From Desulfurococcales archaeon (GTDB taxonomy: Archaea > Thermoproteota > Thermoprotei_A > Sulfolobales > Acidilobaceae): a stretch of DNA of 64,000 nucleotides. Shown here piece after piece: positions 1 through 64,000 of this stretch. The notes under the pieces were generated by a model, which worked only from the letters and a program-made list of their open reading frames with translations, ran no database searches and had not been told where the DNA came from. The DNA is taken from contig WAOT01000038.1 in the NCBI GenBank assembly GCA_015521115.1, forward strand, positions 1 through 64,000, given 5' to 3'. Each line of letters begins with the position of its first letter. Position 1 is the first letter of the stretch. The position numbers and the translations under genes are program-made.

Positions 1-279
1 GACTATAAGCCAGCTATAACTATTAGAAAAATCTATTTTGATAATTATTATCAAATTAATGTGTCTATAGTCAAAATAGTCAGGGGAACTTCAGTCAGCG
101 TGTCTGGAACAAATATCACACTCCCGCAAGGGACTGAAGCCTATATTCGTGTAGAATTTAATGTAGACCCCCACTCTGTACACCCTGATTTACCTGGTAA
201 AAAAGAGATAAATATCATGACAAATGAAGGATTTTTATCTAAATCTTATGCTAAAATTATAATTAAAGATAATAGCTGA
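1..279 (+). CDS. C-terminal part of an unknown, possibly secreted, protein (5' end outside window)
   Basis: The reading frame is open from the first base to the TGA at 277-279, so the gene begins before the window and only about 92 residues are visible. The visible part is polar and rich in predicted beta-strand, with a stretch (PGKKEINIMTNEG) that resembles the C-terminal strand-turn-strand end of archaeal pilin-like or other secreted proteins; that resemblance is only an impression. The base composition is strikingly AT-rich compared with everything downstream, which suggests different ancestry or a fast-evolving surface protein. I cannot assign a function. A GTG at 61 could be read as a start, but no ribosome site precedes it and the frame continues upstream. 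Confidence 0.6.
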   Translation, partial: DYKPAITIRKIYFDNYYQINVSIVKIVRGTSVSVSGTNITLPQGTEAYIRVEFNVDPHSVHPDLPGKKEINIMTNEGFLSKSYAKIIIKDNS

Positions 280-294
280 GATAAACTATACTAC

Positions 295-302
295 CTTATA
301 TT
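295..302 (+). promoter_or_regulatory. Putative TATA box for the CoA-transferase gene
   Basis: The sequence CTTATATT lies about 37-44 bases before the ATG at 339. Archaeal transcription usually begins about 25 bases after such a box, giving a short leader that includes the ribosome site GGGTGG at 328-333. Confidence 0.4.
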
Positions 303-338
303 CCTCATGCTTATTCAGGCCTTCTAAGGGTGGAGAGT

Positions 339-2000
339 ATGCCGTTGCCTAGGGCTGCTGGTAGGTTTGTTGAGGCTTGGGATGCTTTGAGCCAGGTTAG
401 GGATGGTAGTGTTGTTGTTGTGAGCGGGTTTAACTTGAGCTTGACGCCTGAGTACCTTATTCAGGGCCTTTATCAGTTGTATAGGGCTACTGGTCATCCG
501 AGGGATCTCTTCTTCATAGGTGATACTTTCCCGGGGAGCCCTGGTAGGGGGTTTGACTGGGTCGCTGAGAGGCTGTATAAGGAGGAGGGTGCCAGGCAGG
601 AGTTTATCCGTGGGATGTTGATGGCCTATTACGGTTGGAGCCGTTGGCTTCAGCAGATGATCGTGGAGGACATTATTGAGGCCTATACTTGGCCTATCTG
701 TGTCCTTGCTCACTGGCTGCGTGATGTTGGTGCTGGTAAGCCTGGGACTCTTAGCAAGGTCGGGCTCGGTACTTTTATCGACCCGAGGCAGGATGGTGGC
801 GCGCTGAATAGTCTCGCTAAGGAGAGGAGGACTGCCCGGGTCAGTGTTGTCGAGGTGAATGACGAAGAGTACCTCTTCTACAGTGCACCCCTACCCGAGG
901 TGGCGCTCATAAGGGGTAGCAGGGCCGACGACCACGGTAACATCGCGCTCTGCGAGGAGGGCATTATAGGGCCTGTACTGCAGATGGCGCAGGCGGTCAA
1001 GAGTAGGGGTAGGAAGGGGATGGTGATAGCCCAGATACTATACCCTGTGAGGAGTGGGAGCATTAACCCTAAGAACGTAGTAATCCCTGGCCCGCTAGTC
1101 GATTACATCGTTAAGGCGCCGGAAGATAAGCACTGGCAGAGTGCCACGATAAAGTATGACCCCAGGGTTAGCGGCCAGATCCTCGTACCCCTCGAGCACC
1201 TAGATGTGAGGGGGGTGCCCCTTGATGTGAGGAAGGTCATAGCGAGGAGAGTCCTCCTAGAGATGCTTAAGATAGCGATCGAGCAGGGGAGGGAGTACGT
1301 CATAGTTAACCTGGGAGTGGGGATCCCGAGCCTCGTGAGCAACATTGCAGCGGAGGAGGGGTTAAGCGAGGTTATAGTCTCAACAGTGGAGAGCGGCCCG
1401 TGGGGGGGCCTCGCCCTCCACGGTGCAGACTTCGGCGTCGCGATAAGTCCGAGGGCGATTATACCCCTCATAGACCAGTTCAGCATATATGAGGGCGGCA
1501 TAATTGATGCTGCAAGCCTAGGGTTCCTCCAAGTAGACAGGGAGGGGGAGGTTAACGCGAGCATCCTCCCCGGGAGGCTCACGGGTCCCGGGGGGTTCCC
1601 CTGTATAAGTACTGGAGCCCCACGCCTCTTCTTCGCGGGCCAGTTCACCGCCGGCAAGCGGGATATCAGGGTTGAGCCTGAGAAGGGTATCAGGATAGTC
1701 CAGGACGGGCCGATCAAGAAGTTCGTGAACAAGGTCTACAAGGTTCTCTACTGCCCATGTAAGGCGGAGGAGGAGGGCAGGGTTCACCTCTACATAACTG
1801 AGAGGGCAGTCTTCCGGTTGAGCGGTGGGGAGCTAGAGCTGATCGAGGTTGCCCCAGGAGTAGACCTTGAGAGGGACATCCTGGAGAAGATGGAGTTCAG
1901 GCCACGCATCAGCAAGAAGCTGGAGGAGATGCCCAAGATCCTCTACAGCCCGACGAGGATGGGAGTTGCGGAGTGGTTCTGGAGGGAGCTGAAGCGCTAG
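339..2000 (+). CDS. Family I CoA-transferase (acetate/propionate/3-oxoacid type)
   Basis: A cytoplasmic enzyme that moves CoA between carboxylic acids through a glutamyl-CoA thioester. About 553 residues make up the fused alpha and beta halves of family I transferases (propionate CoA-transferase, SCOT). The beta half has NLGVGIPSLVSN near residue 325, and TVESGPWGG near residue 350 supplies the expected catalytic Glu (about Glu351). An ATG at 339 is chosen because the ribosome site GGGTGG (328-333) precedes it; a GTG at 330 would lie inside that site. The stop codon shares CTAG with the convergent DUF763 gene. The first 450 or so bases use more T-ending codons than the rest, so the gene may be a mosaic. 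The substrate cannot be fixed from sequence; propionate, butyrate or branched acids are plausible given the acyl-CoA mutase later in the window. Confidence 0.85.
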   Translation: MPLPRAAGRFVEAWDALSQVRDGSVVVVSGFNLSLTPEYLIQGLYQLYRATGHPRDLFFIGDTFPGSPGRGFDWVAERLYKEEGARQEFIRGMLMAYYGWSRWLQQMIVEDIIEAYTWPICVLAHWLRDVGAGKPGTLSKVGLGTFIDPRQDGGALNSLAKERRTARVSVVEVNDEEYLFYSAPLPEVALIRGSRADDHGNIALCEEGIIGPVLQMAQAVKSRGRKGMVIAQILYPVRSGSINPKNVVIPGPLVDYIVKAPEDKHWQSATIKYDPRVSGQILVPLEHLDVRGVPLDVRKVIARRVLLEMLKIAIEQGREYVIVNLGVGIPSLVSNIAAEEGLSEVIVSTVESGPWGGLALHGADFGVAISPRAIIPLIDQFSIYEGGIIDAASLGFLQVDREGEVNASILPGRLTGPGGFPCISTGAPRLFFAGQFTAGKRDIRVEPEKGIRIVQDGPIKKFVNKVYKVLYCPCKAEEEGRVHLYITERAVFRLSGGELELIEVAPGVDLERDILEKMEFRPRISKKLEEMPKILYSPTRMGVAEWFWRELKR

Positions 2001-3163
2001 CCTTCAAGCCCTGCTAGACCGCGTGCGAGACGCCTAAGCCTCTCGAGGGCCTTCGCCCTCAACTTCTCCCCCACCCGGATCTCCTCGAGAGCCTCCCTTA
2101 GGAATGATACCGCCCTCATGGCTATCGTTGGCTGGAAGGGGTAGGGCACCCGATCCTTCCCTCCCACGGCGAAAGCGTATGCGAACGGGTTTAGTGGGAG
2201 AACCACAGGGTCACGGGAGCTCGTCGGCACGCCGTAGACTATGTCTGCTATTAGGGCTAGAGCCCTAACCACTTTGGGGCCGAGGCCCGGGGCGAGGGCT
2301 AGTTCCTCCTCGCTTGCCGGACTCCACCTCTCCAGGTCTTCGAGGGCCTTCCGGAGTTGTGGTGTCACGGGTATGGGGCGGTAGTATGGGGCTCTGGCTG
2401 GCTGCTTATGTGAAGGCTCTCTTTGTGGGGCGATGTAGTGGAGTATTGTGCGGGTGCCCCTGATCTGGGTATTGGCAGCCTCGATGTCTCTCACTATTTT
2501 CCTAGCTCCTTGCTGGACTATCTCTAAGTATACTTTTCTGGCCTCACGGCTCTCCCTTGCGGTGGCGTTTAGAATCGTACCACCCGGAGATCCAAGAACT
2601 GCACTGTGTGGTTCTTCTATCTCCTCTCTCGCCACGTGGTAGCGCCTTGCCATCCTCCTATCCCTATTCATACCCTGCTGTACGACCACAAGCCTACCTG
2701 TCTCCGTCACTATGACCGCGTGATGGTAGAGCTCGTAACCGTCTTGGAGGAAGCTCGAGTCGGCCCGGGCGGCTAGCTTGCTAGCCCTCTTAATCCTCTC
2801 AGCGCTTACCCCCAGCCTCTTCTCTGCCTCCAGTGCTTCATCCGGGACTCTCCTCATATGCGCCCCTTTACCGCCCAGGACTAGTATACCGAGCTCAGGC
2901 CTCCTCCACGTCACCTCCTTAAGCACTCCTGTAACAACAGTGGTGCTACCGCTGCTATCCTAGTCCATGCCCATCACGTTATTGAACGCCTGGAACCAGA
3001 ATGGGTCTGCCAGCATCTCCACAACAGAATCGGGCCCCCGCACCTCGACCATGTAAGCGATTATAGCATCCGCTAGCTCCATCATTATCCTGAGCATCCA
3101 CCGTGGGACGCGGCCTGAGTGTAATGGGAGGTCAGCTACCCCCGGCATGCCCGCTGATCCCAT
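1997..3163 (-). pseudogene. DUF763 family protein interrupted by an in-frame amber codon
   Basis: Two open stretches on this strand lie in the same frame and together give a full-length DUF763 protein of about 389 codons. The first (3163 to 2960) starts with MGSAGMPGVADLPLHSGRVP and ends in DPFWFQAFNNVMGMD; the second continues at once with DSSGSTTVVTGVLKEV and then LGGKGAHMRR. As I recall them, intact family members read approximately FDWHSSG-TT here, so the TAG at 2962-2960 replaces a Trp codon, a single TGG to TAG change. DUF763 has no settled function; its C-terminal part has a helix-hairpin-helix-like stretch (ALAPGLGPKVVRAL). A GTG at 2926 could start a shortened product. The gene may be a recent pseudogene, a read-through gene or a sequencing error. 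Its 3' end overlaps the CoA-transferase by four bases. Confidence 0.8.
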
Positions 3164-3199
3164 TTCAAAAAGTGTATATGACTGGAGGTGATTAATGGA

Positions 3200-3514
3200 G
3201 TGGAGGATGAGGTCGTGAAGGCGCTCCAGGCCTTGGAGGCCGCCTTGAGATCCTATGCCAGGGCCCGCGGGCCTATGGAGATATCCATACTCAGAGCGGC
3301 AGGCCTCATAGAGATGATGATCTCGACGAGGGCGCTCTACAGATACCATGAAGAGGACACGTTCTTCACTCTACTCGATGAGGCGGTAAAAGTACTGCTA
3401 GGCCACGCGGAGCTCGTCAAGAAAGAGTTGGGGGTGAAACTGTTGAGGAAAGGCTCAGAGGTTTACTTGTTAGTGCCGCTCGAGACTTTAGAGAGGCTCA
3501 CTAGAGAGGGCTAG
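3200..3514 (+). CDS. Unknown small helical protein
   Basis: About 104 residues, predicted mostly alpha-helical with many charged and leucine residues, no signal peptide and no motif I recognise. The GTG at 3200 is preferred over the GTG at 3188 because GGAGGTG (3184-3190) is well placed before it. The gene is divergent from the interrupted DUF763 gene with only about 36 bases between starts, so a shared promoter region is likely; GTGTATATG at 3173-3181 could serve either side. Its stop shares a CTAG with the convergent gene that ends at 3511. The open frame and regulatory context support a real gene, but I give no function. Confidence 0.55.
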   Translation: MEDEVVKALQALEAALRSYARARGPMEISILRAAGLIEMMISTRALYRYHEEDTFFTLLDEAVKVLLGHAELVKKELGVKLLRKGSEVYLLVPLETLERLTREG

Positions 3515-3963
3515 TTCGTCTCGGTTCCTGAATACGTTACTGGCCCAGCCGTTAGTTCCGCGGCGTCGGTTTCGACCTCATACTTGTAGGCCTCTCCAAT
3601 GTATGCTGTTACCACTATTAGCGCCTTCTCCTTGTAGTTCATGTCATCGATCTCCTCGTTATCGTAGCTTATGAGATAGTATGGTATCCTTATCAGCTCC
3701 TCACCCTCCTCTGTCTTTTCGATGAACCCCCTCTCCCTAAGCATTCTCATAAACTCCTCGTCTTCATCACCTGCCGGCCGCCAGAGCCTGTCGTCCCTTA
3801 TTGCTATGAAGTCCGCCTCCAGAGGGTTCCATTTCTCTAGTGCCTCTCTCGCCGCCTGCTTAACGATCTCCCCAAACTCTCCTTCAACGATCTTACTCTC
3901 TACTATCTTACCCATTACCGCCTCGACCACTAGGAACTTACCCTTCAACTCCACTACCTGCAC
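3511..3963 (-). CDS. Unknown acidic protein
   Basis: About 150 residues, strongly acidic, alternating predicted strands and helices, no signal peptide or membrane segment. I recognise no family. The GTG start at 3963 has a TATA-like box on its own strand (GTTTTATG, plus coordinates 3990-3997) 27-34 bases upstream, which suggests a leaderless or nearly leaderless transcript. The last four bases are shared with the convergent gene. A helical N-terminal half with several Glu/Lys pairs and a C-terminal half with tyrosines would fit a small soluble alpha/beta protein. Confidence 0.55.
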   Translation of the reverse strand: MQVVELKGKFLVVEAVMGKIVESKIVEGEFGEIVKQAAREALEKWNPLEADFIAIRDDRLWRPAGDEDEEFMRMLRERGFIEKTEEGEELIRIPYYLISYDNEEIDDMNYKEKALIVVTAYIGEAYKYEVETDAAELTAGPVTYSGTETN

Positions 3964-3989
3964 CCGAACAATGGACGTTAGACCGGGGA

Positions 3990-3997
3990 CATAAAAC
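3990..3997 (-). promoter_or_regulatory. Putative TATA box for the gene starting at 3963
   Basis: On the minus strand the sequence reads GTTTTATG and lies 27-34 bases before the GTG start. On the plus strand, CTATAA near 4051-4056 could serve the divergent PAPS-reductase-like gene, so this 108-base gap holds two back-to-back promoters and nothing else I can see. Confidence 0.4.
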
Positions 3998-4071
3998 TTG
4001 GTTAGAAGGCTATACTCTCTCCTATTAAGCCTCGCCCGAGCCCAGACAATGCTATAAGGTGTGGGGATAAG

Positions 4072-6153
4072 GTGAAGAAGGCTGGGCCGAAGCAGTGGCC
4101 TGTAGTGGCGAGAATATACTGGTGCCCCGAGCTCAACGTCCCACTACTCGGCAGAGAGTGCCCAGACGGTGGTAGAGCCCGCCTTCTCCGGTTGACGGAG
4201 CCCGGCGACGCTAGACCCGCCTTCCCCCACGACTTGAAAGTGATGGAATACGGTTACAAGTACGAGACTGGGGGGGTCAGGGGTATTTCAGGGCTATTGG
4301 GAGAGGGTGTGATCCTCTTCAACAAAGTCCCCTTCATGGATCTCATGTATGAGGTCGTCAGCCAGGGAGTCATAATAGCGAGAGTATACTGGGATCCCTA
4401 CTTGTCACACTGGAGACTCCGCTTCTCCCAGCCCGGCCTCAAGCGGGTGTGGCATCTCGAGCCTCTACCGAGGTATATTGTTAGAGGAGGCATGCGGGTA
4501 CTAAGGAGGAAGAGGGTGTTCCAAAACGATGCAGGCCTCCCTCCAGGCTCCCAGGTGGCCCTTGTAAATGATGAGGGCGAGCCTATAGGTATAGCCTACG
4601 TGACCAGGGATGGGAGCAAGATCAGCACTCACACGGTCTTTTGGAGAGACCAGCCTGCATGGGCTGGGAGAGGTAATAGGGGATGGGATAATGTAGTCAA
4701 GGCAAACGACTACTACCTCTACTACTACACTAGCAGGGCCGTGAAGTTCATCCACGTGATGAACGAGAAAGTGAAGAAGCCTGTCATAGTGAGCTTCAGT
4801 GGTGGCAAGGACAGCCTCGTCTCCCTACACCTAACCCTGAGGACTGGTCTGAAGCCCTACCTACTCTTCAATAACACGGGCATCGAGATGCCAGAGACAG
4901 TCGAGACCGTGAAGAAGACTGCGGAGAAGTATGGCCTCGAGCTACTGGTAGCAGATGCAGGCGACAGCTTCTGGAGAGCTGTTGAGAGGGTCGGCCCCCC
5001 GGGGAAGGACTACCGGTGGTGCTGTAAAGTGACAAAGCTCGCACCCCTCTCACGCCTCCTAGAAGCGAAGTTCCCCGATGGAGCACTGAACATAGTTGGA
5101 CAGAGGGCATTCGAGAGCCTTGACAGGGCTAGGAGCCCGAGAGTATGGAGGAATAAGTGGTTGCCCAAGATACTCAATATCAGCCCCATACAGGAGTGGC
5201 CGCAGCTCCTCATATGGCTATACATATGGAGAGAGGGGCTCGAGTATAACCCACTATACGAGAGGGGTTTCGACAGGATAGGATGCTTCATGTGCCCCGC
5301 AGCCTTCAGCGCTGAATACGAATTCGTGAAAGAGACGAGACCGGAGCTCTGGGCCAGGTGGGAGAAGATCCTCTACAAGTGGGCCGATAGGCTCGGCCTG
5401 AAAGGCCCCCTGAAGGAGGCGTGGGTTAAGAAGGGCCTTTGGCGGTGGCTGACCCCCGCAGTACAGAAGCAGAGGCTAGCATATAGGCTGGGAGTCGAGC
5501 TACCCGACTGGAGGGAGCTGTACAGGAAGTGGCTCACGCCCTCAATCTCAGAGGGCAAATTAGAGGGCAAGCGGTGGGAGGTGAAGCTGACGGCATCCTT
5601 CGACCCAGAATCCCTTAAAGACCAGTATACTGTGCTTGGAGCCTTTGAGGTAGAAGAATACAATGAGAACGAGATCGTCCTGAGAGGGCCACGCGGCGTC
5701 CGAGTGACCAGCAGGGGCCAGACTGTTAGGGTGGAGGGAGCGAAAGGCATACTGGCCCGCGAACTACTGCTAGATACCCTAAAACTCCAGTTCAGATGGA
5801 CTCACTGTGCGGGCTGTAAGGCCTGTGAGACGAGCTGCCCTACAGGGGCCATAAAGGTCAAGAGGGAAGGAGACGGTTTCAGGCCTGTCGTTGACCCAGG
5901 CCTATGCATCCACTGTAAGCTCTGCTTAGACAACTGTCCCTTAGCCGATGTCACTGTCGAGAGGATCTATCCCGCCCTGCTGCTTGGAGAGGTTACAGCT
6001 TGGAGGAGGAATGGTAAGAGGACACGAGAGAGTGTGGTGCAGAGGTACATGAGGTTGAAGGGCGTAAAGATCGATGTCGAGGGAGCTAGGCTCCTAGATG
6101 AAGACGCCCTCAGCGCGACCAGCACCTTTTATGAGGGGCTGGAAAATGGCTAA
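4072..6153 (+). CDS. PAPS-reductase-family protein fused to a 2x[4Fe-4S] ferredoxin domain
   Basis: About 693 residues. The N-terminal 230 residues are a crenarchaeal-type extension with many aromatic residues. The central domain carries the N-type ATP pyrophosphatase P-loop FSGGKDS near residue 242, the hallmark of the PAPS/APS reductase family, then RWCCKV and a CFMCP pair near residue 405 that may hold metal. The C-terminal 130 residues contain CAGCKACETSCP and CIHCKLCLDNCP, two classic [4Fe-4S] ferredoxin motifs near residues 579 and 612. Such archaeal fusions are usually annotated as PAPS reductase, but the enzyme could instead be a sulfur transferase or nucleotide-modifying enzyme using adenylation. 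An APS kinase lies far away in the window (59567). The GTG start follows GTGTGGGG. Exact substrate is unknown. Confidence 0.75.
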   Translation: MKKAGPKQWPVVARIYWCPELNVPLLGRECPDGGRARLLRLTEPGDARPAFPHDLKVMEYGYKYETGGVRGISGLLGEGVILFNKVPFMDLMYEVVSQGVIIARVYWDPYLSHWRLRFSQPGLKRVWHLEPLPRYIVRGGMRVLRRKRVFQNDAGLPPGSQVALVNDEGEPIGIAYVTRDGSKISTHTVFWRDQPAWAGRGNRGWDNVVKANDYYLYYYTSRAVKFIHVMNEKVKKPVIVSFSGGKDSLVSLHLTLRTGLKPYLLFNNTGIEMPETVETVKKTAEKYGLELLVADAGDSFWRAVERVGPPGKDYRWCCKVTKLAPLSRLLEAKFPDGALNIVGQRAFESLDRARSPRVWRNKWLPKILNISPIQEWPQLLIWLYIWREGLEYNPLYERGFDRIGCFMCPAAFSAEYEFVKETRPELWARWEKILYKWADRLGLKGPLKEAWVKKGLWRWLTPAVQKQRLAYRLGVELPDWRELYRKWLTPSISEGKLEGKRWEVKLTASFDPESLKDQYTVLGAFEVEEYNENEIVLRGPRGVRVTSRGQTVRVEGAKGILARELLLDTLKLQFRWTHCAGCKACETSCPTGAIKVKREGDGFRPVVDPGLCIHCKLCLDNCPLADVTVERIYPALLLGEVTAWRRNGKRTRESVVQRYMRLKGVKIDVEGARLLDEDALSATSTFYEGLENG

Positions 6154-6203
6154 ATCCAAAATAACATAGATAACACCATAACCGGCCCGACCACCAGGAC
6201 GAG

Positions 6204-7100
6204 GTGTCAAACGTGAAGGGGGAGGCCGCAAGACTCGCTGAGAAGTACTGTGTTGACGAGTACACGGACTACATGATATACAACTACCTAGCATCACATG
6301 AGAAGAATGAGAAGCTCAAAAAAGTACTAGAGGAGCTGGCAAAGGAGGAGTACGAACACTACATCTTCTGGAGTAGCCTCCTAGGTAGGAAGTGCGACGT
6401 TAGCATAAGCAAGGCTAAACTCCGCCTAATACGGGCTATTAGAGCGGTCTTCGGGCTGACATTCACCCTTAAGTTCCTGGAGAGGCATGAGAGCGAGGTT
6501 ATAGCCGAGTACCGGGAATACTTGAAGTACCTTGAGGATGGAGATGCTAGGAGGAGGCTTGAGAAGATCATCGAGGAGGAGGAGAAGCATGAGAACGAGC
6601 TTATCGCGGGTATAGAAGAGACCATTGTAAGGTACCTCTCATTCATAGTCCTAGGCCTTGCTGACGCCATAGTCGAGATCACAGGGGTTCATGCAGGGTT
6701 CCTGGGGGTGACAAGTAAAACGCTAATGGCGGGCATAGCGGGTCTCGTAGTAGGCCTTTCAGCAGCAATCTCAATGGCAAGCGCTGCATATCTCCAGGCA
6801 AAGAGTGACCCCACGAGGGAGCCCTTAACGAGCGCCCTTATGACGGGGGCAGGATACCTCGCGGCTGTGGCTCTACTAGCGGCACCTTACTTCCTCATCC
6901 AGTCCATGCTAGCAGCGTTTACAGTCTCAGTGTTGGGTGGCATAGCTTTGATAGGACTGTTCACATACTATAGTGCAATAGTGTTTGACAGGCCATTCAC
7001 CCGAGAGTTCATAGAGAGTACGACCCTCATGCTAGGCACAGCCCTCGCCTCATACATATTCGGAGACATTATCGGGGCGAAGTTCAACCTCCACACCTAG
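6204..7100 (+). CDS. Ferritin-like domain fused to VIT1/CCC1 membrane transporter (MbfA-like)
   Basis: About 298 residues. Residues 1-150 form a helical ferritin-like/rubrerythrin domain with Glu and His residues in the expected pattern (KEEYEHYIFW near residue 47, EEEKHENEL near residue 130). Residues 150-298 are a VIT1/CCC1-type membrane domain with about five segments, including LGLADAIVEITG, the Asp/Glu helix typical of vacuolar iron transporters. The family moves Fe2+ or Mn2+ across the membrane, probably exporting or storing excess iron after capture by the ferritin domain. GTG start at 6204 follows GACGAGG. It lies 50 bases downstream of the PAPS-reductase-like gene on the same strand and may be co-transcribed. 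Confidence 0.85.
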   Translation: MSNVKGEAARLAEKYCVDEYTDYMIYNYLASHEKNEKLKKVLEELAKEEYEHYIFWSSLLGRKCDVSISKAKLRLIRAIRAVFGLTFTLKFLERHESEVIAEYREYLKYLEDGDARRRLEKIIEEEEKHENELIAGIEETIVRYLSFIVLGLADAIVEITGVHAGFLGVTSKTLMAGIAGLVVGLSAAISMASAAYLQAKSDPTREPLTSALMTGAGYLAAVALLAAPYFLIQSMLAAFTVSVLGGIALIGLFTYYSAIVFDRPFTREFIESTTLMLGTALASYIFGDIIGAKFNLHT

Positions 7101-7390
7101 ACAGGGGCCTCGCACCGCAGGGAAGAGGATCATCGCCCCTTCGGCTCTCATAGGTGTTGGCCAGTCATCGGCCCCCACTCGACTAATAAGCGTGGGCACA
7201 GCCTAATATGGTGCTGACAGCTAAGGCGACGGGGGCCTATAGCTAGCCACCCCATATATACAAATCCGACATAAACACATATCGAAGATGTAATAATTTA
7301 ATCTTGTCTATAATATACTTACACCCCTAGCAGATTCTATATCCTCTTATGAATTGATTAAGTGAACACCCTATTATACACATACTATGA
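7101..7390. other. Intergenic region with GGCCCCC/GGGGGCC inverted repeat
   Basis: No open frame or tRNA is visible. The GC-rich half (7101-7260) contains a perfect 7-base inverted repeat, GGCCCCC (7170-7176) and GGGGGCC (7231-7237), enclosing 54 bases. The second half is AT-rich and leads to the promoter of the winged-helix gene. The repeat may be part of a 3' UTR structure of the ferritin-VIT1 gene or of an unrecognised small RNA; a chance match is possible in GC-rich sequence. Confidence 0.3.
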
Positions 7391-7398
7391 ATTTTTAA
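7391..7398 (+). promoter_or_regulatory. Putative TATA box for the winged-helix gene
   Basis: ATTTTTAA lies about 46-53 bases before the ATG at 7444, predicting a leader of roughly 20 bases that contains the ribosome site GAGGTGAG. Confidence 0.5.
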
Positions 7399-7443
7399 CC
7401 TTCATCGTTACATGTATACACGAGTTAAAGAGAGGTGAGAGAA

Positions 7444-7785
7444 ATGCCCATACCAGTAAGTACGACACAGGCTCTAAAGGCGCTAATGAAGTGTAAGCAG
7501 ATACCCGACGCAGACCTTGCTGCCCGGCTTATCGAATACCTAATGGAGCACCCGAAGGGCGCTACCATGGCTGAGCTATACAAGGCACTCGAGATCAGCT
7601 ACCCCATGGTTCTCAAGGTGGTTAATGAGCTTGAGTCTCTAAACGTAGTAGAGACCAGTAAGGTCAAGCCAGAGGGAGGCAGGGGTAGAGCCAAGAAGCT
7701 GGTGAAGCTATACAAGCCAATGCTAAAGAGGATAATCGAGGAGTGCAAGGAGATACTTTCAGTAATAGAGGAGAAGCTCGAGTAA
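7444..7785 (+). CDS. Small winged-helix transcription regulator
   Basis: About 113 residues. Residues 20-80 fit a winged helix-turn-helix: ARLIEYLMEHPKGATMAELY, then SYPMVLKVVNELESLNVVE as the recognition helix, then a basic wing (GGRGRAKKLVKLY). The C-terminal helix (LKRIIEECKEILSVIEEKLE) is likely to dimerise. Archaeal proteins of this size usually act as local repressors or activators. The ATG at 7444 is chosen over the upstream GTG at 7435 because GAGGTGAG immediately precedes it. It stands alone with its own promoter and terminator, so no target can be inferred from neighbours. DNA-binding role is confident; the signal sensed is unknown. Confidence 0.7.
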   Translation: MPIPVSTTQALKALMKCKQIPDADLAARLIEYLMEHPKGATMAELYKALEISYPMVLKVVNELESLNVVETSKVKPEGGRGRAKKLVKLYKPMLKRIIEECKEILSVIEEKLE

Positions 7786-7795
7786 CAAGGACACG

Positions 7796-7838
7796 GTAAA
7801 AACTAAAAAAGAATGACCTTTTTCCCTATTCTATTTTA
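7796..7838. terminator. Bidirectional T-rich terminator between two convergent genes
   Basis: The gap between the winged-helix gene and fbp has CTTTTTCCCTATTCTATTTT on the plus strand (7817-7836) and CTTTTTTAGTTTTT on the minus strand (complement of about 7798-7811). Archaeal RNA polymerase terminates at such T-runs, so the region probably ends transcripts from both sides. Confidence 0.55.
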
Positions 7839-7847
7839 AACTTTCCT

Positions 7848-9017
7848 CTAGTCGTGTACTTCCTCGGATCCCGATAGCTCTTCGGAGTGCTTGATTACAG
7901 GCTTGTAGCCCATTTCGTATGGCCTGAACCTGTCATGTAGTCTCTTGAGGACGTCGGGCAGGGTCGTGTACTCCATCTCTTCGGGCCCTAGCCTGTGAGG
8001 CATGAATGGGCCGTGTCTCCTCATGTAGTCTGCAATTATCTGTGCTAGCCTCCTCGTCTCGTCGAATGCTGGGTCGTCGAATAGGTCTACGGGGCCGATT
8101 AGCTCTCCGTTGTGTATCTGGAAGCCTAGGGCAACTACTCTTGGCGGGCCGTCGAACCTTGTCATCTTAGCGTCCTTGAGGCCGACGGGCATAAGTGGGC
8201 CGTGGTGGCTCCCCCTCATCCAGCCCGCTACTAGGTGTGGGAATGCGAACGCCTCTAGGACTTCTCCTACTGCTGGGAACCCGCTCTGCGCCCTTACTAT
8301 CGCTACAGGGTCGTCTTTTCCTACATACCTGCCTGCTATCAGGTTGAGCCTCTCACTGCTAACTACTGCTGCGATCTCGCCGTCCTTCTTCCTGAAGACG
8401 TGCTTGACCACGTATCTGCCTGGGGTTCCTATCAGTGCGAGTATGTCGTATAGCTCCTCTGGGGCGTTTAGCTCTACAACTTTGCCCTCGTAGACGTCTA
8501 GGATCTGGAATGTGAAGCCGTCGTGCATCCTAGGGTCTATTACGAGGCCTGCCGTGTTGAACGGGTCAGCGAATATCTTGTACATGGGCATGTTGAAGGC
8601 TCCGGGCTCAGTCTTGTCCGCCATGAAGACTATGACTGGCTCGCTCTTCCTCTCTACGAACTCCATCTCAGCGACGCCTGGGCCTAGGCCTCTCACGTTC
8701 CCACTGAAAGCATCGCTCAGGAGGTCTTGGCCTGCAGCGTAGAGGCCTAGCTCCTTGGCGACCTTAGTCGCGGCCTTGAAAGCCTCCCATGCTAGGCCGT
8801 GGATCTCCGGGTTGTCTACTCCCTTGTCATGGGTCATTATGAGTTGGAGGTCGTCTCCTACGTGGGTGACATAGAAGCTCTTAATCACTCCCCTCTTCTT
8901 AGCGTCTGCTAGAACCCTGTTAGCTGCTAAGATCGTATCGGGGTGCACCTTGTGGTGGCCCGCTATGCTCCCGATGTCCGCCTTTATAACGCTAATCGTT
9001 ACCTTCTGGCCGGGCAT
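7848..9017 (-). CDS. fbp: Bifunctional fructose-1,6-bisphosphate aldolase/phosphatase
   Basis: The archaeal gluconeogenic enzyme that condenses triose phosphates to fructose 1,6-bisphosphate and then removes the 1-phosphate in the same active site. About 389 residues, the usual length. The N-terminus (ISVIKADIGSIAGHHKVHP) carries the first metal-binding Asp and His; HVGDDLQLIMTH supplies the paired Asp; RYVGKDDP carries the Tyr and the Schiff-base Lys used in the aldolase half-reaction; GSHHGPLMPV is another family signature. The start ATG at 9017 follows GGTGAGGTGATC. It works with citrate synthase and PGI/PMI in this window as part of central carbon metabolism. Confidence 0.97.
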   Translation of the reverse strand: MPGQKVTISVIKADIGSIAGHHKVHPDTILAANRVLADAKKRGVIKSFYVTHVGDDLQLIMTHDKGVDNPEIHGLAWEAFKAATKVAKELGLYAAGQDLLSDAFSGNVRGLGPGVAEMEFVERKSEPVIVFMADKTEPGAFNMPMYKIFADPFNTAGLVIDPRMHDGFTFQILDVYEGKVVELNAPEELYDILALIGTPGRYVVKHVFRKKDGEIAAVVSSERLNLIAGRYVGKDDPVAIVRAQSGFPAVGEVLEAFAFPHLVAGWMRGSHHGPLMPVGLKDAKMTRFDGPPRVVALGFQIHNGELIGPVDLFDDPAFDETRRLAQIIADYMRRHGPFMPHRLGPEEMEYTTLPDVLKRLHDRFRPYEMGYKPVIKHSEELSGSEEVHD

Positions 9018-9070
9018 AACCGATCACCTCACCAATCTCGGCCATTTTGTCATGAGTGTGGTTGGGGCCT

Positions 9071-9078
9071 GTTTAAAC
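9071..9078. promoter_or_regulatory. Palindromic GTTTAAAC, likely TATA element of fbp
   Basis: GTTTAAAC is a perfect 8-base palindrome 54-61 bases upstream of the fbp start; read on the minus strand it fits a TATA box with a leader of about 30 bases. The same 149-base gap has AATAAAAT near 9125-9132, a likely TATA box for rli1 on the plus strand. Confidence 0.4.
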
Positions 9079-9166
9079 TCTTCCCTACACTCTAATACCT
9101 CCCCGGAAACCCTAGGCGGCGAACAATAAAATCTCCCGCCGGGCAGTCGCGTGTCGGGTGTAGGAC

Positions 9167-10993
9167 GTGAAGGGGAAGGTGAGGCTTGCTGTAATAGACT
9201 ATGAGTCCTGTAAGCCTAAGAAGTGCAGCTATGAGTGTATCAATGTGTGCCCCGTTAATAGGACTGGGCGTGCGGTCGCTATCGAGGCCGACCGTGCTGT
9301 CAGGGGTAAGCCCGTAATATATGAGGACGCATGCATAGGCTGCGGCCTATGTGTGAAGGCATGCCCCTTCAAGGCGATAAGCATAGTAAACCTCCCAAGC
9401 GAGCTTGAGGAGCAGGCTGTCCATAGATACGGGGTCAACGCCTTCAAACTCTACAGGCTACCAATACCAAGGGATGGAAAGGTTGTCGGCTTGATCGGGA
9501 AGAACGGTACCGGTAAGACCACTGCTGTTAGGATCCTCCTTGGAGAGCTCCGCCCCAACCTGGGAGACCCGGGCAGACAGCCTGAGTGGGACGAGATCAT
9601 TAGACGGTTCAGGGGCAGCGAGCTCCAGGTCTACTTCCAGAAGCTAGCCAATGGAGAGCTGAGGACGGCCCACAAGATACAGTATGTCGACCTCGTGCCC
9701 CGAAGGGTTAAGGGCACAGTCGGTAAACTCCTGGAGAGGGCCGATGAACGGGGAATTGCGAGGGAGCTGGCAGAGGAGCTTGGGCTGAAGACTGTGTGGG
9801 ACAGGGACATTAGGAAGCTTAGCGGTGGCGAGCTTCAGAAGCTCCTCATCGCTGCAGTGCTATCCAAGGATGCCGACGTATATGTCTTCGACGAGCCAAG
9901 CAGTTACCTAGATGTAAGGGAGAGGGTGAGAGTAGCGAGGCTCATAAACAGGGAGGTAAAACCCGGTAAGTTCTTCCTAGTTATAGAGCACGACCTGGCA
10001 GTCCTAGACTATCTAAGCGAGACCGTCCACATACTCTACGGTGAACCAGGAGTCTACGGCATAGTCAGCCAGCCGTACGGGGTTAGGAACGGTATAAACC
10101 ACTTCCTAGAGGGGTATCTCCCAGCAGAGAACATCAGGCTGAGAAAGGAGCCCATAAAGTTCAGGAAAGGGGTAGAGGCCGAAGCTACCGGTAAAGAGGG
10201 CGGACTGGGTAGGAAGAAGCTACTCGAATGGACAGACCTCAAGGTGAGGAGGGGCTCGTTCGAGTTAGAGGCTGAGGCGGGGGAAATATGGAGCGGGGAG
10301 GTCATAGGGATAGTAGGGCCTAATGGTATAGGGAAGACTACGTTCCTCCTAACCCTAGTGGGCAGACTCGAGCCTGAGGACGGGATGGTGCTCCAACTGG
10401 GAGAGTACACCATAAGCTATAAGCCACAGTATGTCAGCCCAGAGCTCTTCCCCAAAGGCATGACTGTGGGTGCCCTCATAAGGGAGGTCAACCCTGAGGC
10501 GGCTGTACCCGGGAGCTGGCTCTACATTGAGCTGATGAAGAAGTTGAGATTAGACCGCCTATGGGACAGGGATCCGAGGAGTCTTAGCGGGGGTGAAATG
10601 CAGAAGCTTGCCGTCGCACTGGCACTCTCCCGAGAAGCCGATATCTACTTCCTCGATGAGCCCAGCGCGTACCTAGACGTGGAGGAGAGGCTCACTGTTG
10701 CAAGGATAATAAGGAGGCTTACCGAGACGAGGGAGGCCGCATCTTTCGTTGTAGAGCACGACCTCCTAATACTAGACTTCATAAGCGACAAGGTAGTCCC
10801 CATACTTGGACAGCCTGGGATAAGAGGCCACGCATATAAGCCTAGCAGCCTCAAGACGGGCATGAACATCTTCCTGAAGGAGCTGGGGATAACGTTCAGG
10901 AGGGATCCCCAGACGGGGAGGCCTAGGATAAACAAGGAGGGTAGCTACCTGGATAGAATGCAGAAAGCAAGGGGAGAATATTACTTCGGCTAG
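9167..10993 (+). CDS. ABCE1/Rli1 ribosome-recycling ATPase
   Basis: A soluble twin-ATPase that splits ribosomes after termination, with a role in translation initiation. Length 608 residues is normal. The N-terminus has two [4Fe-4S] clusters (CKPKKCSYECINVCP and CIGCGLCVKACP). The first nucleotide-binding domain has GKNGTGKTT near residue 111 and LSGGELQK; the second has GPNGIGKTT near residue 384 and LSGGEMQK, each followed by a Walker B FDEPSSYLD or LDEPSAYLD. A GTG start at 9167 follows GTGTAGGA. No membrane segments exist, as expected. The stop shares CTAG with the convergent peptidase gene. Confidence 0.97.
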   Translation: MKGKVRLAVIDYESCKPKKCSYECINVCPVNRTGRAVAIEADRAVRGKPVIYEDACIGCGLCVKACPFKAISIVNLPSELEEQAVHRYGVNAFKLYRLPIPRDGKVVGLIGKNGTGKTTAVRILLGELRPNLGDPGRQPEWDEIIRRFRGSELQVYFQKLANGELRTAHKIQYVDLVPRRVKGTVGKLLERADERGIARELAEELGLKTVWDRDIRKLSGGELQKLLIAAVLSKDADVYVFDEPSSYLDVRERVRVARLINREVKPGKFFLVIEHDLAVLDYLSETVHILYGEPGVYGIVSQPYGVRNGINHFLEGYLPAENIRLRKEPIKFRKGVEAEATGKEGGLGRKKLLEWTDLKVRRGSFELEAEAGEIWSGEVIGIVGPNGIGKTTFLLTLVGRLEPEDGMVLQLGEYTISYKPQYVSPELFPKGMTVGALIREVNPEAAVPGSWLYIELMKKLRLDRLWDRDPRSLSGGEMQKLAVALALSREADIYFLDEPSAYLDVEERLTVARIIRRLTETREAASFVVEHDLLILDFISDKVVPILGQPGIRGHAYKPSSLKTGMNIFLKELGITFRRDPQTGRPRINKEGSYLDRMQKARGEYYFG

Positions 10994-12696
10994 CCTGCGA
11001 GGCCTGCCCTCACGATGAAGTCCACAGCCAACTCCACCCCTCTTACACCCTTCTCCACTCCATACACGGCGGCCGCGAGAGTATAGAGCGCCTTAACGGG
11101 TACCCCCCGAGACAGTGCGAAGGCTACCTCACCGTAGAAGAGATCCCGGGGGATGTCCTCCTGCTCGAGCTTTCTGAGCACCTCAACAATAAGATCCCGA
11201 TCGGAACGCCATAGGGCTAGCCCGTGCAGCATGGGTCTCCTAAACTTCAACTCCTCGATCTCCGGAACCGGTGGGCTCCATGGGGGTGGGCTCGCTAAAG
11301 GTTTAAGGTCGTAGTGGAGTGGGAGGTAATAGGCTGCTAGCCTTGCAGCGACCAGGTCTTCCCTCCCCACATGGTGTGCTATGACCCCGTTTACCACCTC
11401 CTCCGCAGCAGGGGGCGGGTTCACCCCTCTCGCGTATAAGTAGGCCGATGATGCCGCCAGTACCGCTGCTTTCCAGAGCCTTACCGGGTCTATCTTGTCG
11501 GCGTCGTCGAGGTCTGTGTGGTAGTGTGGGTCGGGCCACTGGTTCACTATCTCACTCTCCACGCCATAGGCTAGGAAGACGTCGTGGTCGCTACCATACA
11601 TGTACCTAGTAAGGCCTATGCCCAGGTTGCCCAGTTTTGAGACCCAGTACATGATATCTGCAAGCCTGTGCTCCGGGGCTGTGACGGGAGGATAATAGAT
11701 CTTGGCGGAGTCAACACCGAAATAGGAGGAGGCCCCCACCATGTCAAGGTTAACTACTGCAGTAGCCTTCCCCTTAAGCCAGCCTTCAACGCTCAGTACT
11801 GTCCCCATATACTCAGGGACTAGCACGAGCCTAATCGTGTCCTCAACCTGTTCAAGCACCCCACTATCCAACGACTCCGCTAACGCCAAGAACGCCTCCA
11901 CAGCGCTCGAGGCTCCCGAGGCGTTATCGTTAGCCCCGGGGCGGGGGTGGCACATGTGGGCTAGTATCACCGGCCCTGACCCATTCCGGTCTCCCACCCA
12001 AGCCACAAGAACCGGTAACCTCCCCGGCCCGCCGATATCTGCGTCCACCCTAAATCTAACACTCTTCCCGGCCAGGTGGGATGCTTCACTCCACGGGACT
12101 GTTATTGCGGGGGTAGTGTACCGTTGTGCCTCCTCAGCGGTTAGGAAGAGCCCTAAGTAGGGAAACCCGTTTGGGTGTGCGTTCCTCTTCGCAAGGATCA
12201 CGCCCGCCACGCCCTCCTCAGCGGCCACCCTGTATGCAGCCTTGTGGTGCTTGGTTATGAGGTATATGGCCTCCTTATCGGAGTAACTATCGGGGTCTAG
12301 GGGGTCTTCCGGCTCCCTGACCTCGCCTTCAACCCATCCCTCGGTAGGTGGGGAGTGGGCCGCGGGTAGTGTTGGGTGCTGGTCGAAGGTGTACCTCCTA
12401 TCCCCCACCTCTAACACGGCTGAGGCGACATCCCACCTAACAGGTAGTGGGAGCCAGCTTGGGCCCGAGCGGCCGGTGTAAACTATTAGCTCAGTGTCAA
12501 TTATGTCAGGGGCCAGTTCGAGCACTATTTCCTCGAGCTGCTCGGCCGCATCTATTAGTCCTGTTGACCCCTGTATTCTGTGGTAATCTGTGAGGGCCTT
12601 GAGTATCCTGAAGGGCCTGTGAAAGCCGGTCATCCTTGCTATAGTCTTAACGGTTCTGGACGCAAGAGTGAGGTCTTTAATGAACTGCTCGCTCAA
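10990..12696 (-). CDS. M28/DUF4910-like aminopeptidase with PA-like insert
   Basis: About 568 residues. Residues 1-60 are helical; residues 110-225 resemble a protease-associated insert with VAGVILAKRN; residues 240-410 form a zinc peptidase domain with AHMCHPRPGANDNASG (metal His and Asp), LVPEYMG (catalytic/metal Glu), VNLDMVG and SDHDVF, then DPHYHTDLDDADKI near the last metal His. The C-terminal 130 residues are helical. The family includes bacterial polysaccharide-biosynthesis aminopeptidases. No signal peptide is visible, so a cytoplasmic role in peptide turnover is likely, fitting a peptide-using organism. Start is TTG at 12696 after GGGTGTG. The substrate cannot be predicted. Confidence 0.8.
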   Translation of the reverse strand: MSEQFIKDLTLASRTVKTIARMTGFHRPFRILKALTDYHRIQGSTGLIDAAEQLEEIVLELAPDIIDTELIVYTGRSGPSWLPLPVRWDVASAVLEVGDRRYTFDQHPTLPAAHSPPTEGWVEGEVREPEDPLDPDSYSDKEAIYLITKHHKAAYRVAAEEGVAGVILAKRNAHPNGFPYLGLFLTAEEAQRYTTPAITVPWSEASHLAGKSVRFRVDADIGGPGRLPVLVAWVGDRNGSGPVILAHMCHPRPGANDNASGASSAVEAFLALAESLDSGVLEQVEDTIRLVLVPEYMGTVLSVEGWLKGKATAVVNLDMVGASSYFGVDSAKIYYPPVTAPEHRLADIMYWVSKLGNLGIGLTRYMYGSDHDVFLAYGVESEIVNQWPDPHYHTDLDDADKIDPVRLWKAAVLAASSAYLYARGVNPPPAAEEVVNGVIAHHVGREDLVAARLAAYYLPLHYDLKPLASPPPWSPPVPEIEELKFRRPMLHGLALWRSDRDLIVEVLRKLEQEDIPRDLFYGEVAFALSRGVPVKALYTLAAAVYGVEKGVRGVELAVDFIVRAGLAG

Positions 12697-12743
12697 GCTG
12701 GTTCACACCCGGTTATTGCGAGTACATCCCCTCCAGGCTAAAT

Positions 12744-13646
12744 ATGGCCTACAGTGGCACTGGAGCCTGTCCGGTGCCTGGGTTGAGAGAGGCCTACTGC
12801 ACTAGTAGAGCCCTACTCCTAGGGGCGGGGGGTAGGATTGAGCCCCTCATACACCCTAAACCGGGAGGAGTTACAAGGTGCTGGGAGTTTAGGGGCGTTT
12901 CGATATACGACTTCGCACTCGCATCCATAGCGCTGGATAGGGCGCTGATCGCGTCATGCCTGAAAGGCTGTAGAGAGGGGTGCATGGCTGCCGGGTTTAA
13001 GAGTTACCTAGACACAGCCTCACGCCTCGGGTTAAGGTCTAACGTAAACACTGGGACGCTCCTATTATTACTACCGTTAGCTTGCACCCTTGGCAGCGCA
13101 GTGGATCCGGGGAGGCACGCTAGGGAGGCAAGTAGATGTGCTTTAGAGGTGGCTGCAGACGTTGACGCTTACTGGTATTATAAGGTTCTAGAGCGCTTCA
13201 AACCCTCACACCTAGGGGAGTACAAGGGGCCGCTCCCCCCAATAGGCTCGGGGGAATATCCTAGGAGTGTGGCCGAGATCCTCCGGGGAGTAAGATGGGA
13301 TCACGTTCACAGGGAGCTCCTAAAAGGGTACCCTCTAACGCTTGAGGCAATCGAGATCATGAGGAAAAGAGGTTATAGTGAGGAGGGGCTAGCCACAACT
13401 GTTCTTGAACTAATTGCACGACATGGTGATACCCTCATCGGAAGGAGGCATGGGTGGAGGGCTGTTAAGAAGGCTATGGAGGAAGCCGTTGTCGCCCTGA
13501 AGATGGTTAACGCTACCGGGGATCTAGCGTGGATAGAACGGTTATGGATGGAGTGGCGTAGGAGAGGCTGGTCTCCGGGTTCTGTACTCGATGTTGTAGC
13601 GGCTGCTTTAGGACTTTCATATTTGCACGGGTTAATCGAGCGGTGA
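12744..13646 (+). CDS. CitG-like triphosphoribosyl-dephospho-CoA synthase family protein
   Basis: About 300 residues, with the COG1767 signatures HPKPGGVTR near residue 37 and NVNTGTLLLLLPLA near residue 100. In bacteria this family makes the prosthetic group of citrate lyase or malonate decarboxylase from ATP and dephospho-CoA. No citrate lyase or malonate decarboxylase subunit is seen here, and archaeal homologues often stand alone, so the real product is uncertain; another ribosyl- or adenosyl-transfer to a cofactor is possible. The ATG at 12744 lies 47 bases from the divergent peptidase start. The last 15 bases overlap the convergent RNA ligase gene. Confidence 0.75.
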   Translation: MAYSGTGACPVPGLREAYCTSRALLLGAGGRIEPLIHPKPGGVTRCWEFRGVSIYDFALASIALDRALIASCLKGCREGCMAAGFKSYLDTASRLGLRSNVNTGTLLLLLPLACTLGSAVDPGRHAREASRCALEVAADVDAYWYYKVLERFKPSHLGEYKGPLPPIGSGEYPRSVAEILRGVRWDHVHRELLKGYPLTLEAIEIMRKRGYSEEGLATTVLELIARHGDTLIGRRHGWRAVKKAMEEAVVALKMVNATGDLAWIERLWMEWRRRGWSPGSVLDVVAAALGLSYLHGLIER

Positions 13647-14813
13647 GAGGCCTGTCCTCATTATCCGTTTGAACTGATCTTCGGTCTTTTTGTGCTTCAC
13701 AAATGTCGCCCTTATCCTGCCGTCGCTGAGCTCCTCTAATGACACGAGGGTTATGAGCACTCCGAGGCTGTACATGTAGACTATGTACTCGTCTAGCTCC
13801 TCCTTATTATAGAATGTTAGTGTGAACTGCTCGGCAACTGGCTCGCCCCTTATGTGGGCTTTTAGGCTTTCGACTGCGGGTATGAGTATGGCCTCTCCGA
13901 TCCTGTGGGCTTCCATTCTGAGCCTTGACTCATCCCACCCCTCCTCTACCGCCTTGAACATCTGCCTTAGAACGCGGGAGAATATGAAGGTGTGCCCCTC
14001 GTCGAAGGGGTATTTCATACCCTCCATTATGTCCCTCGCATTGATGTAGCTTGTAGTGTACTTGAGTGGATCAACCCTGTAGTGGGGGTCTTTCATTACT
14101 ATGCCCTCTCTTCCTAGGGTTTCCAGGCCCCTAACGATAGATGCTATCTCCTCCCATGACTCCTTGGGGACTATCCCTAGGAGTCTCACATTCCTCATGC
14201 CGGCCTCCTCGACTATGCTCCTCCTATTCTCTACTGAGAGGAACTCGAGGGGGCCTTCGAATATGTCGAAGACGAAGTAGTCCCACTCGGGGGCCTCGGG
14301 GTAATAGTAACGTGTGTATGGGTTCTCCATGCCGACAACCTCACCCGCTACGACTGCGTCGTCTCCAAGGTTGTCGAAGATCTTTTCGAGGTTTCTACCG
14401 TATTTCCTCCTCATCCTCGCTGTGGTGTAGGGGCATATGTAGCCGCCCCGGGTTATCGCGTATATTTCACCGTCAAACCTTACAACTCTCACGTTGTGAC
14501 CGTCCATCTTCTCCTCGACTATCACGTTGTCTATGAAGTGTCTAGGCACCGCCCTGCTTAGTAGGAGGACTCTAGGGATGTGCGGGTACCCTTCGACTAC
14601 CCTATATTCGCCCGTCTTGTTGGAGTATAAGATCACCGTGCCCTCGTAATGGTCTCCAATGTCTCTCCTTATTGTCATATATGTTATGCCTCTGTATTTG
14701 AGTATCCTTGTCGATCTGCTCTCGAGAAGTCTCTGGGCTCTATCTTGGGAGAGGCCGAGGGCTTCTGCCACTATACTTTTAAGCCAGGAGTACTTCTCGG
14801 GTTTCTGCAACAT
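13632..14813 (-). CDS. ATP-dependent RNA ligase, archaeal Rnl3 family
   Basis: A nucleotidyltransferase that joins or circularises RNA ends through a covalent lysyl-AMP. About 393 residues. The adenylation motif I is EEKMDGHNVR with Lys102; motif III is in the YFVFDIFEG region; motif IV EGIVMKD and motif V KYTTSYIN follow; the C-terminal 150 residues are helical as in the dimeric Rnl3 enzymes of Pyrococcus and Methanothermobacter. Start follows GGGAGAGA. It lies between citrate synthase and the CitG-like gene; neighbours do not reveal its RNA targets. Family assignment is confident; the biological substrate is not known. Confidence 0.92.
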   Translation of the reverse strand: MLQKPEKYSWLKSIVAEALGLSQDRAQRLLESRSTRILKYRGITYMTIRRDIGDHYEGTVILYSNKTGEYRVVEGYPHIPRVLLLSRAVPRHFIDNVIVEEKMDGHNVRVVRFDGEIYAITRGGYICPYTTARMRRKYGRNLEKIFDNLGDDAVVAGEVVGMENPYTRYYYPEAPEWDYFVFDIFEGPLEFLSVENRRSIVEEAGMRNVRLLGIVPKESWEEIASIVRGLETLGREGIVMKDPHYRVDPLKYTTSYINARDIMEGMKYPFDEGHTFIFSRVLRQMFKAVEEGWDESRLRMEAHRIGEAILIPAVESLKAHIRGEPVAEQFTLTFYNKEELDEYIVYMYSLGVLITLVSLEELSDGRIRATFVKHKKTEDQFKRIMRTGLSPLD

Positions 14814-14867
14814 TCTCTCCCATAGTGGTGATAGAAATAGGGGGAAGGTAAAAACGTTGGGCTGGGC

Positions 14868-16058
14868 CTACTTCTTGCACCTCTCCTCTAAGGGGACGTA
14901 CTTGAGGCCTACTGGGCCCACGTACTTCTCGCTTGGCCTGATGATCTTGTTGTTCAGCACCTGCTCTATGTAGTGTGCTGTCCATCCGACTATCCTGCCC
15001 ATTGCGAAGATCGGTGTGAACATTGGTATGGGTATCCTTAGCTGGTAGTAGAGTATTGCTGTGTAGAGGTCGATGTTGGCCGGTATGTTCTTCTCCCTCT
15101 TCATGACCTCCTCTGCCTTCTTGAGCACCTTGAGCCAGTACTCGCCCTCGGGTAGCTGTTTGATGAACTTTGCCGCCACATCGGTTCTGGGGTCGTGGAC
15201 TTTGTAGACTCTGTGGCCGAAGCCCATGATCTTCTCCTTCCTGGCGAGCTTCTCTAGGATGTACTCCTCAATGTACTCCTCTAGCGGTACTCCCTTCTCC
15301 TCAGCCTTCTTCTTTGCGTCTAGGAGCATCACTAGGGCCTTCTCGTTAGCGCCTCCGTGGAGCGGGCCCTTCAGTGCACCGATGCCCCCTGCCACGGCAC
15401 TGTACATGTCGCTTAGGGTGCTGGCTATCACCCTAGTTGTCCAGGTGCTGGCGTTGAAGCCGTGATCCATGTAGAGGACTAGTGTTGACTCGAACGCCCT
15501 TGCCTCTAGGTCGCTTGGCATGTCGCCCCTTATCATCCTAAGGACATCCTTTGCGTGGTCTAGGCTTGGGTCAGGCCTGATTATGCGGCCATGGTGTGCG
15601 AGGTTCCATCCTGCAGCGAATATTACAGGTAGCTGGGCGATGAGGCGTAGGGCGTGGTCGTAGAGGAAGTCCTTATCGAACTTCCAGTCATATGCTGCGT
15701 TGTACATGCCTAGGAGGGTGACGCCATAGCTGCCGTAGTACATGGGGTGTGCCGGTCTTACTAGCTTGAGGGCGTCGAAGACTTTCTCCGGTATCTGCCC
15801 CCTGTAGGTGTCAATCTTCTTCTTTATCTCCTTGAGCTCGTCCTCGCAGGGGAGCTGGCCGTAGAGGATTAGGTGTGCTGCCTCATAGAAGCTGGCATGC
15901 TCCCCTATGTCGTCGATCGTGTATCCCCTGTAGATCGTCGCCTGGCCGGAGGGGTCAACTCCGCTGATGTACGTGACATCGGGGACAACTCTTACGAGGC
16001 CCTTGGGGACAATGATGTAACCGTTCTCGATCTTACACTCAGGCTGTGCCTTGCTCAT
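14868..16058 (-). CDS. Citrate synthase
   Basis: Condenses acetyl-CoA and oxaloacetate to citrate. About 396 residues. The catalytic residues are visible: His234 in PLHGGANEK, His282 in GFGHRVYK, and MDHGFNAS near residue 198, a citrate synthase family signature. The sequence is of the archaeal/thermophilic short type; 2-methylcitrate activity cannot be excluded. It has its own promoter (TATATAAA on the plus strand at 16126-16133, read on the minus strand) and an SD-like GGTGG before the ATG. It follows the suf operon on the same strand after a 117-base gap. An adjacent CitG-like gene lies beyond the RNA ligase, but citrate lyase is absent. Confidence 0.95.
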   Translation of the reverse strand: MSKAQPECKIENGYIIVPKGLVRVVPDVTYISGVDPSGQATIYRGYTIDDIGEHASFYEAAHLILYGQLPCEDELKEIKKKIDTYRGQIPEKVFDALKLVRPAHPMYYGSYGVTLLGMYNAAYDWKFDKDFLYDHALRLIAQLPVIFAAGWNLAHHGRIIRPDPSLDHAKDVLRMIRGDMPSDLEARAFESTLVLYMDHGFNASTWTTRVIASTLSDMYSAVAGGIGALKGPLHGGANEKALVMLLDAKKKAEEKGVPLEEYIEEYILEKLARKEKIMGFGHRVYKVHDPRTDVAAKFIKQLPEGEYWLKVLKKAEEVMKREKNIPANIDLYTAILYYQLRIPIPMFTPIFAMGRIVGWTAHYIEQVLNNKIIRPSEKYVGPVGLKYVPLEERCKK

Positions 16059-16125
16059 TCTAGACCACCATTTCCACGGGTTCTGGTTAGAGAATAGGAA
16101 CGGAGCGGGGCACTATACAATTGCA

Positions 16126-16133
16126 TATATAAA
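16126..16133 (-). promoter_or_regulatory. Putative TATA box for citrate synthase
   Basis: Minus strand TTTATATA lies 68-75 bases upstream of the citrate synthase ATG in a very AT-rich patch (16111-16140) inside an otherwise GC-rich gap, giving a predicted leader of about 45 bases. Confidence 0.45.
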
Positions 16134-16175
16134 AATATGTGCAAGTAGGATGTGATAGCGTATATAGGCCGGGTC

Positions 16176-17267
16176 TTAGGCCAGACCCAGCTCTTCCATG
16201 ATGCGGGCTACACCTGCCTTCTCGAAGACCCCCCTCTCCAGCAGCAGTTCCAGGTCTCCACGCTCTAGACCCCGTGTTGCTGCGTAGAAGAGAATGTTTT
16301 CACCTATCGTTGTTGCGCTCGCACTGTGGCTTGCCTCTTCAACCTCTCCAGTATATATCTCCAGCATTGGGACAGACCTGCCCTTAGCCTTATCACCAAC
16401 TATAATCACGTGCATCTCAACACGTGTTCTAGAGGATCCCGCCGTGTGAGAGACTCTTGCAGTCCCTCTCATAGTAAGCTTGGACTCCTCCCTCGCGACA
16501 CCATTTCCTGAGACTAGTGAGACTGTATGGGGGGCTATGTGGGCTACGTTGAATATAATATCACCTATAGACCTTCCTCGTGAGGAGAATCCCAAGACAC
16601 CGTCGACCCTGCTGTATGGCTTGTTGAGGAGGGAGTCTATTCTGAGCCTCGTCATCTCTCCCGGCCTTCCACCTGCCCTGTATATCAGCCTGCTCCCCTC
16701 GCCACCTCCCGCTTTGACGAAGGTATAGACGGGGGCGTTCTCGGTATGTGCTACCAGGTGGGTTACGTCGAGCTGGGACTGTCCTCCCACCTGTATTTCT
16801 ATGAACTGTGTCTTCAGACCGTGTTGTAGGGCTGTGTCGATGATTGTCAGGTTAGCTTTAACCATTGGTTCCGTCGATACTTTGAGAGTGTACCCTGTAT
16901 ACCCGTTTCCGCCCGGTAGGAGGAGGGTATAGTCTCCCTCTTGTTCTATCGTTATCTCGAACCCAGCGGGCTTCCTATATACATGGTACGCCGCCATTCT
17001 CTCCTTTGTAGGGATCTCCTCGACCTTCCAGGGGCTGGTCGAGATCCCCGTGCAGTCGTGGGTGTATGGTGAGTTACCCTTGATCACGCAATTACCGGTT
17101 CGCAGGTATATAGGGTCTAGGCTGGTCGCTTCTCCTAGATTTAATTTTTCTTCGTATTTCCTCCAGTCTGTATAGTATTTCTCTGTTGGGCTGTCCGGGA
17201 TCTCCTGGTACGGCATCTCTCTTACGGACGGTGGTATTGGCCATGTACTTGCCATCCTCCTGGTCAC
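16176..17267 (-). CDS. sufD: SufD-like Fe-S assembly scaffold protein
   Basis: The partner of SufB in the SufBCD scaffold that builds Fe-S clusters in the cytoplasm. About 363 residues; the C-terminal half has the SufB/D beta-helix repeats (RVDGVLGFSSRGRSIGD, AHIAPHTVSLVSG) and the TIGENILFYAATRGL end. The N-terminal half is divergent, as usual for SufD. The GTG start overlaps the sufB stop as GTGA, which indicates translational coupling. The very N-terminal 20 residues could be trimmed if a later start is used. The organism has many Fe-S proteins in this window (Rli1, Tes, AOR, XPD, PAPS-reductase fusion) that would need this system. Confidence 0.88.
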   Translation of the reverse strand: MTRRMASTWPIPPSVREMPYQEIPDSPTEKYYTDWRKYEEKLNLGEATSLDPIYLRTGNCVIKGNSPYTHDCTGISTSPWKVEEIPTKERMAAYHVYRKPAGFEITIEQEGDYTLLLPGGNGYTGYTLKVSTEPMVKANLTIIDTALQHGLKTQFIEIQVGGQSQLDVTHLVAHTENAPVYTFVKAGGGEGSRLIYRAGGRPGEMTRLRIDSLLNKPYSRVDGVLGFSSRGRSIGDIIFNVAHIAPHTVSLVSGNGVAREESKLTMRGTARVSHTAGSSRTRVEMHVIIVGDKAKGRSVPMLEIYTGEVEEASHSASATTIGENILFYAATRGLERGDLELLLERGVFEKAGVARIMEELGLA

Positions 17268-18688
17268 CCCACTGCTCCTAGTTCGCTAAACTCTAGCTGG
17301 ACTACTCTCCTCAACACGTTTACCATCTCGAAGGGGAGGTTTACCAGCACGTTTTCGAGGTACCCTAGTACGATGAGGCTCTTAGCCTCCGACTCGCTGA
17401 AGCCCCTGCTCATTAGGTAGAACAGTTGGGACTCCGATAGTCTCCCTGTTGTTGCCTCATGGGTTATGCTGGCTGTTGGCTCATCCACCTGGTTGTGGGG
17501 GAAGGTGTGGGCAGCGCTTTTGCCGTCCATTATTAGGCTGTCACACTCTACGTGTGCGGCGCTGTTCTTAGCCCCCTTAGCGATCTTGACGAGCCCCCTG
17601 TAGATGTTTACACCCCCGTCCACGCTAATAGACTTGTTGACTATCTTACTCCTCGTGTTAGGTGCTAAGTGTATCATCTTGCTCCCAGTGTCCTTGAGCA
17701 CGGGCCCCTTGCTCAGGCTCACAACATAGCTCTCGCTTACAGAGCCCCTACCCCTGAGTATAGTGCTCGGGTATGTGACCGTTATCTTCGCCCCAATGCT
17801 CCCCTCGAACCAGTAGACTTTAGCGCCTGACTCGGCTATCGCCCTCTTATTGTTGTAGTTTATCACGTTCTTGCTCCAGTTCTGTAGTGTTGTGAACCTC
17901 ACCGTGCTGTTCCTGTGGGCGTATATCTCTACCATTCCGTCGTGGAAGCTGTAACCTACAAAGCGTGGTGCGCTACAGCCCTCGATGAAGTTTACATAGC
18001 TGCCCTCGTCAGCCACTATTAGAGTGTGCTCGAACTGCCCTTCCATAGCGCTACCTATTAGGAAGAAGCCCTCTATAGGCTCAGGGATTCTAACACCCTT
18101 GGGCATGTATAGGAATACTCCTCCGCTCCATAGGGCTCCATGCAGGGCGGCAAACTTATGGTCTGTTGGTGGGAAGACCTTCATGAAATACTCCTTAACT
18201 ATTGGGAGGTCTTTCTGTACAGCCTCGTCCATTGACATGAGTATTACTCCCTTCTCTCGAAGTTTTTCTTTAACTACGGAAAACACGTTCTCGGAGTCCA
18301 TAACGGTCTGAAGCCCTGCTAGAACTCGCGCCTCCTCCTCTGGCAGTCCTAGCCTCTCATAGTATCTCCTAATCTCCTCCGGAAGATCCTCCCAGCGTGT
18401 GACCTTTGGGACGTCTGGTTTCACGTAATAGACTAGTTCTTCCAGGTCTATGCTCTCCACACCTGGCAACCACTTGGGCATTGGGAGCTTGTAGAACCAC
18501 TCGAGGCTCCTCAGGCGGAGCCTTCGCATCCAGTCTGGCTCCTTTTTTATCCTGCTTATCTCCTCTACGACGTCCCTTGTTAGTTTACCTTTGATCTCGA
18601 TCTCCCTAGCATAGGGGGCGCTCTCCATGAACTCGTGTGTTCCTATCTTTTTGAATACCTCCTCGTCTAAGCTTATGTGGCTACCCAT
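17264..18688 (-). CDS. sufB: SufB Fe-S cluster scaffold protein
   Basis: Core scaffold of the SufBCD complex. About 474 residues, normal length. Family features include PKGVRIPEPIEGFFLIG, EGCSAPRF with the conserved Cys, VRFTTLQNWSKNVIN, and the C-terminal SRGFSESEAKSLIVLGYLE-type end. It begins six bases after the sufC stop and overlaps sufD by four bases, so the three genes form one coupled operon. No sulfur-donating cysteine desulfurase (SufS) is beside it, as in many archaea, where sulfide may serve directly. Confidence 0.96.
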   Translation of the reverse strand: MGSHISLDEEVFKKIGTHEFMESAPYAREIEIKGKLTRDVVEEISRIKKEPDWMRRLRLRSLEWFYKLPMPKWLPGVESIDLEELVYYVKPDVPKVTRWEDLPEEIRRYYERLGLPEEEARVLAGLQTVMDSENVFSVVKEKLREKGVILMSMDEAVQKDLPIVKEYFMKVFPPTDHKFAALHGALWSGGVFLYMPKGVRIPEPIEGFFLIGSAMEGQFEHTLIVADEGSYVNFIEGCSAPRFVGYSFHDGMVEIYAHRNSTVRFTTLQNWSKNVINYNNKRAIAESGAKVYWFEGSIGAKITVTYPSTILRGRGSVSESYVVSLSKGPVLKDTGSKMIHLAPNTRSKIVNKSISVDGGVNIYRGLVKIAKGAKNSAAHVECDSLIMDGKSAAHTFPHNQVDEPTASITHEATTGRLSESQLFYLMSRGFSESEAKSLIVLGYLENVLVNLPFEMVNVLRRVVQLEFSELGAVG

Positions 18689-18694
18689 ACCTTT

Positions 18695-19468
18695 TCACCC
18701 CTCCCCGTTGATGCCGAGCCTTTTGATGAGCCCCTTGTATCCGACCTCGTCAATGGTTTTGGCGAGCTCCATTCCACCGGTTGCCACGATCCTCCCTTTG
18801 TAGAGTATACTTATCCTGTCGGGCTCTATGAAGTTGAACATCCTCGTATAGTGTGTGATTAGGAGGATCCCCTTACCCTCCTCCTTCTTCTCTCTGAGTA
18901 TGCTCGCTACAGTCCTCACACCGTCAACGTCTAGGCCGCTATCAGGCTCGTCGAGGAGGAGGTATTTGGGGTCGATTATTAGGGCCTGTAGGAGCTCGCT
19001 CCTCTTCTTTTCTCCTCCACTAAACCCCCTGTTCACCTCCCTCTGGAGCACGTTGGAAGGTAGGCCCACCTTGTTGATCAGTTTCCTGAGCTGGACTAGG
19101 AAGCGTGGATCCCTGAGCTTGAAGAGGTCGTCCGTTTCCCCCATTGACTTATTTTTAATTGCTATGAGGAAGCTGCTCATCCTGACCCCAGGGATCTCCG
19201 GTGGCTCCTGCATGGCCAGGAATATTCCCTTGAGGGCCCGCTCGTAGGTTGGTAGCCCCGTTATGTCCTCTCCATCTAAGATTATTCTCCCACCGGGCAC
19301 GTCGAATATCTCCCTACCCATGATGGCATAAGCGAGGGTCGACTTCCCGCTCCCGTTAGGGCCCATCAGGGCGTGGATCTCTCCTGGCTTCACGTCCAGG
19401 CTTACTCCTTGGAGTACTGTGTTGGGGCCCACTCGTACATGAAGGTTCTCTACTCTAAGCCCTCTCAT
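18695..19468 (-). CDS. sufC: SufC ATPase of the SufBCD complex
   Basis: A soluble ABC-type ATPase that drives conformational change of SufB-SufD. About 257 residues. It has Walker A GPNGSGKST near residue 36, signature FSGGEKKR near 148, Walker B LLLDEPDSGLD near 170 and the switch His in LLITHYTR. It is the first gene of the sufCBD operon, and its promoter carries a palindromic element (19484-19498) only 16-30 bases upstream of the ATG, so the operon is probably regulated. Confidence 0.96.
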   Translation of the reverse strand: MRGLRVENLHVRVGPNTVLQGVSLDVKPGEIHALMGPNGSGKSTLAYAIMGREIFDVPGGRIILDGEDITGLPTYERALKGIFLAMQEPPEIPGVRMSSFLIAIKNKSMGETDDLFKLRDPRFLVQLRKLINKVGLPSNVLQREVNRGFSGGEKKRSELLQALIIDPKYLLLDEPDSGLDVDGVRTVASILREKKEEGKGILLITHYTRMFNFIEPDRISILYKGRIVATGGMELAKTIDEVGYKGLIKRLGINGEG

Positions 19469-19483
19469 ACTGATCCCTCCGCC

Positions 19484-19498
19484 TTTAACACTGTTAAA
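19484..19498. promoter_or_regulatory. Palindromic putative operator on the suf promoter
   Basis: TTTAACA-C-TGTTAAA is a perfect inverted repeat with 7-base arms. It overlaps the TATA-like TATTTAAC of the minus-strand suf promoter (19493-19500) and sits between that box and the sufC start. A dimeric repressor bound here would block transcription-factor loading. The regulator is unknown. Confidence 0.5.
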
Positions 19499-19595
19499 TA
19501 CCTGGGGGGTTAAATCGTATGCATATACCCCCTAACCCCTACTGTGCACTTAAATTAGCCTCTTAACGGCTTAAAGAACAACCCGGGAGTGCTAG

Positions 19596-20171
19596 GTGAG
19601 CTTTAAGATGAAGGACTCGAAATCAGAGGGAGACGTTAAGATAACAGGGATAAACGTCGAGGGAAACGATAAGAGCATAAAAGAGAAAATAATAGTTTGG
19701 GCAGCGGAGGAGGATTTCGAGGCCAAAATAGAGGCAACACCCAAGGAGGCGCCAATCGACTGGGCCCTCCGAATCACCTCGAAAGCACCGATAACCGTGA
19801 ACATAATAGTCCAGAAGCCCCGCGGGAAGGAGTCGCAACTCATAGCTAGTTTAGGTGTTGTTGTGAGCGAGCAACACTACAATGGTCTAATGGGGCTCAA
19901 AGAGAAGGACAGGTGGGAGGTCGTCTACTCTATAATCAGAGACCTGACAACAATCTGCCCTGACTGCTACGTAATAGTTCAGCCAAGCCCTGTAAACCCG
20001 CAGAGACTCCTAATAACGAAGATCTTGTACACTGATACTCTAACGAAGGAGAAGTTCCTGTCAACCCTAAGAGTACTCGTCAACATGTTCGCCCTATTAA
20101 GCCTACGCCTGAGCGCCCTTTTCGGGGCACACGCAGGTAGGAGGGCCAAGGATACCATGGGGTTCATGTGA
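19596..20171 (+). CDS. DUF2299-like archaeal protein
   Basis: About 191 residues. Residues 25-150 resemble DUF2299: IKEKIIVWAAEEDFEAKIEA, then VNIIVQKPRGKESQLIASLGV and the helical part with SLGVVVSEQHYNGL. The family is conserved in archaea with no settled role; a chaperone-like fold has been suggested for relatives. No signal peptide or membrane segment is seen. GTG at 19596 follows GGGAG; an ATG at 19608 is an alternative. It is divergent from suf and one base upstream of the next gene, with which it is almost certainly co-transcribed. Confidence 0.6.
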   Translation: MSFKMKDSKSEGDVKITGINVEGNDKSIKEKIIVWAAEEDFEAKIEATPKEAPIDWALRITSKAPITVNIIVQKPRGKESQLIASLGVVVSEQHYNGLMGLKEKDRWEVVYSIIRDLTTICPDCYVIVQPSPVNPQRLLITKILYTDTLTKEKFLSTLRVLVNMFALLSLRLSALFGAHAGRRAKDTMGFM

Positions 20172-20172
20172 A

Positions 20173-20682
20173 ATGAGCGCCCCCACGGGGAAGTTAGAGC
20201 TCACAGCATGCCCCATACTTCTAGCTGAATCGCCACGTTTCATGGTAACACTACTAGCCGAATGCGGTTCAAGTACGCCATGCGGGCCTCCAGTATGGCT
20301 CGCTCAAGCCATTACCAGGATACTAGAGGGGGAAAGCCCTTACACCTGGGACGGCCGGGAGCGTGCCATCCTATTCTCTACACTCTATGGCGGATTCATA
20401 CTCTTCTACAAAAGTAGTGGGCAGGGTGTAGTCCCCTTATCCCGCCTGCAGATCCCCACGACATTCAGTATATCCTTGGACGAGAGCAGAGGTGAAGGGG
20501 TAAGCGATGAGTGGATACTCGAGCTCTGGGCTAAGATAACACTACATGGATCCCGAGCCCTCCCCCAGGAGGTTAGAGCTGTTCACCCACCTCTCAAGAT
20601 AAACCCGGGCCGGGACGGAAACTGCAGACCTGCACCTGTGGGGTACTCGTTCCACGTGGAATTGAAAACTAGAGAGGAATAG
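20173..20682 (+). CDS. Unknown protein, second gene of the DUF2299-like unit
   Basis: About 169 residues. I recognise no domain. It has four or five cysteines, several Pro-rich loops and a central segment (RAILFSTLYGGFILFYKSS) that looks like paired beta-strands rather than a membrane helix. The ATG follows the DUF2299-like stop by one base, so the two genes are coupled and may act together. A 113-base gap follows, with no clear structure, before gcvT. Confidence 0.5.
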   Translation: MSAPTGKLELTACPILLAESPRFMVTLLAECGSSTPCGPPVWLAQAITRILEGESPYTWDGRERAILFSTLYGGFILFYKSSGQGVVPLSRLQIPTTFSISLDESRGEGVSDEWILELWAKITLHGSRALPQEVRAVHPPLKINPGRDGNCRPAPVGYSFHVELKTREE

Positions 20683-20795
20683 GATTGCCCCACTGTTTTC
20701 GGGCGTAGTGTTCTCGCAGTATGCTAGGGTTCCCACTGTCACCCTGTCAATATGTAGTGGTTACGCTCTTATCCCAGGCTGAGACCCATTAAAGC

Positions 20796-21929
20796 ATGGT
20801 GAGTGTTGTGGGAGGAAGACCTATTCCGCTCTACGAGATGCATAAGGATTTAGGCGCGAGGTTCGGCGAGTTCGCTGGATGGCTTGTTCCAATGTCCTAC
20901 ACGAGCACGATGGAGGAGCATATGGCTGTTAGGACTAATGTCGGGATCTTCGATATCAGCCACATGGGCCGCCTCCGGCTGCGTGGTAGTGGCGTTATAG
21001 ACCTGTTGGAGAAGCTCTACACTAAGAAGATCTCGAAGACTAAAGAGATGTTCTTAAGCGGGCCAACGCTAGCCTTAACACCACTAGCTAGGGTTAAGGA
21101 TGATGAAATGTTCTACCGCGTCTCCGACGAGGAATGGCTTGTAGTCCCGAATGCCGCTGTCAAGGATGAAATGCTCTCATACCTTAAGAAATGGGGCTCC
21201 GCGCTCGGGCTAGACGTTGAAGTGGAGGACTTGACAGGAACCTACAGTATGCTAGCACTACAAGGGCCTAGAGCAGCGGAGGTCATGGAAAAACTCGCAG
21301 GATCTGAGATAGCTGGGCTAAAGCCTCTCGAGTTTAGACTAAATGTTCGTATAGGGTCTGGTAATGCATATCTTGTAAGTCGGAGCGGGTGGACCGGAGA
21401 GGACGGCTTCGAGATTTGGGCCGAGCATGGCGAGGCAGAGAAGATCTTCAAGGAGTTCCTTTCAAACGGGATAGCACCTGTGGGTATAGCGGCTAGGGAT
21501 ACTCTACGGATTGAGATGGGCTTCGTCCTAGGGGGACACGAATATGGCGAAGACCCGCTCAAGTACCCCTGCGCGTTGAGCCTACGCTACGGTATGGGGG
21601 CGATAGACTGGAAGAAGACGGGTTTCGTGGGGGAGGAGGCGCTTAGAGCCTGTAGGAGAGACGGAGTCCGCTGGATTAGGGTAGGATTTGTCATGAAGAA
21701 GAAGTACGCAAGATTCATACCACGCGAGGGTTATAAGGTTGTCGTAGACGGTGTCGAAGTTGGGTGGGTAACGAGCGGCACGTTCAGCCCTGTGAGAGGG
21801 AGAGGTATAGGGATGGGCTATATTGATGTTAGATACGCTATCTTCGGCGAGCCCGTCACAATAGTCGGGAGATCCGGGAGAGCCGGTGAGGCAAAAATTG
21901 AGGACTTCCCATTAATAAAGAGGAAGTAA
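20796..21929 (+). CDS. gcvT: Aminomethyltransferase, T protein of the glycine cleavage system
   Basis: Releases ammonia from the aminomethyl-lipoyl H protein and transfers the methylene to a tetrahydropterin. About 377 residues with family motifs HKDLGARFGEFAGW, HMAVRTNVGIFDISHMG (folate site near residue 50), TGEDGFEIW and AARDTLRIEMGF. No P or H protein gene is next to it. A lipoate-ligase-like protein at 36817 could provide lipoylation. ATG at 20796 has no clear SD; CTTATCC about 28 bases upstream would make a leaderless transcript. GTG codons at 20799 and 20808 are alternatives. Confidence 0.9.
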   Translation: MVSVVGGRPIPLYEMHKDLGARFGEFAGWLVPMSYTSTMEEHMAVRTNVGIFDISHMGRLRLRGSGVIDLLEKLYTKKISKTKEMFLSGPTLALTPLARVKDDEMFYRVSDEEWLVVPNAAVKDEMLSYLKKWGSALGLDVEVEDLTGTYSMLALQGPRAAEVMEKLAGSEIAGLKPLEFRLNVRIGSGNAYLVSRSGWTGEDGFEIWAEHGEAEKIFKEFLSNGIAPVGIAARDTLRIEMGFVLGGHEYGEDPLKYPCALSLRYGMGAIDWKKTGFVGEEALRACRRDGVRWIRVGFVMKKKYARFIPREGYKVVVDGVEVGWVTSGTFSPVRGRGIGMGYIDVRYAIFGEPVTIVGRSGRAGEAKIEDFPLIKRK

Positions 21930-21945
21930 CTGATAATGCCGGGTC

Positions 21946-22278
21946 TCACCAGGGCTCAGCTACCTCGGCGAGTCTCTCGGCTAGCGTGTCGGGGTCTACA
22001 CCCTCAACGTATACTGTTTTCACCCTAGAACGGTGACCATACACGATGTCAACCTTGTGAGGGCTAACTCCTAGGGCCCGGGAGACAAACCTGATGAGGC
22101 TGGCGTTAGCCCTCCCGCCTACCGGTGGCTCATCAGTGTAGAACACGAGCTCGTCCTCCTCTAAGACTAGGGCCACGCGGTTTGACTCCGGCTTAACGTA
22201 GACCTGGAACTTTGCCCCCTCCTTATAGGGTTCTATTAGTTTCCGTATAACCTCCACGTTCACAGGCATTACGGTCAC
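21946..22278 (-). CDS. DUF167/YggU family protein
   Basis: About 110 residues. The DUF167 pattern is clear: FQVYVKPESNRVALVLEED, PPVGGRANASLIRFVSRALG and VDIVYGHRSRVKTVYVEG. The family is universal but of unknown function; it is small, soluble and sometimes linked to membrane-protein genes. GTG at 22278 or ATG at 22269 could start it. The divergent pterin-synthase-like gene begins at most 50 bases away, so the two promoters overlap. Confidence 0.88.
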   Translation of the reverse strand: MTVMPVNVEVIRKLIEPYKEGAKFQVYVKPESNRVALVLEEDELVFYTDEPPVGGRANASLIRFVSRALGVSPHKVDIVYGHRSRVKTVYVEGVDPDTLAERLAEVAEPW

Positions 22279-22281
22279 CCG

Positions 22282-22311
22282 TTTATCTAGTCATGTCCCA
22301 CCCCTTAATAT
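22282..22311. promoter_or_regulatory. Overlapping divergent promoters of DUF167 and the QueD-like gene
   Basis: TTTATCTA (22282-22289) is a plus-strand TATA candidate, and AATATTAAGG on the minus strand (22302-22311) is the minus-strand candidate. Each lies about where the other promoter begins transcription, so the two may exclude each other. Confidence 0.35.
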
Positions 22312-22694
22312 TGCGTGGTGATGTCGAGGTGTTGGAATATTGCGTTGAAGGGCTTGTCAGCATAGCTCTCCGGATAAAGGAGTGGGGTTATCCGGTGCAC
22401 GGCCATGATGTTAGGGTGGAGGCCTGTTTTTCATCGAGAAAACCTGTGGATGTGACCACACTCTCCAAGATACTGGGAGAGGCGCTATCCGGGTTCGACC
22501 ACCGGCCATTATGGGAGGTTCTACCGGGAAAGAGTGGTCGTGATCCGGTCATTGAAGACCTGCTAATGCACCTTTGCCGGGAGCTACCAAGAAGGTTAGA
22601 AGAGAGTGGTGTCGGGGATGTTGAAATACTAGGAGTGAAGGCTGTAATACCGGGAGCCACAATAAGGCTCCCATGTGTTAGCACACCGGTTTAG
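22293..22694 (+). CDS. Divergent 6-pyruvoyltetrahydropterin synthase/QueD family protein
   Basis: About 133 residues. VHGHDVRVEAC matches the HGH zinc-binding core of the family, SGFDHRPLWEV matches the catalytic DH region, and PVIEDLLMHLCRELP matches the Pro-Thr-x-Glu-Asn helix in weakened form. The usual first zinc His in the N-terminal strand is missing, since that strand reads CVEGLVSIAL, so activity may be altered. Candidate pathways are archaeosine/queuosine precursor or pterin synthesis. The true start may be the GTG at 22329, which is preceded by GGTGAT at the right distance, rather than the ATG at 22293. Confidence 0.65.
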   Translation: MSHPLILRGDVEVLEYCVEGLVSIALRIKEWGYPVHGHDVRVEACFSSRKPVDVTTLSKILGEALSGFDHRPLWEVLPGKSGRDPVIEDLLMHLCRELPRRLEESGVGDVEILGVKAVIPGATIRLPCVSTPV

Positions 22695-22789
22695 CCCATG
22701 CAATATAACCCCTAGACAACACATCCATCCCCGAGATCCGGGTATGTACTAGGATGTAGCAAGGGTGGTGAAGTACTGGGAGTTGACGG

Positions 22790-23926
22790 GTGAACAATGT
22801 CATGATCGGATTCGGTTGGTGGTTCGCCTACTGGTGGGTTATCCTTGTGGAAGCTGTGGCTCTGTTAATGGTAATGGGTGCAGTCTCGGTCGTCGCGCCA
22901 CGGTTCGTGGGCAGCGAGCCGAAGAACCTGGGCCGCCTTAAGGCTAGTATGTGGGTGACCCTTATCCTTATACTTGTTAGCTATGTGGGCATCTTCTACG
23001 GGTTAGGTCTTCTAGCGTCTTCAAAGACTGGTTGGGCAGGCCTGCAAGGGCTCTTTCTTGGGGCCGTGGTTATTGTGGTAGTCTTTAGCATACTACAGTG
23101 GCTCTTCTCACCGTTCATCATAAACCTAGTGTATAGGGCGAGGCCGCCCTCAACGAGGAGAGAATTTGACATACAGAGAAGGCTCGAGGAGCTGGCCAGG
23201 AGAGCCGGGATGAGGAGGATACCTAAGCTTAGGGTTGTCGACACCATGATGCCCAACGCCTTTGCATATGGAAGCCCCATTGCGGGATCCTATGTTGCGG
23301 TGACAACAGGGCTACTCAGGATTGCGGACGACGAAGAGGTTGAGGCGGTTCTGGGCCACGAGCTGGGACATCATAAGCACAGGGATGTGGCCTGGATTTT
23401 AGCGTTAAGCATTATCCCACTAGCAATCTATTACCTCGGAAGATCTCTGATATACGCCTCGTTCTTTAGTGGGCAGACGTCGAGTAGGAGAAGGGATGAA
23501 GGCGGCAGTGGATACCTCCTCCTCATAGGCATAGGACTAGTCGTCCTAGGATTCATATTCAAACTCCTTGTAGCGCACTACAACAGGCTGAGGGAATATT
23601 ATGCGGACGCGTACAGCACTCTAACATTCGCTAAAGGCCGACAGCTTCAGAGGGCTCTCACGAAGATCTACCTCAGGATTAGGGAGGCGCCCACAACCAA
23701 GGGGGCGGGCAGTATGAGCCTCGCCTCAACACTCTTCATAGTAGCCCCCCTGGTAGAGGTTAATGGCGGCTTCCTGGTTGATACCAGCGTTGATCCCCTC
23801 GTAGAAGCTGTGAAGAGGGAGAAGGTTAACCCTGTAGTAGAGGTCTTCTCGACACACCCGCCAGTACCTAAGAGGCTTAAGTTCATCGATAACCTCCTAC
23901 GCTGGGGCCCTATTGAGAGAGGGTAG
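22790..23926 (+). CDS. htpX: M48 family membrane zinc metalloprotease, HtpX-like
   Basis: A membrane protease for quality control of membrane proteins. About 378 residues. Two membrane segments at residues 8-35 and 50-70, a third at 85-105, then the zinc motif HELGHHKHRD near residue 189, two further membrane segments, and REYYADAYS carrying the third metal ligand Glu. C-terminal STHPPVPKR is the family end motif. GTG at 22790 follows GGGAG. A small two-span membrane protein gene starts four bases after its stop and is probably coupled to it. Confidence 0.92.
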   Translation: MNNVMIGFGWWFAYWWVILVEAVALLMVMGAVSVVAPRFVGSEPKNLGRLKASMWVTLILILVSYVGIFYGLGLLASSKTGWAGLQGLFLGAVVIVVVFSILQWLFSPFIINLVYRARPPSTRREFDIQRRLEELARRAGMRRIPKLRVVDTMMPNAFAYGSPIAGSYVAVTTGLLRIADDEEVEAVLGHELGHHKHRDVAWILALSIIPLAIYYLGRSLIYASFFSGQTSSRRRDEGGSGYLLLIGIGLVVLGFIFKLLVAHYNRLREYYADAYSTLTFAKGRQLQRALTKIYLRIREAPTTKGAGSMSLASTLFIVAPLVEVNGGFLVDTSVDPLVEAVKREKVNPVVEVFSTHPPVPKRLKFIDNLLRWGPIERG

Positions 23927-23930
23927 GATC

Positions 23931-24170
23931 ATGGCGAGGGAGGCAAGTAAAGCGGGGGCTGCCCTTGTCTTCACGGTAATCCTAGTATTCTCGGGCCTCT
24001 ACTTCCTATATGATGCAGTCAACTTGATAACTGCTGAAACCCCTCAGGTGGCTGGGGGGTTATTAGCAACGGTCATAGGGCTCTCCTTAGTATCCGCTGG
24101 GGTTACCCTCCTTAGAACATGGATTATAGCTTCTTCGAGTACTCCCGACGAGAGTGAAGGTGAGGGCTGA
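23931..24170 (+). CDS. Small two-span membrane protein downstream of htpX
   Basis: About 79 residues with two predicted membrane helices, residues 8-30 and 42-65, joined by a short polar loop, and an acidic C-terminal tail (TPDESEGEG). No family is recognised. The ATG at 23931 is chosen because GGGTAGGATC precedes it, placing the start four bases after the htpX stop; a GTG at 23913 would extend it backwards into htpX. The tight coupling suggests a helper or regulator of the protease. Confidence 0.6.
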   Translation: MAREASKAGAALVFTVILVFSGLYFLYDAVNLITAETPQVAGGLLATVIGLSLVSAGVTLLRTWIIASSSTPDESEGEG

Positions 24171-24200
24171 GGCCTTCCAGTGCAGACAACAATTATGGGT

Positions 24201-24285
24201 TGGGGGCCTTCAGCCTGGGGTTCGACGACGTTCATCCCCCAAGAACCCAGGGGTCGCCAGCGGCAGAGGTCAACAGCGGCCCCCA
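24201..24285. other. Intergenic structured element
   Basis: This gap between convergent genes holds a perfect 8-base inverted repeat, TGGGGGCC (24201-24208) with GGCCCCCA (24278-24285), enclosing a second inverted repeat, CCTGGGGTTC (24214-24223) with GAACCCAGG (24243-24251) with one bulged G. Such nested stems suggest an RNA or a 3' UTR fold. It is not a tRNA and I see no paired C/D boxes. Confidence 0.35.
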
Positions 24286-24315
24286 TCGTATGGTTCGTGT
24301 AGCATGCTGGGCGTT

Positions 24316-24747
24316 TTAAGCTGAGTTTCCTCCTGACTCCGCCTTTTCAATGTATCTCTCCAGTCTTGACCTCAGCGCGCTCTTGCCCATGCTTCCAACT
24401 ATTACATCAACTATTTTGCCGTTTACAAAGACTGCTATGGAGGGTATTCTCTCTATATTGTACCTCTCGGATATGCTGTAACTCCTGTCAACGTCAACCC
24501 TGCCAAAGTAGATGCCAGGTTTTGAGAGCTCTAGGGCCACGTTTCTGAATGTCTCTAGGAACGAGATACAGGGCCCGCACCAGTCGGCTGTGAAGAAGAG
24601 GAATACGACCTTATTACCCTTAAGCACATCGTCAAGCTCATGTCTTGTAACCTCGGGGACTGGATCCTTTGCAAGCTTCTCAATATACTGCCCTCTTTTG
24701 AGGAGCTCTTCTGAGAGCTTGCGTGCTAAACTCCTAACCTCGTCCAT
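24316..24747 (-). CDS. Thioredoxin-family protein
   Basis: A cytoplasmic dithiol-disulfide carrier. About 143 residues. The active site is ADWCGPCISF near residue 57, and the cis-Pro motif is RIPSIAVFVNG near residue 100. An N-terminal helical extension of about 30 residues precedes the thioredoxin fold. The stop is followed by the structured gap 24171-24315. On its own strand CATAAAAGG (complement of about 24783-24789) is a TATA candidate. It is divergent from the radical SAM gene. Confidence 0.92.
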   Translation of the reverse strand: MDEVRSLARKLSEELLKRGQYIEKLAKDPVPEVTRHELDDVLKGNKVVFLFFTADWCGPCISFLETFRNVALELSKPGIYFGRVDVDRSYSISERYNIERIPSIAVFVNGKIVDVIVGSMGKSALRSRLERYIEKAESGGNSA

Positions 24748-24839
24748 CTCGAAGCACCTCCGAGGATAGGTGCTGTCGATCCTTTTATGTACTCGACTCT
24801 TGTTGAAGTATTCTTAGGTGAGGAACACAGTATGCTAGC

Positions 24840-24846
24840 TTTTAAG
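24840..24846 (+). promoter_or_regulatory. Putative TATA box for the Tes-like gene
   Basis: TTTTAAG lies 17-23 bases before the first ATG (24863) and 32-38 bases before the ATG at 24878. This favours the later ATG or the GTG at 24899, since transcription should begin near 24866. Confidence 0.4.
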
Positions 24847-24862
24847 TTAGACAAGCACATAT

Positions 24863-26689
24863 ATGGCTATATCATGGATGGGGGTCAGAGTCTTGGCCGT
24901 GAAGGCACCCACTGTTAAGGCGAAAATTGCCGGTCTAGAAGAGCATAGAGTCCTACCACCGCCTAGCAGACTGGTAGTGGAGAATGGAGAGCCCTACGTA
25001 GAGATCGCGGGCAGAAAAATACCCATAGGCGGCCCCCTGCCTAAGTTAAAGCCTGGCGAGAAGCACCTAAGGGTTGTTTCCACGCTATGCCCCTACTGTC
25101 AGAGGCTCCTACCGGGTAGAGTTGTTGAGAGGGACGGTAAGGTATACATTAGGAGGGTGTGCCCGGAGCATGGTGAGATAGAGGAGCTCTACTATGGAGA
25201 CGCAAGGCTATACCACAGGATGATGATGTATGAGGAGACAGGAGAGGGCGTAACCAACGTTAAGGCCTACGTAGGAATAGGAGGCCCATGCCCATTCAGC
25301 TGTGGACTCTGCTCGATGCACGAAAACCACACCGCACTCGCCAACCTCGTGGTCACGAACAGGTGTGACCTCTCATGCTTCTACTGCTTCTTCTACGCGG
25401 AAAAGGCCGGATACATCTATGAGCCCACAATAGAGATGCTAAGGTTCCAGGTTAGGCAGCTGAAGAAACAGGGCAGGACAATGGCAGTGCAGATCACCGG
25501 TGGAGAGCCGACTATGAGAGAGGATCTCGTAGATATTGTGAAGATGCTCAAAGAGGAGGGAGTCAGACACGTCCAGCTAAACACTAACGGCATCAAGTTC
25601 GCAAAACTATACTTCGAGGATCCAGCAAAAGCCGTAGAATATGCTAGGAAACTAAGGGAGGCCGGTGTGAACACCGTATACATGAGCTTCGACGGTGTAA
25701 CACCCAAGGCCAACTGGAAGAACCACTGGGAGGTACCCTTCACACTCGAAGTCTTCAGGAGGTCGGGTATGACAAGCGTCGTCCTCGTACCAACCGTTAT
25801 CAAGGGGATGAACACGCACGAGCTCGGAGACATAATCAGGTTCGCAGCTAAACACATGGATGTTGTGAGGAGCGTGAACTTCCAGCCCGTTAGCCTAAGT
25901 GGGCAGATGAAGAAGCATGAGAGGGAGAAGATGAGGGTAACAATCGCAGACGCCATCAACCTAATAGCAGAGCAGACAGACAACCAGATCTACCCTGAAG
26001 CCTGGTATCCAATACCTGTCGCTGCAAAGTTCGCCAAGTTCATAGAGGCATGGACAGGGGAGCCCCAGTTCTGTATGAGTAACCACCCGATGTGCGGCGC
26101 AGGCACATACGTTTACGTTGTTAGAGGAAGCGACGGCCTGCCTAAGAAGTTCGTCCCAATCACAGACTTCTTCGACGTCGACAGCTTCATCGAGTGGATA
26201 GAGGAGAAGAGGCTATACCTACTGGAAGGAAAGTCCAAGAAGATGCTCATACTAAAGGGTGTAATAGACTTCAGGAAGTTCGTGAAGAAGGAGAACCTCC
26301 CTGACGGTATAAGTGTTGTAGGCCTCCTCAAGGCTATAGTCCTGAAGAGGAACTATGACGTGCTAGGAAAGTTCCACTACAACTTCATGTTCCTCGGAAT
26401 GATGCACTTCATGGATCAGTATAACTACGATGTGACAAGGGTTAGGAGGTGTAACATCCACTACCTAAGCCCCGACGGGAGGATCATACCATTCTGTACC
26501 TACAACGTGCTAGAAGACATTTACAGAGACCATATACTCAAGAAGTACAAGACAACGGCTGAAGCACTAGAGAGGGAGCTGAAACTGAAGGGGTTCAACC
26601 CCGGAGAGAAGTACAACAGGAGCAAATACTACAAGTTGATAAAGAACCACCCCATATACAAGGAGGCGTACAGGGGCATTCTCTGGTAA
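24863..26689 (+). CDS. Radical SAM protein of the tetraether lipid synthase (Tes) type
   Basis: About 608 residues. The layout matches MJ0619-like proteins: an N-terminal rubredoxin-like Cys set (C76PYC79, C100PEHG), a second Cys set GPCPFSCGLC with H-x-x-HT following, then the radical SAM motif CDLSCFYC (Cys168, 172, 175), ITGGEPT for S-adenosylmethionine binding, and further cysteines near residue 400 (FCMSNHPMC). Tes joins two archaeol chains tail to tail into membrane-spanning tetraether lipids, a hallmark of hyperthermophilic crenarchaea; the family was once proposed to be a pterin methyltransferase. The first ATG is listed, but the TATA position favours 24878 or 24899. It is divergent from thioredoxin. 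Confidence 0.82.
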   Translation: MAISWMGVRVLAVKAPTVKAKIAGLEEHRVLPPPSRLVVENGEPYVEIAGRKIPIGGPLPKLKPGEKHLRVVSTLCPYCQRLLPGRVVERDGKVYIRRVCPEHGEIEELYYGDARLYHRMMMYEETGEGVTNVKAYVGIGGPCPFSCGLCSMHENHTALANLVVTNRCDLSCFYCFFYAEKAGYIYEPTIEMLRFQVRQLKKQGRTMAVQITGGEPTMREDLVDIVKMLKEEGVRHVQLNTNGIKFAKLYFEDPAKAVEYARKLREAGVNTVYMSFDGVTPKANWKNHWEVPFTLEVFRRSGMTSVVLVPTVIKGMNTHELGDIIRFAAKHMDVVRSVNFQPVSLSGQMKKHEREKMRVTIADAINLIAEQTDNQIYPEAWYPIPVAAKFAKFIEAWTGEPQFCMSNHPMCGAGTYVYVVRGSDGLPKKFVPITDFFDVDSFIEWIEEKRLYLLEGKSKKMLILKGVIDFRKFVKKENLPDGISVVGLLKAIVLKRNYDVLGKFHYNFMFLGMMHFMDQYNYDVTRVRRCNIHYLSPDGRIIPFCTYNVLEDIYRDHILKKYKTTAEALERELKLKGFNPGEKYNRSKYYKLIKNHPIYKEAYRGILW

Positions 26690-26700
26690 GCAAACCCCAA

Positions 26701-27357
26701 CTACCTTTTTACCACGAGGTACCTTAGAGAAACCCAGCCGCCACAGATCTCCTCCACACCTATGAGGGCTAGGTCAGCTTTACAGGTCTCCTCACCATGA
26801 AAGAGGGAGACGCCGGCGCCAAATATTGTGGGCGATACTGTCACGTATACCTCATCAACTAGTCCATCCCTTAATAGGGCACAGTTAAGCCTGCCCCCGC
26901 CCTCCACCATCAACCTCCTAACACCATAGTCTCGGCGAAGAATCCTGAGGGCAGATCCCAGGTCAACTTTGTCCCCGCCCGCTACTATAACATTAACGTG
27001 CATGTCTTTGAGGAGTCTAAGCTTATCAGGTGGGGCATCCTTCGATGTCAGGACTATAGCCTTTCTGGGGTTTGCGAATATACGGGCTTTCAGGGGAATC
27101 CGCAGCTTCGAGTCTACCACTACCCTATATGGAGACCACCCTTTGGCGAGTCTGACTGTCAGCCGAGGGTCGTCTTTCAGGACAGTATTAGAGCCAACCA
27201 TGACGGCATCCACATGCGCCCTAAGCATGTGCTGGCGTTTGAAGTCCTCATAGCAGCTTAACATGGTGAAACCGCTTGGGTCTGCTATGCGGCCGTCGAG
27301 GGCCATGGTCGAGAAGATCAAGACCCGGGGCCGTAACAATTGGTGAGCACCCGACAC
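26701..27357 (-). CDS. 2,5-diamino-6-ribosylamino-pyrimidinone phosphate reductase (RibD C-terminal type)
   Basis: Reduces the ribose side chain in archaeal riboflavin synthesis using NAD(P)H. About 218 residues with STMALDGRIA near residue 16, VGSNTVLKDDPRLTVR near residue 54, PYRVVVDSKLRIP, and LMVEGGGRLNCALLRDGLVDE, all typical of RibD-C/ArfC enzymes. It is convergent with the Tes-like gene, 11 bases apart, and upstream of it a 62-base gap leads to the divergent YjbQ-like gene. No other riboflavin gene is in the window. Confidence 0.9.
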   Translation of the reverse strand: MSGAHQLLRPRVLIFSTMALDGRIADPSGFTMLSCYEDFKRQHMLRAHVDAVMVGSNTVLKDDPRLTVRLAKGWSPYRVVVDSKLRIPLKARIFANPRKAIVLTSKDAPPDKLRLLKDMHVNVIVAGGDKVDLGSALRILRRDYGVRRLMVEGGGRLNCALLRDGLVDEVYVTVSPTIFGAGVSLFHGEETCKADLALIGVEEICGGWVSLRYLVVKR

Positions 27358-27419
27358 TCACGGGGTGATCGTGTGCTAGGATATATCTCTTAACGGGAGA
27401 CGCCTACAACCGATAATGG

Positions 27420-27854
27420 GTGTTCTCCGTGGGGTGCAAGGTGGTTCATGGAGAGGTCGGTGTCACGAGCCGTGAGAGATTCGAAGTCGTAGTCATCAAC
27501 CGGGAGGTAGAAGCCTGGCTCCGCAGTATCAGAGCAGTGGACGGGATATTAACAGTATATGTCCCACACACTACTGCCGCAATAGCTGTAAACGAGGCGG
27601 AGAGCGGGCTCATGCAGGACATTCTAGACATACTAAAGGAAACGACTAAACCGGGCTGGGGGTGGAAGCACAACAGGATCGACAATAACGCGCACGCCCA
27701 CCTAGGGAACATCCTGGTGGGGCCTAGCGTCGTGATACCGGTCAAATCCGGTGCCATGCGTCTCGGGACATGGCAGTCCATAATGTTCATAGAAATGGAC
27801 GGCCCGAGAAGGAGGAGGGTTCTACTCACGTTTACCGGAGAAGTGGAGGAGTGA
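27420..27854 (+). CDS. YjbQ/UPF0047 family protein
   Basis: About 144 residues. PHTTAAIAVNEAE near residue 50, then NNAHAHLGNILVGPS and LGTWQSIMFIEMDGPRRRR are the family signatures, including the metal-binding His residues. The family has weak thiamine-phosphate synthase activity but its main role is unclear. A TATA candidate GATATATC sits at 27380-27387. GTG starts at 27420, 27429 and 27438 are all possible. It ends three bases before the helicase gene and is probably co-transcribed with it. Confidence 0.88.
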   Translation: MFSVGCKVVHGEVGVTSRERFEVVVINREVEAWLRSIRAVDGILTVYVPHTTAAIAVNEAESGLMQDILDILKETTKPGWGWKHNRIDNNAHAHLGNILVGPSVVIPVKSGAMRLGTWQSIMFIEMDGPRRRRVLLTFTGEVEE

Positions 27855-27857
27855 GGT

Positions 27858-29729
27858 GTGGAGTGCCCCGTCGAGTGGCCCTATGAACAGTTTAGGAGAG
27901 GCCAGCGTGAGGTGGCGGAGGAGGTAGCCGCTACTGTAAGAGAGGGGGGAGTGCTGAGCCTTACAGCTCCAACAGGTTTTGGTAAAACACCCGCGATCCT
28001 CTATGGCGTTTTATGCGGTGGGGCTGAGAGGGTTCTGTACCTTGTTAGGACGGTTAACGAGGTCGACCCGGTACTAAGGGAGTTGAATAGGCTCGGTGCT
28101 GACTACACCTTCATATATAGTGCCCGTAGGATGTGCCCCCTCCTCAGAGGTGATAATGGGGAGCTTACAAGTGAGGAGTTCTGGAGTGCTTGCAGGATTG
28201 CGAGGCTACAGGGGCTTTGCGACTACTATGCTAGGCTCGAAGAGGTAGAGGTGTCCGAGCTTTCCGCTACAATTAGATCGCTTGGGGAGTCTAGGAGCAA
28301 GCGGATAGTCTCGTTCCTCTCCAGGCAGCTACAAGTCTGCCCCTTCTTCGCCCTCAGGGGGCTTCTCGATAAGTCGCAGGTTATTGTTGCAACATATCCA
28401 TACTTCTTCAGGCCCGACATCTTCTCGAGCGTGTTAGACCCATACGATTATAGTGATTTCGTCGTTGTTGTGGATGAGGCGCATTCTCTCATAAACGCCC
28501 ACTCCATGTTGGAGAGGAGGCTAACCATAGAGGACATTGAGAAGGCGATAGAGGAGGTTCGAAGGTATTCCAGTTCTCCGGGCATGGTAGTCGACCTACT
28601 AGAGGGCCTGTCATCGTCGCTCAAGGCCATGGGCAGATTGGCTAGGAGGAAGGTAGAGCTTGAAGATAAGGAGAGGCTGTCAGAGTTGCTTGATGAGTTA
28701 AATGTTGTAAGTGATGTTGCAGAGGAGGTGAGGGAGAAGAAGTTAGAGGAGGCTATCCTCCAGGGGAGTAGGACTGCTAAGTCTTTCATAACTAGGGTTG
28801 AGGCATGGCTTCAAGCATTATCACAGGATCATATACTCCTCTTTATAGAGCCCCCTAGCAATGATAGTGGCCCCGTATTTGTGGCAAGCCCTGTAGACCC
28901 GGCCGTTGTAACGCGGGCACCTCTGGAGAAGGCTAGGGCGGTCATCCTAGCCAGTGGCACGCTGCCCAAGGGTGACTATGTGAGGGAGCTGCTTGGCGTT
29001 GAGAGGCAGGTCAAGTACATAGATACTGACCTGCTCTATGGCCCCTTCATACCGCCAGCGAACATATACACGGTGGTGGCAAGGAATGTTACTACCAGGT
29101 ATACTCGGAGAACCCCGGAGATGTACCGCACACTCGCCAGCTATGTTGCTCTAATAGCGAGGTCAATGCCGGGCGCTAAGCTTGCAGTCTACCCCAGTTA
29201 TGAGGTGATGGAGAATATTGTCAACAAGATACCGGCAGGGCTGCCACTCATTATTGAGAGGCGGGGCACGAATATTGCGGACGTTGAGGCTAAACTCCTG
29301 GAGTCCCCCGACCTCCTCATCAATGCGGTAGCGGGGGGTAAGCTCGTTGAGGGGGTCGAGTTCAAGATAGACGGGGAAAACCTCCTTACAACCGTCATAG
29401 TGGTAGGCGTCCCCTACCCCCAGCCAGACGCATACACTCACACAATGCTCTCAGCCCTAACACAGCGTTTAGGGCGTCATAAGGCTAGATACTATGTCTA
29501 CACATTCAACCCCGTCGTGAAGGTGAAGCAGGCCCTCGGTAGAGCCACTAGGAGCCCGGAGGATAGAGCAGCATACTTCCTGCTCGACCACCGGTACCTC
29601 TACAAGGACATACGTGAGCTCCTCAGACTCCGCTACAACCGCATCGTAGCGTCGATTACAGACCTCGCCGCCGCAATACGAGAGGCCAGGAAAATAGTGA
29701 GGGGAAACACGAAATTTAGCGCCCTCTAG
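27858..29729 (+). CDS. XPD/Rad3-family Fe-S DNA helicase
   Basis: A superfamily 2 5'-3' helicase with roles in DNA repair. About 623 residues. Walker A is TAPTGFGKTP near residue 35; four cysteines at RMCPLL, WSACRIA, QGLCDYY and LQVCPFF bracket a [4Fe-4S] domain near residues 90-165; the DEAH box is VVVDEAHSLIN near residue 208; LASGTLP begins the second motor domain and QALGRATRSPED is motif VI. GTG start at 27858, three bases after the YjbQ-like stop, so the two form a unit. The length fits archaeal XPD. Confidence 0.93.
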   Translation: MECPVEWPYEQFRRGQREVAEEVAATVREGGVLSLTAPTGFGKTPAILYGVLCGGAERVLYLVRTVNEVDPVLRELNRLGADYTFIYSARRMCPLLRGDNGELTSEEFWSACRIARLQGLCDYYARLEEVEVSELSATIRSLGESRSKRIVSFLSRQLQVCPFFALRGLLDKSQVIVATYPYFFRPDIFSSVLDPYDYSDFVVVVDEAHSLINAHSMLERRLTIEDIEKAIEEVRRYSSSPGMVVDLLEGLSSSLKAMGRLARRKVELEDKERLSELLDELNVVSDVAEEVREKKLEEAILQGSRTAKSFITRVEAWLQALSQDHILLFIEPPSNDSGPVFVASPVDPAVVTRAPLEKARAVILASGTLPKGDYVRELLGVERQVKYIDTDLLYGPFIPPANIYTVVARNVTTRYTRRTPEMYRTLASYVALIARSMPGAKLAVYPSYEVMENIVNKIPAGLPLIIERRGTNIADVEAKLLESPDLLINAVAGGKLVEGVEFKIDGENLLTTVIVVGVPYPQPDAYTHTMLSALTQRLGRHKARYYVYTFNPVVKVKQALGRATRSPEDRAAYFLLDHRYLYKDIRELLRLRYNRIVASITDLAAAIREARKIVRGNTKFSAL

Positions 29730-29734
29730 CCAGG

Positions 29735-30823
29735 CTACCTCATAGCGACTGAATAGGCTGCCAGTATCGCCGCCTCTATTGCTGCAAAGCTCTTCCTGAT
29801 AGTGTCGCACTCGAATCTTACACGCAGACCGTCAACTCTCTTAGTGCAAGGTATGAGCTCTGCGACATCAGCGAACCAGGGCCTCTTGAACTCCACCTCA
29901 ACCCAGGGCTCCTCCGGTAATAGAGGCTTCAGCTCCCCTGACTTGTAGTTGTTAAACGCTTTGGAGAGACCCTCCCACAGCATCCTTCTATACTCGTATG
30001 GGGACGGGGTTGTACTCGCTAGTGATGAGACCTTCTGTGTGAGCGGTACGAACACCGCCCATGGCGTGTGCTTCTCAACTTGTCCTCTCAGCGTTTCATC
30101 CCCAGCAACGAGTGCTATAGGCACTCCTATCTCGCCTAGCATTAGTGTGTTAAGGAGGTACTCGCTAGCGTCATCTTCACCCTTAATCCTCATCCTCTGA
30201 ACTATCCTCCCACTCATAGTGTGGCCGAGCAAGCCTCCCATCGGCGGGGTTGCGTGGTAGCCTAAGAAGACTGCGAAATCGCTGCCCTCAGCTCCATTAA
30301 CCATTGAGAGGGGGCGGGGGAAGCCCCTTACTAGTGAGATCTTCAGGAGCTTTGACCCTACATAGTGCTCAACTAGAGCGTTGCACAATCTTGTCTCATG
30401 TTTTGCTAGACTATTGGTGCAGAGTGATTCCGACAGTCCAGATATTATTGTACTCCAGAGCTTCATCGGCTCAATATTCATCATGCTACCGTGACTGTCC
30501 GCGACCACAACCTCCAGTGGAACCTGCGGTGCAGGTAGAAGGGTGTCCAGCTCTTCTAGAGGCTTTCCGGTCGATAGGGATGAGATGATGTCTGATGCGT
30601 GCTCCTTTATGAACAGGTTCTCAAGCTTACGTGAGATTTCCTTTACTTCCTTCTCGTTTGTGAGCCAAGTGAGTGCCTGTATAACGGTTGATGTGATGGA
30701 GGTCATATTCTCTCTCGTCTCATTATAGTAGGGGTCGTTTGGGGACCACATGCTTCGGGAGGCGGCAAATGGCATTCCCTCCGCGTCAACGCTTATGAAA
30801 ACCTTTAGGGGTTTGCTTCCCAC
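29735..30823 (-). CDS. M55 family D-aminopeptidase (DppA-like)
   Basis: A zinc peptidase of the D-aminopeptidase type. About 362 residues. FISVDAEGMPF at the N-terminus supplies the metal Asp and Glu; VADSHGSMMNI near residue 110, and GYHATPPMGGLLGHTMSG near residue 195 supply the His ligands; GDETLRGQV follows. The first 100 or so residues include a helical insert longer than in bacterial DppA. No signal peptide is visible. It may take part in peptide use with the M28-like enzyme. It ends five bases from the convergent helicase stop. Confidence 0.88.
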   Translation of the reverse strand: MGSKPLKVFISVDAEGMPFAASRSMWSPNDPYYNETRENMTSITSTVIQALTWLTNEKEVKEISRKLENLFIKEHASDIISSLSTGKPLEELDTLLPAPQVPLEVVVADSHGSMMNIEPMKLWSTIISGLSESLCTNSLAKHETRLCNALVEHYVGSKLLKISLVRGFPRPLSMVNGAEGSDFAVFLGYHATPPMGGLLGHTMSGRIVQRMRIKGEDDASEYLLNTLMLGEIGVPIALVAGDETLRGQVEKHTPWAVFVPLTQKVSSLASTTPSPYEYRRMLWEGLSKAFNNYKSGELKPLLPEEPWVEVEFKRPWFADVAELIPCTKRVDGLRVRFECDTIRKSFAAIEAAILAAYSVAMR

Positions 30824-30871
30824 GGCCTTGCACCACTATTCTCTTGAATGGATCGTGCTAGAATAATATTG

Positions 30872-31858
30872 TCACACTCCACCCGTCGCTCTTATAAATA
30901 TGTACTGGAGTCCGCACGGTACGAGGCGGAGGTATTGTAGTGCCCGGTATGATTCGCCCCACTTCGTCTTGTACGTCTCTGATGCACTATCGAGCTGCTT
31001 AAGGGTTTCCTCCGGGAGGTCTAGTTTTAGAGCGATAGCATACTCTCTCACCCTCTCAGGCCTTCTCGTGCCCGGGATCGGTATTGCACCCTTAGCTATT
31101 AGCCATGCAAGGGCTATGCTACTCCTAGGTACCCCTAACCTTTCAGCGGCAATATTCAGTGCTTTCTGGAGCTTGTCATCTCTGGCAGCGGCCTTGTATA
31201 CGGGATCCCCTCGCTGTGCCGGGTCTACAGGCCTTTTTGCCCCCGCTAGGGCCCCTTTAGCGAGGGGGCTCCAAGCTATGATCTTGAAACCCTTCCTCTC
31301 CGAGAGGGGAAGTAGTTTGTTCTCTGGAGACCTGTAGGCTAGACTGTACTGTACTTGATCCGATACGGGCTCGTGCCTTTTAGAGCACTCGTAGACTTTT
31401 TCCATTAGCTTAGCTGGGAAGTTGCTCAGGCCATATGCACCCGCTAGCCCCTCCTCCACAGCTCTCTCAAGGCCCCTCACAATTCTGCATAATGGCACCC
31501 AGTAGGGCGGAGGCCAGTGGAGCTGGATCAAGTCCACCTTCCTACCCAGCCTCCTGTTAATCCCCTCAACCCCTCTCTTCATGAGGGAGTATGTGATACG
31601 GAATGGTGCGATCTTGCTCGCAATGATAACGTCCTCAGCCCCTACCTCCTTGAGGGCCCTGCCTAAGCGCTCCTCGCTCCTCCCCCAGCCATATATCTCA
31701 GCCGTGTCGAAGAGTTGTATGCCGTGTGCTATAGCCTCCTCTACAACCTTTGAGACCCAGCTCGCACCCTGGGGGGATCTCCACAGTTTCCCGCCTGCCT
31801 GCCAGAACCCTAGCCCTAGGGGTCTTATCCTCCCTAGGGGGCCTAACTCTACACTCAT
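30872..31858 (-). CDS. Aldo-keto reductase
   Basis: An NAD(P)H-dependent reductase of aldehydes or ketones. About 328 residues from the chosen start. The catalytic pieces are present: FDTAEIYGWGRSEERLG (Asp and Tyr), IIASKIAP (Lys), LIQLHWPPP (His), GLSNFPAKL, and the C-terminal nucleotide site IPIPGTRRPERV. ATG at 31858 is chosen because GGTTGGGAG precedes it; a start at 31933 would overlap the upstream gene's stop as ATGA and add 25 unusual residues. It may reduce aldehydes from the local redox cluster, but its substrate is not known. Confidence 0.9.
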   Translation of the reverse strand: MSVELGPLGRIRPLGLGFWQAGGKLWRSPQGASWVSKVVEEAIAHGIQLFDTAEIYGWGRSEERLGRALKEVGAEDVIIASKIAPFRITYSLMKRGVEGINRRLGRKVDLIQLHWPPPYWVPLCRIVRGLERAVEEGLAGAYGLSNFPAKLMEKVYECSKRHEPVSDQVQYSLAYRSPENKLLPLSERKGFKIIAWSPLAKGALAGAKRPVDPAQRGDPVYKAAARDDKLQKALNIAAERLGVPRSSIALAWLIAKGAIPIPGTRRPERVREYAIALKLDLPEETLKQLDSASETYKTKWGESYRALQYLRLVPCGLQYIFIRATGGV

Positions 31859-31929
31859 AAACTCCCAACCCCTGAGCCGGGAGTGTTGAGGGCCGTTAAA
31901 ATTGGGAGGTATACACCTATCCAGGGCGT

Positions 31930-33339
31930 TCATGCTGTACTTGTTAGCTTCTTCACTATTGTGTAAGCCCTACCTGGATATCCGAGGTCTGTCAGTATTC
32001 TGAGCGCCGCGTTGACACCAGCCACCAGGTTCACTTCACCGCCGGGATAGCTGCTGGCTGAGCCATGATAGAGGCCTTGGAGGCTAGTCCTGTAGTTGCC
32101 CCAGCCCGGGATGGGTCTTTTATTCATTATGTAGGGGTCTATCATCGGTATATGGTCTGGATGGCCTGTTGAGTTGCCGCAGCACCTCTCCTGCTCAGCC
32201 CTCCTCCTTATAGTGAAGAGCATTATGTCCTCCTCGTTAACCCCGGGTGGGAGAGGGTCTAGAGGGTTCTGTATGCCCCCGCTTCCCTGAACTATAGGTG
32301 GAATACTAGGGGTGTAGGTGTGGGGATAGGTGTACTCACCGCCCCCCTTAGCAGTCCAGTAAACCAGTATGGGAGACCCCCTCCACCTCTTCTCCACCGG
32401 AAGGGAGGGGTTCCTCCTGAGGATGTAGTCCACTCTTGTAACGTCCAACTTGAAGGAGGAGGCCCTCCTGAGGAGCCTGATCTCTTGCTCTTCTAACCGG
32501 TCTCCACCCTCAAGGGATGGGAGTGTGTAGAGTGGAGGTGTATAAAGTATTGCTCTACCATAGACTCTTCTCCCCGACCCGGTCTCGACACCTGCTACCC
32601 TGTCATGCTCGAATATGAGGCGCTCTACCCTTTCACCGAATAATAACTTGGCACCCCGCCTCTCCGCGCACTCCTCTAAGAGGTTCGCTACTTTACCCAT
32701 TCCTCCTATAGGCTGATCCCAGACGTTACTGTTCTGTAGGTAATAGGCCAGGCTGAAACCGTTACTCCTGTACATTGAGGGATATAGTATGAGGCCCCAG
32801 GCCCAGTACGGCAAGTACCTCGACATTATCTTACTCGCCCTCTCCTCCACAAACACTGCTGCATCCGAGTCGCAGCTATCGAGTTTGGAGGCTGCATCCT
32901 CGGGGCTGGGTGGACTGGGGGTGTAGTATAGGCCTAACCTTTTGTAGCACCTCCAGAATCTCCCCGCCAGCCTAATGAGTTCTGGGAGCCCCTCTAGGCC
33001 ATGACTTTTGGCCTCACCCTCGAGATCCTCGACCTTCCTCCACCATCTAAACACAACCTCTCCATCCTCATCTAGCTCTACCCAGCTGGGGTCAGGCTTG
33101 TGGAGGATTAGCTTGAATTCATCAGTAACCCCTAATACCCGTAGCACCTCCTCCGGGACTAGGCCTATAGCATAGGCAAAGAGGCTCAGGGGGAAGCCTG
33201 GGCCCCCTCCTGCAAGACCGCCGGGAAGCGGGTTCTGCTCCAAGACTACTACCTCAAGGCCCTCCCCTGCCAGGACACATGCTGCGGTTAGCCCGTTCAC
33301 ACCGCCCCCGACTATGACAACATCAGCCTTCACGTCCAA
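31930..33339 (-). CDS. FAD-dependent oxidoreductase of the phytoene desaturase/PYROXD2 type
   Basis: About 469 residues. The N-terminal dinucleotide site VIVGGGVNGLTAACVLAGEG is followed by an acidic strand end and PGGLAGG. The middle contains PIGGMGKVANLLEECA near residue 215, where related enzymes build the substrate tunnel, and the C-terminal FAD site is YHGSASSYPGGEVNLVAGVN. Relatives desaturate or isomerise isoprenoids such as carotenoids or saturate lipid chains; in an archaeon a role on isoprenoid lipids or quinone precursors is possible. It overlaps or abuts the aldo-keto reductase on the same strand, so the two are an operon. Confidence 0.8.
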   Translation of the reverse strand: MDVKADVVIVGGGVNGLTAACVLAGEGLEVVVLEQNPLPGGLAGGGPGFPLSLFAYAIGLVPEEVLRVLGVTDEFKLILHKPDPSWVELDEDGEVVFRWWRKVEDLEGEAKSHGLEGLPELIRLAGRFWRCYKRLGLYYTPSPPSPEDAASKLDSCDSDAAVFVEERASKIMSRYLPYWAWGLILYPSMYRSNGFSLAYYLQNSNVWDQPIGGMGKVANLLEECAERRGAKLLFGERVERLIFEHDRVAGVETGSGRRVYGRAILYTPPLYTLPSLEGGDRLEEQEIRLLRRASSFKLDVTRVDYILRRNPSLPVEKRWRGSPILVYWTAKGGGEYTYPHTYTPSIPPIVQGSGGIQNPLDPLPPGVNEEDIMLFTIRRRAEQERCCGNSTGHPDHIPMIDPYIMNKRPIPGWGNYRTSLQGLYHGSASSYPGGEVNLVAGVNAALRILTDLGYPGRAYTIVKKLTSTA

Positions 33340-33375
33340 CCCCTCTATCGCTAGCTCCCCAAGACTCCTAGTATT

Positions 33376-34551
33376 CTAGGGGTTGTTTAGCATGGTGCAT
33401 GGGCCTTGACCTCTCTCTATTACCTCGACGAATAGGACGGGGTGGATCTCAGCCCATTGGCCATGGTCTGTGTCGACCACAAGTGGGCCCGCTATCCTGA
33501 CCTTATCTCCCACACATAGTCCCCCACCTGTCGTGTTGAGCAGGCTTATGTTTGAAGGAATGATCTCAGCGTGCAACTTACCCTTTCTCAATATGATATT
33601 CCCGAGGGTCATGATCGGCTTGTAAGTCGTGTTTTCAACATGAAGGTCGAAACAATAGTCTCCGTCCGCCGCTACGAAGGGCGGGTCTACTATAGTCCCT
33701 GTCACCACAACACACCCCTCTACTATCCTCAACCTCTCCGGGTCGTGCACGCCTTGGAGGACGTTTGGTATCATACCACAGGGTTCCCCTGAAACGCCCC
33801 ACCTATCGTGTGTGTAGCTGGAGGGCTTTAGGGGGTGTCCGATGATTTTAGCGTTAACCATGAAGGGCTGGATTCCGACCGCTACTCCTATTATGAGGAG
33901 AACGAGGCCGACGCTGAGAGGCTTCCATGCCCCACCCCCTTTACCTGTTGTGTAAGCTAGAGCCAGGGCGGCTAGGGATCCCAATAGGGCTGGCATAGAA
34001 GGGAAGAATGCGGTCGACAATATGTACACTACCACCGAGGTGTAGGCGAGGGCTGCGGGCGCCCCTCTAAGCCTTGTCGCCACTAGGATCAGGAGTGCTA
34101 CTAGGAAGTCGTAGATCGTGAGTGATGCGTGGATACCATCATCGCCATAATATAGTGTCGCCGCTGTGAGAGCGAGTAGGGGGTCTAGCACGCTAAAGGT
34201 TAGAACAGAACCCGTGTCGCCTAGCCGTCTCCTAGCCCGAGATGCCACATAGACTACCAGAGGGCGAAGGATGGTGCCAAGCAGTGCCACCTCTAGTATC
34301 ATGCTATGAGATCCGAGGATGAAGGGTAGAGCGATAAGGTGGCCTGCAAAGACCACGAGGGCCGCGAGGGCGGGCTCGAGCATGAGTAGCGTTAAGACTG
34401 ACGCAGCCGTAACCAGCCCATAACCGCTGAGAAAGCTTGGAGCGTTCACCTGTAGAAGTGCCCCTATAAAGTTGGCTGCAAATAGTGCTGTGGCAGGCTT
34501 CCAACCCTTAAGGTAGATGGGGTGCTCGCCATACTCTAGATCCTGGTTCAC
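33376..34551 (-). CDS. Unknown polytopic membrane protein with a soluble C-terminal domain
   Basis: About 391 residues. Some seven or eight hydrophobic segments fill residues 18-235, then a soluble region of about 155 residues follows. That region reads like an OB-fold or similar beta-barrel: CVVVTGTIVDPPFVAADGDY, then [16 protein letters not shown] and WAEIHPVL. Three or four cysteines lie in it. No family is recognised. The GTG start at 34551 follows GGTGGGA and a minus-strand TATA box lies at 34573-34580. It is 36 bases upstream of the FAD oxidoreductase on the same strand and likely belongs to the same operon, which may point to membrane-lipid chemistry. Confidence 0.6.
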   Translation of the reverse strand: MNQDLEYGEHPIYLKGWKPATALFAANFIGALLQVNAPSFLSGYGLVTAASVLTLLMLEPALAALVVFAGHLIALPFILGSHSMILEVALLGTILRPLVVYVASRARRRLGDTGSVLTFSVLDPLLALTAATLYYGDDGIHASLTIYDFLVALLILVATRLRGAPAALAYTSVVVYILSTAFFPSMPALLGSLAALALAYTTGKGGGAWKPLSVGLVLLIIGVAVGIQPFMVNAKIIGHPLKPSSYTHDRWGVSGEPCGMIPNVLQGVHDPERLRIVEGCVVVTGTIVDPPFVAADGDYCFDLHVENTTYKPIMTLGNIILRKGKLHAEIIPSNISLLNTTGGGLCVGDKVRIAGPLVVDTDHGQWAEIHPVLFVEVIERGQGPCTMLNNP

Positions 34552-34572
34552 AACTATCCCACCATCTTATCC

Positions 34573-34608
34573 ATATAAATATGTGTTTACACCATATCTC
34601 TAAATATA
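34573..34608. promoter_or_regulatory. Divergent TATA boxes of the membrane protein and AOR genes
   Basis: Minus-strand TTTATATG (complement of about 34573-34580) lies 22-29 bases before the GTG at 34551. Plus-strand TAAATATA (34601-34608) lies 27-34 bases before the TTG at 34635. The spacing fits two back-to-back, nearly leaderless promoters. Confidence 0.55.
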
Positions 34609-34634
34609 CGAATCGCGAGTCTGGGGTGCGTCCT

Positions 34635-36500
34635 TTGGAGTTCAAACTACTCAGAATAGACCTCACAGAGTGGAGGGCGAAAGAAGAGGTACTAAAGGAC
34701 GGCATCATGAGGAAGTACATAGGTGGCAGAGGCCTCGGCGCATATCTAGCCATGAAGGAGATCCCGCCCCACATAAACCCTCTTAGCAGTGAGAACAAGA
34801 TCTACATCCTAACGGGCCCACTAACAGGAACAGGCGCCTTCGAGACAGGGCGTTACCATGTCGTTGGTAAGAGCCCACTTACTGGGATCTTAGGTGACAG
34901 TAATAGTGGGGGACAGTTCGGGCCTTGGCTCAGATTCGCCGGATACGATGGAATCGTCGTTGAGGGGGCTAGCGACGAACCGGTATGGGTCAGCATTGTT
35001 GACGGAGAAGTAAGGTTCCACCCTGCGAAGAGGCTGTGGGGTAAGGGGGTCGTATACACTGAGAAGAAGATCAGGGCCGAGATGAAAACCCCGAGCGAGC
35101 ATATTGGTAGCGTGCTAGCCATAGGGCCCGCAGGAGAAAACCTCTCGAAGATAGCTGCAATAATGAACGACAAGTACAGGGCCGCAGGGAGGACAGGTCT
35201 TGCAGCCGTGTTAGGCTACAAGAAGTTGAAGGCGATCTTCGTTAAGGGCTCCAGGAAGATCGAGATGGCGGACAAGAAGAAGTTCCATGAGGAGTCCAAG
35301 AAGATCCTGAAGAAGATCATGGAACACCCCATCTCAGACGCCCTAGGAAAGTTTGGAACCGCAGTGCTAGTCAACATAATAAACGCTCACGGAGCTTTCC
35401 CCACTAAGAATTGGACTAGGGGCACATTCGAGAAGGCCTTCGAGATAAGCGGTGAGTACCTGGCTGAGAAGTACCTAGTAACTAACAAGGGCTGTTGGGG
35501 CTGTGTGATAAGGTGTGCAAGGGTGTCAAAGGTTGACTCAGGCCCCTTCAGAACCCCTGTATCAGAGGGGCCCGAGTATGAGAGTATATGGGCAATGGGG
35601 GCTAACACCCTCATAGGAGATCTGAAAGCACTCATAAAACTCAACTACCTCGCAAACGACCTAGGCTTCGACACCATAAGCCTCGGGAACACCATGGCCA
35701 CACTAATGGAGCTCTACGAGAAAGCAAAGAAGGGAGAGCTACCCGAGGATAAGGCCAAGGAGCTCCTAGACCTACTAGAGGATATAGCCCCCGAGTGGGG
35801 AGACCCACACGCTTTCATACAGGCAATATGGAGAGCAGCGTATAGAGATGGGATCGGAGACTTAATCGCTGAGGGCGCTAAGAGGCTAGCAGAGTACTTC
35901 GGGAGCCCCGATAGCGCTATCCACGTTAGAGGGCTAGAGCTGCCGGCCTACGACCCAAGAGGCATTAACAGTATGGCCCTAAGCTATGCCACCAGCAACA
36001 GAGGAGGCTGCCATCTAAGAGCTTACTCCGTCAGCTTTGACGTCCTTGGAGTGCCAGAGAAATTCGACCCCCTAGCCATAGACAAGAGGAAGGTAGAACT
36101 GGTAAAGTACCAGCAGGACTACTTTAGCGTGATCGATAGTCTCGTCCTATGTAAGTTTAACACTTTCGCCACCGACCACACAGACTATGTCGAGATCCTC
36201 AAGGCTGTCACAGGCTGGGACGACCTAACCGCAGACGAGCTCCTCATAGCCGGAGAGCGCATCTACAACCTAGAAAGGCTATTCGCAGTCAGAGAGGGAC
36301 ACGGCTACAAAGACTACCTGCCTAAGAGGCTAATTGAAGAGCCACTCCCGGACGGGCCGGCTAAGGGCAAGACCGCTAAGGAAGCGCTTGAGACATACCT
36401 ACCATACTATTACGAGCTCAGAGGATGGGTCGACGGAATACCGAAGAAAGAAACCCTTCACCGGCTAGGCCTCGAGGAGTTCGAACATCTCGGCGCATAA
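34635..36500 (+). CDS. Tungsten-dependent aldehyde:ferredoxin oxidoreductase family enzyme
   Basis: Oxidises aldehydes to acids with ferredoxin, or can run in reverse to reduce acids. About 621 residues from TTG 34635. LLRIDLTEW and YIGGRGLGAYLA open the family, GPLTGTGAFETGRYHVVGKSPLTG follows in two pieces, KGCWGCVIRCARV near residue 286 gives three cluster cysteines and VLCKFNTF near residue 510 the fourth, for one [4Fe-4S] next to the bis-pterin tungsten. The start is TTG 34635 because GGGGTG (34623-34628) precedes it and the TATA box is at 34601. A MoaD-like gene follows, a common arrangement. The exact aldehyde range cannot be read from sequence. Confidence 0.93.
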   Translation: MEFKLLRIDLTEWRAKEEVLKDGIMRKYIGGRGLGAYLAMKEIPPHINPLSSENKIYILTGPLTGTGAFETGRYHVVGKSPLTGILGDSNSGGQFGPWLRFAGYDGIVVEGASDEPVWVSIVDGEVRFHPAKRLWGKGVVYTEKKIRAEMKTPSEHIGSVLAIGPAGENLSKIAAIMNDKYRAAGRTGLAAVLGYKKLKAIFVKGSRKIEMADKKKFHEESKKILKKIMEHPISDALGKFGTAVLVNIINAHGAFPTKNWTRGTFEKAFEISGEYLAEKYLVTNKGCWGCVIRCARVSKVDSGPFRTPVSEGPEYESIWAMGANTLIGDLKALIKLNYLANDLGFDTISLGNTMATLMELYEKAKKGELPEDKAKELLDLLEDIAPEWGDPHAFIQAIWRAAYRDGIGDLIAEGAKRLAEYFGSPDSAIHVRGLELPAYDPRGINSMALSYATSNRGGCHLRAYSVSFDVLGVPEKFDPLAIDKRKVELVKYQQDYFSVIDSLVLCKFNTFATDHTDYVEILKAVTGWDDLTADELLIAGERIYNLERLFAVREGHGYKDYLPKRLIEEPLPDGPAKGKTAKEALETYLPYYYELRGWVDGIPKKETLHRLGLEEFEHLGA

Positions 36501-36510
36501 CATAGACCCC

Positions 36511-36517
36511 AGTTTTT
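36511..36517 (+). terminator. T-run after the AOR gene
   Basis: AGTTTTT lies about 11 bases after the AOR stop and may release part of the transcripts before the MoaD-like gene. Confidence 0.3.
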
Positions 36518-36555
36518 ACCCTCCCCACAACACTCTCTTTTCCCCGGGGTATAAA

Positions 36556-36831
36556 TTGAAGGTTAAGGTAAGGTTTCTCCAGGAGTTATATCAGATAGTT
36601 GGGAAACATGAGGTCGAGTACGAGCTTGATGATAGTGCGACTGTGGAGGATCTCCTCAAGATCCTACCCGAGAAGGTAAAGGAGATCGTTCTCGACGAGA
36701 GAGGAGGTATTCGATATCCTGCCGAGGTTGCAGTGAACGGTAGGAGGATAGAGTTTCTTGACGGTCTTAAGACTAGACTAAATGATGGCGATGTGGTAGT
36801 CGTATCCCCGAGAGCGCTATTTGTTGTCTAG
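36556..36831 (+). CDS. MoaD/ThiS-like ubiquitin-fold protein lacking the C-terminal Gly-Gly
   Basis: About 91 residues with the beta-grasp pattern: VKVRFLQELYQIVGKHEVEY, then ATVEDLLKILPE, EVAVNGRRIEFLDGL and LNDGDVVVVSP. MoaD proteins carry sulfur as a thiocarboxylate on a terminal Gly-Gly to build molybdopterin, and archaeal relatives can also act as protein modifiers. This one ends SPRALFVV, with no Gly-Gly, so it cannot be activated in the usual way unless it is processed or plays a structural or delivery role for AOR. TTG at 36556 follows GGGGT. Its last 15 bases overlap the convergent gene. Confidence 0.85.
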   Translation: MKVKVRFLQELYQIVGKHEVEYELDDSATVEDLLKILPEKVKEIVLDERGGIRYPAEVAVNGRRIEFLDGLKTRLNDGDVVVVSPRALFVV

Positions 36832-37650
36832 GACAGACCGTATAGCCCTTAGGAACGCCTGATAGAAGTCCTCCCGTGTCACACCTAACAACTCCATAAC
36901 ACCCAGCCTGCCCTCAGCTAGGAGGAGGGCGTTCTCGTTGGCAGGTTGACCTGCTAATGCTGCTGCAAGGTTAAAGGGTGCGTTGGGTGGTGCTGCGTGG
37001 AAGACCCCATCTACTCTAGCATTGGATATATATGACTCGAAAATCTGGATCCCCACTCGCACATAGTATTCTCCTCTCCTTACAACAGTCTTTATGCTCA
37101 TAGGCTCAGCTCCAAGATACTTGATCCAGCCCTCATGCGAGTACGCCATGCTAATGGAGTTTAACCCCTCCAGACCGATCTCCTCGACTAAGAGCCTACG
37201 CCCGAAGATCCTCTCTCCCACGCAGGCGGCAGCGTCTTCGGGGTGAAAGTCTCCTATTACCTCAACGACGCCTGAGGCGAGCCTCTGTGGGCCAAACCTA
37301 GTTGCACCCCAGACTTTACCCCCAACGCATCTTGCCAGCTTTTCAGCTAGGAGGCCCACCTCCTCAAGGTTCTCGCTCGCGAACACGAGACCAAGATAGC
37401 CTGTGTCTTTATCTACATAGGCGTCTGTTCCACCTGTGATCCTCCGATATGCCTTCAAATCCTCGTCTTGGTAGGCTTTATAGTATCCTAGAACGACTCC
37501 CTCGTCTCCCCACTCTCCTACAACGAGCCCCGCCTGTATTTTCCCTTCTAGATGGAGCCCTACTAGCTTTTCAAGGGCTGCTTGGAGGAGTGTTGAGCGG
37601 AGATCTAGGTCTCTGCCTTTTACGAGCTTTAGAACTCTAGGAGTTAGCAA
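36817..37650 (-). CDS. Lipoate/biotin protein ligase-like protein
   Basis: About 277 residues. AYRRITGGTDAYVDKDTGYL near residue 70 resembles the RR-x-x-GG-ga-y-x-D signature of lipoate protein ligase A, and FGPQRLASGVVEV near residue 118 occupies the region of the ligand-binding Lys-Gly-Ser loop, although the Lys is not evident. A beta-rich core and a helical C-terminal domain fit the family. It might attach lipoate to the H protein that serves gcvT, but it could equally be an inactive or octanoyl-transfer relative. It is convergent with the MoaD-like gene and precedes, on the same strand, no obvious partner. Confidence 0.55.
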   Translation of the reverse strand: MLTPRVLKLVKGRDLDLRSTLLQAALEKLVGLHLEGKIQAGLVVGEWGDEGVVLGYYKAYQDEDLKAYRRITGGTDAYVDKDTGYLGLVFASENLEEVGLLAEKLARCVGGKVWGATRFGPQRLASGVVEVIGDFHPEDAAACVGERIFGRRLLVEEIGLEGLNSISMAYSHEGWIKYLGAEPMSIKTVVRRGEYYVRVGIQIFESYISNARVDGVFHAAPPNAPFNLAAALAGQPANENALLLAEGRLGVMELLGVTREDFYQAFLRAIRSVLDNK

Positions 37651-37713
37651 TTCGTTCCCCTGTATATATTGGGCGTGGGGGGTTAAATCTGGGCGTCTTG
37701 AAAACCTAAGGAA

Positions 37714-38358
37714 CTAGCCTCCTGCCGCCGCCTTCTGCTCGAGCTTTTTCTTGAGCATCTTCAGCCTCACGAAGTCCTCCCTCATTCTCTCGTCTAGTAC
37801 TGTCTTGATGAACTTAATCGCCTGCTCATAGCTTGGGAGGATCACATAGTCGAGAGCGTTTATGAGCCTCTGCGTCTTCCTCAGCTCTTCTAGGAGCCTC
37901 CTTAGAGCTTCCTCATACTCTGCCATCTTGAGTATATCAGGCAGTATCTCCCTCATCATTATAGCACTCTTCACTAGATGCGGGCTGGCATCAGGCGGGT
38001 ATGGGGGTGGGGGTACTTGTTTAGGATCGACTGTGAAGGTCGGCGTCTTAACGGCGAAGAGGACTCTGACTCCCTGGCCTATTTCAACGTACTTCTCCCC
38101 AGTCTCGCTATACCCCCTAGTTCTAGCGAATCCCTCCTCTGCGACCCCACGATAGTACTCCTTATAGACTTCGTCCATCTTTTTGAGGACGTTCTCCTGG
38201 TATCTAGCGTATTCCTCAGCGCTGCTCTTTATGAAGTGGAGTAGTACTTCCCTCTTCTCCTCTAGAACACCCCTTATCCGTCGTAGCATTTTGACTTCTC
38301 TTCTCAGCCTTATCAGGTTTATCTTTGTAGGCAGCACCTTCCTTGGGTCTATGGCCAT
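37714..38358 (-). CDS. atpD: V/A-type ATP synthase subunit D
   Basis: Central rotor stalk of the archaeal ATP synthase, turning inside the A3B3 head. About 214 residues, nearly all predicted coiled coil, with the typical start [19 protein letters not shown] and the C-terminal [19 protein letters not shown]. It is the last gene of the F-E-A-B-D operon, 49 bases after atpB. The function is secure by sequence and context. Confidence 0.95.
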
Positions 38359-38407
38359 CGCGTCTCACCTGCCCGGTTTAGTTGGGGTGGTGTGGAGGTG
38401 GTTCCGG

Positions 38408-39808
38408 TTATGCTGCCCTCCTCCTATACTTGGGGTGGTATTTCTTGATGTACTCCTCCTTTATGTTAGTGAGCTCCTCCTCGGGGAGTATGCTTAGGAT
38501 CTCCCATGCTAGGTCTAGGGTCTGCTCTATGCTCCTGTTCTCCCTCTCGCCCTGCTTTAGGAAGCGCTGCTCGAATGCGTCTGCGAACTCTAGGTACTTT
38601 CTGTCTGTGGCGCTTAGGCTCTCCTCTCCGACGACGGCTGCAAGGCTCCTTAGCTCTACTCCTCTACTATAAGCGCTGTATAGCTGGTTGCTAACTGCTG
38701 CGTGATCATCTCTAGTTTTCCCTGGGCCGATACCCTCCTTCATCAGCCTTGAGAGGCTCATTAGCACGTTTATTGGTGGGTAGATGCCCCTGTTGTAGAG
38801 CTCCCTGCTCAGCACGATCTGGCCCTCAGTTATGTAGCCCGTTAGATCCGGTATTGGGTGGGTGATGTCGTCGTTTGGCATCGTGAGTATGGGCATCTGA
38901 GTTATGCTCCCCTTCTTGCCGTGGACTTTTCCTGCTCTCTCATAGATGCTTGCTAGGTCGCTGTACAGGTAGCCTGGGTATCCCTGTCTCCCTGGAACCT
39001 CTTCTCTAGCTGCGCTTATCTCTCTGAGCGCCTCAGCGTAGTTTGTCATGTCAGTTAGGATCACGAGGACGTGCATGTCTCTCTCGAAGGCAAGGTATTC
39101 TGCCAGTGTGAGGGCTGCCCTCGGGGTTACGAGCCTTATCATTGCGGGCTCGTCAGCTAGGTTGACGAACATTGCCACCCTGTTCAGGGCGCCCGTCTCC
39201 TCGAAGAACTTCTTGAAGAATAGGAAGTCGTCGTACTTGATGCCTATTGCCGCGAACACTACGGCGAACTCCTCTTCCTCTCCAAGGACAGTGGCCTGTC
39301 TCGCTATCTGGGCTGCAAGGACGTTATGGGGTAGACCGCTGCCCGAGAATATCGGGAGCTTCTGACCCCTCACTAGGGTGTTCATCCCGTCAATAGCGCT
39401 AACTCCTGTCTGGATGAAGTCTTCCGGGTATGCTCTCTCGGCCGGGTTGAGTGGGGCTCCGTTAACGTCCCTCTCCTCTTCAGCTATTATAGGTGGCCCA
39501 TTGTCTATGGGCTCTCCAAGCCCGTTGAAGATCCTCCCAAGCATGTCCTCGCTTACCGGTATCTCTAGTGGTTTTCCGAGGAACCTTACTGTTGTGCCTG
39601 TGGTTGTTATGCCCGTCGTACCCTCGAAGACCTGGACGACTGCCACTCCCCTGCTAACGTCTAGTACCCTTCCCCTCCTCTTCTCTCCGGTTGCCAGCTC
39701 TATCTCTACTATCTCGTCGTAGGCCACATTGGAGACTCCCTCGACTATGAGGAGGGGCCCCTTGATCTCCCTTATCCTGCTATACTCCCTAACCCCGTAC
39801 AGGCTCAC
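38408..39808 (-). CDS. atpB: V/A-type ATP synthase subunit B
   Basis: Non-catalytic nucleotide-site subunit of the A3B3 head. About 466 residues from GTG 39808; the catalytic P-loop is replaced by SGSGLPHN, as expected for [36 protein letters not shown] and [11 protein letters not shown] are strong family motifs. GTG 39808 is preferred over TTG 39814, because GGTGAT lies at the right distance for it. The spacing to atpA upstream is about 38 bases, consistent with one transcript. Confidence 0.97.
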
Positions 39809-39846
39809 TCCCAATCACCCCACTACATATGCATATGGAAACAGGG

Positions 39847-41658
39847 TTATGCACCCTTCCTCTCGAGCTCTTCCAGTGTCTTCAGCATCCTCAGCCTTAA
39901 CTCCTCTATCTTGTCCAGCTGGTCGTTTGGTATGTCGAACTTCGCCTTTATCATCTCAACGTATAACCGTCCTAGTGCCTCCCTTATTCTTGCAACTGTT
40001 ATTCCATGTTGTACTAGCTCCTGGGCTTTCCTGTAGAAGCTGATGAACATGTGTAGGAGCTTGAACTGCTTCTCTGGCGTTGTGAACGCGTCGATTGGGT
40101 CGAAGGCGTTCTGTTTCAGGAAGCCCTCCTTTATCATCCTGGCAGTCTCGAGGACTAGCTTGTCCCTCTCGTCTAGGCTCTCGGTACCCACTAGCCTCAC
40201 GATGTCTTGCAGCTCGTCCTCTCTTAGCAGGATCCTCATTACCTCGTCCCTGAACTCTTTCCACCTCTTATCGACGTTCTTGTGCCACCACTCTGCCACG
40301 GTATCTGCGTAGGCGCTGTAGCTTAGTATCCAGTTAATCGCTGGGTAGTGCCTGCTATAAGCGAGCTTCGTGTCGAGAGCCCAGAAAACTCGTATGAACC
40401 TCTTCGTGTGGCTCGTCACGGGCTCTGTGAAGTCTCCTCCCGGCGGGCTTACTGCGCCAACTACTGTAACACTTCCCAGCCTCTCAGGGGATCCTAGCGC
40501 CTCGACCCTTCCCGCCCTTTCATAGAACTCTGCAAGTCTTGATGCTAGGTAGCTCGGGTATCCCTCCTCTGCCGGCATCTCCTCAAGTCTACCAGCGATC
40601 TCTCTAAGGGCCTCAGCCCACCTGCTAGTGCTATCAGCCACTAGGAGGACATCGTAGCCCATATCTCGGTAGTACTCGGCTAGTGTTATACCGACATAGA
40701 TGCTTGCCTCTCTCGCTGCCACGGGCATGTTACTAGTGTTAGCTATCAGGATCGTCCTCTCCATTAGAGGTTTCCCAGTCCATGGATCCTTATACTTGGG
40801 GAACCTCTCAAGCACTTCTGTCATCTCGTTACCCCTCTCACCACACCCTATGTAGACAACTACTCTCGCGTCACTCCACTGGGCTAAGCTGTGTAATGTG
40901 ACTGTTTTCCCGGTTCCGAATCCTCCCGGTATTGCTCCTGTCCCTCCCTTGGCCATGGGGAAGAGCGTATCTATTATCCTCATCCCAGTTATTAGTGGTG
41001 TGTTTGGTTCGAGCTTCCTCTTGAATGGTCGTGGTATTCTTACGGGCCATCTCTGCCTCATAGTTATTGGGTACTTCTTGCCGTCTCTCTCAACCTCGGC
41101 TACTACTTCTGTTACCGTATAGTCGCCCTCTGGGGCGACCCATGTTAGCTTGCCCCTTATGCCTGGAGGGATCATTACTTTGTGGGTTATGAGGCTCGTC
41201 TCCTCTACAATCCCTATCACATCTCCAGGGTTGACCTTGTCACCCACGCTCGGCTTCGTACCGTTGAATCCTGGGGTAAAGTGCCACTTCTTCTCGAGGG
41301 GTATTGGTGGAACCTCTATTCCTCTCTCGATGAAGATCTTCCTCCGTGGATCCCTCTCCGCTACAGCCTCTGCTATGAGCGGTAGTGGCCTCTGGACTCC
41401 ATCGTATATGTTCCCGATTATACCTGGGCCTAGCTCGACGCTCAGTGGGGCTCCAGTCCCTTCTACTGGCTCTCCTGGTCTGAGACCGGTTGTTGACTCG
41501 TACACCTGGATGTAGGCTTTGTCGCCCACTATTCGTGTAATCTCCCCGATCAACCTGTCCTCTCCGACCCTGACCATCTCATACATCTGGGCCCCGCTCA
41601 TCCCCTCTGCCACTACTAGGGGCCCAGCGATCCTCACAATCTTACCTTTAACCGGCAC
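39847..41658 (-). CDS. atpA: V/A-type ATP synthase catalytic subunit A
   Basis: The catalytic subunit, about 603 residues. The P-loop is PGGFGTGKT near residue 236, with the long non-homologous insert (residues 120-210) that marks A subunits. [12 protein letters not shown] carries the catalytic Glu, and [14 protein letters not shown] and the C-terminal helical domain follow. The start is GTG 41658, after GTGTAAGGG. It is the third gene of the operon, after atpE by 33 bases. Confidence 0.98.
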
Positions 41659-41691
41659 TTTCCCTTACACCCCATACACCACTGTCAACCG

Positions 41692-42300
41692 TCATGATGT
41701 GGGGAATAATACTCTAGAGGCGGCCCCGAGCAGTCTGTGCTCGTTTATTTTTATGAGTAGGTCTAGGCTGAAGTCTAGTCTGACAGATTTGTCGGGTGTC
41801 TCTGCTATTACTCCGCCTAGTATGTCAACGGGTCTCGTAGACACTACAAGCTTGTGGAGTCCTAACCTGCTTATAATAGCCTGCACCTTGCTAACGTCGT
41901 CTTCAGACGTGTAGACTACTAGTTGGGGGTAGTCTTCCTCGTTTAGCCGGGTTAGAACCTTTACGAGGTAATTCTCGTATGCCTTTGAGTTCTTCACTTC
42001 TCCTATTTGGGAGAGCGCCTTTTTCATAGCCTCTTCCAGGTACTTCGTTTTTAAGGCGGTGACCTCTGATTTGACTTCGAGCTCCAGACTTGAGACGACA
42101 CTCTTAAGCTGCTCCTCGGCTCTGGAAATCTCGCTCCTAAGCTGTGTCTCGGCCTCTCTAAGGGCCTTTTCGTAGGCTTCGTTTATGAGTTTTAGCCCAT
42201 GCTCTAGTGCCTCATCTACAACCCTTTTCGAGGTCTCGAACTCCTTCTCGGTGACCTCCTTGGCGACCTTCTCCGGATCCCCGTATATGTTTTTAGGCAT
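41692..42300 (-). CDS. atpE: V/A-type ATP synthase subunit E
   Basis: Peripheral stalk subunit. About 202 residues: the N-terminal half is a long charged helix (VAKEVTEKEFETSKRVVDEA, LKLINEAYEKALREAE) that pairs with the stalk partner, and the C-terminal half is an alpha/beta domain with GGVIAETPDKSVRLDFSLD, the typical family motif. ATG follows GGGTGAGG. It begins five bases after the atpF stop. Confidence 0.94.
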   Translation of the reverse strand: MPKNIYGDPEKVAKEVTEKEFETSKRVVDEALEHGLKLINEAYEKALREAETQLRSEISRAEEQLKSVVSSLELEVKSEVTALKTKYLEEAMKKALSQIGEVKNSKAYENYLVKVLTRLNEEDYPQLVVYTSEDDVSKVQAIISRLGLHKLVVSTRPVDILGGVIAETPDKSVRLDFSLDLLIKINEHRLLGAASRVLFPTS

Positions 42301-42305
42301 TTACC

Positions 42306-42653
42306 TCACCCCAGCCCGAGAGCTTTTGCTAGAAGTCTCTCCACATTAATCTTCTCTGCGGGGGCCCAGAGTGTTGGGAGGATTAGTGTTGGGATCCCCA
42401 GCTCCTCAGCCTTTTCCACGACCCTATCAACGTCCTCTACCACGTGTTTGAGTATAATGACTAATGAGATATCATGCCTCCCGGCTATCCGCTCGAGCTC
42501 GGCTATCACTCTCTCATCCCCTACGGCCTCCTCTACCTCTAGGCCTACGCTTCTGAATAGTGGTAAGTTAACCCTGTCTCCTATGACGACCACTCTGCCT
42601 CTTAGTATCTCGCTCAACGCTTGCCCCCAGAGTCTCGGTCTATTGAGGTTCAA
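42306..42653 (-). CDS. atpF: V/A-type ATP synthase subunit F
   Basis: Small rotor subunit. The family core begins at RVVVIGDRVNLPLFRSVGLE, followed by SLVIILKHVV and IPTLILPTLW. The listed start is TTG 42653, consistent with a TATA box at 42685-42695, and gives 115 residues, about 18 more than usual before the core. A later TTG at 42617 or the GTG at the first Val of VVVIGD would be closer to the family length. It is the first gene of the F-E-A-B-D operon. Confidence 0.88.
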   Translation of the reverse strand: MNLNRPRLWGQALSEILRGRVVVIGDRVNLPLFRSVGLEVEEAVGDERVIAELERIAGRHDISLVIILKHVVEDVDRVVEKAEELGIPTLILPTLWAPAEKINVERLLAKALGLG

Positions 42654-42684
42654 TTTAAAGGGCTACCCGCAGGGACGTGTTAGC

Positions 42685-42695
42685 CTTATTATACC
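42685..42695 (-). promoter_or_regulatory. Putative TATA box of the ATP synthase operon
   Basis: The minus strand reads GGTATAATAAG 32-42 bases before the atpF start. On the plus strand the same site reads CTTATTATACC, so it might also support the divergent atpI gene 70-80 bases away, with a longer leader. Confidence 0.5.
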
Positions 42696-42764
42696 GGTCA
42701 ACCCGCTAGGCCATGATGGATTGAGCTGATGTAGTGACCGACCGCTCCAATGGAGGGATAGGAA

Positions 42765-44828
42765 GTGCTGCTGCCGAGGAAGGTCGAGGAGGTATTAATT
42801 GTAGTGCCGACCCACCTCTACGACGAGGCAGTCGCAGCGGTAGCAGAGTTGGGGGTGCTCCATGTAGCTAGCCCTCCCAAGGTTGAAGGCGGAGAGGTGG
42901 CTAGGGAGTATAGGACATTCTACGCTCACGTTTCAGAGCGTGTGTCACGCTTAGAATCCTACTTCAAAGCGGTAGGTGCAGAGCCTGAGACGGTCGCCGG
43001 GATCGTTATAGAGGCCGGAGGATGGGAGGAGGCGTTCGAGAAGAGCATAAGGGAGTACAAGGAGCTTGAGGAGGCGTTCGAGAGGGGGATTTCAAGGTTA
43101 CAGGAGATTGAGAGCAAGCTTGGTGAGTTAAGGATACTGAGGACAGTCCTAGAACCTATATCCCACATTGAAGCCGACATACGGAGAGCATACGCTGAGA
43201 CCGCGTTCATGGGATACTCCATTGGCTACATCGAAACGAAAGATCCCAACACAACAATAGCCCAGCTGGGGAAGCTAGCAGAGAAGCATGGGATAGTAGT
43301 GGCGGTAGAGGAGGTAGAGGAGGACAGGATTGCCGTGGTGGCAGCGGGCTCCCCGAAGGCTGTAGCAGGTTTTATGCAGGACGTTAGAAGACTCAAATGG
43401 ACACCTATCAACATACCAGACGAGCTGCCGGGCTCGCCTAAGGAGGCAGTTATCGCAATAGCTGAGACTGTCAAGAACTTAACTGAAGAGTACGACATGA
43501 TCGTGGAATCACTCAGGAAGAGGCTCGAGGAGCTCAAAAAATACTATACAACCCTCCTATCCATCAAGCACGCAGCCGAAATACTTGCCAACACGGTCAA
43601 GACGAGAACAGTCAGAATGTTCAGGGGATATGTCGATAAGGCTGACAGGAAGAAGATCGTGAAAGCACTCGAAAAAGCCCTAGGAGGGGCTTTCATGGTA
43701 CATGTTCTAGGCGTGAAGAGGGCCAGAGAAAAAGTCCCAACAAAGGTTGAACTGCCCCGTATCATAAGGCCCTTCCACGAGATCGTTAGAATGTATGGGG
43801 AGCCCGACCCAGACGAGGTCGTACCCACAGTCTTCTTAGCAGTAACATTCCCACTAATATTCGGCCTCATGTTCCCCGACGCAGGCCACGGCCTACTAGT
43901 GGTGTTGTTCGCACTCTACTTCCTCGACAAGAAGAGCATGTGGAGGCCGATCCTTACAATCTTGGGCAGCGTTAGCATCGTCACCGGATTTCTAGCTGGA
44001 GAGTTCTTCGGGCCAGTAGTCTCAGAGAAGATCGGCCTCTACACTCTATGGGAAAAGCTCGGATTCGAGCATCCACCCCTAGCGGAGCCCACATTCGCGG
44101 TTGAGCATGGGCTGGGGGCTGAAGTAACTAGAACCCTACTGTTCCATATAGTCAGCATTAGCCTATGGCTAGCAGCTTTCATGCTAATATTCGGTACACT
44201 ACTCGGATTCATAGACGCCCTACTGAAGGGCGACAAGGAGCTCGCCTTCGCGAGCAAGCTACCCGCATTCATATTCTTCACAAGCGCCACACTACCCTTC
44301 CTACTCGTACCCAACGCGTCCGAGGCTGGAGGCATTATTAAGGAGGCAATCTTCAATAAGGGGAGCGGCGGGATCCTGCAAGCCATCGTGTGGTACGGCT
44401 CTATAACAGGCCTCCTATGGAAATTGTTTGGAGAGCCTATAGCGTTGGCCATAGAGGGAGAGAACCCGCTCCATGGGCTGGGCTCAGCCTTTATGGAAGC
44501 ATATGAGATGCTCGCAATGGTTCTAGGGAACGTCCCGAGCTTCCTCCGAATTCTGGGACTAGGACTGGCACACTCGGGGCTCATGCTTGGGTTCGCTAAG
44601 CTCTACTACCTAATGGCTGGGGGCGGAGTCGTCGGCCTGATAGCAGGTATACTCGTATACATCTTCGGGAACCTACTAACGGCTGGATTAGAGGCTATCA
44701 TAGCCCTAGCACACAGCATAAGGCTCCACTTCTACGAGTGGTTCAGCAAGTTCTATAGCGGTCAGGGTATAACATTCACCCCTGTAAGGCTGGAAGGAGT
44801 CAAGATCATAATAAGACCAGCACTCTAG
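42765..44828 (+). CDS. atpI: V/A-type ATP synthase subunit I (a subunit)
   Basis: Membrane stator subunit that forms the ion half-channels against the K ring and anchors the peripheral stalks. About 687 residues. Residues 1-350 are soluble with coiled coils (residues 90-130 and 235-275); residues 365-680 hold about seven membrane segments. FGLMFPDAGHGLL, RILGLGLAHSGLML near residue 595 with the channel region, and LEAIIALAHSIRLHFYEWFS with the essential Arg are family signatures. GTG start follows GGAGGGATAG. It is divergent from the other subunits; C and K subunits are not in the window. Confidence 0.95.
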   Translation: MLLPRKVEEVLIVVPTHLYDEAVAAVAELGVLHVASPPKVEGGEVAREYRTFYAHVSERVSRLESYFKAVGAEPETVAGIVIEAGGWEEAFEKSIREYKELEEAFERGISRLQEIESKLGELRILRTVLEPISHIEADIRRAYAETAFMGYSIGYIETKDPNTTIAQLGKLAEKHGIVVAVEEVEEDRIAVVAAGSPKAVAGFMQDVRRLKWTPINIPDELPGSPKEAVIAIAETVKNLTEEYDMIVESLRKRLEELKKYYTTLLSIKHAAEILANTVKTRTVRMFRGYVDKADRKKIVKALEKALGGAFMVHVLGVKRAREKVPTKVELPRIIRPFHEIVRMYGEPDPDEVVPTVFLAVTFPLIFGLMFPDAGHGLLVVLFALYFLDKKSMWRPILTILGSVSIVTGFLAGEFFGPVVSEKIGLYTLWEKLGFEHPPLAEPTFAVEHGLGAEVTRTLLFHIVSISLWLAAFMLIFGTLLGFIDALLKGDKELAFASKLPAFIFFTSATLPFLLVPNASEAGGIIKEAIFNKGSGGILQAIVWYGSITGLLWKLFGEPIALAIEGENPLHGLGSAFMEAYEMLAMVLGNVPSFLRILGLGLAHSGLMLGFAKLYYLMAGGGVVGLIAGILVYIFGNLLTAGLEAIIALAHSIRLHFYEWFSKFYSGQGITFTPVRLEGVKIIIRPAL

Positions 44829-44868
44829 TTATGTTACCCTACCTCCTCTATCTCTCCGTGTTTTTATT

Positions 44869-44879
44869 CTCTCAAGGGG
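44869..44879 (+). promoter_or_regulatory. T-rich stretch: terminator of atpI and/or TATA region of PGI/PMI
   Basis: TGTTTTTATTC lies 41 bases after the atpI stop and 35-45 bases before the next ATG at 44914. It could end atpI transcripts or start the next one, and may do both. Confidence 0.35.
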
Positions 44880-44913
44880 GACTATTTCAACAGTGGATCC
44901 TGGGGGGGAGACC

Positions 44914-45915
44914 ATGTCTGAAGGTATCTCAATACTATATGAGTATTACATGGACTGGGGTAAGAGTGCTGAGAGAGCATACCGTGCAGGGCTCAACACA
45001 AACATTCCATCATATTATTACAATACAAACAAGTACTTCTTCTGCGGTATGGGAGGTAGTGGAATAGCGGGCCTATACGCTAGCTTCATCCTCGAATCCC
45101 TAGGGATCCAGAGGGTTGTCGGAGCGTCCACAAGTTATCGGATACCTCCATGGGTCGACAGGCGAACTCTAGTTTTTGCCATAAGCTTCTCTGGAAACAC
45201 CAGGGAGACTATCAGGTGCACGCACAATGCCCTAGCAAGAGGGGCGAGAGTCATCCTCCTTTCCAGGGATGGGAAGTTTGAGGATATGTCGAGGGAATTG
45301 AACCTATACTTCTTCCGTGTACCAGAGGCACCTGCACCTAGGGCGGGTCTCGCAGGCCTGCTCTACGGCATACTTGGGATACTCGTAAACATGAACATAC
45401 TAGACCCGACCCGTCTGGAGATCGAGAGCTCTATAGAGATAATGAAGAGGGAGATATACGAAGCTATCGACGCAGCGGAGCATCTGGCTTCCACACTTTA
45501 CAAAGCAAGAGACAAGATACCCCTGATCATTACTGGTGACAGTATCTGGCCTGTCGCATATAGAGTTAAGAACGAGCTAGCAGAGAACGCGAAGACCGCT
45601 TCACTAATTGGAGTGATGCCGGAGAGCGGTCACAACGATGTAGAGGCCTGGAATAATATGGACAACCTAATCCCCCTAGTAATATGGACAGGCGTCACCC
45701 TCGAGGACAAGATGATAGAGGCCGCTTTGGAGGTAACCGGATTCGACTCATATATAGATATTAAGCCTAGGGGCCAGTCAATCCTCATAAGACTTATCTG
45801 GCCCTCCTGGATAGCAGGGCTCATGAGCGTGCAACTAGCCAATCTCAAGGGGATTGATCCAATGGATATTCCGACGATAAAGATGTATAGGAAGGCGGTC
45901 TCAGAGATCTTCTAG
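44914..45915 (+). CDS. Bifunctional phosphoglucose/phosphomannose isomerase
   Basis: Interconverts glucose 6-phosphate or mannose 6-phosphate with fructose 6-phosphate. About 333 residues, the size of the crenarchaeal family. CGMGGSGIAG near residue 40, ISFSGNTRET near residue 84, VIWTGVTLEDK and MPESGHNDVEAWNN (catalytic Glu and His) are typical. ATG 44914 is chosen because GGGGGGGAG precedes it. It complements fbp in gluconeogenesis. Its last 15 bases overlap pyrE on the other strand. Confidence 0.93.
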   Translation: MSEGISILYEYYMDWGKSAERAYRAGLNTNIPSYYYNTNKYFFCGMGGSGIAGLYASFILESLGIQRVVGASTSYRIPPWVDRRTLVFAISFSGNTRETIRCTHNALARGARVILLSRDGKFEDMSRELNLYFFRVPEAPAPRAGLAGLLYGILGILVNMNILDPTRLEIESSIEIMKREIYEAIDAAEHLASTLYKARDKIPLIITGDSIWPVAYRVKNELAENAKTASLIGVMPESGHNDVEAWNNMDNLIPLVIWTGVTLEDKMIEAALEVTGFDSYIDIKPRGQSILIRLIWPSWIAGLMSVQLANLKGIDPMDIPTIKMYRKAVSEIF

Positions 45916-46458
45916 GGCTTCCCGGAGCTGGGAGAGTGTGATAATATACCGCAGCTTTACCCCCTTTCTTTCCAGTTCGCTCCTAGCACCCTCCTCTCTA
46001 TCCACTATGACTAACGCCTCTCTGACCCTGTAACCCTCACCTCTCAAGGCGTCTACGGCCGATGATAAGCTCCTACCAGTTGTAGCCACATCGTCCACCA
46101 CTAGAACACTAGACCTAGTAGGGAGGTCTGCCTCTACAACCCTACCCCTGCCATGCTCCTTTTTCTGAGGCCTGACGTACCCTACTGGTTTAGAGGCTAG
46201 GAGGCCCAGCCCGACTGCCCATGGAATCCCGCCCGTAGCAACGCCTATGATTGCTGAGACCGTTTCTACTATGTCCTTGTGAAGGAAATAGGCTAGGCCG
46301 AGCAGCAACTTAAAGACTGGGGGGTGCGAGGGGACTAGCCTTAGGTCGATATAAATATCGGAGGTCTTCCCGCTCGAGAGGACAAATCTCCCCCTCTTTA
46401 TAGCGCCTATGCTTGCCAGCTCCTTTACCACTATGCGGGCCACTTGCAACCCGGGCAC
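45901..46458 (-). CDS. pyrE: Orotate phosphoribosyltransferase
   Basis: Forms orotidine 5'-phosphate from orotate and PRPP in pyrimidine synthesis. About 185 residues. The PRPP loop is VLVVDDVATTGRS near residue 118, the flexible loop RPQKKEHGRG near residue 96, and FVLSSGKTSDIYIDLR near residue 25 is the family start. GTG at 46458. It is followed on the same strand by nothing, as it converges with PGI/PMI, and is preceded 16 bases upstream by an unknown membrane-anchored protein gene with which it may be co-transcribed. Confidence 0.94.
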   Translation of the reverse strand: MPGLQVARIVVKELASIGAIKRGRFVLSSGKTSDIYIDLRLVPSHPPVFKLLLGLAYFLHKDIVETVSAIIGVATGGIPWAVGLGLLASKPVGYVRPQKKEHGRGRVVEADLPTRSSVLVVDDVATTGRSLSSAVDALRGEGYRVREALVIVDREEGARSELERKGVKLRYIITLSQLREALEDL

Positions 46459-46474
46459 ACCTGAGGCCGTAAGC

Positions 46475-47113
46475 TTACCTCGGCCACCCGGTTGTGGCCT
46501 GGTATGTTATGTCTAGTGTGTCTGTGATGAAGACTCCCGCAGATGATAACTCATTGATATTCACAGGTTGGGGGAGCTTTACTGTGAACTGCTTGTTTAT
46601 GGGCCAAGACCCCTCAATGGTTATGTTCGTGGACGTACCATTCTGGTAAACCACTAGTAGGGATATCTTCTTTATGTGATAGTCATCTACTAGACATGAC
46701 GTGACTCCTCTTGTAAAGACAATTAGAGTGTCGTTGTCGACTAGTTTGGCCAAGGCCTCTGTGATCATCGGTGGCCCAGGCTGAACCCTGACATTGTCAA
46801 CGGTGGCAAGTGTTCTCCACTTGTACACGATCTCAACCATGTACACACTCGAGGGTGATAGGTTCACTTTGTAGAGGTTATCGCCCGGCCTGATCTCGGA
46901 TTGATACACCTTGTTGCCAAGCTTATCAATTATTCTTAACTCCATGCCCTCGCATCCACCTTTAACAACGATTCTAGTCATGTTTTCTGTTAGACATACC
47001 TTCTCGATCTTAACATCACAGCTCGTGCTATAGTTGTAGTATGCTACTGCCATAACCAGTATGATAAGGAGTGCAATTATTACTATAGCGACCCGCCCAC
47101 GCTCGCCTGGCAT
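46475..47113 (-). CDS. Membrane-anchored extracytoplasmic protein of unknown function
   Basis: About 212 residues. After a short basic N-terminus, residues 8-27 are one membrane helix (VAIVIIALLIILVMAVAYY), and the rest is an extracytoplasmic, beta-rich domain with four cysteines near residues 32, 40, 54 and 160 that may form disulfides. Several Asn-x-Ser/Thr sites could be glycosylated. No family is recognised. ATG 47113 follows GGTGG. The divergent polyprenol-kinase-like gene is about 90 bases away. Confidence 0.6.
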   Translation of the reverse strand: MPGERGRVAIVIIALLIILVMAVAYYNYSTSCDVKIEKVCLTENMTRIVVKGGCEGMELRIIDKLGNKVYQSEIRPGDNLYKVNLSPSSVYMVEIVYKWRTLATVDNVRVQPGPPMITEALAKLVDNDTLIVFTRGVTSCLVDDYHIKKISLLVVYQNGTSTNITIEGSWPINKQFTVKLPQPVNINELSSAGVFITDTLDITYQATTGWPR

Positions 47114-47205
47114 CCTAGTCCACCACACGCGGCTAGCGTGTGTTAAGAGTATTAAGACGCTCGCAACCCTTTTATGACATATTGGCTGTAGGGTGGCAGG
47201 AGTTG

Positions 47206-47877
47206 ATGGGTGCCAGCGCGGTCACTAGCATATCAAAGCATGATATTATGGTGGCAGCGGCTCTCTCAGCCTACGTATTAATAATTGTCTACACTACTAA
47301 ACCTGTCTACGATATTCTTAGAAGGAGGGGTACTCCCCACAACGTTGCAGTCTACTATAATAGAAAGATAATCCATATACTGGCGGGCGGTGTTGTAGCG
47401 TTTCTGGTACCATTCCTATTCAGTGGCCCCCTCATCCCAATGCTTATGGCCTTCATGCTTGGCGCATTCCTCTACTACTGGCACTGGAAGGGAAGGCTCC
47501 TCTACTGGTTTCAGACTGAGGAGAACATGTATGAGGTTAACTTCACCATTGCATGGGGGCTCAGCCTATTCCTCCTATGGACTCTAACGGATAACGCGAA
47601 GATCTCTGTCGTCCCCGCAGTTTTCATAGCCATAGGTGACGGTGTAACAGGCATAATCAGAAATGCTGTATTCGCCCGGAGGACAAAACACTGGCTCGGT
47701 AATATCGGCATGCTCGCAGTCGTAGTGCCACTGGGCTATGCACTAGCAGGAGGACTGGGTGCCGTTGCAGGGGTTTTGGCCAGCATTGTTGAACGGTTCG
47801 AGTTCCCTCCGATTGATGACAACCTCCTAGTGGCATTCACCAGCCTAGCAGTACTATTGATCCCACGCGTCTTCTAG
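47206..47877 (+). CDS. Dolichol/phytol-kinase-like (CTP-transferase family) membrane protein
   Basis: About 223 residues with roughly seven membrane segments. YYNRKIIHILAGGVVAFLVP near residue 46 matches the R-K-x-x-H start of the polyprenol kinase/VTE5 group, and AIGDGVTGIIRN with KHWLGNIGMLAVV matches the G-D-x-x-A-x-x-x-G and K-x-x-x-G active-site blocks. Relatives phosphorylate dolichol or phytol with CTP, or make CDP-activated lipids. In an archaeon a role in salvage of isoprenoid alcohols or in N-glycosylation carrier lipid supply is likely. ATG 47206 is chosen since GGCAGGAG precedes it. Confidence 0.75.
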   Translation: MGASAVTSISKHDIMVAAALSAYVLIIVYTTKPVYDILRRRGTPHNVAVYYNRKIIHILAGGVVAFLVPFLFSGPLIPMLMAFMLGAFLYYWHWKGRLLYWFQTEENMYEVNFTIAWGLSLFLLWTLTDNAKISVVPAVFIAIGDGVTGIIRNAVFARRTKHWLGNIGMLAVVVPLGYALAGGLGAVAGVLASIVERFEFPPIDDNLLVAFTSLAVLLIPRVF

Positions 47878-48082
47878 GACGGGCGGAGGCCTCAGCTGTC
47901 CTAGCCCCGGTCACAACCATCTGGGTTCCCCGCTTTTAACCCTCAGCATCGGCCTCCAAGACATGTCATATCATGGTAGAAGATATATGGCTGGCCCCAG
48001 AGTATATGCTCACAAACGATCTCCAGGTTTTAGCTCAATTCCAGATGATAGATATATCACGTAGCCCATACAATGGGCCGGC
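47878..48082. other. 205-base intergenic region
   Basis: No gene or tRNA is visible. A 7-base inverted repeat GGAGGCC (47885-47891) and GGCCTCC (47951-47957) encloses 59 bases just after the upstream stop. GATATATC at 48051-48058, itself palindromic, is the best TATA candidate for the acylase gene. The middle, AT-rich part shows nothing else that I can name. Confidence 0.35.
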
Positions 48083-50647
48083 GTGGTGGTTATAGTGAGG
48101 GACGCTATTGTAAAATCACTCGCGATCATCCTAGGAATAATCCTACTAACCCTACCCTATGCGTCCCCCGCCCTACAGAGGTTTATAGATCCAGCCTACG
48201 GGGTAATGGCTGCAGCCGATACAGGGGGTCTGCCAAAAGTCACACTTCATCTTACAGGCATTAATGGGGAGGCCGAAGTTTATTTTGACAGGTTTGGCGT
48301 GCCACATATCTATGCAACAACTGACGAGGCAGGCTTCTACGCTATGGGATGGGTAACCGCAAGTCAGAGGCTCTTCCAGATGGACTTGCTAAGAAGGCTT
48401 GGCGAGGGCAGGCTAGCAGAGCTCGTCGGCAAGGACGGCCTAGATACCGATAAATTCATGATAATGTCGGGCATCGCTGACTCAGTTCAGCGTTCGTGGG
48501 AGGCGATGAGTGCTGATCCACAGCTTAAGCCTGTAGTGGACATGCTTGAGGCCTACTCTAAGGGTGTAAACGACTATATAGACTATGCGATGCGGAACAA
48601 CCTCCTACCAGTCGAGTACAGGGTTCTGGGTCAGACCCCAGAGTACTGGAGCCCTGTCGACACTATAGCTGTAGCGAGGGTGATCGCCTACGTCCTCGCA
48701 TGGAACGATGAGGATCTCGTAGTTCAACACATAATTAACAGGTACGGCAAAGACGCCGTGCGTATCGCAGAAGTCTTCGACTGGCTTACTTGGAATGGCA
48801 CAGTCACCCAGGCAGACTGTAAGTATGCTGTGAGCTGGGCAGGAGTGACGGGCTTAAACCATACAGCCACATTCGCTGAGAATACCGTGCCAGACAGCCC
48901 CGGTGAGATACCTGTTGAGAAGATCCTCTCCATGAGCCAGGAGCCATTAAACTACCTTGGCGTAACTAACACCTTCCTGGAGGCATCAAACAACTGGGTT
49001 GTGAACGGCTCATACACCCTCTCACGGAAACCGATTGTAGCTAACGACCCACACCTAGAGCTCTCAGTACCCCCAATATGGTTCCTCGCAGAGTTGAAGA
49101 CTCCAAACTACCATGTAATAGGCGCACTCTTCCCGGGCACACCACTCGTCATAATAGGCAGGAACGAGCACATAGCCTGGGGGTTCACAAATGTTATGGG
49201 CGACTTCACAGACTATTACTACTATAAGTGGAGCAGTGACGGCAAATACCTCTACAAAGGGAAGTGGCTTGAGCCCGAGAAGGAAGAGCGGGTGATAAGG
49301 GTATGGGATCCCGTCTCCGGGAAGTACAGTGAGGAGAGGATAACTGTCGAGAAGACCGTGCACGGATACGTCCTGAACGTAGGGGGAGAGAAGCTAGCCG
49401 TCCGCTGGACGGGCCACGACCCATCGTTTGAGGTAGCGTTCTTCTACTACCTAGACAAGGCATCTACCGTCAAGGAGGCACTCCAAGCACAAAGATACTT
49501 CCACGTGCCTGTTCAGAACTTCGTAGTAGCTGATGACAAGGGCAACTTCGCATATAGCCCCTTCGGAGGCTTCCCTAATAGGACCAACCTCCCAGTCTAC
49601 AACATAGATGGGCACCTGATCGTAAACACAGGGTTCCTACCCTTCAACGGTAGTAAGGGAGAGGGAGAGTGGCAGGGCTACATACCCCCCAATAGAATAC
49701 CAATACTCTACAACCCGCCGGTACCATTTGTAGCAACTGCAAATAGTAAGGTGTGGAATGGGACATGCGGCGACTTCATAGGATGGCATTACCACGACAA
49801 ATACAGGGAAGAGAGGATCACGGGACTGCTACAATTCTATACATTCCGCGGCATGATAACTATGAGGGATATGGCCTCAATACAGCTTGACCAGAGGGAT
49901 CTCGGTGTGCTCGACTACCTCCACACACTCTTAAACCTAGTAAAGGATAAGAAAGACCCCTACCTAGACAAGGTTAGATGGTGGTATGGGAAGTACCGCA
50001 TGGCCGAGATCCCATATATATCCTCAAGAGACCCCAACGCCACAATAGCTATTGCATGGCTCTTCACCTTCCACAAGAACCTGTGGACAAAAATATACGG
50101 CTCACCAGAGCACCTCTGGTTCTTCCGCGCACATTACGCTCTGAGCTTCATAAAGTCCTACGAAAAGAGAGACCCGCTCACGAAGAGAGTGATGGGAGAT
50201 CTCAACCTAGAGGATTTAGCTTACCAGTCCCTAAAAGAAGCGGTAGAGAACCTCACAAGATACTTCGGGACACAAGAAACTGGCAAATGGCTCTTCGGAA
50301 AGGTACACTACTACAGCCCCTACCACCCTGCCTTCAAAACCCTCAACTACCCAAGAGAGCCTGCAGGAGGAGCCACGTGGAGTATAAACGTAGCGCCAAT
50401 CAAGGAGTTCACTGTTGAGAGGGGGATGCCAGTGACTGTAGGGCCGAGTATAAGGATGGTGGTCGACCTGGGAACAAGCCATTTCTGGATCCAGCTGCCT
50501 GGAGGGGAGAGTGGCAGCCCATACAGCAACCACTACTATGACATGTATGAGAGGCTCTGGCTACGCGGGGTTTACGTTGACTACGACCTCAACACTCCGC
50601 CAAGCATCTATGGAGACCCATACGTCATAATAATAGGTGGCTCCTAG
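48083..50647 (+). CDS. Penicillin acylase family N-terminal-nucleophile hydrolase
   Basis: About 854 residues. A hydrophobic segment at residues 10-30 acts as signal or anchor, so the enzyme faces outside. GEAEVYFDRFGVPHIYA and ASQRLFQMDLLRR begin the family; EASNNWVVNG near residue 300 supplies the nucleophile Ser302 after self-cleavage, followed by KPIVANDPHLEL. C-terminal GGATWSINVA and DLGTSHFWIQLPGG are typical. Relatives cleave amides such as penicillins and N-acyl homoserine lactones; the archaeal substrate is unknown and could be peptide-like or lipid amides. Start may be GTG 48083 or, after GGTGGT, GTG 48095. Confidence 0.9.
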   Translation: MVVIVRDAIVKSLAIILGIILLTLPYASPALQRFIDPAYGVMAAADTGGLPKVTLHLTGINGEAEVYFDRFGVPHIYATTDEAGFYAMGWVTASQRLFQMDLLRRLGEGRLAELVGKDGLDTDKFMIMSGIADSVQRSWEAMSADPQLKPVVDMLEAYSKGVNDYIDYAMRNNLLPVEYRVLGQTPEYWSPVDTIAVARVIAYVLAWNDEDLVVQHIINRYGKDAVRIAEVFDWLTWNGTVTQADCKYAVSWAGVTGLNHTATFAENTVPDSPGEIPVEKILSMSQEPLNYLGVTNTFLEASNNWVVNGSYTLSRKPIVANDPHLELSVPPIWFLAELKTPNYHVIGALFPGTPLVIIGRNEHIAWGFTNVMGDFTDYYYYKWSSDGKYLYKGKWLEPEKEERVIRVWDPVSGKYSEERITVEKTVHGYVLNVGGEKLAVRWTGHDPSFEVAFFYYLDKASTVKEALQAQRYFHVPVQNFVVADDKGNFAYSPFGGFPNRTNLPVYNIDGHLIVNTGFLPFNGSKGEGEWQGYIPPNRIPILYNPPVPFVATANSKVWNGTCGDFIGWHYHDKYREERITGLLQFYTFRGMITMRDMASIQLDQRDLGVLDYLHTLLNLVKDKKDPYLDKVRWWYGKYRMAEIPYISSRDPNATIAIAWLFTFHKNLWTKIYGSPEHLWFFRAHYALSFIKSYEKRDPLTKRVMGDLNLEDLAYQSLKEAVENLTRYFGTQETGKWLFGKVHYYSPYHPAFKTLNYPREPAGGATWSINVAPIKEFTVERGMPVTVGPSIRMVVDLGTSHFWIQLPGGESGSPYSNHYYDMYERLWLRGVYVDYDLNTPPSIYGDPYVIIIGGS

Positions 50648-50650
50648 GAG

Positions 50651-50989
50651 GTGGAGGTCTTGGAGCACAAGAATATGATTGCGATCATAACTGGCACAAT
50701 AGCCTACGCCATACTCTTATACGTCCCCTATGGTCTGACGCTGGCACCGCTAATCACAGCCGTCATTGTTGCAGCCCTAGCGAGGAAAGGGTTGAACGCC
50801 TTCCTAGATGGTCTCATAGCCGGCGGCCTGGCACTCCTCTACACAGCAGGTGCGGGAATTACGCTCAGCCTTAAGCTTATGGGTGAAGCCGGGGGAGTCA
50901 TAGTCCCAGTCCTAACAGTACTATACCATCTACTGACCCCTGCCCTGCTTGCAGGGGGCTTCACCATATTCTTTAAAGGAGAGGGCTAG
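50651..50989 (+). CDS. Small membrane protein downstream of the acylase
   Basis: About 112 residues with three to four hydrophobic segments (residues 9-24, 27-45, 52-75, 84-106), the first two with little spacing. Lysine at the ends suggests inside loops. No family is recognised. It starts three bases after the acylase stop; AGGAGGT lies across the junction, so a TTG at 50660 is also possible. The tight coupling suggests it helps or locates the acylase. The stop shares CTAG with the convergent MBL gene. Confidence 0.6.
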   Translation: MEVLEHKNMIAIITGTIAYAILLYVPYGLTLAPLITAVIVAALARKGLNAFLDGLIAGGLALLYTAGAGITLSLKLMGEAGGVIVPVLTVLYHLLTPALLAGGFTIFFKGEG

Positions 50990-51888
50990 CTCTTACCCCC
51001 GAGAAACTCTTTTTCCTTGAAGTACTCTATCATACCCCAGACAGTGCTCTTGTAGAACGTGACATAGATTATCTTATTGTCAGCTTTGAGGGCCTTCCTC
51101 GCCTCGGGTAGTCGTGAGGCGAGGATCCTGGCGGCCTCATCTGGATCCGTGATACCCTCCTTCACAAGCTTTTCGACCTCGTCCAGCCATGTTTTCAGCT
51201 GTAGCATGTGATAGTTTATGTACTCAAGACCGTCCATTGGGTCGAAACCATAATGTGTTGGGGCCACACGCTCTGGCCTAAGCTCCGCCATCCTCTGAAG
51301 GCTCTCTATGTAAAGTTTGGGTCTGAATGGTGGAGGCGTTGTAGGTAGACGGATCCTATCCCCATCCACTTCAACGCTAACCCCAGCCGCATCCCCAGTA
51401 AACAGGATCCCCTCAGGCTCCAGTAACACTACCTGATGATGGCTTGCGTGTCCCGGTGTGTATAGAAGCCTAAGCCTTGACTCGTCAAGGTTAATCGTAC
51501 CGTTATCTCCACAAGCACACAGGAGCTCCTCGGGGACAGGTACTGGCTCACCGTATACCTCGGCTATTGGCCCGAGAACCGCCCTGCTCGCAGCCCAAAG
51601 CTTTGACGGGTCAGCCAAGTGTTTGAGACCCCTCGGATGCACTACTACCTCAGCATTAAACTCTCTCGCTAACACTCCCACACCTCCTGCGTGGTCTAGG
51701 TGTATGTGTGTTACTATGATCTTATCCGGCTTAAACCCGTCCCGCCTGAGCTCTTCAATGAGTTTCTCAGCGCTACTTCTAGGGCCTGTCTCTATAAGAA
51801 CAGCTCTCTTCCCTACAACCAAATAGGAGGCTATGAGCTTCTCTCCCCATCCGGGAGGTGTTACATCGTACACGTATATATCGGCCAT
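50986..51888 (-). CDS. Metallo-beta-lactamase-fold hydrolase
   Basis: About 300 residues. The metal motif THIHLDHAGG near residue 62, the second His in TPGHASHHQ near residue 160, then FTGDAAG with the bridging Asp, and APTHYGFDP near residue 208 complete a dinuclear zinc site. The C-terminal 90 residues are helical. The family spans lactonases, thioesterases and glyoxalase II-like enzymes. ATG 51888 is chosen because GGGAGAATTGGG precedes it; a GTG at 51906 is an alternative. No close substrate prediction is possible. Confidence 0.88.
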   Translation of the reverse strand: MADIYVYDVTPPGWGEKLIASYLVVGKRAVLIETGPRSSAEKLIEELRRDGFKPDKIIVTHIHLDHAGGVGVLAREFNAEVVVHPRGLKHLADPSKLWAASRAVLGPIAEVYGEPVPVPEELLCACGDNGTINLDESRLRLLYTPGHASHHQVVLLEPEGILFTGDAAGVSVEVDGDRIRLPTTPPPFRPKLYIESLQRMAELRPERVAPTHYGFDPMDGLEYINYHMLQLKTWLDEVEKLVKEGITDPDEAARILASRLPEARKALKADNKIIYVTFYKSTVWGMIEYFKEKEFLGGKS

Positions 51889-51960
51889 CCCAATTCTCCC
51901 ACTCACGATACCGTATTATGACAGCCGTTTAATCCTTGAACATTGACATGTAAGAACCTC

Positions 51961-51971
51961 TTGTATATAAG
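51961..51971 (+). promoter_or_regulatory. Putative TATA box of the ABC exporter unit
   Basis: TTGTATATAAG lies about 60-70 bases before the ATG at 52031, with a predicted leader of about 40 bases; AATAATATAT just before the ATG is an alternative box that would favour the ATG at 52046 or 52052. The other strand of the same gap likely holds the MBL gene promoter near 51928-51935. Confidence 0.4.
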
Positions 51972-52030
51972 CATCTACAATCTTAACCTGATATCCCCGC
52001 GCTTTTCAGTGCACTCTCAAAATAATATAT

Positions 52031-54862
52031 ATGTCGAAGCACACTATGATAATGAGCCATAATAGGGATACTAGTAGGATGGTGACAGCTAGAGTGCTTT
52101 GGAGGATCTTGTTGAACGATAAGGTCAGGGCAGGCCTAATAGCAGTAGCGTTCCTTATAATAGCAGCAGGGATACCGGCCTCAATTATATCAAGCCAAGC
52201 GTCTCTCGCCTCAATGACAAAGAGCTACCTTGACGTGATAAACCCTATCGTGGAGGTAGCAATACAGGAACTTGAACCCTTCCCCAATGAGACTCTACAA
52301 CAAGCACTTAGCAATGTGACACTAATAGCTAATAATATTTATGAGAAAGCCTATAATGACACTATATTTGCTGACCGCGGAGAGCTCCTCTACATTAAGG
52401 TGGGCACATTTATAACTTACAAATCGGAAGAGTGCTTCTCGAGTAGTACTGGGCCCACAGGGCCGGTGAAGGATACAATAGAGATATCTCTCAACAGGAG
52501 CGGGGTGGCAATTCCCTTCAGGTTTTCCCCGGGCATAACTATTAGGGATCCCGCTAACTTCTCGCGCTATTGCCCGGTCTACTACTTTAGCTTACTGGCT
52601 ACAGCTCCGCTAAGAGGAGACCAAAGCTGGTATTATATTAGTGGGGCCTCCATTCCAAACAACTCCGACAACAACGGGCCAGTGAAAGTGTTAGCGTTTA
52701 AACCTCTAGCATATGCCATGAACTGGAAAGCCGGAGATACTGTTAATCTCTCCGGAGTTGAGATAAAAATTATTGGATTTTTTGACTATAAAAAGAATAT
52801 ACAATCTATTACAGCGATCTCGCCTCCAGCACTTATAACAGATGAAAACGGGCTGACAAGGCTGATTGATGATGTCGCAGAGAGCGTCCTCCATGTAGCA
52901 AAGGCTCAGGATACCAATAAGGTCTTGAGCTATGCCGTTGTAGACACTATGGGAGTACTGAACACGGGCTCGACAGATGTAATGGTTAAGGAGCTGGAAA
53001 TGGAGAGTGGTAAACCGGTCTTCGTTCCATCCCTTTACCCCTTAAGATATAAGCCATACAAGGACAGTATCTCGGCGCTGATTAATGAGTCTTCTAACAA
53101 TACTGCACTTACGATCTTCAAAAGTAACATTATCAAGCCTACTTTTGGCGTCATAGTCTATTACGACGCTAATCACAGCCTGATGGATATCTTCAAAAGA
53201 GCTAGAGAAAGGGGTGAGAACGACCTTGATGTCGTAATGAATCTGGCAAACCAGATCTCTAATCAGGTTAGTTCTGCAGTACCACAAAGGTTTTTAACAT
53301 ACACCATAATATCTACGCAGTACGGTTTTCCCATGGCCTATGAAACTATATCGCCTCCTCCCGAGGGGTCTGAAGGCTTTAGTGGCGCTCGTTATCAGGT
53401 CTCAATTAAAACTAAGTTTGAGGATCTCCCACAGATGACAGGCGTAATCTTTAACAACCCGATGGCCGGGATATCATTCATAACTGTCTCACTTGGCTTC
53501 ATAGTTGCTGGGTACTATGCTACTAAACATGTAGTAGAGATAGCAGTTTCGGATCTGAGACCATTCCTAGCATCTATAATAGCACGTGGTGCTTCCCAGA
53601 AGAGGATGAAGAGGTGGCTTGGACTAAGCATTCTCCTCCTAGCATTATTGTCCGGCATCGTCGGGCTAATTCTATCGGTCTACTCCGTTGGTGGTTTCTA
53701 TAGAATGCAGCTTAGCGGCCTAATTCCTCCTCCACGCTCACTATTAGCAAATAATATTATAATAATATCAACTTTACTTGTAGTGCTAATTATATTCGCT
53801 TTAGTATACCGTTCAGTCCTCAAGCAGATAGAGGAAATTAGGCCGCAGGAGGCCATCAGACCTGTAGAGTCCATGTTTAGGGCGCCTCCAGCATCGAAGA
53901 AAGGTAGAGTTGCCATAGGGGGACTGTCTGCTGCTATCTTATTTTCCACTCTTGTCGTCATGGTTGCTGGTAACATTGACGAGTTCCTAAATAGACTCAA
54001 TGAGTACGGTACCCTTGTAGTTGCCTTAGGCTTCGTAGTGGCACTTATTGGGTTCGTTGGAATGCCTTTCGCCCCACTTCTTGCAGTCGTGTCGTTATCC
54101 AGGCTCGCTGCTGTATGGTCTGCCCCCTACAGGGCTGCTGTCTCACTTGCAAAGAAAGTTGCTGGGCGCCTCAAGAGCCCTGTATCTATAAGTGCTAGTA
54201 CGCTGTCTTCGAGGATCGAGAGTCTTGTGGGAGCTAGTGTTATTTCCTTATCATTAGCCCTGGGAGCATTAATAGCACACTATAACTACTTATGGCTTGA
54301 GCATAAACTCTACGAGGTTCAAAGCTACCTCTACGCCCCTGGTAGCCCATATGATGTATCTCAGATACTCCTTACTGGGAGTTCGGCGTCTGCTGTTGCT
54401 GGCGAGATGAAGGTTTTGTCGGCGTTCTCAGCATTCATAGGCCTTATCGCTGTATACACACTGTTTGCCTCGACTTACAAGCTCATTGAGAGTGAGGTTG
54501 TCGTCATGAGAGTTAGAGGGGCATCTAGGGGTGACGCTATACGTTTCGTTTATGGCATGCTCCTACCTTCAGTCATCTCAATATTTGTTGTAGCTCTAAT
54601 AGGAGGATTAGCAATGTGGGTCTACACCCTAGCACCCGCAAGGCTCACTTTAGCGTATCTAAGCAGTGATGAGAGCAGTATGCTTGCATCCATTATCCCG
54701 GGGCTCAAAGACATTATCCTCGCACCCGTACATATGGTAGAGCCTTGGCTCGTAATGGCCGCCCTCCTAGGGGTTCTACTGGTGGTGCCTGTACTGGTTT
54801 CCTATGGAACAGTTCGCGGGCGTAATTTAGCGTCCCTTCTTAGGAGGCGGGTCATGGGGTGA
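52031..54862 (+). CDS. ABC exporter permease of the FtsX/MacB type
   Basis: About 943 residues. One membrane helix at residues 37-58 is followed by a large extracytoplasmic region (residues 60-475) rich in Asn-x-Ser/Thr sites. Then come membrane segments near 482-502, 535-555 and 576-598, a cytoplasmic linker, two more near 632-690, and a second FtsX-like unit with segments near 740, 800, 850 and 905. VVMRVRGASRGDAIRFVYG near residue 830 is the typical coupling stretch. It overlaps its ATPase gene by four bases. Such pairs export lipoproteins, peptides or lipids, or act in mechanical signalling. Its extracytoplasmic part is AT-richer than its neighbours, which may reflect transfer or rapid evolution. 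Confidence 0.85.
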   Translation: MSKHTMIMSHNRDTSRMVTARVLWRILLNDKVRAGLIAVAFLIIAAGIPASIISSQASLASMTKSYLDVINPIVEVAIQELEPFPNETLQQALSNVTLIANNIYEKAYNDTIFADRGELLYIKVGTFITYKSEECFSSSTGPTGPVKDTIEISLNRSGVAIPFRFSPGITIRDPANFSRYCPVYYFSLLATAPLRGDQSWYYISGASIPNNSDNNGPVKVLAFKPLAYAMNWKAGDTVNLSGVEIKIIGFFDYKKNIQSITAISPPALITDENGLTRLIDDVAESVLHVAKAQDTNKVLSYAVVDTMGVLNTGSTDVMVKELEMESGKPVFVPSLYPLRYKPYKDSISALINESSNNTALTIFKSNIIKPTFGVIVYYDANHSLMDIFKRARERGENDLDVVMNLANQISNQVSSAVPQRFLTYTIISTQYGFPMAYETISPPPEGSEGFSGARYQVSIKTKFEDLPQMTGVIFNNPMAGISFITVSLGFIVAGYYATKHVVEIAVSDLRPFLASIIARGASQKRMKRWLGLSILLLALLSGIVGLILSVYSVGGFYRMQLSGLIPPPRSLLANNIIIISTLLVVLIIFALVYRSVLKQIEEIRPQEAIRPVESMFRAPPASKKGRVAIGGLSAAILFSTLVVMVAGNIDEFLNRLNEYGTLVVALGFVVALIGFVGMPFAPLLAVVSLSRLAAVWSAPYRAAVSLAKKVAGRLKSPVSISASTLSSRIESLVGASVISLSLALGALIAHYNYLWLEHKLYEVQSYLYAPGSPYDVSQILLTGSSASAVAGEMKVLSAFSAFIGLIAVYTLFASTYKLIESEVVVMRVRGASRGDAIRFVYGMLLPSVISIFVVALIGGLAMWVYTLAPARLTLAYLSSDESSMLASIIPGLKDIILAPVHMVEPWLVMAALLGVLLVVPVLVSYGTVRGRNLASLLRRRVMG

Positions 54863-55797
54863 GAAATATGGAGGCTGAGCCTGTTGTTGTGGTGGACAGG
54901 GTCATCAAGATCTACGAGTCTGGAGCTGAGAGGGTGACGGCTCTCAAAGAGGTTAGCCTCTCTGTCATGAAGGGTGAGGTCGTAACGATAATGGGGCCAA
55001 GTGGTAGCGGTAAGACAACACTCCTAAACCTAATTGCAGGCGTAGATAGACCAAGCGCTGGTAGAGTGATAGTCAATGGAAAAGACCTGACTAGGATGGA
55101 TGAAGAACAGCTCAGGCTATATAGGCTATTAGAGGTCGGTTATGTATTCCAAGAACACAACCTCATACCCACTCTGACCGCCCTGGAGAACGTGCTCCTC
55201 CCAATGACGCTTGCAGGGAAGAGGGATAAGGAGAGGGCACTCCAACTCATACGTTCCGTCGGCCTTGAAGGTAAGGAGCACAGATACCCGGAGCAACTTA
55301 GTGGTGGTGAGCAGCAGAGGCTTGCTGTGGCTGTCGCTTTAGCTAACGACCCGCAGCTCATAATAGCGGATGAGCCTACAGGTGAGCTTGACCTTGTTAC
55401 TGGAGAGAAGGTTGTAAGGCTCCTCCTCGACCAGGCTAAGCTTGGTGGAAAGACCGTTATAATAACGACACATGACCCGAGAGTCGCTAGAATGACAGAC
55501 CGTGTAGTACTCCTAGAGGACGGTAGGATTAGAGGATCATACAGGCCGAGCAGGATACCTGTGTCTGGTACAGGTGGAGAGGAGGAAATAGCGGCTGAGA
55601 GGATCATCGTTGAACACCTGAAAAGACTCCTAGAGGACGCAAAGAAGAGGAAGGAAGAAATAGCCAAGAAGATAGCGGAGGGCAAAATAACACTGGATGA
55701 GGCAGTAAGCATGTACTTGAAAGTTAAGAGCCTTGAGGAGGCCATACTTGAAGAGCTCACAAGGCTCGGAGCAGGTAGCGAGGTTCTAGGAAGGTAA
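54859..55797 (+). CDS. ABC exporter ATPase (LolD/MacB type) with a coiled-coil tail
   Basis: The ATPase partner of the FtsX-like permease. About 312 residues. Walker A GPSGSGKTT near residue 47, Q-loop VFQEHNLIPT, signature LSGGEQQR near 152, Walker B LIIADEPTGELD and the switch His in TTHDPRV. After about residue 225 a tail of some 85 residues, unusual in LolD/MacB ATPases, is strongly helical and charged (KRLLEDAKKRKEEIAKKIAE). The tail may bind the permease or a regulator. The four-base overlap with the permease gene indicates coupling. Confidence 0.95.
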   Translation: MRNMEAEPVVVVDRVIKIYESGAERVTALKEVSLSVMKGEVVTIMGPSGSGKTTLLNLIAGVDRPSAGRVIVNGKDLTRMDEEQLRLYRLLEVGYVFQEHNLIPTLTALENVLLPMTLAGKRDKERALQLIRSVGLEGKEHRYPEQLSGGEQQRLAVAVALANDPQLIIADEPTGELDLVTGEKVVRLLLDQAKLGGKTVIITTHDPRVARMTDRVVLLEDGRIRGSYRPSRIPVSGTGGEEEIAAERIIVEHLKRLLEDAKKRKEEIAKKIAEGKITLDEAVSMYLKVKSLEEAILEELTRLGAGSEVLGR

Positions 55798-55906
55798 CGC
55801 AGTATCTCACAGGATTTTTCCCCGGTACGGGTTCCTGGATAATGATCTCGCTACTCATTTCACTATTAAATGCCAATGCTACCATTAGGTTGCGGGGTGT
55901 GTAGGT

Positions 55907-56263
55907 ATGGATAAAGAGAGGGTGGATGTTTACGACTTCCTCGACTCTCTCATCTATCTCGCTGCTACTAAGCTAAGCGATGAGGATGTCAATAAACTCG
56001 TGATGCTCACCGAAAGACTCCCCCTACTCCTTGAGATGCTTGAGAAACTTGACGAGAAAACGATTAAAGGACTGGAAAGGCTCCTCAACATAGCCTCTCT
56101 CCTTGGAGAGAAATACGGGAGCTGTCTGGAGAGCGTTGCTGAGCAAAAAGTTGAGCCGGTCGAAGGGCTCAGGGGTATCATGTCTATCCTTAAGGACGAG
56201 GAAGCTATGAAAGGGCTTGCTATAGCACTATCATTCATTAAAGCTTTGGGTAAATGTGGATAA
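55907..56263 (+). CDS. DUF1641 family protein
   Basis: About 118 helical residues. EPVEGLRGIMSILKDEEAMK followed by GLAIALSFIKALGK near the C-terminus is the DUF1641 pattern; the family is small, of unknown function, and often sits near oxidoreductase or transporter genes. A TATA candidate ATTAAAT lies at 55865-55871 and GGGGTGTGTAGG precedes the ATG, so it has its own promoter despite following the ABC exporter genes by 109 bases. Two or three cysteines (residues about 73 and 117) are present. Confidence 0.7.
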   Translation: MDKERVDVYDFLDSLIYLAATKLSDEDVNKLVMLTERLPLLLEMLEKLDEKTIKGLERLLNIASLLGEKYGSCLESVAEQKVEPVEGLRGIMSILKDEEAMKGLAIALSFIKALGKCG

Positions 56264-56272
56264 AAATCTTTA

Positions 56273-56743
56273 CTAATGAGATTCTTCCTCTTTCCTCCTC
56301 TTCTCCTCTGCTAGCCTTCTTATTACTTCCACTATCTTCCTGAGGCTCGTGCCAGGAAGGAATACCTCCTTAACCCCCATCTCCTTGAGCTTATCGATAT
56401 CAATGATAGGTATTGTTCCCCCTACGACTACCGGTATATCATTAGCTCCCATTCTCTCGAGCTCTTCCATGAGCTTCTTCACATGGTGTAAGTGGGCGCC
56501 GCTCAGTATGCTTACCCCTATTACGTCTGCGTCTTCCTGGAGTGCTGCCATTACCACTTGCCTGGGTGTCTGCCTTATTCCCGTGTAGACCACTTCGAAG
56601 CCTGCGTCCTTTAGGGCTCTAGCTATTACCTTAGCCCCCCTGTCGTGCCCGTCTATTCCTAGTTTAGCTACTATGACCTTGTAGGGTCTCCTCTCCGGGA
56701 TTACCTGCCCGCTAGTATATTGGCGGCTCGACATATACTCCAT
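56273..56743 (-). CDS. Cobalamin-binding small subunit of an acyl-CoA mutase
   Basis: Carries adenosylcobalamin for the large subunit downstream of which it is encoded. About 156 residues. DGHDRG (residues 31-36) is the base-off/His-on motif whose His33 ligates cobalt; [12 protein letters not shown] and VVVGGTIP near residue 100 are typical. It overlaps the large subunit gene by 32 bases, so the actual start may be the ATG at 56734 rather than 56743. It is a stand-alone subunit as in archaeal methylmalonyl-CoA mutases and IcmB. Specificity lies in the large subunit. Confidence 0.92.
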
Positions 56744-58412
56744 ACACCTCCTTTAATGTGCCCATTATCTCTCCAAGGGTTGCCCTGGCTTTCGCGGCTT
56801 CGAGTACGTAGGGCATAATGTTTTCTCCCCTCTGGGCTGCCCTTCGGAGATTGTCTAGGGCAGTCCTCCATCTGGCCTTGTCCCTATTCTCTCTCACCCA
56901 CTTAACCCTTCTCTTCTGCCTCTCCTCGATCTCCTCCTGGTCAAAGTCTAGTAGTGGGACTTTCCTGATATCCTCTTCCTCCTCCTCGGGGAAGATGTTT
57001 ACTCCAACTATGAGCCTTTTACCCTCTTCTACCTCCTTCTGGAAGGTGTATGCAGCGTCCGCTATCTCCCTCTGGGGGAAGCCCTTCTTGACGGCCTCAA
57101 GCATTCCTCCCATCCTCTCAATTCTCTCGATATATCTCCAGGCTCTCTCCTCTATCTCGTCAGTAAGCCACTCTATGAAGTAGCTCCCACCGCACGGGTC
57201 TATGACATCGGCTACGCCCGTCTCGTACGCTATGACCTGCTGGGTTCTTAGCGCGATCTTCGCTGCGAACTCGCTCGGAACCCTGAAAGGCTCGTCGAAG
57301 CTATTGGTGTGCAGGCTCTGTGTCCCTCCAAGTACTGCTGCGAGGGCTTCGATCGCTGTTCTTACAATGTTTATCCAGGGGAACTGTGGCATGAGGCTTA
57401 CTCCTGCGGTCTGAGTGTGGAACCTCATCCACATGCTCCTCCTCTTCTTAGCACCGAACCAGTCCCTCATTATCTTAGCCCACATCCTTCTTGCCGCTCT
57501 GAACTTGGCGATCTCTTCGAAGAAGTTTATGTGGCTGTCCCAGAAGAAGCTGAGGCGCGGGGCGAACTCGTCGACATCGAGCCCTCTGGCTATGAGTTGT
57601 CTCACGTATTCAATGCCGTCGGCTATAGTGAATGCCAGCTCCTGCACAGCCGTCGCGCCAGCCTCCCTGATATGGTATCCGCTAATGCTTATCGGGTTCC
57701 ATTTGGGTATGTTCTTGATACTCCACTCTATCAGATCCATAGCGACTTTTACCGCGGGCTCTGGCGGGAAAACGTAGCTCTTCTGTGCTATAAACTCCTT
57801 AAGCGGGTCATTCTGTGTTGTGCCTCCGATTTTATGGTATGGTGTTCCCTTGCTCTCAGCGACGCCCACGTAGAAGCTCAATAGAACCGGGGCTGGTGGG
57901 TTTATGGTCATGTTGGTTGTTACTGAGCCCATGTCGATGCCCCGGAAGATTATGTCCATGTCAACTATTGTCGGCACACTAACGCCTACTATCCCAACCT
58001 CGCCCTCAGCCATTGGGTCGTCGGGGTCGATTCCAATGAGTGTTGGATAGTCGAATGCAAGGCTTAGACCGGTCTCACCATGTTTTATCAAGAAGAGGAG
58101 CCTCTCATTAGTCTCCTCGGGGCCTCCGAAGCCGCTGAACATTCTCATTGTCCATATTCTGGCCCTATACATTGTAGCATGTATTCCTCTTGTGAAGGGG
58201 TATTGGGCTGGGAACGCGAGTTTCTCCATGTAGTCGAACCCTTTGAGGTCTAGCGGGCTGTAGACCCTCTTGAGGGGGATACCGCTGAGGGTGGTAAACT
58301 CCTCCATCCTTTCGGGGAGCTTTTTAAGCCATTCAGGGACAAGCTTCTCCTCATATTCTTTATATGCTTCTGCGATTTCTTTGAGGGCCTTCTCGTTGAA
58401 CAGATCCGACAA
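56712..58412 (-). CDS. Acyl-CoA mutase large subunit, with isobutyryl-CoA-mutase-type active-site residues
   Basis: A B12-dependent carbon-skeleton mutase, about 566 residues with the TIM-barrel. By similarity it is called methylmalonyl-CoA mutase, yet the specificity positions differ. Counting residues, [19 protein letters not shown] places Phe92 where methylmalonyl-CoA mutase has Tyr89, and [12 protein letters not shown] places Gln210 where it has Arg207. The separation is 118 residues in both, so the alignment has no gap. Phe and Gln are the isobutyryl-CoA mutase pair (Phe80, Gln198). Ala119 sits where hydroxyisobutyryl-CoA mutase has Asp, which argues against that enzyme. The most likely reaction is isobutyryl-CoA to n-butyryl-CoA. 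TTG start at 58412. Its N-terminus faces a divergent cytosolic BtuF-like gene. Confidence 0.85.
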
Positions 58413-58536
58413 GTGGCTGCACCCATAAATGGTGGGAGTATACTGGGAAACGTTATTAGCTTTTCAAAAAGGGCTGATCATAGTGTTGAAAGATTAACCC
58501 CCTTGGACACCGTACCCACCTGGGAGAGGAGCGGTC

Positions 58537-59388
58537 ATGGTCAGGGTTTATAGTGAGGTGCTCGGGGACTACGTCGAGATCCCGGACAGGCCTGAGAGGA
58601 TTGTGAGCCTCTCACCCGCAGTCACAGAGACCCTATACCTCCTAGGACTTGAAGAACGCATCGTCGGGGTGAGCTACTTCTGTAATAAACCTCCAAAAGC
58701 CGCTAAGAAGCCGAGAGTCGGAAGCTATTACAACGTGAATTATAAGAAACTTGAGGAACTCAAGCCCGACCTAATACTAACAACAACCGGGGCACAGAGG
58801 AAAACATCACTCGAGCTTGCACAGAGGGGATACACAGTGTACCCTCTACCCCTCCCGGTCTCACTTTACGGTATCCTTGAAAACATAGTCTCTATCGGCC
58901 ACGTGACCGGGACTACTGAGCGGGCCAGGGAGTTGTCTAGGAGGGTAGCTCAGAGCCTGGAATATGTGAAGGGTCAACTGGAAGGCCTGAAAGTCTACTA
59001 TGAGATATGGCTTGGGGGCCCCGTCACTGCCGGGCGGTTCAGTTACATATCCGATGCCCTCAGCCACATTGGATTACAGAACTGCTTTGACTCGCACAAG
59101 GAGCCCTGGGTTATAAACCCGGATCCCCGGAAGGTGATAGAATGCGGGCCGGACGTAATCCTATACGAGCTCCCACCTTACAGTGAGCAGCTTAAAAAGA
59201 AGATCTGGGAGAGTCTAAAGGAGAGGGGGCTTCTAGATATTGACGCAGCCAAAAACGGCATAGTATTCCTTCCCCCAGACTCTCTAGCACACTACGGCCC
59301 AAGCATCGCAGAGTCCCTAGAGGACATAGTCCTCGTGATCAGGGGGAAGCCTCCGGTTCATTCGAGAGTCGAGAGGGTTAGACCGTGA
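58537..59388 (+). CDS. BtuF/FecB-like helical-backbone metal/corrinoid-binding protein without a signal peptide
   Basis: About 283 residues of the periplasmic-binding fold for cobalamin or iron complexes: RPERIVSLSPAVTETLYLLG near residue 18, GSYYNVNYKKLEELKPDLIL near residue 65 and the joining helix in the middle. Usually such proteins are secreted or lipid-anchored, but the N-terminus here (MVRVYSEVLGDYVEIP) has no signal peptide or lipobox, so it should remain in the cytoplasm. It is divergent from the B12-dependent mutase with only 124 bases between starts, which suggests intracellular cobalamin handling; this is inference. ATG follows GGGAGAGGAG. Confidence 0.82.
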   Translation: MVRVYSEVLGDYVEIPDRPERIVSLSPAVTETLYLLGLEERIVGVSYFCNKPPKAAKKPRVGSYYNVNYKKLEELKPDLILTTTGAQRKTSLELAQRGYTVYPLPLPVSLYGILENIVSIGHVTGTTERARELSRRVAQSLEYVKGQLEGLKVYYEIWLGGPVTAGRFSYISDALSHIGLQNCFDSHKEPWVINPDPRKVIECGPDVILYELPPYSEQLKKKIWESLKERGLLDIDAAKNGIVFLPPDSLAHYGPSIAESLEDIVLVIRGKPPVHSRVERVRP

Positions 59389-59448
59389 GAGGTTAAGAGG
59401 TTTAAGGGGCTTAGACCCTAATAGCGAGTACCAGGCGATGTCCGAGAG

Positions 59449-59514
59449 AGCGGGGATGAAGAGGGGATCCCTGACCGAAGGGGATGAGGCCTCTTTCGGT
59501 CGGCCCGACCCGCT
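59449..59514. other. Candidate structured RNA between the BtuF-like and APS kinase genes
   Basis: AGCGGG (59449-59454) pairs with CCCGCT (59509-59514). Inside, AGGG/CCCT (59462-59465 with 59469-59472) forms a small hairpin, next to an 11-pair hairpin, 59473-59483 with 59491-59501, including two G-U pairs and a 7-base loop. GATGA occurs twice. It lies upstream of the apparent cysC TATA box (CAAAAATA, 59523-59530), so it is not in the cysC leader. It may be a 3' UTR fold or small RNA. Confidence 0.4.
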
Positions 59515-59566
59515 ACCGCACCCAAAAATATCCCAGCACGCAATATCTCCACCAGAAATATGATCG

Positions 59567-60154
59567 GTGACTAAGATGGAGAGGAAGTGCCTGGAACGGG
59601 GGGCTGTAGTCTGGTTTACAGGCCTCCCTGGTAGCGGTAAAACTACACTTGCAAGGGGTCTCAAGAAGATCCTTGAGGCTGCCGGTTATAGGGTAGAGCT
59701 TATCGATGGTGACTGGGCGAGGCAGACGGTCAGCAAGGGTGCCGGCTTCACCCGGGAGGAGAGGATGCGGCATCTCGAGAGGATCGCATGGATTGCACGT
59801 CTCCTCGCAAGGAATGGGGTGATAGTTCTATGCAGTTTTGTCTCCCCCTATCGGGAGGCCAGGGAGATGGTGAGGAGGATTGTTGAGGAGGAGGTGCCCT
59901 TCCTCGAGGTATACGTTAAAGCGAGCCTTGAGACCGTGATCAAGCGAGACCCTAAGGGGCTATACGCTAAGGCGCTAAGGGGGGAGATAAAGCACATGAC
60001 CGGTATAAGCGACCCCTACGAGCCACCCGAGAACCCGGATCTAGTTGCAGACACTGAGAAGTACACGCCAGAAGAACTTGTTGACATGCTCGTTGACCTC
60101 CTCGAGAAGAGGCTTGGACTTAGGATTAGAGGGGGAGCAGGTAGCTACTTGTAG
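59567..60154 (+). CDS. cysC: Adenylylsulfate (APS) kinase
   Basis: Phosphorylates APS to PAPS. About 195 residues. P-loop FTGLPGSGKTT near residue 16, DGDWARQTV near residue 47 (the usual substrate-site DGD), GAGFTREERMRHLERIA near residue 56, then FVSPYREAREMVR and DPKGLYAKALRGEIK, which are family signatures. ATP sulfurylase is not next to it. It may supply PAPS to the PAPS-reductase-like protein at 4072, but the genes are far apart. GTG 59567 or ATG 59576 starts it. Its 3' end overlaps the convergent S19e gene by 10 bases. Confidence 0.92.
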   Translation: MTKMERKCLERGAVVWFTGLPGSGKTTLARGLKKILEAAGYRVELIDGDWARQTVSKGAGFTREERMRHLERIAWIARLLARNGVIVLCSFVSPYREAREMVRRIVEEEVPFLEVYVKASLETVIKRDPKGLYAKALRGEIKHMTGISDPYEPPENPDLVADTEKYTPEELVDMLVDLLEKRLGLRIRGGAGSYL

Positions 60155-60609
60155 ATCCCCATCTCCGGTCTAGTTTTAACCAGCTCCTCAAAAACTTCTT
60201 TCGCAACCCTATCTAGGAGGCTCCTCCCCTCAGGAGTCAGCGTACGGCCTTTCCCGGGGATCTGTTTGACGAGGCCAGCCTTCTCCAGCTGCTGCAGTAT
60301 CTTCCTCGGAATGCTTCCACCAGCCTTACGGAAGTGTTCGGGGGCAGATCCCCTGTTCTGTCTACCTCCGTATATGGTTCTGAAGGTGCCAACACCAATC
60401 GGCTCGCCCGACTTGTACAGCTTTCTAAGTATTGAAGCAGCCCTCACATACCACCAATCTGAGTCTGCGGGAGGCCTCTCCTTGTGTACGCCGGTCTTCA
60501 CTAAGTATGCCCAGGCGGGCGGCTTAACGTGCTCTGAGTACTTCTCCTTTAAGACAGTAGCCAGCCTCGCAATCAGCATGTCAGCCGGTACATCTAGGGC
60601 TGTGACCAT
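60145..60609 (-). CDS. rps19e: Ribosomal protein S19e
   Basis: Archaeal/eukaryal small-subunit protein. About 154 residues with the S19e core: KPPAWAYLVKTGVHKERPP, DSDWWYVRAASILRKLY, GVGTFRTIYGGRQNRG and the C-terminal LEKAGLVKQIPGKGRTLTPE. Last gene of the lig-rnp4-yhbY-rps19e run, 16 bases after yhbY. Confidence 0.97.
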   Translation of the reverse strand: MVTALDVPADMLIARLATVLKEKYSEHVKPPAWAYLVKTGVHKERPPADSDWWYVRAASILRKLYKSGEPIGVGTFRTIYGGRQNRGSAPEHFRKAGGSIPRKILQQLEKAGLVKQIPGKGRTLTPEGRSLLDRVAKEVFEELVKTRPEMGIYK

Positions 60610-60625
60610 TACTTTCGACCCCCGC

Positions 60626-60982
60626 CTACCTCGGTTTCCTACCAGGTTTATAAGCTAACTGCCGGGTGGGGTACGTGGAGTTAGTAGTGGGCTGCCCCCC
60701 ACTCTCCCTTTTCCTATAAAGTACGAATGTTCTTCCGCGAACCCCCATTAGCCTTGCATTAAGGAGTCTTGCTACCCTCCTCGCTATCTCCCTTCTATCA
60801 GTGTCTTCTACCTCGACCCCACTGCGGAGTATTTTGATTTTAACGACTTCCTTCTGCTCCAGCCTCCTGTCTATCTCTTTTATGAGCGATGGCGTAATAC
60901 CGTTCTTCCCTATAATTACATCTGCCCTACTATGGTGCGCCATCTGCACCCTCTTCCTCAGCGATTCCGCCCTCTCGCTCAT
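60626..60982 (-). CDS. YhbY/CRM-domain RNA-binding protein
   Basis: Small ribosome-assembly type RNA-binding protein. About 118 residues. The CRM motif is ADVIIGKNGITPSLIKEID, followed by LEQKEVVKIKIL and RLMGVRGRTFVLYR, the full YhbY fold, then a basic tail. ATG 60982 is chosen because GGAGC lies just before it and the family starts close to the helical SERAESLRKRVQMAHHSRAD stretch. It overlaps the end of the Rpp21 gene by about 53 bases in another frame, an unusually long overlap. Confidence 0.88.
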   Translation of the reverse strand: MSERAESLRKRVQMAHHSRADVIIGKNGITPSLIKEIDRRLEQKEVVKIKILRSGVEVEDTDRREIARRVARLLNARLMGVRGRTFVLYRKRESGGQPTTNSTYPTRQLAYKPGRKPR

Positions 60983-61319
60983 AGCTCCGCCCCTTCCTAT
61001 ATGGGTACCTGTGGATCCAGCCACACCTTTTACAGGTTATCACTACGTAACTGAAACCACCCTGAGTCTTCAGCCTGACCCTCGCCGTCACTCCGGGTAT
61101 GAGGGGGAGGCCGCAGTTCTTGCATAGTGACCTTTTGATCCTCCTCTGCAATCTCACCCCAGTCTTCATTGAGAGCTGCTTAATGTACCTCCCAAGCCGG
61201 GCCGCATACTCTAGGTCTCCGCTCTTGGCTGCGGCCTCTGCTATCTTGAGAAGATAGGATTGGCGTTGGCGGACTATGTCCTGGTAGGTCCTCTTTAACT
61301 TGTTACGCCGCCTCCTCAA
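60930..61319 (-). CDS. rnp4: RNase P protein component 4 (Rpp21)
   Basis: Protein subunit of the archaeal tRNA 5'-processing enzyme RNase P. About 129 residues: an N-terminal pair of helices (RTYQDIVRQRQSYLLKIAEA) and the zinc ribbon with LCKNCGLPLIPG and TCKRCGWIHRYP. The acidic C-terminal tail overlaps the next gene. It starts 17 bases inside the end of the DNA ligase gene, so lig, rnp4, yhbY and rps19e appear to be translated from one transcript. Confidence 0.94.
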   Translation of the reverse strand: MRRRRNKLKRTYQDIVRQRQSYLLKIAEAAAKSGDLEYAARLGRYIKQLSMKTGVRLQRRIKRSLCKNCGLPLIPGVTARVRLKTQGGFSYVVITCKRCGWIHRYPYRKGRSYEREGGIAEEEGADGAP

Positions 61320-63108
61320 CCTTCCTCAACTGCCTCGTGTACATCTCGTATAACTCGTCCTCCGTGGTGGCATCCTCCGGCCTCTTATCTGGCCTCCATC
61401 TTATGAAGCGCGGGAACCTTATTGAGATCCCCACGCCTGGCCTGACACGGCCCAGGCAGCAGGTGTGCATTGGGGAGAGGGTCAGCTCTGCCCCGAGGAT
61501 CTCTGCGACAAAGTATGGCTCGATCCAGACGTCGGGCTGCATTTTAGAGTCTACTCTTGGGTGTTTATGTGGGATAATGTGTGGCTTGAGCATGTCCTGC
61601 ATTCTGAGGAGTTCCTCGTCCGTGAAGCCCGTAGCTACCTTACATACTGTCCGGAATGTGTCGGTCTCTGGGTTGTACGCTGCCATGAGTAGGCTGCTTA
61701 GGAGTCCTCCCCTCTTACCTCTCCCGTAGAATGCTCCGACTACCACGAGGTCTACGGTATCAATCATCTCACTCTTATAGTCCTTCTTAAGCTTTACCCA
61801 AAGCCACCCCCTTACTCCTGCCCTATAGATGCTTCCCTCGTGTATGGCCTTTACCATGACACCTTCAGCACCGTTTTCTATTGCCTCTAGGAAGAAGTTC
61901 CACAGCTCTTCTGGGCTGCTAGTGTAGATGTGTTTTGCGAGCTGGAACGTGTCCGAGGGGTCAATGGACTGTGTTAGGTTCTCCCTCCTCACAGGGAGGG
62001 GCTTCTGGGTGAGGTCGTTTCCGTCCCTGTATATCATGTCGAATAGGAAGACGGCTACGGGCACCTCTTTCATTATCCTATGGATATCGTATTTCCTCTT
62101 CCTCTGCATCAGAACCTGGAAGGGGAGGAGTTCGAGTGTATCGGGGTTTATGGCCACTATCTCCCCCTCAAGGATAGCGGTGTTCGCTTTCACATGTTTT
62201 CGAACCATTTCTACTACATCTGGGTACATTCTTGTTATGTCTTCGAGCCTCCTGCTGAATATGACGACCTTGTCCCCATCCTTGTGGATCTGGCCTCTCT
62301 CTCCGTCATATTTGTACTCAACTAAAGCCCTCCCCCCAACTTTCCTTAATATCTCCGCTGGGTCGCGCCCCCTTTCAGCTAGCATTGGGCGGACTGGTAT
62401 GCCTACTGTTGGTGTCAAGTTCTTGAGCGCTTCCAATCCTTTTTCGGCGAGTGTTTTCGCGATGAATCCTAAGTCCGCTCTCAGGTTGTAGGCCCTCTCC
62501 ACTATCTCCCTTGCATGTATGCCGCCACCATATACTATGGCGAGCGCGTCGAGGACTGTAGCGTCTCCTATCCCTACTCTGAGCCTTCCCTCAATGAACC
62601 TCACTATATATCTGGCTTCCAGGGGTTCGGCGTCGCTTAGTAGCCCCGCTATTAATCTTAGCTTAATGTCTCTACTGTTTTCCCCCTGAGCGTAGGCGAC
62701 ACGTATCAGGGTCTGGTAGACGCGTGATAGTGTGAGCGGTTTCTCCTCCTCGCCGAAGAACGCGGCTAATGAGGCTTTCTTGGCCTTCGCCTTATATTCT
62801 GCGGCTAGGCGTTCTGCTACGCTTCCTAGGTCACCGATTTTCTTGTAGAGGCTATTGACCCTCTCCTCGGGAACCTTGTATGCGAGTGCTATGGCTTTAA
62901 TGAGGAGCTTCTCTCCCACGCCAAGCTCTGGTATGTCCTTCCACTCTGGCCCCAGTTTTCCCTGGATGAGGTATACTAGCTTGTCTATCACTTCTGGAGG
63001 AGTCTTTTTGATTAAGCTTACGAGAGCTAGTGTTAGCTGTGTTCTGCTTGTTATGCGCTCCATAATGTCGAAGGTTTTGGCTACTTCGATGAAGCGGAGA
63101 TCCGTCAA
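61303..63108 (-). CDS. lig: ATP-dependent DNA ligase
   Basis: Replicative archaeal ligase. About 601 residues from TTG 63108. An N-terminal DNA-binding domain of some 240 residues, then motif I VEYKYDGERGQ with the adenylated Lys at about residue 266, motif III AVFLFDMIY, motif IV EGVMVKAI and motif V VKLKKDY. The TTG start is chosen as GGTGG precedes it at the right spacing; a further TTG at 63126 lacks a site. A TATA-like CTATTATTAG on this strand lies near 63147. It leads the lig-rnp4-yhbY-rps19e unit. Confidence 0.97.
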   Translation of the reverse strand: MTDLRFIEVAKTFDIMERITSRTQLTLALVSLIKKTPPEVIDKLVYLIQGKLGPEWKDIPELGVGEKLLIKAIALAYKVPEERVNSLYKKIGDLGSVAERLAAEYKAKAKKASLAAFFGEEEKPLTLSRVYQTLIRVAYAQGENSRDIKLRLIAGLLSDAEPLEARYIVRFIEGRLRVGIGDATVLDALAIVYGGGIHAREIVERAYNLRADLGFIAKTLAEKGLEALKNLTPTVGIPVRPMLAERGRDPAEILRKVGGRALVEYKYDGERGQIHKDGDKVVIFSRRLEDITRMYPDVVEMVRKHVKANTAILEGEIVAINPDTLELLPFQVLMQRKRKYDIHRIMKEVPVAVFLFDMIYRDGNDLTQKPLPVRRENLTQSIDPSDTFQLAKHIYTSSPEELWNFFLEAIENGAEGVMVKAIHEGSIYRAGVRGWLWVKLKKDYKSEMIDTVDLVVVGAFYGRGKRGGLLSSLLMAAYNPETDTFRTVCKVATGFTDEELLRMQDMLKPHIIPHKHPRVDSKMQPDVWIEPYFVAEILGAELTLSPMHTCCLGRVRPGVGISIRFPRFIRWRPDKRPEDATTEDELYEMYTRQLRKVEEAA

Positions 63109-63157
63109 TCTCCCACCCCATAACAATAAGTCGTTGCTTGACGGCTAATAATAGGGT

Positions 63158-63229
63158 GGGGCTGTGAAGAGACCCGGCAAGTCCGGAGGCTACCTTGAGC
63201 CTGTGCGGATTAAGTAGGGTCTGAGCCCC
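63158..63229. other. Candidate structured RNA upstream of lig
   Basis: A 72-base irregular hairpin: GGGGCT (63158-63163) with AGCCCC (63224-63229); AGACCC (63170-63175) with GGGTCT (63217-63222); TCCG (63182-63185) with CGGA (63206-63209); AGGCT (63187-63191) with AGCCT (63198-63202). Twenty-one pairs are perfect, separated by internal loops. The larger internal loop resembles a guide pocket of an H/ACA RNA, but a proper end box and K-turn are not evident. It may be an unrecognised small RNA or a leader/terminator fold. Confidence 0.5.
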
Positions 63230-63232
63230 GCG

Positions 63233-63736
63233 TTAATCGCCTTTATCCTTCTTCCTGTATATCTGGTACAGGAGCTCGCCTGCGTAGCGGAGTGCTGCTT
63301 TAGCTTTTACCTTCTCCAGGGGGGTATAGAGGTTAACTATTCTCGCCTCCCTTAGGATCCCGTCTGGACCTTCCTTTACTTTAAGTCTAGCTCTCTCTTC
63401 CGGTGCTACACCATCTTTCGCCTGTCGTTCGGCAATCTCTTCCACGACCGATTCGATATACGATTTTATGTCTACTGGGAGGACTGTGGGGAATTTCGGT
63501 ACTAGTCTAACGTAGTCTTCTCCTTGGCCGAGTTTAGCTATTACTCTCCTGCTGACCTTTACGTCCTCTACCCTCTCGCTGGGGTCTATTGGCTCCTCGA
63601 CTGAAGCGGGTTCTAGCATTGCTAGGATAGTTGCTAGGATCCTTAGCTCTGATTTTAGCTCCTCGATTCTCCTCTTCAGGTATTCTATAAGCTCCTCTTT
63701 ACTTGCTAGACTCTCCCTTTCCCCCAGTATGCTCAA
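63233..63736 (-). CDS. Unknown conserved-looking protein with N-terminal coiled coil
   Basis: About 167 residues. Residues 10-45 form a charged coiled coil (EELIEYLKRRIEELKSELRI), residues 55-100 a beta-containing middle (RRVIAKLGQGEDYVRLVPKF), and residues 140-160 another helix (AKAALRYAGELLYQIYRK). No family is recognised; no signal or membrane segment is present. TTG at 63736 is the apparent start. It lies just upstream of the structured element and lig on the same strand, and downstream of the Trm112-like gene, so the four may be linked. Confidence 0.5.
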   Translation of the reverse strand: MSILGERESLASKEELIEYLKRRIEELKSELRILATILAMLEPASVEEPIDPSERVEDVKVSRRVIAKLGQGEDYVRLVPKFPTVLPVDIKSYIESVVEEIAERQAKDGVAPEERARLKVKEGPDGILREARIVNLYTPLEKVKAKAALRYAGELLYQIYRKKDKGD

Positions 63737-63798
63737 TGCGTTGGCACCCAGTATTACGATCTATGGGTTTAGGATTGGATTGGGGTGGAAGCGTAGTA

Positions 63799-64000
63799 TT
63801 ACAGCGATAATTCATTGAGTGAGGGGATTTTCATAGTCTTTTTCACGTTTTCCGGTATCCGGGCGAGGTACTTCTTTGCGAACCGGTTATACACCTTCAT
63901 GTCCCTATACTCATCATCTAACATTACGGGAATTTCATCGATAATTGGGTACCAGCGTCCGCAGTTTAGACACACGATAACCCCTGCCCGGATCCTTTTC
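63799..64000 (-). CDS. Trm112-like zinc-ribbon protein (5' end outside window)
   Basis: The frame enters from the window end and stops at the TAA of 63801-63799, about 67 residues. VIVCLNCGRWYPIIDEIPVM near the visible start is the typical Trm112p-like motif, followed by DDEYR and a short C-terminal tail. Trm112 proteins activate methyltransferases that modify tRNA, rRNA and release factors. Any earlier cysteine pair lies beyond the window. The gene is 62 bases upstream of the unknown coiled-coil gene. Confidence 0.75.
   Translation of the reverse strand, partial: KRIRAGVIVCLNCGRWYPIIDEIPVMLDDEYRDMKVYNRFAKKYLARIPENVKKTMKIPSLNELSL

Follow-up and report, generated by a model that had tools for sequence, protein, structure and literature searches.

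Genuine readthrough of stop codons occurs in archaea for selenocysteine and pyrrolysine, and recoding has been proposed for many interrupted archaeal genes (PMC8211752). Among the latter, fucA1 of Saccharolobus solfataricus requires a −1 frameshift (PMC8211752). The gene considered here belongs to the DUF763 family (PF05559) and is interrupted by one in-frame TAG. It lies in a stretch of 64,000 nucleotides, analyzed as a whole and called the window below, on contig 38 of a 1.73-Mb draft genome (59 contigs, 99.92% complete, 2.81% contamination) from an archaeon of a hot environment, related to Thermodiscus/Acidilobaceae. The named relatives of the gene are found in MAGs labelled Thermodiscus sp., Acidilobaceae archaeon, and Thermoproteota archaeon, and are 55–57% identical to it. 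No conspecific genome was found among the 26 matching loci in the contig collection, the closest being 57% identical; this collection may leave out records of the genome itself. In the relatives examined the neighbors of the gene do not lie beside DUF763, and synteny gives no help.

The DUF763 coding frame occupies positions 2000..3148 of the minus strand, that is, 383 codons including the internal TAG. Its start, the ATG at 3148, was placed from the alignment of the relatives and from a TATA-like sequence (CATATACAC; 3172..3180, minus strand) situated approximately 28 nt upstream, a putative promoter element; the ATG at 3163 is an alternative, and the promoter appears intact. The in-frame TAG is codon 63 (2960..2962, minus strand). 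It is preceded by a piece of 62 codons (2963..3148, minus strand), which would be the expected N-terminal product if the TAG terminates, and followed on the same strand by an open frame of 320 codons plus a terminal stop (1997..2959); this regular end of the gene is also TAG (1997..1999). The first usable start downstream of the internal TAG is the GTG at 2926 (minus strand). A single PF05559 match reads through the TAG with 367 bits (cut-off 35.5) and covers model positions 1–319 of 319, which bears out an earlier reading made from the sequence alone, according to which an in-frame TAG splits a DUF763 gene. Since one continuous homologous protein crosses the TAG, two unrelated open reading frames lying side by side by chance are excluded. 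The gene contains no further stop or frameshift, again as the sequence-only reading had stated, and the 99.92%-complete assembly holds this one copy and no second. The conserved motifs LPLHxG, WFQAFNNVIGMDWxSSG, GGKG, QDGYxLYHH, QQG, ARRYH, and GGKD are all present; the exceptions are the Trp replaced by TAG and an I to M change within VIGMDW.

The codon aligned to the TAG is TGG in 24 of 24 same-order relatives, within WFQAFNNVIGMDWDSSGSTT, in agreement with the earlier proposal that a single TGG to TAG change struck a conserved Trp position. In a broader alignment of 47 sequences, bacterial ones among them, this Trp is at least 90% conserved, though not absolute; one Aenigmatarchaeota copy has Phe. 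No relative carries a stop at the same position; a stop noted in one matching locus (L101) is irrelevant, as it lies upstream of the homologous part. The motif around the interrupted site reads WFQAFNNVIGMDW-DSSGSTT in the order-level relatives. The nearest form is GMDW-DSSGSTT; that given in the sequence-only reading, FDW-x-SSG-TT, belongs to more distant relatives.

Signs of decay were sought in the gene as a whole and in the part beyond the TAG. The DUF763 HMM score of 367 bits is the highest in the genus, compared with 345.5, 338.9, and 321 bits in the three genus-mates having the gene. The terminal branch, at 0.454 for the whole protein and 0.478 for the post-stop part, is not unusually long, and the root-to-tip distance is among the shorter ones in the tree. 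Among the columns that do not vary across the other 24 sequences, two differ in this copy, the TAG itself and the conservative I to M replacement; intact relatives differ at 0–3. Branch lengths and invariant columns therefore give no indication of relaxed constraint or added lesions past the TAG, so that the gene, if a null allele, is a very young one. Either the TGG-to-TAG change took place extremely recently, or it leaves the protein unaffected, or it does not exist in the organism.

TAG functions as an ordinary stop in this genome. It terminates 26 of the 54 genes in the window, including 13 of the 26 that exceed 1 kb, and directly follows complete citrate synthase, ATP-synthase D, penicillin amidase, and APS kinase domains; reassignment of the codon was rejected given this use. 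Three long in-frame extensions past TAG were seen in the window (citrate synthase/RNA ligase, an unassigned protein/oxidoreductase, and AtpD/next gene), all of them merely neighboring genes. As the sequence-only reading had noted for the window, there is no sign of pyrrolysine use: the best match to pyrrolysyl-tRNA synthetase (PylS) in the genome reaches 21.6 bits where the cut-off requires 178, and pyrrolysine decoding was rejected. Generic matches to the PylS model turn up in most control genomes, and the cut-off is exceeded in one only. RNA folding around the site is unremarkable (z −1.5, 0.1, 0.7), and a recoding stem-loop was accordingly rejected.

The search for an amber-suppressor tRNA combined the Rfam tRNA model, ARAGORN with introns allowed, and a T-loop pattern. 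None of the approximately 43 tRNA loci carries a CUA anticodon; tRNA-Trp, some Thr, Met, and further isoacceptors escaped the search, introns being the probable reason. The single “stop” tRNA (tta) called by ARAGORN, on contig 18 (L048), was rejected, as its anticodon loop in the covariance alignment is CUCUUAA, corresponding to Lys CUU; it is a tRNA-Lys(CTT) whose variable region holds an intron (L048:1501-1612). A second, diverged tRNA-Lys-like copy is present on contig 37 (L110; 6180-6590). Three further loci, L067 at the end of contig 19, L106, and L112, hold tRNA 3′ portions lacking normal 5′ halves (Gly CCC, initiator-Met-like, and Ser GCT); these are possibly attachment-site remnants of integrated elements, or intron-rich or split tRNAs.

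The DUF763 family is dispensable. It is missing from 27 of 167 genomes of the order, and its absence from 13 of the 114 near-complete ones (completeness of 90% or more, contamination of 5% or less) shows that it can be lost; Kae1, a similarly long gene taken as an essential control, is present in all 114. Internal stops occur in two of 146 order-level DUF763 matches, those of the present genome and of genome G026, versus none among the Kae1 matches listed, a difference too small to be significant. In G026 (L019/L075; G026:C1:108988-110031) a TAA stands just before the helix-hairpin-helix-like region, at a site that is GAG (Glu) in its relatives G118 and G124. A phylum-wide sample yielded one more interrupted copy, in genome G170 (L074; G170:C43:10500-12700), with an internal TAG near the C-terminus (...GEPPS*KDPVKYS...) at a less conserved position, which is TGG (Trp) in its relative G082 (L076). 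TGG-to-TAG changes make up 4 of the 19 single-base transitions able to create a stop in the gene in its current state, and two independent cases thus need no special cause. No relative split at the same place was found among the genomes of the order.

The sequence-only reading had left three options, a very recent change, readthrough, or a sequence error, and this account survived all tests, with readthrough now ranked as unsupported and the other two both plausible. We consider a very recent TGG-to-TAG nonsense mutation the probable explanation. A single G-to-A transition (C-to-T on the plus strand) would have turned the conserved Trp codon 63 into an amber stop; with UAG read as stop in this archaeon, the ribosome would release a product of 62 residues. 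The gene would be an effectively null allele, either fixed in the sampled population or still segregating there, and too little time would yet have passed for the rest to decay. We infer that the base is real, that termination takes place at this codon, and that function is lost. A consensus error of base-calling or assembly in a metagenome-type draft, the living population having TGG and a working gene, accounts for the sequence equally well given the lack of decay, and we hold it as a serious if less probable alternative. One transition is enough for it, the gene shows every sign of continuing selection, and the assembly is fragmented, with 59 contigs and 2.81% contamination. The assembly around the gene, however, is clean, with long, tidily spaced open reading frames tiling the 64-kb window; moreover, when 70 comparable genes (approximately 21,400 residues) from the window and approximately 400 kb of other stretches were compared with a genus-mate, no genuine internal stop apart from that of DUF763 appeared, a second match with an internal stop lying at an alignment edge and not being counted as genuine. 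The cleanness of the assembly lowers the chance of a single-base consensus error but does not remove it.

Readthrough of the UAG, whether by a near-cognate tRNA, by an amber suppressor that escaped detection, or through a recoding signal at the site, would yield full-length DUF763 protein. It would fit the lack of relaxation in the downstream part, and the archaeal precedents for selenocysteine and pyrrolysine, the recoding proposed for many interrupted genes, and the gaps in the tRNA list leave some room for it. Against this stand the low PylS score, the lack of a CTA anticodon among the approximately 43 tRNA loci, the regular use of TAG as terminator, extending to the end of the DUF763 gene itself, the ordinary fold around the site, and the lack of a stop at this position in any relative; we regard it as unlikely. 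Still more doubtful is the specific version in which UAG is decoded in the absence of a pyrrolysine system, by an intron-hidden amber tRNA, a near-cognate tRNA, or A-to-I change in the mRNA, with the G170 gene as a second case of full-length synthesis. That the gene now specifies two polypeptides, the N-terminal 62 residues and a piece restarted downstream, is scarcely credible: the downstream frame is open and a GTG follows soon after the stop, but the break cuts the family's most conserved motif, which would be divided between the two products, and the same split is seen in no relative.

Among the papers searched for the function of DUF763, one mentions it incidentally and none describes it. 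At the sequence level no relative was found in the PDB, the only match being a weak helix-hairpin-helix-like one to ERCC1 (E 0.23). The predicted structure of the protein (window:2000-3148) is confident, with a mean pLDDT of 87, and no PDB fold matched the model at E below 0.9. If the nonsense mutation is real, it adds to the signs that hyperthermophilic archaea can lose this widespread, uncharacterized family; an error would be of relevance to annotation alone. Only the unlikely readthrough reading would be of broad relevance, because we know of no readthrough with a canonical amino acid in this archaeal group. The finding is an ordinary one: the nonsense change is either very recent or an error, the gene that it strikes is conserved yet dispensable, and none of the results points to a novel decoding of the genetic code. 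The DUF763 family itself is a more open question than its TAG.

Set beside the known systems, the locus resembles UAG readthrough with pyrrolysine, e.g., in the methyltransferases of Methanosarcina, in that an archaeal gene contains an in-frame UAG beyond which the frame stays open. It differs in that no PylS exceeds the cut-off and the gene does not encode a methylamine methyltransferase; the position of the UAG is Trp in the relatives, and genes here routinely end in TAG. With the recoded or interrupted genes of Saccharolobus solfataricus such as fucA1 it shares a setting in related thermophilic archaea and the conservation of both gene parts, whereas the DUF763 case is a point change, with neither a frameshift nor a conserved signal. 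Like the prokaryotic pseudogenes and null alleles that arise by nonsense mutation in dispensable genes, it consists of one in-frame stop in an otherwise conserved single-copy gene, from a family that several near-complete relatives lack; it differs from them in showing no other decay, which must mean an extremely recent event or an error.
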